A stretch of 30,582 bases of DNA, from positions 1-30,582 of IMG/VR virus record IMGVR_UViG_3300034073_005379; one strand, given 5' to 3'. The translations under genes were made by a program, and so were the position numbers. Below, piece after piece: positions 1-30,582 of the stretch (positions are counted from its first letter, which is position 1; each line of letters opens with the position of its first letter). This stretch comes from a virus. The notes beneath the pieces are model-generated. The model saw nothing but the letters and a program-made list of their open reading frames with translations, searched no databases and was not told the DNA's origin.

Positions 1-2
1 GA

Positions 3-137
3 AACTCCAAGGTGAATTACTTTGTTTCATTTACCAGTGGAAATGGGCACCACATCCTGTATCCGTGGGAGGGGTTGAAGGAAACGGTGTTGAAGTGGTG
101 TGAGGTGGAGAAGGGAGAAGGAAAGAATGTTGAATGA
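3..137 (+). CDS. C-terminal fragment of a small unknown protein (5' end outside window)
   Basis: The frame is open from the left edge to a TGA at 135-137 and gives 44 residues ending K-N-V-E. It contains the stretch VSFTSGNGHHILYPWEG, a short beta-strand pattern rich in Gly and aromatic residues. This is compatible with the tail of one of the small SH3-like proteins seen further right, but too short to assign. The next gene starts inside it at 127, the same overlap style used across this cluster. Confidence 0.5.
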   Translation, partial: NSKVNYFVSFTSGNGHHILYPWEGLKETVLKWCEVEKGEGKNVE

Positions 138-405
138 TTGGAAACCTTTCACCGTGATTCCGGCCGGAGAGTTAAAGAATTCCAAAGGTGAAATGGAGGA
201 TTTCTATTATGTTGTTCTTCAGGTTCCGGGGTTTCAAACGTTGGAACAGCTCGAAGGAAACCTACAGGATTGTATGGAGGAATGCCATGAGTTGAATGTG
301 AGAATCAGAGCATCACTATCACAACACATCATGGATGAGAATAAGAAGCCAGGTAGGGTTACAATGGATCCTTGGGGTTCCTTGATGGGCAGGAAGGAAA
401 CATGA
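127..405 (+). CDS. Hypothetical protein, 92 aa
   Basis: I chose the ATG at 127 (MLNDWKPF) over the upstream GTG at 100 because a purine-rich GGGAGAAGGAAAG stretch lies just before it and it overlaps the preceding stop by only a few bases. The N-terminal half looks like beta strands (FYYVVLQVPGF). The second half looks helical and acidic (LEQLEGNLQDCMEECHELNVRIR). I recognise no family. It ends in an ATGA overlap with the next gene at 402, so the two are probably translationally coupled in one operon. Confidence 0.6.
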   Translation: MLNDWKPFTVIPAGELKNSKGEMEDFYYVVLQVPGFQTLEQLEGNLQDCMEECHELNVRIRASLSQHIMDENKKPGRVTMDPWGSLMGRKET

Positions 406-617
406 GTGATTCAGAACCGAGGTGTTTCTGTGGTGAAGCTGGGTATTACCATTGTTCCGAGCTTCGAGAAAAACTGAGGGAGATGAGGAGTGTTATAAAG
501 GTTATTCTTGAAGCGGATTGTTTGAAATCCCATGCCTTTGAGAGGGGTGATGATGATTGTAGTGTTTATGAGTTGTGTAAATCCGCGTTAAAGTGGCCGG
601 GAGAGGAAGATGAGTGA
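402..617 (+). CDS. Hypothetical Cys-rich small protein, 71 aa
   Basis: It starts at the ATG that overlaps the previous stop (ATGA) and has AGGAAGGA just upstream; a longer start at 372 has no such support. The N-terminus has a C-x-C-x(7)-H-C pattern (RCFCGEAGYYHCSEL) that could bind a metal, followed by a helical segment (LREKLREMRSVIKVILEADCL). Further Cys residues occur at DDDCSVYELC. No family is recognised, and the metal-binding idea is inference from Cys spacing only. Confidence 0.6.
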   Translation: MSDSEPRCFCGEAGYYHCSELREKLREMRSVIKVILEADCLKSHAFERGDDDCSVYELCKSALKWPGEEDE

Positions 618-894
618 TTCCTTGGAATTGAAGTGGGAGAGGTACCTGAAGGGCCTGAAACATGGTTGGGCCTGTGGGGTTTTGGGGGAGGATCCGGGTG
701 AGGAATACCATGGGGAGATGGAAGAATTGTGGGGTTCATTGAGCGGTGATGAACAGGATGAGTTTGATAGGAGGTGGGGAGAGGTGAGGAAGGTTTTGGA
801 TGTTCCACCTCCTGCTCCGGAAAACCTTGGTTTGGTGGATGGAGTTGCAGGTGATGGAATCCTACCGAGGAGGGTGGTGGGAGGTGGAACATGA
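610..894 (+). CDS. Hypothetical acidic protein, 94 aa
   Basis: It begins MSDSLELKWERYLKGLK, with a GGGAGAGGA ribosome-binding site just upstream, and overlaps the preceding gene by 8 nt. The first ~65 residues look helical and acidic (EEYHGEMEELWGSLSGDEQDEFDRRW is the most charged part). The tail is Pro/Gly-rich (VPPPAPENLG, RRVVGGGT). It ends in an ATGA overlap with the SLOG gene at 891. No family is recognised. Confidence 0.6.
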   Translation: MSDSLELKWERYLKGLKHGWACGVLGEDPGEEYHGEMEELWGSLSGDEQDEFDRRWGEVRKVLDVPPPAPENLGLVDGVAGDGILPRRVVGGGT

Positions 895-1259
895 GAGTTT
901 TGATTTGTGGTTCCAGAGATTGGAACAATGCTGAGTTGATCCTGGAGAGGTTGAGTTCCATTCCAAGTGGTTCAACTTTGATTCACGGTGGTTGTAGAGG
1001 TGCCGATGTATTCGGAGCTGAGATCGGAAAGGAACTAGGTTTTGATGTGATGTGTTTCCCGGCGGAGTGGAGTAAAAACGGTAGAGCCGCTGGGCCGCTT
1101 AGAAACCAGAAGATGATAGATGAGGGAAAACCTGATTTAATCCTAGCGTTCCATAATGATATTGATTCCAGCCGTGGAACAAAGGATATGCTGGGCAGAG
1201 CCAAGAAATGTGGAATTCCCCACGAAATCATAAAGGAATCGGTGGTGAATGATGAGTGA
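891..1259 (+). CDS. SLOG-fold DUF2493 family protein (YspA/cpYpsA-related)
   Basis: This 122-aa protein has the full set of motifs of the DUF2493 branch of the SLOG (SMF/DprA-LOG) Rossmann-like superfamily: GSRDW near residue 7, the nucleotide-binding loop HGGCRGAD around residue 33, FPAEWSKNGRAAGPLRN in the middle and SRGTKDM near residue 95. SLOG domains are known to bind nucleotides or nucleotide-derived ligands; the substrate of this branch is not established. Such genes are common in tailed phages. It is complete at the usual length and coupled by ATGA to the gene before it. A role in sensing or processing a nucleotide signal is inference. Confidence 0.9.
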   Translation: MRVLICGSRDWNNAELILERLSSIPSGSTLIHGGCRGADVFGAEIGKELGFDVMCFPAEWSKNGRAAGPLRNQKMIDEGKPDLILAFHNDIDSSRGTKDMLGRAKKCGIPHEIIKESVVNDE

Positions 1260-1440
1260 TGATATCCAGTTCCCCAATGAGTTTGTGGTGATTGTGGATG
1301 GGGATGGTGATGTAGTGGATTTTTGTTCACCGAATGATGATGTGATTCAATCCTTACGAAGGTTGTTGGATGGGGAGAATCCTGAGGATGTTCCTCATAC
1401 CGCCTGGGTTTGGAACGGTGTGTGGAGAAGGTGGGATTGA
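1249..1440 (+). CDS. Hypothetical acidic protein, 63 aa
   Basis: It overlaps the SLOG gene by 11 nt and starts with tandem ATGs (MMSDD). The N-terminal half resembles a beta strand and turn rich in Asp/Gly (FVVIVDGDGDVVDF), followed by a short helix (DDVIQSLRRLLDGE) and a Trp-rich end (AWVWNGVWRRWD). It is the last gene of the coupled run that opens the window. No family is recognised. Confidence 0.55.
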   Translation: MMSDDIQFPNEFVVIVDGDGDVVDFCSPNDDVIQSLRRLLDGENPEDVPHTAWVWNGVWRRWD

Positions 1441-1477
1441 GGTGGAATTTTTGTTGGGTGGAGAATAATTAGAGTTT

Positions 1478-1795
1478 ATGAAACTAACCGCAACACAACT
1501 ACGTAGGATTATCCGTGAAGAAGTCAAGAGGGTGATGAATGAGAATGTAGAACAACGTGTTGCCGAAGTCCTAGGCATTCTTGAAAGTTTTGCCGTGGAT
1601 TATGGCAACAATGGGGGAAACAATACGATATCCGAGGAGGACCTCGAGGCGGAAGGCGTCACACAGGCGGATTTAAAACTCGTGCAAGATGCATATGATC
1701 GAGGTGAGTATGATTCACAGCAATACTACATACAGCTTCAAGAAGAGCCCGATGGAAAGATTACAGTTTTCCTAGAAGATCCTTTGTCTGTTTAG
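1478..1795 (+). CDS. Leader-family protein 1, 105 aa
   Basis: It starts with the shared leader MKLTATQLRRIIREEVKRV, an amphipathic basic helix also found almost unchanged at 4075 and 4423. After the leader the sequence is unrelated to the other members: an acidic helical part (AEVLGILESFAVDY), an Asn/Gly linker (NNGGNN) and a C-terminal strand pair (YYIQLQEEPDGKITVFLED). The modular look, a constant leader on differing bodies, suggests a sorting or targeting peptide. In T4, short cleaved N-terminal peptides send internal proteins into the prohead and are cut by gp21 after [LI]-x-E; I-R-E occurs here. That link is inference. Confidence 0.7.
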   Translation: MKLTATQLRRIIREEVKRVMNENVEQRVAEVLGILESFAVDYGNNGGNNTISEEDLEAEGVTQADLKLVQDAYDRGEYDSQQYYIQLQEEPDGKITVFLEDPLSV

Positions 1796-1804
1796 TGGGA
1801 TACC

Positions 1805-1858
1805 ATGAAGATAAAGGTATCACAGTTGCGTAGGATAATCCGTGAAGTGTTGATCTGA
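1805..1858 (+). CDS. Leader-only mini-ORF, 17 aa
   Basis: Ten bases after the previous stop, an ATG opens a 17-codon frame, MKIKVSQLRRIIREVLI followed by TGA. It is nothing but the shared leader of the family (compare 1478, 4075, 4423). It is either the remnant of a family member that lost its body or a short peptide that is itself expressed. No in-frame continuation is visible after the TGA. The match over residues 6-14 (S-Q-L-R-R-I-I-R-E) is far too good for chance, but expression is unproven. Confidence 0.5.
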   Translation: MKIKVSQLRRIIREVLI

Positions 1859-1867
1859 ACCGCACAA

Positions 1868-1888
1868 AAGGTAAACGAGGGTTACCTT
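1868..1888 (+). other. Hairpin, 7-bp stem
   Basis: AAGGTAA at 1868-1874 is the perfect reverse complement of TTACCTT at 1882-1888, with a 7-nt loop. It sits in the 68-nt gap between the leader-only ORF and the first SH3-like gene. No T-run follows, so it is not a classical terminator on this strand. It could be an RNA processing or stabilising hairpin. Confidence 0.35.
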
Positions 1889-1926
1889 CCGTGTAAAACC
1901 CGGTGAGGGGATGATATTATCAAATC

Positions 1927-2151
1927 ATGTTGCCGAGTGTAGGTGATATGGTTCGAATCCATTTCGATGGGTTGGGTTCCTTCGGTGAAACCCTGGATGG
2001 AATTGTGTTGGATGTGATGTTTGTGGATCACCTGGCCAAGTTGAATCGGGATAACAACTCACGGTGGATTTCATCACGAATGTTGGTGGATGGGAGGCCG
2101 AGAGTGGTGGATCTGTATTGGGATGATGAAGTGGAAGTGTTAAATACATGA
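1927..2151 (+). CDS. SH3/KOW-like small protein, 74 aa
   Basis: First member of the coupled SH3-like run. It shows the common plan: an opening V-G-D-M-V-R strand (residues 5-10), a turn, a hydrophobic strand (GIVLDVMFV), then V-D-L-Y-W-D-D near the end. Small beta-barrel proteins of this type are frequent in large phages, usually without known function; KOW and SH3b folds elsewhere bind nucleic acid, ribosomes or peptides. A GAGGGGAT stretch lies upstream. Its stop overlaps the next start at 2148. Confidence 0.6.
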   Translation: MLPSVGDMVRIHFDGLGSFGETLDGIVLDVMFVDHLAKLNRDNNSRWISSRMLVDGRPRVVDLYWDDEVEVLNT

Positions 2152-2324
2152 GTTTCCAGGTAAAAGATCTGGTGTTTGTGAAGGATTCACGAACCTTGTA
2201 TCAAGTTCCACTGATCATTGTTGATATTCAAAGTTTTCAAGGTGGTTTCGATGATTACATCCTACTGGATCCAAGCACCGGAAATCGTTATGCATATCAA
2301 AAACATGATTTGGTGAGACGATGA
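2148..2324 (+). CDS. SH3/KOW-like small protein, 58 aa
   Basis: It fills the space between two coupled neighbours exactly, with an ATGA overlap at both ends. The protein begins MSFQVKDLVFVKDSRTLYQV and ends YAYQKHDLVRR. The V-K-D-L-V-F-V opening, the central strand PLIIVDI and the terminal H-D-L-V match the pattern of the neighbouring family. Expression as part of the same polycistronic message is very likely from the spacing. Confidence 0.6.
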   Translation: MSFQVKDLVFVKDSRTLYQVPLIIVDIQSFQGGFDDYILLDPSTGNRYAYQKHDLVRR

Positions 2325-2536
2325 AACTGAAACCTGGGGTGCTTCTCAAATCATCCTATAAAACTCCACTGTACCTCCATCCTGAATCCGGAAACTCCGA
2401 GTGGAATACAGTAATAAACCCCGGAGATATTCTGATGTGTATAACTCCACCAGTGAATCGTTACGGTGGATTTTTCAAGGTTTTAACCAACAAGGGTGAT
2501 GTTGGCTGGATTGGTACCGCGGAGGAAATTGTGTGA
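2321..2536 (+). CDS. SH3-like small protein with GWI motif, 71 aa
   Basis: It begins MKLKPGVLLKSSYKTPLYL, has INPGDILMCI in the middle and ends with NKGDVGWIGTAEEIV. The G-x-x-G-W-I signature close to the C-terminus is typical of bacterial SH3-type barrels and recurs in the genes at 2533, 3609 and 25009, which form a visible subfamily. It starts by ATGA overlap with the previous gene and ends by GTGA overlap with the next. Confidence 0.65.
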   Translation: MKLKPGVLLKSSYKTPLYLHPESGNSEWNTVINPGDILMCITPPVNRYGGFFKVLTNKGDVGWIGTAEEIV

Positions 2537-2778
2537 AGGTTGGAGATATGGTGAGGATGAGAAAAATCCATCCGGATATACAGTTTCAACCCCTACGTGA
2601 TTCAGGAGCATATCGATTCGGTACCAAGGATTGTGGAGAGATAAATGTTGGTGAGTTTGGTTTGGTTCTGGAGGTGTATCGAGATGAACAGAGGGGAACG
2701 ATTGGAACCGTGAAGATAATCACACAGAAGGGCTCATCCGGATGGATCGCAACCGATTACGTTGAGGTGATGGAGTGA
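2533..2778 (+). CDS. SH3/KOW-like small protein, GTG start, 81 aa
   Basis: The GTG start at 2533 is supported by a perfect GGAGG at 2521-2525, seven bases upstream and inside the end of the previous gene. The opening VGDMVRMRKI is followed by the strand GLVLEVY, and then the GWI-type ending QKGSSGWIATDYVEV. It is a clear paralogue of its neighbours. It ends in a GTGA overlap with the next gene. Confidence 0.7.
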   Translation: MKVGDMVRMRKIHPDIQFQPLRDSGAYRFGTKDCGEINVGEFGLVLEVYRDEQRGTIGTVKIITQKGSSGWIATDYVEVME

Positions 2779-2963
2779 AACCGGGAAGCCTGGTTGTAGT
2801 TCATAAGTTTGAGGATGAATACCTGAGGGGAATTTACCTTGGAGCAACACGGAGGTTTGATGGTGAAGCTCGTGGTTGCCTGGGGAGGTTCCTGGCCTTT
2901 GGAGGGGAAATTGTGGATGTTGATTTAAGGGATCAACTTGTGTACAATTTTACTGTTATGTAG
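2775..2963 (+). CDS. SH3-like small protein, GTG start, 62 aa
   Basis: The GTG start overlaps the previous stop and is preceded by GAGGTGATGGA. The protein opens KPGSLVVVHKF and continues with YLRGIYLGATRRF, then FGGEIVDVDLRDQL. The K-P-G-[SD]-L-[VI] opening is the same as in the gene at 6108, which places it in the SH3-like set. A 12-nt gap follows, with its own AGGAGA for the next gene. Confidence 0.6.
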   Translation: MKPGSLVVVHKFEDEYLRGIYLGATRRFDGEARGCLGRFLAFGGEIVDVDLRDQLVYNFTVM

Positions 2964-2975
2964 GAGAATTGATCG

Positions 2976-3134
2976 ATGGATTACGATTACAACACCCTTT
3001 ATCGAAAGCTGAAGGATTCCACCCTATCACCCCAACTCACGGATGAGATCATCAAGGTGATCCAGGTACTACTCGATGAGAACCGCAGGCTATCCAAACA
3101 GATCAACTCATCCGGGAAATACGTATCGTACTGA
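2976..3134 (+). CDS. Hypothetical helical protein, 52 aa
   Basis: A clean ribosome-binding site (AGGAGA, ending about 9 nt before the ATG) precedes MDYDYNTLYRKLKDSTLS. The middle, LTDEIIKVIQVLLDENRRLS, is a strong amphipathic helix and possible coiled coil. It is unlike the beta-rich neighbours and may be a partner or adaptor for one of them, but nothing shows that directly. Family unknown. Confidence 0.55.
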   Translation: MDYDYNTLYRKLKDSTLSPQLTDEIIKVIQVLLDENRRLSKQINSSGKYVSY

Positions 3135-3141
3135 AGCCCCT

Positions 3142-3372
3142 GTGAAACGCATCAAGCTACACTACCCCAAAGGGAATGATTGGATTGATAATCCTCTATC
3201 TCCAGGGGATCTTCTAAAATACCGCCTAGTTACCGGTGTTTATTATTCAGGTATTTTTCTAGGCCTAACCCCTGTTTCACAGTACCAGGTAATGAGGTTG
3301 GATGTGCTGGTGAACGGAACGAAACAGAGCATCAACACCAACACGATAATCGATCTGGAGGTGCTACAGTGA
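3142..3372 (+). CDS. SH3-like small protein, 76 aa
   Basis: I place the start at GTG 3142 (first residues MKRIKLHYPKG), just after the preceding stop. A longer frame from ATG 3076 would run over the well-supported helical gene at 2976 and adds a Pro/Arg/Thr-rich stretch that does not look like real protein. The body has LSPGDLLKYRLV, a short strand YYSGIFLGL and a C-terminal beta part ending IDLEVLQ. The P-G-D-L-L opening fits the family. No good Shine-Dalgarno is visible for 3142, so the exact start is uncertain. Confidence 0.55.
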   Translation: MKRIKLHYPKGNDWIDNPLSPGDLLKYRLVTGVYYSGIFLGLTPVSQYQVMRLDVLVNGTKQSINTNTIIDLEVLQ

Positions 3373-3563
3373 TCGGTGATGTTCGGGTTGGTGATTTCTT
3401 CTGTGAGAAGGTGAAGAGTACCTTCGGTAAGAAGACCGGAGTGGTTCTGGAGGTTGAACGGGATCCTGAGGGTGATGGTGTGGTAAAGTTGTTGATGAAT
3501 GATGGCAGGACCGAGGGGTGGAGCTACCGTGGATTTCTAAATTTCTACAGGGTTTATAGGTGA
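3369..3563 (+). CDS. SH3/KOW-like small protein, GTG start, 64 aa
   Basis: GGAGGT at 3357-3362 precedes the GTG start by six bases, and the start overlaps the previous stop (GTGA). The protein shows the family plan very clearly: VRVGDFF, then KKTGVVLEVERDPEGDGVVKLL, then MNDGRTEGWS and a final aromatic strand (FLNFYRVYR). The V-G-D ... G-V-V-L-E-V ... D-G-R pattern is KOW/SH3-like. It is the last gene before a visible change in base usage and a possible promoter. Confidence 0.7.
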   Translation: MIGDVRVGDFFCEKVKSTFGKKTGVVLEVERDPEGDGVVKLLMNDGRTEGWSYRGFLNFYRVYR

Positions 3564-3607
3564 ATCGTGAGGATGAAAACCCCGAGCATCACGTGTTAGG
3601 ATGTTGA
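3560..3607 (+). CDS. Possible 15-aa micro-ORF
   Basis: A GTG at 3560 overlaps the previous stop in the same GTGA manner used throughout this cluster. It opens MNREDENPEHHVLGC and stops one base before the next gene's ATG. The exact fit between neighbours is suggestive, but at 15 codons chance is a fair explanation. Confidence 0.2.
   Translation: MNREDENPEHHVLGC
3594..3602 (+). promoter_or_regulatory. Possible extended -10 promoter element
   Basis: TGTTAGGAT matches an extended -10 (TG-n-TAnnAT) and ends six bases before the ATG at 3609. The same nonamer occurs at 13814-13822 ahead of the TilS-like gene. No convincing -35 is visible. The AGGA inside it could instead serve as ribosome-binding site. 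Confidence 0.35.
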
Positions 3608-3608
3608 C

Positions 3609-3812
3609 ATGGAGACCGGTTCTCTCGCTAAGGTCATTTTCGACACCGCTTTCTACAAGCACAGCGAAATGGAGGACCACGAGCAACACTTCGTACTAAA
3701 TCCTGGTGAGCTGGTGGTTTACCTCGGTGAGAAGAACTACGATGACTACATCAAGTGCATGGCCCGTGGTGTGGTTGGGTGGATCGGGGTGGGAGCCTAT
3801 AAATGGCTGTGA
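3609..3812 (+). CDS. SH3-like small protein with GWI motif, 67 aa
   Basis: The opening METGSLAKVIFDTAFY, the central LNPGELVVYLGEK and the ending ARGVVGWIGVGAYKW match the subfamily at 2321 (INPGDILMCI and GDVGWIG in the same order). The codons are noticeably richer in C than in the SH3-like genes before it, although the protein is clearly a paralogue. The next gene overlaps its end by 10 nt. Confidence 0.65.
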   Translation: METGSLAKVIFDTAFYKHSEMEDHEQHFVLNPGELVVYLGEKNYDDYIKCMARGVVGWIGVGAYKWL

Positions 3813-4024
3813 CTATTGATGTCGGTGACATGGTCTCCTACAATCCTTCTGGTTCCTTGAGATTCAGGATTCCTGGAGATGACGACGGATTTCACATCGG
3901 AATCGTGGTGGCGAAGAAGAAGCACGAGGACGACCGAAAGATCAATTATGAGATACTATGGGATGATTGCCACACCATCTACGGTTACTATCGAGAGGAA
4001 CTAAAGGTGGTGAGCAAGAGGTGA
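3803..4024 (+). CDS. SH3/KOW-like small protein, 73 aa
   Basis: A GGGAG lies seven bases before the ATG at 3803, inside the end of the preceding gene. The protein runs IDVGDMVSYNPSG, then FHIGIVVAKKKHEDD, then YEILWDDCHTIYGYYREEL. The V-G-D-M-V ... G-I-V-V ... I-L-W-D-D order is the family signature. It is the last SH3-like gene before two leader-family genes. Confidence 0.65.
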   Translation: MAVTIDVGDMVSYNPSGSLRFRIPGDDDGFHIGIVVAKKKHEDDRKINYEILWDDCHTIYGYYREELKVVSKR

Positions 4025-4074
4025 TTTCTCGGTTGATGGATATAGTTATCTGCAAACCGGGGAAAGGTTACGAT

Positions 4075-4395
4075 ATGAAGTTGACAGCATCACAGTTGCG
4101 CAGGATCATCAAGGAAGAAGTGAGCAGGGTCCTGAGTGAATCACGAACCCTCGAAGATATTCAAAGCGAAATAGAGATGGCTAATCAGCAGCTATCAGAT
4201 GTCACCACGGCCGCCATAAAGCATATAAACAGCAGAGACCTTGTAAATGCGAAGATCGCCGGCGAGCAGATAAAGGAATTGAGGGCAAAGATTGAACGTC
4301 TTATAGGTGAACTTATAGTGGCTTCAGGAGAAACCCCTGAGTCTTTCGCCGACAAAGCACTTGATGCCTATGGTTTTCCTCCAAAAAAGAGATGA
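4075..4395 (+). CDS. Leader-family protein 2, 106 aa
   Basis: I start it at ATG 4075, which has GGGGAAAGG upstream and yields the leader MKLTASQLRRIIKEEVSRV; a longer frame from 3967 would only read through the previous gene out of frame. After the leader the body is almost wholly helical and looks like a coiled coil (residues ~25-80, with IEMANQQLSDVTTAAIKH and IKELRAKIERLIGEL). Leu-Ser-Glu follows the leader, a possible [LI]-x-E cleavage site as used by T4 gp21 protease. Family otherwise unknown. Confidence 0.7.
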   Translation: MKLTASQLRRIIKEEVSRVLSESRTLEDIQSEIEMANQQLSDVTTAAIKHINSRDLVNAKIAGEQIKELRAKIERLIGELIVASGETPESFADKALDAYGFPPKKR

Positions 4396-4422
4396 AGCAG
4401 TCAGAAGCGACAGGAGACGCAA

Positions 4423-4944
4423 ATGAAATTGACAGTCACACAGTTACGCAGGATCATCAAGGAAGAGTTAGAAAGTGTTTTGCATGAAGTTGGTGTCACA
4501 GGCGAAGAATTCATGGGAATCCTTGATGAGCCAACGATTGGTGACCTGCCTGTCATCGAGTCTTTCTCAAGAAGAAGGCTCAATGAAATGACTTACGAAG
4601 AATTCCGATTGATCGACGCCCTCGCAGGTTTGGCCGTCTCGGCTGGCGTTGCAGGACTTGTCTCTGTTAAGATATTGGGAAGCAAAGTCTACAATAAAAT
4701 ATTGGATCGTCGTGAACAAAATGCTGCTAAGGGCCGACAAAAAGCGATCGATGACGCCATGGCTCCTCTCGTGAATGATGAAAAACTTGCAGGAATGCTC
4801 GAACAACTTGCACAACTGAAAAAGACTGGTACCTCCACCGAAGTACGAACCATGAGCAAGTGGATAACCGACTACATCAAGGAAAACATGTCACCCACTG
4901 GCGCAGATCCCATGGATGTCCGCAAAGCACTCACAAGAAGATAA
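4423..4944 (+). CDS. Leader-family protein 3 with hydrophobic segment, 173 aa
   Basis: AGGAG lies upstream of MKLTVTQLRRIIKEELESV, the third nearly identical leader, which ends in V-L-H-E. The body has a variable region, then a Gly/Ala/Val-rich hydrophobic helix around residues 65-85 (IDALAGLAVSAGVAGLVSV) that could span a membrane. A charged helical segment (DRREQNAAKGRQKAIDD) and a helical C-terminus follow. If the leader targets proteins to the phage head, a hydrophobic helix would suit a protein delivered into the host membrane; that is speculation. Confidence 0.7.
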   Translation: MKLTVTQLRRIIKEELESVLHEVGVTGEEFMGILDEPTIGDLPVIESFSRRRLNEMTYEEFRLIDALAGLAVSAGVAGLVSVKILGSKVYNKILDRREQNAAKGRQKAIDDAMAPLVNDEKLAGMLEQLAQLKKTGTSTEVRTMSKWITDYIKENMSPTGADPMDVRKALTRR

Positions 4945-4951
4945 AACAAAA

Positions 4952-5158
4952 ATGAATCCAGGCGACCTCGTCGCGAAGATTGACTGGGACGGCCAGCTGA
5001 ACACCCGGTTGCTGGGGATCCTCTTGGAGGTAAAGATCGACAAGAAATTGTTGAAGAGTCCCTACGGTGTTCCTTGGATCTACCGTGTGGCCTGGAATGA
5101 TGGGATCACCAAGGAACATGATATGGGAACCTTGCGACGGGTGTCGTTGAAACCATGA
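4952..5158 (+). CDS. SH3/KOW-like small protein, 68 aa
   Basis: I start it at ATG 4952 (MNPGDLVAKIDWDG), eight bases after the previous stop; a longer frame from 4916 would overlap the leader protein without support. It shows N-P-G-D-L-V, then LLGILLEVKID, then YRVAWNDGITKEHDMGTLRRV. The A-W-N-D-G turn equals the W-D-D/N-D-G turn of its paralogues. The stop overlaps the next ATG (ATGA). Confidence 0.65.
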   Translation: MNPGDLVAKIDWDGQLNTRLLGILLEVKIDKKLLKSPYGVPWIYRVAWNDGITKEHDMGTLRRVSLKP

Positions 5159-5397
5159 AGACACCTAAGATAGGTTCATTGGTGGTCCTTCACCGTCATC
5201 CCTCACATCGTTCACCCGCTGGGAACGAGATGTCCAAAGGGTACGATACGATTCCAAACGAATGTGGTTATCACAAGGCCATGTGGGTCATGCCCGGACT
5301 GGGAATCGTGGTGGATCGCCGTGAGAAATACAATCGAATCTTCATTCACGAACGATATGTCTGGTTCGAAGACTACCAACTTGACCTGATCTTGTGA
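5155..5397 (+). CDS. SH3-like small protein, 80 aa
   Basis: It starts by ATGA overlap and opens KTPKIGSLVVLHRHPSH. The middle has Met/Trp and Gly (KAMWVMPGLGIVVDRREKY) and it ends VWFEDYQLDLIL. I-G-S-L-V-V-L and G-L-G-I-V-V are the two strands that mark the family; the insert between them is longer and His-rich (HRHPSHRS). A 32-nt gap follows, with a possible -10 box. Confidence 0.6.
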   Translation: MKTPKIGSLVVLHRHPSHRSPAGNEMSKGYDTIPNECGYHKAMWVMPGLGIVVDRREKYNRIFIHERYVWFEDYQLDLIL

Positions 5398-5417
5398 AAT
5401 CTTTCCCACAGCCTTGA

Positions 5418-5423
5418 TACAAT
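5418..5423 (+). promoter_or_regulatory. Possible -10 box (TACAAT)
   Basis: TACAAT ends six bases before the ATG at 5430, in the first real gap of this gene run. The distance would place the transcript start at or next to the start codon. It is one mismatch from the exact TATAAT boxes at 6928, 8109 and 21680. Confidence 0.35.
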
Positions 5424-5429
5424 AGAGCC

Positions 5430-5675
5430 ATGGACCTTCTCACAACCATCGAAGACCCAACCGATCTCAAGACAGGTTACGCCATGAACCTCGGTTCCAT
5501 CGTGTCCCACAGATATGATCCAGGATCACACGGATTGGTGGTAGAAGTGTTCACAAAAAATGCCGTGAAGGTTTTATGGTCCAAATACTCAAGAAAAAAT
5601 GTGGTGTTCCACAAGAGGCACAGCGAGGTGCTTCAGGCCGTGGTGAAATCGATCTCAGTTGATCTTGAGGTGTGA
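5430..5675 (+). CDS. SH3-like small protein, 81 aa
   Basis: The frame starts at ATG 5430 (MDLLTTIEDPTDLK); an internal ATG at 5484 would give MNLGSIVSHRYDPG, which lines up better with the family's opening N-[LP]-G-[SD]-[IL]-V. Both starts are possible. The body continues HGLVVEVFTKNAVKVLWSK and ends in a helix. G-L-V-V-E-V and V-L-W are the usual strands. It ends by GTGA overlap with the next gene. Confidence 0.6.
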   Translation: MDLLTTIEDPTDLKTGYAMNLGSIVSHRYDPGSHGLVVEVFTKNAVKVLWSKYSRKNVVFHKRHSEVLQAVVKSISVDLEV

Positions 5676-5917
5676 AGGTGACACCGAACATCGGAGACCT
5701 GATCCGCACGAAGGACCTATGGATCGACGGTAAATATGAAACCATCGGGATCTTCATGGGTTTCGATGAGAGTCTCAGCCACGGGAAGATCACCTACAAG
5801 AAGATGAACATCCTCCTGGATTTCGGTCTCACGTTTGCATTCGTGAATTCCGAAGAGGAACAACGGTGCATCGAGGTGCTGTGTCAAGCTGTGACAGGAG
5901 GGAGTGACGAGCTGTGA
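5672..5917 (+). CDS. SH3-like small protein, GTG start, 81 aa
   Basis: The GTG at 5672 overlaps the previous stop and gives MKVTPNIGDLIRTKDLW. Strands follow at YETIGIFMGFDE and at KMNILLDFGLTFAFV. I-G-D-L-I-R and I-G-I-F-M-G are in the right order and spacing for the family. The C-terminus adds a Cys-containing helix (EEQRCIEVLCQAV) that its paralogues lack. Confidence 0.6.
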   Translation: MKVTPNIGDLIRTKDLWIDGKYETIGIFMGFDESLSHGKITYKKMNILLDFGLTFAFVNSEEEQRCIEVLCQAVTGGSDEL

Positions 5918-6111
5918 CAAAAAAGGAATTTCAGGTCGGAACTTTGGTGAAGTTCTACGATGCCTTCAACTCCAACAAACCCCAGTCCATCGGGATCATC
6001 CTGACACCTGGGACCAAGAGGTCTGGAAGGGGATCCGACAGAATGTACAGCGTCCTGTTGGAGGGTGGAGAGCGTATGGAGATATTTGAGTACGAGATGA
6101 GGGAGATATGA
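5914..6111 (+). CDS. SH3/KOW-like small protein, GTG start, 65 aa
   Basis: A strong GGAGGGAG stands upstream of GTG 5914, inside the end of the preceding gene. The protein reads FQVGTLVKFYDAF, then QSIGIILTPGTKR, then YSVLLEGGERMEIFEYEM. V-G-T-L-V, I-G-I-I-L and the E-G-G turn match the genes at 6108 and 6292, with which it forms a tight trio. The stop overlaps ATG 6108. Confidence 0.65.
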   Translation: MTKKEFQVGTLVKFYDAFNSNKPQSIGIILTPGTKRSGRGSDRMYSVLLEGGERMEIFEYEMREI

Positions 6112-6305
6112 AACCAGGCGACTTGATTCGGGGAAAACAGGGATTCTGGAAAGGGACTCCTCTCGTCGGCGTTATCATCAAGGAATCAGAGAGGTCAAAC
6201 ACCTGGGGAGACAAGAAGTACCAGTGGTGGACCGTCCTGTGTGAGGGCGGTGACCTGATCGACGAGATGGAACAGTTGATGGAGGTGGTGGATGAAGGTG
6301 GGTGA
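6108..6305 (+). CDS. SH3/KOW-like small protein, 65 aa
   Basis: It is preceded by GAGGGAGAT and starts by ATGA overlap. It reads MKPGDLIRGKQGFW, then LVGVIIKESERS, then WWTVLCEGGDLIDEMEQL. It is very similar in plan to 5914 and 6292 (the T-V-L-C-E-G-G-D turn equals V-L-L-E-G-G-E and V-L-F-E-G-G-N), so this trio looks like recent tandem duplication followed by divergence. Confidence 0.65.
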   Translation: MKPGDLIRGKQGFWKGTPLVGVIIKESERSNTWGDKKYQWWTVLCEGGDLIDEMEQLMEVVDEGG

Positions 6306-6480
6306 CCTGGTGAGGTTAACCATGGGACAGGATCCTGCGCCTGAGCCTCCACGAATTGGCATTCTCGTCTCCGACAACGTTGAGGAATTTACTGGCATGG
6401 AATACTGCTGCGTGCTCTTCGAAGGTGGCAACATGGCCAATACGATCGCAAAAAATTGGTTGGTAAGGATCAACGATTGA
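6292..6480 (+). CDS. SH3/KOW-like small protein, 62 aa
   Basis: GGAGGTGGTGG lies directly before the ATG at 6292, and the gene overlaps the previous one by 14 nt. It reads MKVGDLVRLTMGQ, then PRIGILVSDNVEEF, then CCVLFEGGNMANTIAKNWLVRI. It is the last of the long coupled run; its stop overlaps the -35 of a possible promoter for the next gene. Confidence 0.65.
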   Translation: MKVGDLVRLTMGQDPAPEPPRIGILVSDNVEEFTGMEYCCVLFEGGNMANTIAKNWLVRIND

Positions 6481-6504
6481 AAGATCATACCTGTGAGGTA
6501 TATT
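6477..6504 (+). promoter_or_regulatory. Possible sigma70-type promoter
   Basis: TTGAAA at 6477-6482 and TATATT at 6499-6504 are separated by 16 bp, a good match to the -35/-10 consensus. It would start a transcript near 6511, leaving a short leader containing GAAGG before the ATG at 6527. Confidence 0.45.
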
Positions 6505-6526
6505 TATGAAAAATTGAAGGCGTGTA

Positions 6527-6895
6527 ATGAAGGTAAGAATTGGAGAACTAAGAAAAGTCATTCGTGAAGAACTGATGAGGCAACGTGTCGAGGAATACTT
6601 TAAAAACCTGACAGTTGAAGGAATTAAAATAGATCCCAAGGATGATCGACGCCGCATCATGACTCTGGAATTCCCCAAGGAACCAAAACAAGAAAAGGCG
6701 CTAATTGACCTCGTGAAGCAGATGCCTAGCCTGATGCCAGGCTCACAGAGTTATGTCGACCAGGCCTTGGCATGGGCCAAATCGGGTAACTTTGCAGGCA
6801 TCCTAGACTTGATTAGGACATACATGGCCAGCAAATCTCGCGGCCGCTACGTCATAGAAATGCCTCGAGGCTTTGAAGAGCCGACATACGCCTAA
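6527..6895 (+). CDS. Leader-family protein 4, 122 aa
   Basis: GAAGG precedes the ATG. The N-terminus MKVRIGELRKVIREELMRQ is a diverged form of the shared leader (E-L-R-K-V-I-R-E for Q-L-R-R-I-I-R-E). The body has a basic/acidic linker (IKIDPKDDRRRIMTLEF) and helices (EKALIDLVKQM; YVDQALAWAKSGNFAGIL), then an Arg-rich end. No family is recognised. It lies downstream of its own possible promoter. Confidence 0.65.
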   Translation: MKVRIGELRKVIREELMRQRVEEYFKNLTVEGIKIDPKDDRRRIMTLEFPKEPKQEKALIDLVKQMPSLMPGSQSYVDQALAWAKSGNFAGILDLIRTYMASKSRGRYVIEMPRGFEEPTYA

Positions 6896-6927
6896 TCCTG
6901 CTGTGGACTTATGACTTGAAAACAAGT

Positions 6928-6933
6928 TATAAT
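6928..6933 (+). promoter_or_regulatory. TATAAT box for the cupin gene
   Basis: An exact TATAAT ends six bases before ATG 6940. At normal -10 geometry the first transcribed base would be the A of the ATG, a leaderless message. No Shine-Dalgarno is present between box and start, and no clear -35 is seen. Confidence 0.5.
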
Positions 6934-6939
6934 ATCATC

Positions 6940-7284
6940 ATGAGAAAAGTCAATAAACCTTGGGGATATGAATTGATTTGGGCTGAAACACCCAAATATC
7001 TTGGCAAGCTGCTGCGCATCATGGCGGGTAAAAGATTGTCGCTTCAGTACCATGCCATGAAAGATGAAACGATCTTCGTTCAAAAGGGGACAATGTTGTT
7101 TGAGCTAGGCCAAACGAAGGATCAACTCACAAAGTTCACCTTAGAGGAAGGTGAAACACATCACATCCCGTCAGGATATGTTCACAGGATGTCAGCCATA
7201 ACAGACGTGGAAGTCATAGAGGTGTCGACACCAGAAATTGATGACGTCATTAGAATTGCCGATGATTACAATAGAGTGAAGTAG
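6940..7284 (+). CDS. Small cupin-fold protein, 114 aa
   Basis: Single-domain cupin related to type II mannose-6-phosphate isomerase-like proteins. It starts MRKVNKPWGYELIWAETPK, the K-P-W-G-Y-E opening seen in that group. Cupin motif 1 is KRLSLQYHAMKDETIFVQKG (H38, E43; the second His of the usual H-x-H is Met here). Motif 2 is ETHHIPSGYVH (P77, G79, H82). I start at 6940 because this gives the typical N-terminus and lies behind a TATAAT box. These cupins act on sugars or bind small carbohydrates; the reaction here cannot be named. Its stop is three bases from the convergent endolysin gene. Confidence 0.8.
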   Translation: MRKVNKPWGYELIWAETPKYLGKLLRIMAGKRLSLQYHAMKDETIFVQKGTMLFELGQTKDQLTKFTLEEGETHHIPSGYVHRMSAITDVEVIEVSTPEIDDVIRIADDYNRVK

Positions 7285-7287
7285 TTT

Positions 7288-8055
7288 TTACTGAGTGGCA
7301 CGATTCAGCGCGTTCAGCCAATCGGACGAGACACCACTTTTGGGATGCTCAATGCCGATCGATTTCGAGAATTTTTCCATTGCTTTTCTGGTGTTCGGGC
7401 CTGCAATGCCATCTACAACATCGGTATATAAGCCTAGCTTGTTCAGCTTTTTCTGTACATCAGCAATGATCTCAGGGGTCCACGAGATGAGGGTCGTCGA
7501 CGTGAGTGTCGGGATGGAAGATTGAGAAAATAGCTGGCCTTCGGCTGTTCTTCGTGCCAACAAGCCTTTGCTGACCTTTAGTTCGCCATTAATTCTTGCC
7601 TTGCTCCAGTCAAGAAGTCTTGCCGGGACGTCAGCATAATGTCCCACGTTTAAGGCTTTAAACACACCTGAGTTTTTAAATACACCAGGTCCACAATTGA
7701 AGCCGAACGAAATCATTGCATCAAATTGATTTTGGCTCAATTGAACGCTAGCGTTTTGAAGCAACGACTGCTCTGTGAGCGCGATGTCCTTCGCAAGGAT
7801 GTTTAAGGCCTCTTCCTTAGTGATCGATAATTTTGCCAATGGGTGGTTTTTGTCTTTCGTCGCCAGCAGTTGTTTGACTTGCTCGTTCGTAATTGCGCTA
7901 AAAGAATCAGTAGGTTTGATCAGGTGTCCAACCCCGATTGTCCACAGTGAAGCGATGTCAAGGTATGGGGTCAAGATCAGCCCTTCCCATTTCGCGATGA
8001 ATTCAAGCCCAGACTTCGATGTTCGCATACCTTCGTTCATAAATGACCCATGCAT
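7288..8055 (-). CDS. Endolysin: GH24 lysozyme with C-terminal peptidoglycan-binding domain
   Basis: A 255-aa muramidase that degrades host peptidoglycan at lysis. The catalytic E-x8-D-x5-T arrangement of T4/P22-type lysozymes is present (E24, D33, T39 in KWEGLILTPYLDIASLWT), followed by IGVGH and the conserved FDAMISFGFNCG segment near residue 110. The lysozyme domain covers about residues 10-175. After a Ser/Thr linker, residues ~195-240 form a PG_binding_1-like domain (VQKKLNKLGLYTDVVDGIAG). No signal peptide is seen, so release would need a holin, not found here. The start could be 8055, 8040 or 8028; a CATAAT box sits three bases before 8055. It stands alone on the minus strand among plus-strand genes. 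Confidence 0.92.
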   Translation of the reverse strand: MHGSFMNEGMRTSKSGLEFIAKWEGLILTPYLDIASLWTIGVGHLIKPTDSFSAITNEQVKQLLATKDKNHPLAKLSITKEEALNILAKDIALTEQSLLQNASVQLSQNQFDAMISFGFNCGPGVFKNSGVFKALNVGHYADVPARLLDWSKARINGELKVSKGLLARRTAEGQLFSQSSIPTLTSTTLISWTPEIIADVQKKLNKLGLYTDVVDGIAGPNTRKAMEKFSKSIGIEHPKSGVSSDWLNALNRATQ

Positions 8056-8121
8056 TTAATTATGATTGCGTGTGAATTTACATTTTAAAATTCGAAAAAC
8101 ATGCCGTGTATAATCGCTTAC
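8056..8121. promoter_or_regulatory. Divergent promoter region, endolysin / 58-aa gene
   Basis: On the plus strand an exact TATAAT at 8109-8114 ends seven bases before ATG 8122. On the minus strand CATAAT (plus 8059-8064) lies three bases before the endolysin's outermost ATG. The region is AT-rich. TTTACA at 8077-8082 resembles a -35 but is 26 bp from the plus-strand box. Confidence 0.45.
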
Positions 8122-8298
8122 ATGACAAGCACTAGCAAAGAACGCAAGAAATATCGTCACGGTATTTTGTCTCAAAAGCCTAAGAAAAGTAAGATAAAGA
8201 AGTCAGATCTTCTTGTCAGAATAGAAGCGTTAGAAAATTCTTTGAAAAGAATAACGCAACACGTAAATCTCACAGAAGAGAAGGTTGAAACAACATAA
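8122..8298 (+). CDS. Hypothetical basic protein, 58 aa
   Basis: I take ATG 8122 as start because it follows a TATAAT box; a frame from 8101 would begin inside that box. The N-terminal half is very basic (TSTSKERKKYRHGILSQKPKKSKIKK). The C-terminal half is a short coiled-coil-like helix (LLVRIEALENSLKRI). It could bind nucleic acid and oligomerise, but no family is recognised. Confidence 0.55.
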   Translation: MTSTSKERKKYRHGILSQKPKKSKIKKSDLLVRIEALENSLKRITQHVNLTEEKVETT

Positions 8299-8314
8299 GG
8301 CGATATTTAAACAT

Positions 8315-8377
8315 GTATCTCCTGCAGAGAATTTTTTATGAAACTCGGTGAAAACGATGAAATTCTGCAGGAGATAC
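8315..8377 (+). promoter_or_regulatory. Long inverted repeat enclosing the start codon at 8338
   Basis: GTATCTCCTGCAGA at 8315-8328 is the perfect reverse complement of TCTGCAGGAGATAC at 8364-8377. With a 2-nt bulge, four more pairs form (8331-8334 with 8360-8363). The ~25-nt loop contains the ATG of the next gene. In RNA this stem would hold the start codon in a loop and could control translation; in DNA the dyad could be an operator. The right arm lies inside coding sequence, so both functions are constrained together. Confidence 0.65.
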
Positions 8378-8586
8378 AAAAAGTTCCTATACAACATCCA
8401 TCAAAGCCTTTTATCATCGGCGACATAGTCAGGTGGAAGTACGAACACCTACAAGATCCTGACTATGGAACGCTTTACATCATAGTAGGTTACAATTCAG
8501 AAATGCAGGAAATAATTGTGACAAGGATTATGCAACGTCCGCAAGAGATTAGAGAGTTTCACACAAGTCAATTACAACATGTGTGA
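8338..8586 (+). CDS. SH3-like small protein, 82 aa, with start codon inside a hairpin
   Basis: The first 14 residues (MKLGENDEILQEIQ) are encoded by the loop and right arm of the inverted repeat at 8315-8377. The family-like part begins near residue 25: FIIGDIVRWKYEHL, then YGTLYIIVGYNSE, then IIVTRIMQRPQEIREFHTSQL. Compared with paralogues it carries an extra N-terminal segment of about 25 residues. It is the last gene before the tRNA. Confidence 0.65.
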   Translation: MKLGENDEILQEIQKVPIQHPSKPFIIGDIVRWKYEHLQDPDYGTLYIIVGYNSEMQEIIVTRIMQRPQEIREFHTSQLQHV

Positions 8587-8639
8587 AAATAGATTGTGTA
8601 AACTTCTTACTGACCAGTATATGATCTAAATATCAACTC

Positions 8640-8716
8640 CCACCCCTAGCTCAATCGGTCAGAGCAGCGGTCTCATAAACCGCGGGTTAACGGTTCAAGT
8701 CCGTTGGGGTGGACCA
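8640..8716 (+). tRNA. tRNA with CAU anticodon (Met or lysidine-modified Ile2)
   Basis: A complete cloverleaf can be folded by eye. The acceptor stem is CCACCCC/GGGGTGG with discriminator A and encoded CCA; the D-stem is GCTC/GAGC; the anticodon stem GCGGT/ACCGC carries loop CTCATAA (anticodon CAT); the T-arm is AACGG-TTCAAGT-CCGTT. It is not an initiator: position 1-72 is a C-G pair and the three consecutive G-C pairs at the base of the anticodon stem are missing. Acceptor pairs 4-69 and 5-68 are both C-G, reported as recognition features of E. coli tRNA-Ile2 for TilS, and a TilS-like gene lies 5 kb downstream. I favour tRNA-Ile(CAU), without proof. Confidence 0.9.
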
Positions 8717-8750
8717 AAGGAATCTGATGAGAATCAGATTCCTTTTTCTT
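8716..8750 (+). terminator. Rho-independent terminator after the tRNA
   Basis: AAGGAATCTGAT (8717-8728) pairs perfectly with ATCAGATTCCTT (8733-8744) across a GAGA tetraloop of the GNRA type, and is followed by a T-rich tail to 8750. The stem begins right at the CCA end, so it would terminate the tRNA transcript and protect it from the following gene. Confidence 0.9.
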
Positions 8751-8775
8751 TAGGTCCAAATACAATGGTGACATC

Positions 8776-11700
8776 ATGAATCGCAAGTTGTTCTCGGTGC
8801 TTCTGTTTCTTGTTGCTTTCGTTACGACTTTTTGTGTTTCATTGACCGTTCGGGCTCAGTTCACACCTCCGCTCGACAGCAAAGCCAAGATCCCCAACGT
8901 CCTTCTCCTCGTGGACTCAAGCGTCTCCATGACATGGGCGCTGGATGGAACCGACGCAGATTGCAAGGATGAGCTCAATCCGAAGAAGGCGCGGTACACG
9001 ATCCTCGGTGAGGTTCTCACAGGAACGGTGGATGACCTCGATTGTTGGTCAGCCAACGATCCACTGAACATCGATGGCCCGCCAGTCCCTCTCATGTCCA
9101 ACTCGGAAAGACACCAACCGGGTGGTCAAAACTGCGTTCCAACCCTCAACCTCGATCCGGACATCATCAACTCTCTCAAGGCAAATCCCCTCGGTTGGCC
9201 CTACGAGGCGGCGGACAAGGACAACTCTTCATCGATCTCATACTGCGGAGGTAAAACCGCTATGAAGTTCGCACGTTGCTTCTCCTCCTCGGGTTGGAGC
9301 AACCGTGATGTCTGCACCAAGGCTACCATCGGTTGGAACCAGGCCGCAGATGGCCTCATCGACACGTACGGCACGAAGATTCGTTTTGGAATGGCATCGT
9401 TTGATTCTCTTTCGTTTCCAGGTTACACAACGTTGTATTCCAATAAGAACATGGCGTGGTGGACCCCTGAGACCGGAGGTCCTGTATCTCTGATCTTAGA
9501 TCCCCTCTGTAGGAACGGAACGAAGGGATCGTATTGTTTTCGATATGTTGCACCGTTCTCCTTTTATGATGTGGGTGAATGGTCATACTGGCACGGAACG
9601 GGTTCAGATTTGTCTTCCACCTGGTTGACAGGCAATCGAACGGCAACCCTGTTTCCTTCCACCAACTTTGTAGGTGGAACGGTTCATCCCTTCATCGATT
9701 CAGATGTTGGTATTCGTAATCCACGTGCCCTACCGCACAAGGGTCGTCTCATCGGTTTTGGACATCCCGATGCAACGGTGACAGATACCCAGGCCCACAA
9801 CGACATGGTTCAGGATTCCATCCTCGGCCTGTCCATGAACCTCGAACACTCCACACCGCTGGCTGCCATGCTTCGTGACACCTACGAATTTATCTCCAAC
9901 GATACCACCTCACTAGGCGTCACCATTCCACATCCCAACACCGCCGCACCGGTCACGGTCAACATCGGACCGAAGATGGATCAATACTTCTCCAGCACCC
10001 CACGATGTAGGGACACAATGATCGTGCTGATCTCAGACGGTGAACCAAGCAACGATATCAACGACAGACCGGCATACTGGACAGGCCGTACGGCCCTGGA
10101 ACAAGAGGTCGACACTCTGGTCCTCGGCATTGGGCTCGACTCGGCTCGTTGGAATCCTGGCACAGGACCGGTCAGTGTTAAATGTGACTCACTCACACCC
10201 AACGACTACAGCGATGTTCCCACATCCACGGTCATGTGCACACGTTCATCCGGCCTCGGTTGGAAATACGCCGATGTCTCTCCTCACAACAACGGCCTTA
10301 CAGATCCCGACAAATCTGCCATCCGCGCCTGTTGCAACCTACTTGAAATCGCCATCAACGGTGATCCACACAACAAATACGGACAGACACCCTACTTCCC
10401 AAGCAACCAGGCAGAATTCAAACAGGCACTCGATGCAATCCTAAAATCGGCAGCCGGAACCACGGTGAGCAGAACGGTTCCCGTATTCGCAAACATCACA
10501 TCAACATTCCAACCAGGAAACGCTCCGGCTGCCTACTACGAACTACGTTCTGCACTCATCCCCACGGCCCGCCCAACAGCCGGAACCCTGGAACGTGTCA
10601 GGTATGCCTGCAACAACTCAGCTGAACCTATTCGCCAATCGGTGGAGGAGACCCTAGGCGATTCTTTCCATAAAAACATGGATTCACCAACGGTCAATTT
10701 CCCAAGAAAATTCTTCACGGCTGTTCCATTGAAGGTGGGTGGTGTTGTGAAACCAATGTGGACTGTGAGGCCTTCATCGGTCACCGAGGATTGGTTGACA
10801 GGTTCACCTTCCACCACCGGAAACTTCATGAGGCTCAACGGTTCGGCACCTGACCTTACTCCACCTCACACCGGTGATACCATGGTTACAATCAACAACC
10901 TCTCAACCGCGATCGATTCGATAACGGGTGGGCCATCGGCGGCCGAGTTGTTGAACATCACCAATGCCGATAGGAATACCTGTAGGGATCAGGTTGGAAC
11001 CAATGGAGTTGGAGCCTGTGCCAACAGGGTCCTTCAGTGGTTCGGTGGTTCATCCACAACCTACACACTTCCCAACGGAAAACAATCACCTTCTCGTGAT
11101 CCATCGGTGTGTGGTGGTTGGGATAAGTGTGGGCCGTTGGGTGCCATCTATCGATCCAATCCGGTGATCGTTGCACCTCCTGAACCCAATGCGGCTGAGC
11201 AATCTTATTCAAACGGTGTGGATTCATTCTATGCCCAGGAGAAATCCAGGCCCACCATGTTGTATGCCCAAACCATCGATGGAATGTTGCATGCCTTCGT
11301 GATGTCAAAGAATGCCAACCTACCTGATCCATATGGGGGTGTTCCAACCGTGGACAAGCTGGAGAATAACGAGCTGTGGAGCTTCATTCCTCCGGCTGTT
11401 CTTCCACAGATTTGGCCTAACTTCAAGGTGGAGGCTAGATTGTTGGATGGACCGTTGGCGGTTGGAAATGTGGTGTTCTCTCGCTCGGAGGCACAGACCG
11501 CCGAGGGTGATGCCGGAGCTTCAGGATTCAGGACCGTGTTGGTTGGTTCATCAGGTTATGGAGAGACAGGATTCTATTATGCTCTTGATGTAACCAATCC
11601 AATGTCTCCACGCTTCTTATGGCAACTGGTCAACTCGTCGGGAGGTGGTGTCATGTTCGGCAAGGTACTGCCAGGAGCAACAATCACAACCGTGAAGGTG

Positions 11701-13017
11701 AAGGATCCCAAGGATGGGCAGATAAGACAGATCGGTGTGGCTGTCCTCCCAGGAGGTAGGGATCCAGGAACACCAAATACCATCACCACCCGTAGGATCG
11801 ATTCATTCTCAAGGGATCCAATCTTCAACTGGAACGGTTCAGGTTACACACCTCGAAGCCAAATACGAAATTGGGGAACCAAGGTACCAGGTAGGTCTGT
11901 GACCTTCGTGGAACTTGCCACTGGGCGAATCATCGCAAGGCTTTCAGGTGAATGGGGAGACAACCCAGGAAAGACATCAACCATCACCTGTGGAGGAACC
12001 ACATCAGGAGCCGATCCAAACCTCTGTGGATTGAACCCAAATGTTCTTGTCCATCCAAAACAGGTCAGCTTCGATTCTCCCATCACATCCACCCCGGTGG
12101 TCTTTCCAAACGGTACCGCACAGGTATCCACTCGAGCCTATGTTGGGGATGCCGATGGAACCTTGTGGAGGATCAACATGGTGGATCCTGACCCACAAAA
12201 ATGGACAGCCGAGATTGCCTGGGACTCCTACAATCACACGGCACCGATGGATAACTCACTTCGCCGAGCCTATTCGGTCAATGGGGTCACCGCAGGTCAA
12301 CCCCTCAACTCATCGGTGACCGAATCTGTCGGAGCCCTTCTAGGTCAACCTGTGGAACAGCCTCCAACCATCACCGTCGATTACCAGAACAATCCAGTCC
12401 TGACCTTCTCCACCGGTGAGAATGATTCATTCAACTCATACTCACCAGGTATGCTCAACTTCATCACCACTTTCATCGATGCCTATGACAACTCCAACGG
12501 TAAATTCGTTCCAACCATATCATCCACACATGGAACGATCATGGCATTTGTTGATGGAGCTCGTGTCACAGGTCCAACCACGCTGTTCGATGGAAAAACA
12601 TTCTTCAGCTACTTCACACCTCAGACAGGAAACACATGCACCTCAGGTGCCGGTGGTTGGTGTGCAATCGATTTCCTGGCCGGAAACAATGGATCTCCTA
12701 CGGCGGTTCTAGATATCGATTCAGCAACGACGGGCCTCGACATCTGTGATCCATTCGAAAACGGTGAGGTTGTATTCGGCATTTCAGTCAATGCTGTGCC
12801 ATCGTGTGTTCAATCCGAAGACAGCTTCAACGACCAGTTCCTCGCTGGGCAATACAACAGCTACTCAAATTCCAAAGGTTTATCATACCAACTCGTGATG
12901 CAGACAAGCCAAGGTGGATCAACCGAGGATGGATCCACTGTGAACACTGCTCGTTATCCCCTACCTCCTCCGCGTTCCCATGCGCGTGTTCAATCATGGG
13001 CTTCGGTGATGCAATGA
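8776..13017 (+). CDS. PilY1-like type IV pilus-associated protein (VWA + beta-propeller)
   Basis: A 1413-aa exported protein. Residues 1-27 form a signal peptide (basic start, hydrophobic core, V-R-A cleavage site). A von Willebrand A domain follows, with MIDAS motif D-S-S-V-S at 47-51 and a later strand MIVLISDGEPSND near 415. The C-terminal ~600 residues carry the PilY1/PilC propeller signatures: MLYAQTIDGMLHAFV (~825), VLVGSSGYGETGFYYALDVT (~917) and AYVGDADGTLWRINM (~1120), the last possibly Ca2+-binding. PilY1 proteins sit at type IV pilus tips and act in adhesion, pilus extension/retraction and surface sensing. TACAAT and GGTGA precede the ATG. It is complete and overlaps the methylase gene by ATGA. 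A pilus gene in a phage is unusual. Confidence 0.88.
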   Translation: MNRKLFSVLLFLVAFVTTFCVSLTVRAQFTPPLDSKAKIPNVLLLVDSSVSMTWALDGTDADCKDELNPKKARYTILGEVLTGTVDDLDCWSANDPLNIDGPPVPLMSNSERHQPGGQNCVPTLNLDPDIINSLKANPLGWPYEAADKDNSSSISYCGGKTAMKFARCFSSSGWSNRDVCTKATIGWNQAADGLIDTYGTKIRFGMASFDSLSFPGYTTLYSNKNMAWWTPETGGPVSLILDPLCRNGTKGSYCFRYVAPFSFYDVGEWSYWHGTGSDLSSTWLTGNRTATLFPSTNFVGGTVHPFIDSDVGIRNPRALPHKGRLIGFGHPDATVTDTQAHNDMVQDSILGLSMNLEHSTPLAAMLRDTYEFISNDTTSLGVTIPHPNTAAPVTVNIGPKMDQYFSSTPRCRDTMIVLISDGEPSNDINDRPAYWTGRTALEQEVDTLVLGIGLDSARWNPGTGPVSVKCDSLTPNDYSDVPTSTVMCTRSSGLGWKYADVSPHNNGLTDPDKSAIRACCNLLEIAINGDPHNKYGQTPYFPSNQAEFKQALDAILKSAAGTTVSRTVPVFANITSTFQPGNAPAAYYELRSALIPTARPTAGTLERVRYACNNSAEPIRQSVEETLGDSFHKNMDSPTVNFPRKFFTAVPLKVGGVVKPMWTVRPSSVTEDWLTGSPSTTGNFMRLNGSAPDLTPPHTGDTMVTINNLSTAIDSITGGPSAAELLNITNADRNTCRDQVGTNGVGACANRVLQWFGGSSTTYTLPNGKQSPSRDPSVCGGWDKCGPLGAIYRSNPVIVAPPEPNAAEQSYSNGVDSFYAQEKSRPTMLYAQTIDGMLHAFVMSKNANLPDPYGGVPTVDKLENNELWSFIPPAVLPQIWPNFKVEARLLDGPLAVGNVVFSRSEAQTAEGDAGASGFRTVLVGSSGYGETGFYYALDVTNPMSPRFLWQLVNSSGGGVMFGKVLPGATITTVKVKDPKDGQIRQIGVAVLPGGRDPGTPNTITTRRIDSFSRDPIFNWNGSGYTPRSQIRNWGTKVPGRSVTFVELATGRIIARLSGEWGDNPGKTSTITCGGTTSGADPNLCGLNPNVLVHPKQVSFDSPITSTPVVFPNGTAQVSTRAYVGDADGTLWRINMVDPDPQKWTAEIAWDSYNHTAPMDNSLRRAYSVNGVTAGQPLNSSVTESVGALLGQPVEQPPTITVDYQNNPVLTFSTGENDSFNSYSPGMLNFITTFIDAYDNSNGKFVPTISSTHGTIMAFVDGARVTGPTTLFDGKTFFSYFTPQTGNTCTSGAGGWCAIDFLAGNNGSPTAVLDIDSATTGLDICDPFENGEVVFGISVNAVPSCVQSEDSFNDQFLAGQYNSYSNSKGLSYQLVMQTSQGGSTEDGSTVNTARYPLPPPRSHARVQSWASVMQ

Positions 13018-13763
13018 AAAAAGAACTACGTCTATTCAGGTACTCAGGAAACAAATCAAAGCTTCTTCCCCTCTATAAAAGGCCACCAACCGGTACCAAA
13101 AGAGTGGTTGAACCATACCTCGGTTCAGGGGCCTACCTCCTGTCCTGCTCCGAACCCGGTCTAGGTTATGAAATCAATGGTGACCTTGTGGCCATGTGGA
13201 AATGGCTTCAGTCAACCACGCCAGGTGAACTACATGACCTCAACACCGCCGTGGAGGACCTGAAACGAACCGAGAAAAAACCCGATGTTCGTCTGCTAAA
13301 ACTCCCCCTCGGTCCTCAGACCTACGTTCGAATCAACGCCGCATCGGTCATGGTGGGTCAGTTAACGTCATGGAAGATCTATCCTCAAAACAAACTTCCC
13401 ATCGAATCAACGGTACAATGCCTACCACGAATCAAGGACATCGAGGTCATCTATGGTTCATCGACCGATTACACTCACCAGGACGGTGACATGCTCTTCA
13501 TCGATCCTCCCTACGTAGGAACGGTAGGAGGTTACGTGGAAAAATCGAAGAAGAACCACGAAAAATCCTACCATCCTGACGAAACATCCCAACTGATCTC
13601 ATCCACATCCAATCCAATCCTCTTCACCTACGGCACCAATGCTCCCCAGGTATTTCCCAACCTACCCTGGCAGGAGATCAAAACCGTAAAGGTTCCCAAC
13701 CTTCGTTCAGGTGGCACAGTGGATCGAACCGAATGGGCTTCCTACATCAATTGGCCCCAGTGA
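13014..13763 (+). CDS. D12-class DNA adenine N6-methyltransferase (Dam-like)
   Basis: Transfers a methyl group from S-adenosylmethionine to adenine N6 in a specific DNA sequence. In the 249-aa protein the order is typical of the Dam/MboIIA-M1 (alpha) group: FRYSGNKSKLL at 8-18, SAM-binding motif VVEPYLGSGAY at 31-41, GYEINGD at 51-57, and catalytic motif FIDPPY at 162-167. I start at ATG 13014, which overlaps the pilY1-like stop (ATGA) and gives the normal N-terminus; a frame from 12804 adds out-of-frame residues. No restriction endonuclease is adjacent, so it looks like an orphan methylase, possibly shielding phage DNA from host enzymes. The target site cannot be read from the sequence. Confidence 0.9.
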   Translation: MKKELRLFRYSGNKSKLLPLYKRPPTGTKRVVEPYLGSGAYLLSCSEPGLGYEINGDLVAMWKWLQSTTPGELHDLNTAVEDLKRTEKKPDVRLLKLPLGPQTYVRINAASVMVGQLTSWKIYPQNKLPIESTVQCLPRIKDIEVIYGSSTDYTHQDGDMLFIDPPYVGTVGGYVEKSKKNHEKSYHPDETSQLISSTSNPILFTYGTNAPQVFPNLPWQEIKTVKVPNLRSGGTVDRTEWASYINWPQ

Positions 13764-13831
13764 TTCACGAATAAATCACAATAAATTAGGTGGTGAAAAC
13801 CTCATCCCATTTATGTTAGGATTATCTCATA

Positions 13832-14446
13832 ATGATCAGGTTCATCGGTAAGCTGCCCCGTAAGTGTGTTGTGGCCTTCAGCGGTGGTGTTGATTCGGTG
13901 GCCGTGACCGATTTCCTGCTGAATGGAAAGAGGGATGTTCACCTAGCTTTCTTTCACCACGGAACGGAGACCAGCGAGATTGCGCAGGATTTTGCCAGGA
14001 AGTTTGCGATGGAAAGAGGATTGTCCATTTCGTTCGGACGACTCGGTGTGGAAAAGAATCCGGATGAATCGATGGAGGAATTCTGGAGGAACCAACGTTA
14101 TCGATTCCTGGATTCCTATGACTTTCCGGTGATCACAGCGCATCACCTTGGGGATGCCGTGGAGACGTGGATCTTCAACTCCCTGCATGGAAATCCTCGA
14201 ATCCTTCCCTATCGGCGGAACAACGTCATTCGTCCTTTCCTCATCACACCCAAGTCAGAGCTAATCGAATGGGCAACACGGCACAATCTCTCGTGGACCG
14301 AGGATGAATCCAACAACGACTTGAAATACATGAGGAACCTCATCCGGCATAAAATTGTCCCCGAGGCGCTAAAAGTCAACCCAGGTTTGGACAAAGTTGT
14401 CAAGAAGATGTATAGTAAATTGGGCGATACAAATGAGCTTTCTTAA
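13832..14446 (+). CDS. tilS: TilS-like tRNA(Ile)-lysidine synthetase, short form
   Basis: TilS converts C34 of the CAU anticodon in tRNA-Ile2 to lysidine, switching it from AUG/Met to AUA/Ile. This 204-aa protein has the N-type PP-loop SGGVDS at 17-22, the AHHLGDAVETW segment at 103-113 with R-P-F-L soon after (compare AHHxDDQxET ... RPLL in bacterial TilS), and the TilS-specific tail WTEDESNNDLKYMRNLIRH (155-173). Full bacterial enzymes have extra C-terminal domains and ~430 aa; this one keeps only the catalytic core. TGTTAGGAT at 13814-13822 may be its promoter. The tRNA-CAU upstream is an obvious candidate substrate. Confidence in the family is high; activity of the short form is inferred. 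Confidence 0.88.
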   Translation: MIRFIGKLPRKCVVAFSGGVDSVAVTDFLLNGKRDVHLAFFHHGTETSEIAQDFARKFAMERGLSISFGRLGVEKNPDESMEEFWRNQRYRFLDSYDFPVITAHHLGDAVETWIFNSLHGNPRILPYRRNNVIRPFLITPKSELIEWATRHNLSWTEDESNNDLKYMRNLIRHKIVPEALKVNPGLDKVVKKMYSKLGDTNELS

Positions 14447-14693
14447 GAGAACTAATACATTCTTTGAGTTGCGTGTCGATAACCCAGCCACCGGCGTCGT
14501 TTTTGTTCATACGGTGAAACCAAACACACCGTTCATTGTGTGCAGAATAGATGAAAACGAAAACATCTATCGTACATCGATCAATGGAAACATCGAAGTC
14601 TGGGGGAATTTTGATGATTGGCGTGACGAGATTAGACGACGAACCATTGAGGTCGTCTATAATCCTTACGAAAAGAAGACTTCAAAGAAATGA
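14433..14693 (+). CDS. Hypothetical protein, 86 aa
   Basis: I start it at ATG 14433 (MSFLKRTNTFFEL), overlapping the TilS-like gene by 14 nt; the frame from 14397 has no support. It reads as beta strands (FFELRV, VVFVHTV, FIVCRI) followed by a Trp-containing acidic segment (VWGNFDDWRDEIRRR) and a basic end. It ends by ATGA overlap with the SH3-like gene at 14690. Family unknown. Confidence 0.6.
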   Translation: MSFLKRTNTFFELRVDNPATGVVFVHTVKPNTPFIVCRIDENENIYRTSINGNIEVWGNFDDWRDEIRRRTIEVVYNPYEKKTSKK

Positions 14694-14926
14694 AGTCGGG
14701 TGACATTGTTCTTTACGACAGATTCGGCACCGAATGGGATAATTTGTCACCTTCAAATATACCCGATGACTTTGGCATTGGTATCATTCTTGAGGTTATA
14801 AAAGATCCGCCCGGGCGGGATGATGATTCATGTGCACGTATAATGAAAGACGACGGCACACAAGGAACTTTTTCATTATCTTATTTGGTTAGACTTGATT
14901 CTTTCGATAAAAAAGAAGAAACATGA
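14690..14926 (+). CDS. SH3/KOW-like small protein, 78 aa
   Basis: It starts by ATGA overlap. The sequence MKSGDIVLYDRFG, then FGIGIILEVIKDPPG, then ARIMKDDGTQGTFSLSYLVRL follows the same plan as the cluster at 1927-6480, particularly the gene at 3369 (G-V-V-L-E-V-E-R-D-P and M-N-D-G-R-T-E-G). The family is thus scattered around the genome as well as tandem. It is followed by a two-way terminator. Confidence 0.7.
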   Translation: MKSGDIVLYDRFGTEWDNLSPSNIPDDFGIGIILEVIKDPPGRDDDSCARIMKDDGTQGTFSLSYLVRLDSFDKKEET

Positions 14927-14960
14927 CTGTTTCGAAATCATCATGACTTCTTAAAAAAGT

Positions 14961-14986
14961 TTTGCGGCAAGTATACTTGCCGCAAA
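14961..14986. terminator. Bidirectional terminator between convergent operons
   Basis: TTTGCGGCAAG (14961-14971) pairs perfectly with CTTGCCGCAAA (14976-14986) around a TATA loop. It is flanked by an A-run on the left (a T-run for the minus strand) and AGTTT on the right. It lies exactly between the plus-strand gene ending at 14926 and the minus-strand prkA gene ending at 15012. It looks stronger for the minus strand. Confidence 0.8.
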
Positions 14987-15011
14987 GTTTAACCTTTAGC
15001 TTTGCTGTTTA

Positions 15012-16946
15012 TCAGCTGTCACGCCACAGGTTGTTTGAGGCAAATACCAATATTTCTTCTGCGCTTTCTGCGTTGTATCCGTAATTTTTGACGAGAGTCT
15101 CAACCATCTCGTTGTACTTCTCCTTCTGTTCTTCGTCTCGTGTCTTACTCTTGGTGACGACGCGGGCGAGAGACTTGACCGACGAGATGAGGTAGGATTC
15201 GATGGCCTCACGGAGTGGTTCATATGAACGGAATCCGACCTTCTCACCACGTCTCATCTTGGCGAACATGTAGGCTGCGACGTCTGAACGGAAACCATCA
15301 CGGGCCGATCCGCTGATGCCGATCTGTTCCTCGATGGACGACATGAACTGTTCGTCAGGTTTACGCTCCTCCTTGGTGACACGATCCTTTAGCTTAATGC
15401 GGGTCGTATAGGCCTCTGCGTTGTCGAGGTAGGTGTCAAAGAGAGACTGGGCCTGTTCCTCGTAGGCGGAGATGAAAGCCTTGGCAATCTCGTTCTCGAG
15501 GATCTTTAGGTATTCCTCCCGAACAATCTTCTGAAGGATCTCAAGGCAACGGGTCTTGAACGTCTCATCGTTGATCTGTTCCTTGACCATTCGGGTCAGA
15601 GATTCCATCACCGATATCGGGGTTATCATACCCTTGTCGCTGGAGGTCAAGGCGTTGTCGAGAGCCTTGGTGATGAAACGGGTGGAGATGCCGTCCATTC
15701 CTTCATGCTTCGCCTCTTCGCGAAGGTCCTTGATGTCCACCTTACGAACTCGTCCCTTCTCCAGGACGTCTTCGCCATTGTAGATCTTCATCTTTGTGAG
15801 AGGATCACACTTGGCCGAGGGCTTCAGGCGGCTCATGACCGAGAACATCGAGGCGACCTTGAGGGTGTGAGGGGCGATGTGCGCCTTGAAGTCCGACTTG
15901 CCGAGCATCTTCTCGTAGATCTTTACTTCCTGGTCCACCTCGAGGCAGTAAGGAACTGCGACTTTGACGATGCGGTCCATGATGGCCTCGTTGGTGTGTT
16001 CACTCTGGAAGCGGTTCCATTCAGCCTCGTTGCAATGTGCAAGGATGACACCATCGAAGTGAAGCATGTCCGACTTGCCAGGTGAGGGAACCCTCTTCTC
16101 CTGTGTTGCAGTGATGATGGTGTGGAGGAATTCAATCTCATTCTTGAAGACCTCAACCAGCTCCACGATGCCGCGGTTGCCGACGTTGAATGCACCCGTG
16201 AGGCTCAGTGCCCGTGGGTCGTCCTCAGCAAACTTGTCGAGCTTGGAGATGTCGACCGAACCGATGAGGACCGAGACGTCCTGCGAGTTGGCGTCCATTG
16301 GAGGAACGGCTGCCACCCCTCGGCGGCCTCTCTGTGAGAACGATGTTTCTTCAATCTCAAAGTCTTCATACTTACCGGCATAGTCATTGAGAAGCTTGTG
16401 ACGTGCAACTGGAGAGATGTCGCCGTCGATCTTTACCCCTAGGGCTTTTTCGAACTCCGGACGAAGAGAGCGTGGAACTAACTGAAGAGGCTCTCCACGA
16501 TGTGGATCCCCTTTTAGATGGTAGTACTTCTTTCCTTCTAAGGCCCGCTTGATGTGTTCTGTGAGGGCAGACTTGCCGGCGCCGACAGGTCCCATCAGGA
16601 GAAGAACCTGGCGAGATTCCTCACCCTTGTGTGCAGCTGATGAAAGGAATGACATCACCTTCTCAACAACATTTTCCATACCAAAAAATTCGTTTTCAAA
16701 GTACTTGTAAATCTTTATTTGTTCACCATCAAAGATCTTGAACTTACGAGAATCAGTGTCTGACATCGTATACGAACCGTGTTCGTCGATCGCCTCATAA
16801 AGCCTCCGATGGGCCGACTTGACCAAAGAAGGATCCTTTTCGACGAGGTCGACGTAATCCATCAGTGTTCCTGAAAACTTTTTATTCTTTGCCGACTCTG
16901 CCCGAGCAGACTCGATGTGCTTTAGCAATTCCTTTTTAACGCTCAT
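15012..16946 (-). CDS. prkA: PrkA family serine protein kinase (AAA+)
   Basis: A 644-aa homologue of PrkA/YeaG. The order of conserved blocks is that of the family: FFGMENVVEKVMSFL (~88-102), Walker A G-P-V-G-A-G-K-S at 119-126, then DVSVLIGSVDISKLDKFAEDDPRA and VELVEVFKNEIEFLHTIITATQE, HFDGVILAHCNEAEW with NEAIMDRI, VPYCLEVDQEVKIYEKML, and GMDGISTRF. The C-terminal part matches the kinase-like domain up to NLWRDS. Length is normal (E. coli 640). I start at 16946 (MSVKKELLKHI), with GAAGGAT upstream; 20 further codons are open but lack support. PrkA acts in starvation and spore responses, partly as kinase and perhaps with ATP-dependent protease activity. It is the last gene of a three-gene operon. 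Confidence 0.95.
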   Translation of the reverse strand: MSVKKELLKHIESARAESAKNKKFSGTLMDYVDLVEKDPSLVKSAHRRLYEAIDEHGSYTMSDTDSRKFKIFDGEQIKIYKYFENEFFGMENVVEKVMSFLSSAAHKGEESRQVLLLMGPVGAGKSALTEHIKRALEGKKYYHLKGDPHRGEPLQLVPRSLRPEFEKALGVKIDGDISPVARHKLLNDYAGKYEDFEIEETSFSQRGRRGVAAVPPMDANSQDVSVLIGSVDISKLDKFAEDDPRALSLTGAFNVGNRGIVELVEVFKNEIEFLHTIITATQEKRVPSPGKSDMLHFDGVILAHCNEAEWNRFQSEHTNEAIMDRIVKVAVPYCLEVDQEVKIYEKMLGKSDFKAHIAPHTLKVASMFSVMSRLKPSAKCDPLTKMKIYNGEDVLEKGRVRKVDIKDLREEAKHEGMDGISTRFITKALDNALTSSDKGMITPISVMESLTRMVKEQINDETFKTRCLEILQKIVREEYLKILENEIAKAFISAYEEQAQSLFDTYLDNAEAYTTRIKLKDRVTKEERKPDEQFMSSIEEQIGISGSARDGFRSDVAAYMFAKMRRGEKVGFRSYEPLREAIESYLISSVKSLARVVTKSKTRDEEQKEKYNEMVETLVKNYGYNAESAEEILVFASNNLWRDS

Positions 16947-16980
16947 AGCAGTTTCTATCCTTCTAGCATGTAGCTGTAAA

Positions 16981-18285
16981 TCAAATTTCCCAAGTTTCTT
17001 CTTCAATTATAGTAAAGAACTGTACAGGCGCATCCCACAAAGATTTTAGATGTCGTACAACTTCATTAGCATGCGAAAGTTCCAGATCTCTTCCATCGTG
17101 TTCATGTCTCACGACCAAAGTCCCATCTCTTTTTACATTATCAACGAAGACCGCCGGGATTGATCCGCCACCGACCTGCTTTACTAGGTCTCTTTTAACG
17201 TCTTCCCAGCCTAATTCATCAGAAACTTCATCGACAGTTATTCCGTCTTTTTTCTTCGAAGAGTAGGTAAATAGATTTAAGTCAACGCAATCTTCTTCTG
17301 TCAGATATTGCCTGATAAAAGAAGCATCATGACAAACCTCTCGCGCAAGAAAACACTCTTCTATACCGTGTCGCTCTTTGATTCTCTGGAAGAGATGGAA
17401 CCCTAAATGATAAGGATTGATCGCACCGATGTGGGGTCTCACGACCTGATTGTGCATCTTGATAAAAGGTAGATGCATTTCGTCAGGCAGGTCCAGTTCG
17501 TTGCACATCGTGTAGTGCCAATATGACGCCCACCCTTCATTCATCACCTTCGTCTGAATCTGTGGCCAGAAGTATTGACCCTCATCACGACAAACCTCTA
17601 TAATGTCACGTTTCCAGCTCGGTAATTTGCCGTATTCAGATATGAAACCTAAAACATCGTAGTCAGGCTCTAACGGAATCTTCGTAATGTCAATGCCTTT
17701 GTATTTTTCATCTTTATCGTTATTGATAAGCTCGATGTATTCAGCTTTTAGCTCTTCGTGAGTTCTTCTTGTTTGTCCATACTTTGTCGTCTGAAACTGG
17801 ATCGCATGGCAAGCGTCTATCACCTCTTCTACCAGCTCAACCCCGATGTTTGGATTTTCGATATAGGATTGAATCCTCTTCTTTGCCGCCCTGAACCTAG
17901 GAACGACCGTTTCAGGTCGTGTCTTTCGAAACATTCGATTGTTCTTGAAGAAATCGCTGTGTCCCACACAATGTGCCATGATGAGAATCTGAAGATACAG
18001 CGGATTTTCCCTCATCAGGTACGCGATAGAAGGATCGCTGTTGATGATTAGTTCGTAGGGCAGGCCTTCCATGCCGAGGTTGTATCGATGGATCGTCTGT
18101 TCAAACGTCTTGCCGTACGACCAATGATCGAAGTGTGTTGGAAGACCATGGTACGACATGGCACCGATCATAGAGTAATAATCTAAAGTTTCATAGGCAA
18201 TGTCAAACCAGTCAAGTCCATGACTCTTGGCCATCTTACAGATCTTTTCGTCCCATTGCGTTAGGGTGTCTAAGGAATAATCCAT
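16981..18285 (-). CDS. spoVR: SpoVR/YcgB family protein
   Basis: A 434-aa member of the SpoVR family, needed for cortex formation in Bacillus and present in many non-sporing bacteria with prkA and yeaH; its biochemistry is unknown. Family blocks are easy to see: LDWFDIAYETLDYYSMIGAMSYHGLP, SYGKTFEQT, GLPYELIINSDPSIAYLM, the MAHCVGHSDFFKNNRMF segment, MNEGWASYWHY and NPYHLGFHLFQRI. It is a little shorter than E. coli YcgB (~510). It lies 1 nt after the yeaH-like gene and 34 nt before prkA, so the three are almost certainly co-transcribed. Confidence 0.95.
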   Translation of the reverse strand: MDYSLDTLTQWDEKICKMAKSHGLDWFDIAYETLDYYSMIGAMSYHGLPTHFDHWSYGKTFEQTIHRYNLGMEGLPYELIINSDPSIAYLMRENPLYLQILIMAHCVGHSDFFKNNRMFRKTRPETVVPRFRAAKKRIQSYIENPNIGVELVEEVIDACHAIQFQTTKYGQTRRTHEELKAEYIELINNDKDEKYKGIDITKIPLEPDYDVLGFISEYGKLPSWKRDIIEVCRDEGQYFWPQIQTKVMNEGWASYWHYTMCNELDLPDEMHLPFIKMHNQVVRPHIGAINPYHLGFHLFQRIKERHGIEECFLAREVCHDASFIRQYLTEEDCVDLNLFTYSSKKKDGITVDEVSDELGWEDVKRDLVKQVGGGSIPAVFVDNVKRDGTLVVRHEHDGRDLELSHANEVVRHLKSLWDAPVQFFTIIEEETWEI

Positions 18286-18286
18286 T

Positions 18287-19456
18287 TTATTTTTCCTTTA
18301 ATGAACTGCCTAGCAAACTAAGAAAGGCAGGCCATACGTCGTCTTTTCCTTTGATCGTCACCTGTTTCATTTTATTACAGACCAACGGTCGTAGCACTTC
18401 GTGCAGTTTACCTGTTCCATTTACCCATGACGTGTCAGGATCTATTTCACAATAGCCATACAACTGAACGACCTCGAGGAGTTTTCTGCCTTCTTTGAGT
18501 ATCACTTCGTTGTCGTGTCCGAAGTTGTCGCCGTCGCTGCCTTGAAAAACATAAATGTTCCAGGATTCAGGATGATATCTCTTTGAGATGACGTCTAAAG
18601 TTAATGTCAACGCCGTCGACGCAATCGTTCCTCCGTTGGTCGCCTCAGTAAAAAACCCTTTTTCATCAACTTCACGTGCTTCCGTGTCGTGTGTAATGAA
18701 AACGACGTCAACCGTGTCGTACTTCATTCTAATGAACTGATAGAGCAAAAAGTAAAAAGATCTTGCAAGAAACTTTTTATCCTGCGACATCGAGCCGCTA
18801 ACATCCATCAAGAAAAATATGACGGCGTTGGTGCATGGTTTTGGCGTCAACTTATAATGACGGTACTTCAGATCGTCTTCATGAAAAGAAAAAGTTTCGT
18901 CCTCTTCGGCTTTTTCAGGATCGAAGCCCGCCGCCTTCATTCTTTTTATGCGTGCGATCGCAGACTTCTTTCTGTCCAATCGTGGTAGGATGCCTTCTGT
19001 CCTGTAACCTTTTCTCTTTAGCTTTTCTGTGCTGATGTTTGCTAATTGTCTCTTTTGAAGCTCAGGCAATTGCAATTCAGAGAAGAGGTACTCCGCCAAT
19101 TCTTCTAAAGTGATCTCAACATCATAATACTCTTCACCTTTTTGGTCACTGGCCTTTTGTGGTTGGCCATCGTCTTGGTCCTGCGGCTCACCGATCTTTT
19201 GGCCTCTCTTGACGTCTTTACCTGGTGCTGACCCTACCTGCTTATTCCCGTTGTTCGTTCCGTATACGAACTTGTATTCCTTGATGCCGCGGACGGGTAT
19301 CCTGAACTTCTTCTTACCATCCTGCCCAATGATTGATTCATCAGCGACTATGTGATGTATGCCTTCACGTATGGCCTTTTCAATCTTCTGCTTGTGTCGC
19401 CTTCTGTCAGATGCCGATCTATCAGCGATCGTCTTGTGTTCCCTGAATATTGACAT
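18287..19456 (-). CDS. yeaH: DUF444 protein (YeaH/YhbH family), VWA-like
   Basis: A 389-aa protein of the YeaH/YhbH family, the usual genetic partner of prkA. The N-terminus has the typical basic ADRSASDRRRHKQKIEKAIR. A Gly/Gln/Asp-rich linker follows (about 66-108, with KIGEPQDQDDGQPQK), then the ILPRLDRKKSAIARIKR block. A VWA-like domain carries MIDAS D-V-S-G-S at 218-222 and the segment VVFITHDTEAREVDE with FF ... TNGGT. Length is close to YhbH (~390). It is the first gene of the operon, with an exact TATAAT eleven bases before its ATG and no Shine-Dalgarno. Its role, perhaps as partner or target of PrkA, is not settled in any organism. Confidence 0.95.
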   Translation of the reverse strand: MSIFREHKTIADRSASDRRRHKQKIEKAIREGIHHIVADESIIGQDGKKKFRIPVRGIKEYKFVYGTNNGNKQVGSAPGKDVKRGQKIGEPQDQDDGQPQKASDQKGEEYYDVEITLEELAEYLFSELQLPELQKRQLANISTEKLKRKGYRTEGILPRLDRKKSAIARIKRMKAAGFDPEKAEEDETFSFHEDDLKYRHYKLTPKPCTNAVIFFLMDVSGSMSQDKKFLARSFYFLLYQFIRMKYDTVDVVFITHDTEAREVDEKGFFTEATNGGTIASTALTLTLDVISKRYHPESWNIYVFQGSDGDNFGHDNEVILKEGRKLLEVVQLYGYCEIDPDTSWVNGTGKLHEVLRPLVCNKMKQVTIKGKDDVWPAFLSLLGSSLKEK

Positions 19457-19584
19457 TGTTAATTCACATTATAATTTGTTATCACGAAAAAGAAATGCGA
19501 TTGCGTTTTTATACAGGCACTTTCGTGTAAATATGTCTCCCGTTATGATAATCCTTCAGCTAACAAGGAAAGAGGTCAATAGAA
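19457..19584. promoter_or_regulatory. Divergent promoter region, yeaH operon / nei
   Basis: 128 bp separate the two oppositely directed units. For the minus strand an exact TATAAT (plus-strand ATTATA at 19468-19473) lies 11 nt before the yeaH-like ATG. For the plus strand TATGATAAT at 19544-19552 offers a -10, and AAGGAAAGAGG is a strong ribosome-binding site for the glycosylase gene. No convincing -35 is seen on either strand. Confidence 0.5.
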
Positions 19585-20403
19585 ATGCCTGAAGGCCCTG
19601 AACTACGACATTCGCGCGACGTGCTTCGTGAAACTATTAAAGGAAAAACGATCACGAAAATGTCAACGACAGAATCGGGTAGGTATAAATCAAAGATGCC
19701 TGAGGGCATGCAACTCGTTCTGCAGGAATTGCCCGCCAAGGTCACTGAGATCGACGTCAAGGGAAAGTTCATGTGGTGGACCCTGCAAGGAAAGACACAA
19801 ACGTGGCGCATGTGGACGACTTATGGCATGTCAGGCCAATGGTCGCTGAAACCGAAGCAACACACGTGTTTCGTTATTGATTTTGGCGACAAGCAGGCAT
19901 TCTTTGTCGACCCCCGGCACTTTGGTACAATCAAGTTCACGTGCGACGAAAAAGAGCATGAGGCCAAGCTAGCATCGCTCGGCCCCGATGTGTTAGAGGA
20001 TCCCCCGTTGTCGCCAGAATTATTCGCGGAAAGAATCCTATTGAAACCCCATCGAACAATTTCTGAAGTTCTTATGGACCAACGATGCATCTCTGGGGTT
20101 GGCAATTATCTCAAAGCAGAAGCCTTGTATCGTGCCGGCATTTCACCGCATCGTCCTGTGATCAACATGAACGCCAATGAGATAGAAAAGCTGTGGGCGG
20201 AAGTCATTTTGTCGTGCAGAGAATCTTATGCAGATCACGGCGCGTCTGTTCGGACGTACAAGACCGTCGACGACAAATCAGGAAAAAGTCAATTTAGCTT
20301 TAGGGTCTATAATCGAAAGGTGTGTGAAAAAGGCCATGCGACGTCGCGAGAAGAGACGCTGGACAACAGAACCTCTTGGTGGTGCAAAGAGTGTCAGCAC
20401 TGA
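19585..20403 (+). CDS. Fpg/Nei family DNA glycosylase
   Basis: A base-excision repair enzyme, DNA glycosylase/AP lyase for oxidised bases, 272 aa. After Met removal the catalytic Pro and Glu (M-P-E-G-P-E) are in place, and K60 of VKGKFMWW is the conserved N-domain lysine. The helix-two-turn-helix includes ISGVGNYLKAEALYRAGISP (169-188). The C-terminal finger carries Cys247, His251, Cys267 and Cys270 around Arg262 (NRTSWWCKEC), a C-x3-H/C-x2-C form of the usual four-Cys finger. I would place it closer to Nei than to Fpg from GVGNYLKAE. It has a strong ribosome-binding site and is followed after 17 nt by the UV endonuclease gene; together they look like a repair unit. Confidence 0.92.
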   Translation: MPEGPELRHSRDVLRETIKGKTITKMSTTESGRYKSKMPEGMQLVLQELPAKVTEIDVKGKFMWWTLQGKTQTWRMWTTYGMSGQWSLKPKQHTCFVIDFGDKQAFFVDPRHFGTIKFTCDEKEHEAKLASLGPDVLEDPPLSPELFAERILLKPHRTISEVLMDQRCISGVGNYLKAEALYRAGISPHRPVINMNANEIEKLWAEVILSCRESYADHGASVRTYKTVDDKSGKSQFSFRVYNRKVCEKGHATSREETLDNRTSWWCKECQH

Positions 20404-20420
20404 GGTAATATCAAAATCAC

Positions 20421-21353
20421 ATGACCACAGGAATTTGCTGTCACTGGCTCGAGGAGAAGATCCATCCTCGTTCTGAAAAACGTGAATGGGTCAACATCTT
20501 CGATGAAAAAACGCTGCAGCTCGGAAGGTACAAACAAGGAAAATACTCTTCTGAGTCCATCAAATCCTTATACGTTCATAACGTTAAGAGGCTGGCCGAG
20601 ATGCTTCCGATGATGCATTCTCAAGGCGTCGCTCTGTTTCGAATTTCTTCCGCTATGTTTCCTTTGGCTGATCTTGTCGATCGATCACTATGGGACAACG
20701 CTGACGTCTTGCTTCACCTCAAGTCTGCAGGCGACTTTATCAAGTCCAACGACATACGTGTCACGACGCATCCTGGTCAGTTTTGCGTCCTGTCATCTGA
20801 CTCTGACGACGTGGTGCACAAGGCTTTTGTAGAACTAAACACCCATGCGTGGATGTTCGATGCAATGGGTCTCGATGAAAGTCCGCGATACGCCATCAAT
20901 ATCCACGGAGGAAAGACAGACAGGGCGTCAAGGTTGATAGATCAGATCAAGTCGTTGCCGCCCAACGTCAAAAAGCGTTTGACACTTGAGAACTGCGAAA
21001 CTGCGTATTCAGTTGTCGACCTGCTGCATGTTTACATGGAAACGGGTGTGCCAATCGTCTTTGATTCGCACCATCATGTTTTTAACGATGGAGGTGTCGA
21101 CCTTGCAGACGCGTACTCAGCAGCGGTTGAGACATGGCCAAACGGAATCAAGCCTCTGCAGCACATCAGCAACACAGATCCAAGCTGTGTGAATGGATCT
21201 TTTACCGATAGAAGAAAACATAGTAACATGATTCATTATGTTCCTGATGTTCAATTGCAAGGTCTGAGGGACGACACGATCGATGTGGAGGTGGAGGCAA
21301 AACTAAAAAATATTGCGGTGTATGATATGCGAAAGAAATTCGAAATTAGATGA
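20421..21353 (+). CDS. uvsE: UV damage endonuclease UvdE/UvsE
   Basis: A TIM-barrel endonuclease of 310 aa that nicks DNA 5' to UV photoproducts, an alternative to UvrABC repair. Family motifs appear in order: GICCHWLEEK at the start (compare GYCC in relatives), FRISSAMFPL (73-82), THPGQFCVLS (116-125), INIHGGK (159-165), LTLENCE (187-193) and IVFDSHHHVF (212-221), which together supply the metal-binding His, Glu and Asp residues. It probably shares a transcript with the Nei-type gene upstream. Phage copies of this enzyme fit exposure of virions to sunlight, for example in surface waters. Confidence 0.93.
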   Translation: MTTGICCHWLEEKIHPRSEKREWVNIFDEKTLQLGRYKQGKYSSESIKSLYVHNVKRLAEMLPMMHSQGVALFRISSAMFPLADLVDRSLWDNADVLLHLKSAGDFIKSNDIRVTTHPGQFCVLSSDSDDVVHKAFVELNTHAWMFDAMGLDESPRYAINIHGGKTDRASRLIDQIKSLPPNVKKRLTLENCETAYSVVDLLHVYMETGVPIVFDSHHHVFNDGGVDLADAYSAAVETWPNGIKPLQHISNTDPSCVNGSFTDRRKHSNMIHYVPDVQLQGLRDDTIDVEVEAKLKNIAVYDMRKKFEIR

Positions 21354-21377
21354 AATGCAATGGTCAAGAAGGTACTT

Positions 21378-21659
21378 ATGAATATCGCAATGTCGACAAA
21401 ATATCCAAAAAGCGCAAAGATAAAGCCAGGTGAAACCACAGAGTTTCAAATGCATAAATCACAATTGATGGCCTTTGCGGGAATGATGCATCTCGTTCTT
21501 GACTATACGGAATATCGACTCAAACATTGCATTGATAAAACTCGAGACGAACAGCAAAAGTCGATCTTACAAAAATTATTAAAGGAATACGTGTCAGGAG
21601 ACGTTGCCGTGGCCTGGAAAAGAGGTCAACCTATTTGGATAAAGGTCACTAAGGCATGA
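21378..21659 (+). CDS. Hypothetical protein, 93 aa
   Basis: I prefer ATG 21378 (MNIAMSTKYPKSAKI), preceded by AGAAGG, over ATG 21360. The protein is largely helical in the middle (LMAFAGMMHLVLDYTEYRLKHCID, then QKSILQKLLKEY) and ends with a strand-like WKRGQPIWIKV. A Met-rich hydrophobic patch stands out. No family is recognised. It lies between the UV endonuclease and groEL genes. Confidence 0.6.
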   Translation: MNIAMSTKYPKSAKIKPGETTEFQMHKSQLMAFAGMMHLVLDYTEYRLKHCIDKTRDEQQKSILQKLLKEYVSGDVAVAWKRGQPIWIKVTKA

Positions 21660-21679
21660 ACATCGCATAGACCATGTTT

Positions 21680-21685
21680 TATAAT
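21680..21685 (+). promoter_or_regulatory. TATAAT box for groEL
   Basis: An exact TATAAT ends five bases before ATG 21691 and eleven before a second in-frame ATG at 21697. No Shine-Dalgarno lies in between. This would give a leaderless or nearly leaderless groEL transcript. No CIRCE-type inverted repeat is visible, so host-style heat-shock control is not indicated. Confidence 0.5.
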
Positions 21686-21690
21686 TGTTG

Positions 21691-23316
21691 ATGAATATGC
21701 TTTCATCACACAAAAATGAAAAGTCTACACGAGTTGTATTTTCTTCAGAAGCACGTAAGGAACTATACGCAGGTCTTGAGGTAACTGCTGAAGCGGTTTG
21801 TTGTACTTTAGGTCCAAAGGGAAAAACCGTTCTTGTTCAAAATCCTAACGGCAATCCGATCATTACCAAGGACGGTGTGACTGTAAGCAAGTCGATAAAT
21901 CTAAAGAATCCATTAAGAAGAATGGGTTCTGAGATGATTCGTGAAGCAGCCAATAGGACAAACGAAGTTGCAGGTGATGGAACAACAACATCAACTGTTT
22001 TGACTCACGCCATGGTGAAATCAGGGCTTAGGTTGTTAGAGTCCGGTTATTCATCACAGGATCTTTGTGCAGGGATTAACGTTGCTGTAAAAGCAGTCGT
22101 TAACGACCTTGAATCAAAGGCAAAGCTCCTGACGACACCGTCAGAAATTGCCCAGATCGGCACGATCAGCGCCAATGGCGACAAGAACATAGGTGAGCTG
22201 ATTGCAACGGCAATGGAAAAGGTTGGGCAAGATGGCATCATCACGGTAGAGGATGCCAAAGGGATGTCGACGTCGTTAGAAATTGTTGAAGGAATGCAAT
22301 TTGACAGAGGCTATCTTTCACCCTACTTCGTGACGAACAACGAAAAAATGAATGTCGTTTTTCATGATGCAAAGGTTCTTTTGACCGACAAAAAAATATC
22401 AACATTGCGTGAGCTGATTCCGATCTTAGAAAAGATCAACCAAAATAGAGGTTCGCTTCTCATCATTGCAGATGACGTAGAAGGTGAAGCGTTGCAAGGT
22501 CTTGTTGTCAACAGACTTAATGCAAACCTGCAGGTCGCTGCAATAAGATCCCCTGGATATGGTTCGCACAAGGACGAGTTGTTGCATGATATTTCGGTCC
22601 TAACAGGAGCCAAGATCGTTTCACCAAAAACCGGGAACAAGTTAGAGACGATGACGTATGCTGACCTCGGCACTTTAAAGAAAGTTGTCGTTGATGCAAA
22701 GTCATCGACCCTAGTCGCAACGGGCGGAACCAAGAATGATGTCGACGCTCACGTTCAAAACCTCAGACACCAGATGAACGACGTGACCTTGACTTTTGAT
22801 GAGCTTACAAAGCTGAAGACAAGAATAGCCAAGTTGGCTAGCGGCGTCGCTGTGATCAAGGTAGGCGGAGCCACAGAGCTGGAGATGGTAGAAAGAAAGT
22901 ATCGAATCGAGGACGCCTTGAATGCCACCCGAGCGGCCGCCGAAGAAGGAATCGTTCCAGGCGGAGGAATGGCTCTCTTTAATTCCTTAGATTGTTTACA
23001 AACGTTATATGATAACTCCCCTCAACACATCAAGGCAGGCATTTCAATCGTTCAAGACGCATGCGTCGCTCCAATCAGAAGAATAGCTTCAAATGCAGGA
23101 CAATCCCCTGAGGTGACAATCAACGAATTGCACAGAAGCAACCCAGAAAAAAAGACGTCATTGGGTTATAACGCCGCCAACAACACGTTCGTTGACATGG
23201 TGGATGCTGGTATCATCGATCCCGCCAAGGTGACGAAGACTGCAATGAAGAACGCTGCATCAGTCGCCACAACTTTCCTATCTCTTGACGCTGTCATTGT
23301 TGAGGAAGAGGGATGA
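21691..23316 (+). CDS. groEL: Chaperonin GroEL
   Basis: A 541-aa 60-kDa chaperonin that folds proteins in an ATP-driven double ring. Conserved blocks are intact: TLGPKGKTVLVQN, ITKDGVTVSKSI, the ATP-site GDGTTTSTVL (Asp96, equal to E. coli D87), MQFDRGYLSPYFVTN in the apical domain, EDVEGEAL-like ADDVEGEALQGL, and RIEDALNATRAAAEEGIVPGGG with the hydrolytic Asp. It lacks the Gly-Gly-Met tail of bacterial GroEL and ends VIVEEEG. No groES is next to it; some phage chaperonins work alone, or it may use host GroES. It is coupled by overlap to a small membrane-protein gene. It may help fold the large fibres or capsid. Confidence 0.97.
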   Translation: MNMLSSHKNEKSTRVVFSSEARKELYAGLEVTAEAVCCTLGPKGKTVLVQNPNGNPIITKDGVTVSKSINLKNPLRRMGSEMIREAANRTNEVAGDGTTTSTVLTHAMVKSGLRLLESGYSSQDLCAGINVAVKAVVNDLESKAKLLTTPSEIAQIGTISANGDKNIGELIATAMEKVGQDGIITVEDAKGMSTSLEIVEGMQFDRGYLSPYFVTNNEKMNVVFHDAKVLLTDKKISTLRELIPILEKINQNRGSLLIIADDVEGEALQGLVVNRLNANLQVAAIRSPGYGSHKDELLHDISVLTGAKIVSPKTGNKLETMTYADLGTLKKVVVDAKSSTLVATGGTKNDVDAHVQNLRHQMNDVTLTFDELTKLKTRIAKLASGVAVIKVGGATELEMVERKYRIEDALNATRAAAEEGIVPGGGMALFNSLDCLQTLYDNSPQHIKAGISIVQDACVAPIRRIASNAGQSPEVTINELHRSNPEKKTSLGYNAANNTFVDMVDAGIIDPAKVTKTAMKNAASVATTFLSLDAVIVEEEG

Positions 23317-23666
23317 AGAGGCTTCCTGAAGACGAGTTAAATCAGCTTGATTGGAACTCTTTAGATCAGGAAGAGAGAACTGAACTAATCGTTCGTCAGA
23401 CGATTTACCTAGAAACGCTTCGTAAGTATGTCCATAGCGATGCCGTTTATTCTTCGACGCTTCGTGATCTTTTCATTGCCATGTTTGTTGTTTTGGTCTT
23501 AAGCTTCTTTAACTTCGATAGCAAGAATATCATTTTATCGTTGGTTGCGTCGCATATCTTTTTTGCAATCGTCTCAAGGATTGTTTTGCACTCCTCAGCT
23601 AAGCAATTGGACGAGATGAAAGATTCTTATGCACGCTTTATAAAAAGCAAAAAGAAAATTATATAA
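23313..23666 (+). CDS. Membrane protein with two transmembrane helices, 117 aa
   Basis: It starts by ATGA overlap with groEL. The N-terminal ~45 residues are acidic and helical (LPEDELNQLDWNSLDQEERTEL is the first part). Two hydrophobic helices follow at about 52-68 (LFIAMFVVLVLSFF) and 74-94 (IILSLVASHIFFAIVSRIVL), then a basic tail ending in KSKKKII. A holin is one possibility given two helices and a basic tail, but there is no direct support and the endolysin is far away. Confidence 0.65.
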   Translation: MKRLPEDELNQLDWNSLDQEERTELIVRQTIYLETLRKYVHSDAVYSSTLRDLFIAMFVVLVLSFFNFDSKNIILSLVASHIFFAIVSRIVLHSSAKQLDEMKDSYARFIKSKKKII

Positions 23667-23670
23667 TGAA

Positions 23671-23895
23671 ATGGATCCTTTTGTGGGTCAATTGGTTGTT
23701 CTTAGAACCTTATGGAATTTACAATCTTATAGAATAGGTGTTGTCGTTGAGGTAGTGGAGCAACCTGATAAACTTTTAGTGATGTGGACGACGAAGAATG
23801 GATATGAACTAAAGATGCACATCAGGGACGCATTGACACCCATCACGAATGCGAATCAAGACAAGATAAAGGAGCGATCTTGCGTTTTCAAGTAG
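23671..23895 (+). CDS. SH3/KOW-like small protein, 74 aa
   Basis: It follows the membrane protein after 4 nt. It reads FVGQLVVLRTLW, then YRIGVVVEVVEQPDKLLVMW, then TTKNGYELKMHIRDAL. V-G-Q-L-V-V, I-G-V-V-V-E-V and the L-V-M-W strand match the families at 3369 and 4952. The last third is a charged extension that overlaps the next gene by 16 nt. Confidence 0.65.
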   Translation: MDPFVGQLVVLRTLWNLQSYRIGVVVEVVEQPDKLLVMWTTKNGYELKMHIRDALTPITNANQDKIKERSCVFK

Positions 23896-24083
23896 GTGAT
23901 TTGGTAAAAGCAAAGGGTGAAAATGTAATTGGCATTGTCGTCAAAATAGACAAAGCGAACTGTGAATCATTGTCGTCTTCACAACATTCATCTTCATTGG
24001 TAAAGAACGCTTTCGATGTTTATTATGTTTTTTCCAATTCAGTCAACGGTCCTTACTTTACTTCCGAATTAACAGGAGCATAA
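23880..24083 (+). CDS. SH3/KOW-like small protein, TTG start, 67 aa
   Basis: The start is TTG at 23880, supported by GGAG five bases upstream. It opens MRFQVGDLVKAKGENVIGIVVKID, with the family's V-G-D-L-V and I-G-I-V-V. A Ser-rich loop (SLSSSQHSSSL) replaces the usual charged turn, followed by FDVYYVFSNSVNG. It overlaps its upstream neighbour by 16 nt. Confidence 0.65.
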   Translation: MRFQVGDLVKAKGENVIGIVVKIDKANCESLSSSQHSSSLVKNAFDVYYVFSNSVNGPYFTSELTGA

Positions 24084-24084
24084 A

Positions 24085-24504
24085 TTGGAATTAGCCTTTC
24101 TAGATGAATTAGACTTTGAAATCAACGAAAACTGTGAGATAATATTGCCTCCTTACGTCAGTAAGTTGCAGCAAGACGAGATAAGTTTGATTCGATCTTC
24201 GAATGACCCTTCAAAAAAAGTCATTGCCGCAGGAACAGATCCAAAGGATCAAAAAATAACGCTGATCACTGCGACAGGCAAAGTAATGATCTTCGACGCA
24301 AAAAAGTTTTGTGTGCCTGATGGGCCTGCAGTTCCGACCAGCACAGGTGAAAAAGTTTTCTTACCGAACGCTGATAATAGATGGCCAAGCCCTGTCGAAG
24401 GATTTTACGTTGACTCAGAATGGATGCTAAAAAATAGCACGTCTGGTCTTGTAGGCGCCACGTTGTCGGTCAATAATTACAATCGTGAAGATAACAATAG
24501 GTGA
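24085..24504 (+). CDS. Hypothetical acidic protein, TTG start, 139 aa
   Basis: TTG 24085 follows AACAGGAGC, a good ribosome-binding site, one base after the previous stop. The N-terminus is acidic (MELAFLDELDFEINENCEI). The middle looks like beta strands (KKVIAAGTDPKDQKITLIT, KVMIFDAKKF). The C-terminus has a Pro/Trp part (NADNRWPSPVEGFYVDSEW). No family is recognised. The next gene starts inside its last 20 bases. Confidence 0.6.
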   Translation: MELAFLDELDFEINENCEIILPPYVSKLQQDEISLIRSSNDPSKKVIAAGTDPKDQKITLITATGKVMIFDAKKFCVPDGPAVPTSTGEKVFLPNADNRWPSPVEGFYVDSEWMLKNSTSGLVGATLSVNNYNREDNNR

Positions 24505-24730
24505 GCTTAGAAGACTCATACGTGAACAGGTTGGAACGATGGTTTACATCCACAACGCCGGATTCGGTGGACAAGCGGGTGTAAGCGGACTTAGACGTTT
24601 AAAAGATGTACCCCCACCAGGTTTGGGGGATGAAGGAGAACAGGAAAAACAAGAGCATGAGCAAGAACAAGAAGAATTTCAGCAATGGAAAGTCGCAGCA
24701 AGACAACGCAAAGATGGAAAGAGAAGATAG
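24485..24730 (+). CDS. Leader-family protein 5, GTG start, 81 aa
   Basis: GTG 24485 opens MKITIGELRRLIREQVG, a recognisable copy of the shared leader (compare MKVRIGELRKVIREE at 6527). The body has a Gly-rich hydrophobic part (VYIHNAGFGGQAGVSG), then a highly charged Glu/Gln helix (EGEQEKQEHEQEQEEFQQW) and a basic end. Its last 17 bases overlap the IF-1 gene in another frame. It lies 18 kb from the other strong leader genes, so the leader is dispersed. Confidence 0.6.
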   Translation: MKITIGELRRLIREQVGTMVYIHNAGFGGQAGVSGLRRLKDVPPPGLGDEGEQEKQEHEQEQEEFQQWKVAARQRKDGKRR

Positions 24731-24929
24731 AATGGAGTTGCGAGGTGTTGTCGAGGACGCCTTGCCTGGAACTTGGTTCAAGGTTTTGACAGAAACCAAC
24801 ACGATAGTCTTGGCAACGCTTGGTGGAAAGCTTCGACAAAACCACATTCGAATCTTGCCTGGCGATGACGTCATCGTCGAGGTCTCACCTTACGACATGA
24901 CACGTGGTCGAGTCGTGTGGAGGCGTTAG
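24714..24929 (+). CDS. infA: Translation initiation factor IF-1
   Basis: A 71-aa S1/OB-fold protein that binds the A site of the 30S subunit and helps IF-2 and IF-3 select the start codon. The match to bacterial IF-1 runs over the whole length: GVVEDALPGTWFKV, VLATLGGKLRQNHIRILPGD, and VIVEVSPYDMTRGRVVWR, where bacteria have HISGKMRKNYIRILPGD and VELSPYDLTKGRI. ATG 24714 gives MEREDRMELRG, in register with the E. coli start MAKEDNIEMQG. The frame stays open upstream, and an ATG at 24657 would add a Lys/Asn/Ser-rich extension, so a longer form is possible. IF-1 in a phage is rare but known in huge phages. Confidence 0.93.
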   Translation: MEREDRMELRGVVEDALPGTWFKVLTETNTIVLATLGGKLRQNHIRILPGDDVIVEVSPYDMTRGRVVWRR

Positions 24930-25040
24930 ATGATGTGGTTTCACGAACACCCTTGGATGACTTTCATTTTATCCTTGATGCTGATCTTTACCTTGAACAA
25001 CGTGATCTATGCTGTATCAGGTAAAAGACCCGAGAAGTAA
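24930..25040 (+). CDS. Single-pass membrane mini-protein, 36 aa
   Basis: ATG 24930 directly follows the IF-1 stop and opens MMWFHEHPWMTFILSLMLIF; the helix continues to about residue 28 and the end is basic (GKRPEK). The one long hydrophobic segment is a good transmembrane helix. The next gene begins inside its last 32 bases. The position right after a stop and the coherent membrane pattern argue that it is real, but it is short. Confidence 0.45.
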   Translation: MMWFHEHPWMTFILSLMLIFTLNNVIYAVSGKRPEK

Positions 25041-25263
25041 AAAGATAAAGATTGGTGATGTCGGCCTTGTCAGGCCGACACACCACAACAACCCAGGATG
25101 GACGACGATATGGACGACGCCTCATGTCAATGACACCAAGGGCGACAGGATTATGAAAGATTCTTTGGTGCTAATCGTTGGCATCGATTCATTTTACGTT
25201 CACATCATTTCTGATGTCGGACAAGGTTGGATTGACGTCGATGAAATCGATGTTTTTACATAG
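25009..25263 (+). CDS. SH3-like small protein with GWI motif, 84 aa
   Basis: It reads MLYQVKDPRSKKIKIGDVGLV, then a Trp/Thr-rich insert (NPGWTTIWTTPHVND), then DSLVLIVGIDSFYVHIISD and the ending VGQGWIDVDEIDVF. The I-G-D-V-G-L-V opening and terminal G-W-I resemble 2321, 2533 and 3609. The first residues overlap the membrane mini-protein, so a later start is possible, but no other ATG fits the family opening. Confidence 0.6.
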   Translation: MLYQVKDPRSKKIKIGDVGLVRPTHHNNPGWTTIWTTPHVNDTKGDRIMKDSLVLIVGIDSFYVHIISDVGQGWIDVDEIDVFT

Positions 25264-25273
25264 ATATTGAATC

Positions 25274-25573
25274 ATGAACCCTATACGTCAATTTATCAGA
25301 CTCGTGTTGCAAGAAGCCGGAGGCGGTACCACTTTGCCTCGAATGCCAATGATTAGAAACGCCATGGCACCTGAGATGTCCGATAGGGAGCAGCTGGGTA
25401 AGATAGCTAAAGATCGTGACCCAGATGAGATCTCACCTCATCTTCAGGAACCGGTCTATGATTATGAAGACTGTTATGGTCCTGTGCCACCCACCGATAA
25501 GAACCCATACGTTTTACCTGATCCTTATGCCAAAGACACCAGTCCACTTCCGACCTCACCAATAAAACGATAA
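25274..25573 (+). CDS. Pro-rich protein with T4-CTS-like N-terminus, 99 aa
   Basis: The N-terminus MNPIRQFIRLVLQEAGGG is a short amphipathic helix followed by L-Q-E then A-G. This strongly resembles the T4 capsid-targeting sequence, where gp21 cuts after I-A-E before Ala. The rest is low-complexity and rich in Pro, Asp and Tyr (PVYDYEDCYGPVPPTDKNPY). No fold is recognised. I treat it as a distant member of the leader family. A Met-rich stretch (PRMPMIRNAMAPEM) follows the leader. Confidence 0.6.
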   Translation: MNPIRQFIRLVLQEAGGGTTLPRMPMIRNAMAPEMSDREQLGKIAKDRDPDEISPHLQEPVYDYEDCYGPVPPTDKNPYVLPDPYAKDTSPLPTSPIKR

Positions 25574-25575
25574 AA

Positions 25576-25779
25576 ATGATCCACATGAAACCACTTCCGA
25601 ATATTGGAGAACGCATCGTCGTTCATGGGATGCAGCAGAAGGCAATCGTAGAAAATGTAACGTGGATTGAATCGGTAAATGATTGGAAAATAGAATTGGA
25701 TTGGGGACAATTCGGAAAATCGAGAATTTGGTTACATGACGAAAACGTTGTTTGGTTTAGACATTCGTCTTCTAATTGA
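25576..25779 (+). CDS. SH3-like small protein, 67 aa
   Basis: It begins 2 nt after the previous stop, at ATG 25576 or at ATG 25585 (MKPLPNIGERIVVHGM). Strands I-G-E-R-I-V-V, KAIVENVTWIESVNDWKIELDW and IWLHDENVVWF fit the family's plan. It is the last plus-strand gene; its stop is only 8 bp from the end of the convergent fibre gene, with no hairpin visible between them. Confidence 0.6.
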   Translation: MIHMKPLPNIGERIVVHGMQQKAIVENVTWIESVNDWKIELDWGQFGKSRIWLHDENVVWFRHSSSN

Positions 25780-25787
25780 TGCTCATG

Positions 25788-28628
25788 TCACGAATTCGAC
25801 GGATTGATGATCAAGTAAGCCACGGGATCTGCATCACCGTTAAAATTTGTTGTGATCGTAAAAGTTCCTGCTGATTTCGCAGACACAACAGGAGGTCCTG
25901 CTGTAGGGTTAGTGTTTGCCTGCTTGGTCAAGAAGATCATTGATGTTGTTTTGACAAGCGAATTGGTTACCGTCGCAGACCCTGGATTACCCCCATCAAG
26001 GTTCACGATTCCTGTTGGAAGATCTCCTCCACTACCTAATGATAGCGAACCGCTGATGACAACATCACCTCCAAATAATGCTTTCTTGTCGTCAACACCG
26101 GTACCACCAATAGAACCGCTGACATAGAAGAAGACGTCGGGCCCCTTGTCGTCTGGTGAATCTATGCTCTCAAGACCTCTAAACGCAAAAGAACCTGTGG
26201 TGTACACAGAACCTGCAGTCATGGAATCAAAGAAATCTTCAGTTTGAACAAAAACATTCGATATAGTGACTGCACCGTTTGACCCGGTCACAATTGAGAT
26301 GTTCGTGCCGGCTATCAGATAGGATGTTCCATCGTCAAGTTTGGTCAAGGAACCGCTGATTCCTTCAGTCACCTTTAGCGTACCTGACATCTCCAACGTG
26401 TCGCCTTGCGCTATTAAGTTACCGCTGACGACGAGATCTCCACCAAACAGTGCAACTCCCACTGTCGATGTGCCTTGAGACGCCTTCGATCCGCTGACGT
26501 AAAAGAATACGTCATTACCCATGTCGATCGGAGAATCGATCGATTCTTGACCACGAAATGCAAAGGATCCTGTGGTGTAAGCCGAACCGGCCGTCGTTGA
26601 GTCAAAGAAATCATCAACCTGCACGAAGGTGTTTGCGATGGTCACGGATCCGTTCGAACCGGTGGTGACAGATATGTTGGTGCCGGCCTTGAGGTAAGAC
26701 GTTCCGTCGGTTAGCCTTGTCAAGGATCCTGATAAGCCGAGCGTAGCTTTGACTGACCCCGTAACCTCCAGAATGTCTCCTGCCGCCGCTAAGGTTCCGC
26801 TGATCACCATGTCCCCACCAAACAAGGAAGTTCCTCTTGTCGTCGTGTCACGTGATCCGATCGTCCCGCTGACAAACAAGAAGACGTCTGTGCCCCTTGT
26901 CGTCGCAACGCCCGCATCGTTGCCCATGATTCCAATCGTGCTGACACCGCTGTTGCGCTGCAGAACCGAACCTGTCATCTGCACGTCGCTTTGATTTACC
27001 CTGAAAACATCGCTACGGTTTGCATTATCATCTGCAGTTCCATTGCCGACAACGAACAACGAAAAATCGTTGTCACGTAAATTGTATTGACCTATGACGG
27101 TTTGGGCTGAACCAGAAGCTATTGTTGCCAACCCACCTGCGTGTGAATACGTCCCAGATGCAATAGTGCTGAAGCCTTCGGAGTGAGAATAATCCCCTCT
27201 CGCAAAAGAAACCCCTTCAGCGTGTGATGTGTCTCCCGTTGCCTCAGAGATGTCACCTTCAGCATGTGCGGCATAACCTGTGGCCTTAGTTTGATTGCCT
27301 TCAGCATGGGAGGCATAATTGTCGGCAAAAGATTGATAACCTTCGGCGTGCGATCTTGGACCTGCTGCGGTCGTTGAATCTCCTTCAGCGTGAGAACTAT
27401 CACCTGAAGCAGTGGTACCGTATCCTTCAGCATGAGAGTCGGGCCCTGAAGCCGTTGTATTGTTTCCTTCCGCATGGGAGCCAAAGTTTCCGGAAGCCGT
27501 TGTTTGATAGCCTTCAGCATGCGATCTTTGCCCAGACGCAACTGTGCTGTCACCTTCGGCATGCGACTCAGCCCCTGAAGCGACCGTGTCAGATCCTTCA
27601 GCATGGGAATAATTTCCTAATGCTTGAGTATAATAACCTTCAGCGTGAGAGGCTAGCCCATCTGCGACTGAGTAATTTCCTTCTGCATGTGACCAATCAA
27701 CGGTAGTTAACGTTGCATAGCCTTCAGCATGCGAATAATCACCTTCGGCAATCGTGTTGCCTCCTTCAGCATGCGAAGAGTATCCCGTCGCACGTGAGAA
27801 CTGACCTTCGGCATGACAGCCAGCATCGTAAGCAAGGGTGCCGGCACCTTCGGCATGGCTGTGTACCCCAATGGCCATGGACTTTCTTCCTTCAGCGTGA
27901 GAATTAATTCCAATTGCCATCGTGTAGGAACCTTCGGCGTGGGCGAAGGTTTCAGAGTTGTTGGCTGAAAGATTGATGAGGATGGATTGTCCAACAGTTG
28001 GAGGTTCTATGGATATCGTTCCAATGTTGTTATATCCAGCCACCTGTGTGCTCGATAAAGCCAACGCATTGAAAGCCGATGAGTTGATCGACACGACGCT
28101 CGAGGCCGTGACGGCATTCAATATCGTGTCGACGTTGACAACCTCAGCTATGTGAACAAAGTTGTTGTTTCCCGACGCGTTGTACACATAGGCTATCCTG
28201 TCGCCAACATTGAAGAGAGACGCATCAACGACTTCCAACGCGTTATCTAGGGTGTTCGTACCTAATATGACAGTATAAACATCAGCCGCAAAAGTCGTTG
28301 AACCCTCAACGTGAGTGTAATCGTTGACGGCGAACGTCTTGTAACCACCCCTGAAGACGCCGTCAAGGTTGATGTTGCCGGAAACAAGGATCGAACCTGT
28401 CATCTGAAGTGTGTCACCGAACAACGACACGGCTCCACTGACGACCATGTCACCACCAAATACGGACTTATCTACACCTCCCGTTGAACCGCTGACGAAG
28501 AAAACAACGTCTGTTCCAATGGGAGGAAACGTGGCGTCAGGCTGGTTGGCGATGATGACGCTTCCTGTCACACCGATCTTTGACGCGTTGGACGATGAAC
28601 CCGAGATATTGTTTGTTATTAGCGCCAC
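25788..28628 (-). CDS. Fibre-like structural protein with 20 HAEG head-type repeats
   Basis: A 946-aa repetitive, Gly/Ser/Thr-rich protein, most likely a trimeric phage fibre or decoration protein. Residues ~227-500 hold about 20 copies of a 14-aa unit, S-H-A-E-G-x(5)-A-x-G-x, like the left-handed roll of YadA/trimeric-autotransporter heads. Around it a second module, D-V-F-F-Y-V-S-G-S ... A-L-F-G-G-D-x-V-[IV]-S-G, occurs four times, and a ~90-aa block (SGSLTRLTDGTSYL ... SFAFRGQESID) is present twice, nearly identical, near residues 640-800. Start is GTG 28628 with AGAAGGA upstream. The segment VIGQYNLRDNDFSLFVVGNG matches the neighbouring fibre, so the two are paralogues. Possible receptor-binding or neck fibre. 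Confidence 0.8.
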   Translation of the reverse strand: MALITNNISGSSSNASKIGVTGSVIIANQPDATFPPIGTDVVFFVSGSTGGVDKSVFGGDMVVSGAVSLFGDTLQMTGSILVSGNINLDGVFRGGYKTFAVNDYTHVEGSTTFAADVYTVILGTNTLDNALEVVDASLFNVGDRIAYVYNASGNNNFVHIAEVVNVDTILNAVTASSVVSINSSAFNALALSSTQVAGYNNIGTISIEPPTVGQSILINLSANNSETFAHAEGSYTMAIGINSHAEGRKSMAIGVHSHAEGAGTLAYDAGCHAEGQFSRATGYSSHAEGGNTIAEGDYSHAEGYATLTTVDWSHAEGNYSVADGLASHAEGYYTQALGNYSHAEGSDTVASGAESHAEGDSTVASGQRSHAEGYQTTASGNFGSHAEGNNTTASGPDSHAEGYGTTASGDSSHAEGDSTTAAGPRSHAEGYQSFADNYASHAEGNQTKATGYAAHAEGDISEATGDTSHAEGVSFARGDYSHSEGFSTIASGTYSHAGGLATIASGSAQTVIGQYNLRDNDFSLFVVGNGTADDNANRSDVFRVNQSDVQMTGSVLQRNSGVSTIGIMGNDAGVATTRGTDVFLFVSGTIGSRDTTTRGTSLFGGDMVISGTLAAAGDILEVTGSVKATLGLSGSLTRLTDGTSYLKAGTNISVTTGSNGSVTIANTFVQVDDFFDSTTAGSAYTTGSFAFRGQESIDSPIDMGNDVFFYVSGSKASQGTSTVGVALFGGDLVVSGNLIAQGDTLEMSGTLKVTEGISGSLTKLDDGTSYLIAGTNISIVTGSNGAVTISNVFVQTEDFFDSMTAGSVYTTGSFAFRGLESIDSPDDKGPDVFFYVSGSIGGTGVDDKKALFGGDVVISGSLSLGSGGDLPTGIVNLDGGNPGSATVTNSLVKTTSMIFLTKQANTNPTAGPPVVSAKSAGTFTITTNFNGDADPVAYLIINPSNS
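27130..27945 (-). repeat. About 20 x 42-bp coding tandem repeat (HAEG units)
   Basis: Inside the fibre gene a 42-bp unit recurs with CCTTC[AG]GC[AG]TG as its most constant part on the plus strand (Cys/Ser-His-Ala-Glu-Gly in protein). The period is regular over 0.8 kb, with one 45-bp unit (GNFGSHAEG). Copies differ at third positions, so they are old or diverged by selection. Such an array can expand or shrink by recombination and alter fibre length. Confidence 0.85.
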
Positions 28629-28670
28629 GGTTTTTTCCTTCTTTTTTTCAAAGATTATTTATTCGTCATC

Positions 28671-30582
28671 TCAGCCGCAATGATATGTGCATGCCACAAA
28701 AGCTCGTCGATACGTCGTTCCTTCATGAATAAACTCTTCGCAACGATAAGCGGTGCTGCCGAGATCAAAGGTACAATCCATCGTGATCTTTGCGACGGTG
28801 TAGTTGTGTAGCAGATCGTCGTCCTGCCTCATTCCATGTCCGGGGATTTCACAGGTTGTTATGTAGTCGCCGTTTTCTAGGTTTCCGTTGATGTTGCTAA
28901 CCCAAATGCATCCTTCGCCGAGGGAGTTGACGTACACCCTGTTGTCGTTTGGATCGGCTTCGTACACCGACACGAATACACCGGCTGAAAATTTTCTCGT
29001 TCCGTCAGTGTTGTCTTCCACATCTGACACTACGCCGAATGATCGTTTGTCGTTTCTTTGACTCGTCAGGTCGACCACGGGAACCGCGTCGTTGATCGTC
29101 ATGGAGCTTCCTGATATCGGTGATATGACACCCGTCGACCTTACGATGAGACCGACGTTGTTTAGAGGTAAAACAAACCCTGAGGCAGGCGTACATCTGT
29201 GCTGTCCTGTGAAGTTGAATGCTATATTTGTGCCGCCGCCATCGACGTATCCCTTCAGCGTACCGGCTGTGGGAGCTATCGGTGATGTTGAAGTACCGTA
29301 AATAAATTGCAGATCTGAAGTGCTGTTTATTCCAATTCCCCATCGTCTAATCTGCGTGTCGAAAGATACGATGTCGCATTCCCAAAACACTCCGGCATCA
29401 GCGAATGCCGTACCCATTGCCGTCGATCCTTGATCGAGTCTCATTACATAGTTATGGGTCGCAAGATCATTGAAGACAGTGGCATCAAACGTGGTCGTGC
29501 CGTTGAATTGCGCCGTCGAATTGAATTCAGCCGGTTCGTTTAGTGTTATTGCTGTCGATGATACTTTGAATGCATCACTTCTTGTAGAATCGTCAGTGCC
29601 GTTTCCGACGATAAAGTAAGTATTGAGAGACGTGTCTAAAGCGTTATAGTTGCCAATCGCCACTTGGTTCGACGCAGCCGCTATCGTTCCAAGCCCTGCA
29701 GCCACTGATTGAGCTCCGACAGCGTTCGTTGACTGCCCCATAGCGACCGAATATGAGCCTATTGCATGCGTGAAATAACCCGCAGCGAACGTGCCAGTTC
29801 CGCTAGCCGTGTTGGGCCCAACGGTAACTGCCCCACTACCTCTTGGTGAACCGGTCGCACCTGTTTTTATGCCTGACGTGTTGTCAAGTATTACCTTACC
29901 GCCGTCAGCGGCATTAATGACTCCGTAAACGATTGCCCCAACAGGTTGTGCTCCTGCTAAAGCGTTGATCGTCCAGCCAAAAGTGCTGTTGGCAGACTGA
30001 GTAATCGTAGCAGTTTCCCTGATGACACTCATCGTGACGGTGTTGGCATCGAGTGTCTGCGTCAGCTCAACAACTTCGTTGCCGCTATCCACTGTCACGT
30101 ATCCTGCAGTCGTCGTGCCGTGTGTGATCGCACCCACCATGCAAACAGGTTTTGCTTCGCGAGAGCTTGTCTCGTACGGCAATGCCATTCTGACAGAAGT
30201 GTCAGAAGAAGAATCAACATCGATCAGTCCTACCTCAGACGTGCTCGACGCCGTTGGATTCGTTGCCGTTCCAACGATGCATTCCATTGTCTCTGGGCCT
30301 GTGAAGGTGAACGCCGCGGCGATGCCTGAAATACCCGTCGATGCGTTGATCTGCACGGTTGATGTTCCCGCAGGTATCGCTGCAGAGCTTAGGAAATACG
30401 CTCGATGTACAGAGCATTTGGTGGTTCTGGCAGCCGGACCGTTCGCAACGTACTCGATGACCTGCGTCATTGCCACACCTCCGTACGTCACAGACGTTAC
30501 CTGACCTGCTTTGGTCGCGGCGTTGTTTCCGCCGTGCTGAACAATAACAACGAGAACACCTGTTGGATTAACTCCGGCATGG
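28671..30582 (-). CDS. Large fibre-like structural protein (5' end beyond window)
   Basis: The frame remains open to the right edge, with HAGVNPTGVLVVIVQHGG leading into SVTYGGVAMTQV, so the GTG at 30491 is not the real start. At least 637 residues are visible. The N-terminal part resembles beta-sandwich modules with T-Y-G-G-V-A-M-T. The middle has degenerate YadA-head units (SYSVAMGQSTNAVGAQSVAAG) and VAIGNYNALDT, shared with the neighbouring fibre. The C-terminal ~200 residues have DKRSFGVVSD, GEGCIWVSNINGNLENGDYI and LLHNYTVAKITMDC, a C-terminal domain type I have seen in fibre-like proteins of large viruses, perhaps a folding or self-cleaving end. Cys-rich final residues (CTYHCG). Confidence 0.75.
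   Translation of the reverse strand, partial: HAGVNPTGVLVVIVQHGGNNAATKAGQVTSVTYGGVAMTQVIEYVANGPAARTTKCSVHRAYFLSSAAIPAGTSTVQINASTGISGIAAAFTFTGPETMECIVGTATNPTASSTSEVGLIDVDSSSDTSVRMALPYETSSREAKPVCMVGAITHGTTTAGYVTVDSGNEVVELTQTLDANTVTMSVIRETATITQSANSTFGWTINALAGAQPVGAIVYGVINAADGGKVILDNTSGIKTGATGSPRGSGAVTVGPNTASGTGTFAAGYFTHAIGSYSVAMGQSTNAVGAQSVAAGLGTIAAASNQVAIGNYNALDTSLNTYFIVGNGTDDSTRSDAFKVSSTAITLNEPAEFNSTAQFNGTTTFDATVFNDLATHNYVMRLDQGSTAMGTAFADAGVFWECDIVSFDTQIRRWGIGINSTSDLQFIYGTSTSPIAPTAGTLKGYVDGGGTNIAFNFTGQHRCTPASGFVLPLNNVGLIVRSTGVISPISGSSMTINDAVPVVDLTSQRNDKRSFGVVSDVEDNTDGTRKFSAGVFVSVYEADPNDNRVYVNSLGEGCIWVSNINGNLENGDYITTCEIPGHGMRQDDDLLHNYTVAKITMDCTFDLGSTAYRCEEFIHEGTTYRRAFVACTYHCG

Follow-up and report, generated by a model that had tools for sequence, protein, structure and literature searches.

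We show here that the genes yeaH, spoVR and prkA of the window, a linear IMG/VR virus fragment of 30,582 bases (IMGVR_UViG_3300034073_005379), form a phage-owned module, which the window's lineage, large phages of the Gp23 type, acquired a single time from a version resembling that of Clostridia (YhbH type) and has kept under selection. On this module we base a tentative functional proposal, to which we give a little under an even chance, namely that the three proteins would work as one machine, remodel other proteins at the expense of ATP and in this way keep the host cell usable while a long infection lasts.

Organization of the operon

The minus strand encodes yeaH, spoVR and prkA, in that order (Table 1), with gaps of 1 nt (18286) and 34 nt (16947-16980). 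All are full length by Pfam, with matches far beyond chance. The PrkA start is most likely the ATG at 16946, which we prefer over a possible upstream TTG at 17006 because aligned relatives begin at the same M. Given that start, the first-pass annotation was correct in describing a single strand with 1-nt and 34-nt gaps, and its account of full-length genes with intact motifs is borne out by Pfam and by conservation of the Walker A, MIDAS and SpoVR blocks. It had also placed the trio between a TATAAT box and a two-way terminator. Both boundaries hold. Of the 21 closely related sequences listed, 14 have the box at the same place 5' of yeaH, and the terminator is convergent with a plus-strand gene ending at 14926. 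When seven stretches were compared with shifted control positions, TATAAT was found 5' of 15 gene starts and of no control position. No -35 hexamer was called at the yeaH box. Reading expression timing from the boxes was rejected, as they precede a tail-fibre-like gene and also exonuclease-like, cupin and other genes.

Table 1. Positions of the operon, its signals and related features. Positions are those of the window unless a locus is named.
Feature	Position	Strand	Remarks
yeaH/yhbH (DUF444; VWA domain with MIDAS)	18287..19456	-	Operon gene 1; 389 aa; Pfam PF04285, 1.1e-108
spoVR	16981..18285	-	Operon gene 2; 434 aa; Pfam PF04293, 3e-118, and SpoVR_C; AF2 model, pLDDT 90.7
prkA (yeaG family; AAA+ ATPase and PrkA C-terminal domain)	15012..16946	-	Operon gene 3; PF08298, 3.8e-137; PF06798, 1.9e-79
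TATAAT box	19468..19473	-	11 nt 5' of the yeaH ATG; probable promoter element
Intrinsic terminator after prkA	14961..14986	-	11-bp stem, loop of 4, T tail; strong
groEL-like chaperonin gene	21685..23316	+	Full length, 543 aa; Pfam Cpn60, 8.2e-73; PHROG 5725, 5e-148
Divergent GroEL-like gene behind prkA	L037:12306-13628		Others in, e.g., L073, L061, L057 (about 50 loci)
Intein-like spoVR gene	L014:3255-5813		Insert at NEGWA|C
Intein-like spoVR gene	L167:15471-17378		Insert at NEG|C

Elsewhere in the window, a secreted-looking protein of 1413 aa with an N-terminal DSSVSM motif (8776-13017) appears PilY1-like by eye; searches of Pfam, PHROG, NCBIfam and PADLOC gave no match for it. Four small and otherwise unlike proteins (1478-1795, 4423-4944, 6527-6895 and 24485-24730) begin like MKLTxxQLRRIIREE, as if with a common N-terminal tag, and about a dozen short ORFs between 2321 and 6480 begin like MKxGDLVR, apparently a tandem-duplicated family.

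The operon in viral genomes

A scan of IMG/VR with the window's PrkA gave 164 relatives, of which 80, with 65-92% identity, were kept. In 78 of these 80 loci the trio is complete and in the order YeaH-SpoVR-PrkA, counting two whose yeaH is truncated where the contig ends or falls into two frames; in the two exceptions the contig ends inside the operon. We checked 14 large trio-carrying records for hallmark genes; terminase was matched in 13 of them and a Gp23-type capsid protein in 11. In the phylogenetic tree, the PrkA proteins of all 40 sampled members of the lineage make up one clade (SH-aLRT 100) beside the Clostridia-type PrkA. For all three genes, dN/dS is about 0.02-0.08 in closely related pairs whose dS is not saturated, and the trio is under strong purifying selection. 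No nucleotide-level relatives were found among named phages. One relative lies in L086, a contig assigned to a Methylococcaceae MAG by binning; from the PrkA tree and the gene order we judge this contig to be that of a phage. PrkA is missing from eight other records of 90-200 kb that have a close capsid protein and may be fragments, and the trio is thus accessory rather than universal.

These data bear out the phage setting proposed in the first-pass annotation. The viral search that it suggested, for co-located prkA, spoVR and DUF444 genes, found many complete trios, and its question as to whether the phage copies form a clade of their own is answered by the tree. It had named two findings that would undo the idea, a chimeric contig and a recent, decaying host insertion, and neither agrees with the conserved gene order, the phage hallmarks in the same large records, the old clade and the purifying selection. 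On these grounds we rejected chimera or host insert for the window's trio, and we regard it as hardly credible; we found nothing that speaks for it. Host DNA is the likely explanation for another record, that of Enterobacter phage LAU1 (MN688132.1, 1-3308), a small phage record in which yeaG/yeaH sit at the very start and branch with E. coli YeaG. We set this record aside as probable host sequence.

Chaperonins and other neighbours

The groEL-like gene of the window is the divergent neighbour of the trio and has a TATAAT box 5' of its start. Of 82 loci, 66 have a GroEL or GroEL-like protein close to the trio. It is a full GroEL, encoded upstream, in the subclade to which the window belongs. 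In most of the other loci it is a divergent GroEL-like protein, about 440 aa long, whose gene directly follows prkA; this arrangement is present in 49 of the 77 loci with enough downstream sequence. The divergent protein matches GroEL with 99.5% probability in hhalign, and its model (pLDDT 92) matches GroEL structures with E values of about 1e-24. The ATPase residues of GroEL comprise the GDGTTT motif and the catalytic Asp398, and both are absent from the GroEL-like protein in the hhalign alignment with GroEL. Several genomes with this gene behind prkA also hold a normal GroEL elsewhere. Judged by alignment and model, the protein appears to be a chaperonin relative with a dead ATPase, encoded in one operon with the trio.

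Genes for PhoH, a DinG-type helicase, a trypsin-like peptidase, a Nudix-like protein and ClpP also recur in the neighbourhood. In ten loci, an FtsZ/tubulin-like protein is encoded a few kb downstream (L024:14429-15571), its match to Pfam Tubulin (1.9e-4) being below the cut-off. In 32 loci of viral lineage 2, a second group of large phages, the trio is preceded by genes for a PAAR protein and a zeta-toxin-like kinase (e.g. L331:3365-4093); zeta toxin and spoVR were both named as viral genes in a study of an oxygen minimum zone (PMC8940887). No GroEL was found near the trio in the loci of lineage 2, Thermus phages or huge phages.

Motifs and folds of the three proteins

The PrkA protein has the AAA_PrkA domain, the PrkA C-terminal domain and an intact Walker A motif, GPVGAGKS, and thereby belongs to the PrkA family; GPVGxGKS is conserved in nearly all aligned rows. 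It scores 404 bits against the NCBIfam equivalog PRK15455, below the cut-off of 576, which places it in the same family but in another equivalog. In YeaH, the DUF444 domain is present and the MIDAS (DxSxS, T, D) is intact, its D, S, S, T and D residues being invariant in 150 sequences; the score against the nearest NCBIfam model, TIGR02877 (YhbH), is 379 bits, under the cut-off of 468. What PrkA does is disputed. Some papers describe a kinase, while neither kinase nor protease activity was detected for the purified Bacillus anthracis protein, and PrkA is needed in that bacterium for sporulation and survival of osmotic stress (PMC13001217).

The window's SpoVR is a member of its family, with a SpoVR domain over the full length and SpoVR_C. 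Residues H105, H109, N249, E250, G251 and H257, which make up the motifs HxxxH and NEGWAxxxH, are invariant in 63 phage and bacterial sequences. The catalytic Glu of HExxH is absent, its place (position 106) being taken by C, V, A or S in every one of these sequences. In a second-look comparison of the AF2 model with VIA-align, the best rows were gluzincin peptidases, led by DUF885 with Z values of 11.9 and 10.8, which are of a size that can occur by chance in mostly helical models, and followed by LTA4H, Pz peptidase, ACE and M32. Foldseek returned nothing below an E value of 0.2 for the model, hhalign of the SpoVR profile with five DUF885 proteins was negative, and a profile search of PDB sequences gave chance matches only. 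Two unrelated phages have intein-like inserts in the NEGW motif of SpoVR, at sites next to each other; we count these in favour of a functional site because inteins habitually occupy active sites. We put at about even chances that SpoVR is a metal-binding, gluzincin-like protein as modelled, and not a classical peptidase.

Possible functions of the module

The chaperonin and virion-gene neighbourhood of the trio suggests protein remodelling at least as much as a starvation state, and we infer that the trio may have a role in starvation or in virion assembly. In the reading that we favour, PrkA is most likely an ATP-driven AAA+ ring and YeaH would be its VWA/MIDAS adaptor, with SpoVR as a metal-binding partner of gluzincin fold that might be loaded, activated or worked with by the ring in the manner of MoxR-VWA systems. 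Together with the phage chaperonin, this machine would probably remodel host or phage proteins during the long cycle of a large phage. It is tempting to speculate that this remodelling keeps the cell alive and stress-controlled, as YeaGH does in starved E. coli, which we consider the weakest step of the proposal. YeaG and YeaH together act as a metabolic brake in E. coli under nitrogen starvation (PMC4664914, PMC10954441), and a latent period of 270 min is given for Ralstonia jumbo phage RsoM2USA, a carrier of spoVR and prkA (PMC8504454).

The same neighbourhood could be taken further. A possible, if doubtful, alternative is that the trio serves virion assembly or quality control of phage proteins, as an ATP-driven chaperone with a phage GroEL or GroEL-like subunit, and has nothing to do with starvation. 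The frequency of chaperonin genes near the trio, and directly behind prkA, is consistent with this, as are the location of the trio between portal/minor head genes and TerL in Thermus phage Lalka8, the PAAR gene near the lineage 2 trio and the recurrence of ClpP and trypsin-like peptidase genes. However, the trio is accessory rather than core, with capsid-matched records that lack its PrkA, three groups of carriers show no GroEL beside it, and closeness to late genes is not proof of function. At the other end, as the first-pass annotation had proposed, the trio alone might switch the state of the host, holding it in a starved state or waking it from one. The starvation-state idea is plausible by analogy with the E. 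coli YeaGH work, where the two proteins quiesce metabolism in nitrogen-starved cells and slow regrowth (PMC10954441). The long latent period of RsoM2USA and the abundance of viral spoVR in an oxygen minimum zone (PMC8940887) are in line with it. As a complete explanation, such a switch nevertheless seems unlikely to us. A role in phage defence or counter-defence is very improbable, the one sign of it being a weak PADLOC match of the AAA part of PrkA to DolB (1e-6 over about 115 residues); SpoVR, YeaH and the GroEL-like protein matched nothing in PADLOC.

For large phages, one could further imagine a machine of four parts. PrkA and YeaH would be its AAA+/VWA motor, SpoVR a gluzincin-like metal protein that lacks the peptidase base, and the GroEL-like protein an ATPase-dead pseudo-chaperonin, and the whole would remodel proteins in long infections. 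We think that this composition is improbable as a whole. If it were true, the same chemistry would also lie at the core of the PrkA-YeaH-SpoVR stress module in bacteria.

Relation to earlier reports

The first-pass annotation had seen in the trio an undescribed phage system. The phage system stands, since the trio is complete, phage-carried, in a clade of its own and under purifying selection. 'Undescribed' does not, as SpoVR and PrkA are already annotated in Thermus phages YS40, MN1 and phiLo and in RsoM2USA, and a study of an oxygen minimum zone reported viral spoVR, as a 'sporulation' gene, to be an abundant auxiliary gene (PMC8940887). We found no paper that treats the trio as a phage module, its rotated order or the chaperonin-like fourth gene, in a search that covered sources other than subscription journals and preprints. 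The bacterial trio is widespread and linked to starvation survival or sporulation, and the phage versions offer natural clues: their operon is compact and rotated, a chaperonin-like gene joins it as a fourth, and inteins mark the SpoVR motif.

Comparison with known systems

Bacterial loci that hold the whole trio read PrkA-YeaH-SpoVR, and the order of the window is therefore a rotation, one that is seen only in phages. The nearest bacterial relatives are the PrkA-YhbH-SpoVR operons of Clostridia type (e.g. L087-L099), in which the genes are likewise adjacent and PrkA is 53-57% identical to that of the window, but which are chromosomal and in the bacterial order. E. coli yeaG-yeaH, with ycgB as spoVR, belongs to the same three families and shares the AAA_PrkA, DUF444 and SpoVR domains and motifs, whereas its PrkA is only 31% identical, its order is yeaG-yeaH and its spoVR is not adjacent.

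Among phages, Thermus phages YS40, MN1, phiLo and Lalka8 carry the genes in the order YeaH-SpoVR-(x)-PrkA, with a PrkA that falls in a separate clade, at about 30-35% identity to that of the window. As these are culturable carriers, the role of the module could be approached in them by gene removal. The trio is also phage-borne in huge phages of about 600 kb (LR745206, LR756504, LR756511) and in lineage 2; unlike the window, these have the bacterial order and mostly a proteobacterial-type PrkA. The whole trio is present in 65 of 80 lineage 2 contigs, the rest missing one or two genes, often with a short flank. A few contigs of this set (L289, L294) group inside bacteria and may be host DNA. 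In the examined passages of the RsoM2USA report, SpoVR (ORF28) and PrkA (ORF30) are annotated and the trio is not treated as a unit (PMC8504454); searches of the phage collection returned no match for the RsoM2USA record. Given that the Thermus phages, the huge phages and lineage 2 hold separately acquired copies, the module has entered large phages at least three times. These copies hold all three genes in most complete stretches, which argues that the genes are used together, and this repeated, mostly whole uptake suggests one functional unit that pays in the infected cell.

Lastly, in the MoxR-type AAA+/VWA pairs RavA-ViaA, NorQ-NorD and CbbQ-CbbO, the AAA+ gene lies beside that of a VWA protein with a MIDAS, and the trio shares this pairing of an ATPase gene with a MIDAS VWA gene. 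PrkA itself is an AAA_PrkA protein with its own C-terminal domain and not a member of the MoxR family, its Pfam matches being AAA_PrkA, PrkA and a weak AAA_16. By analogy with these pairs, it may still work as MoxR ATPases do.
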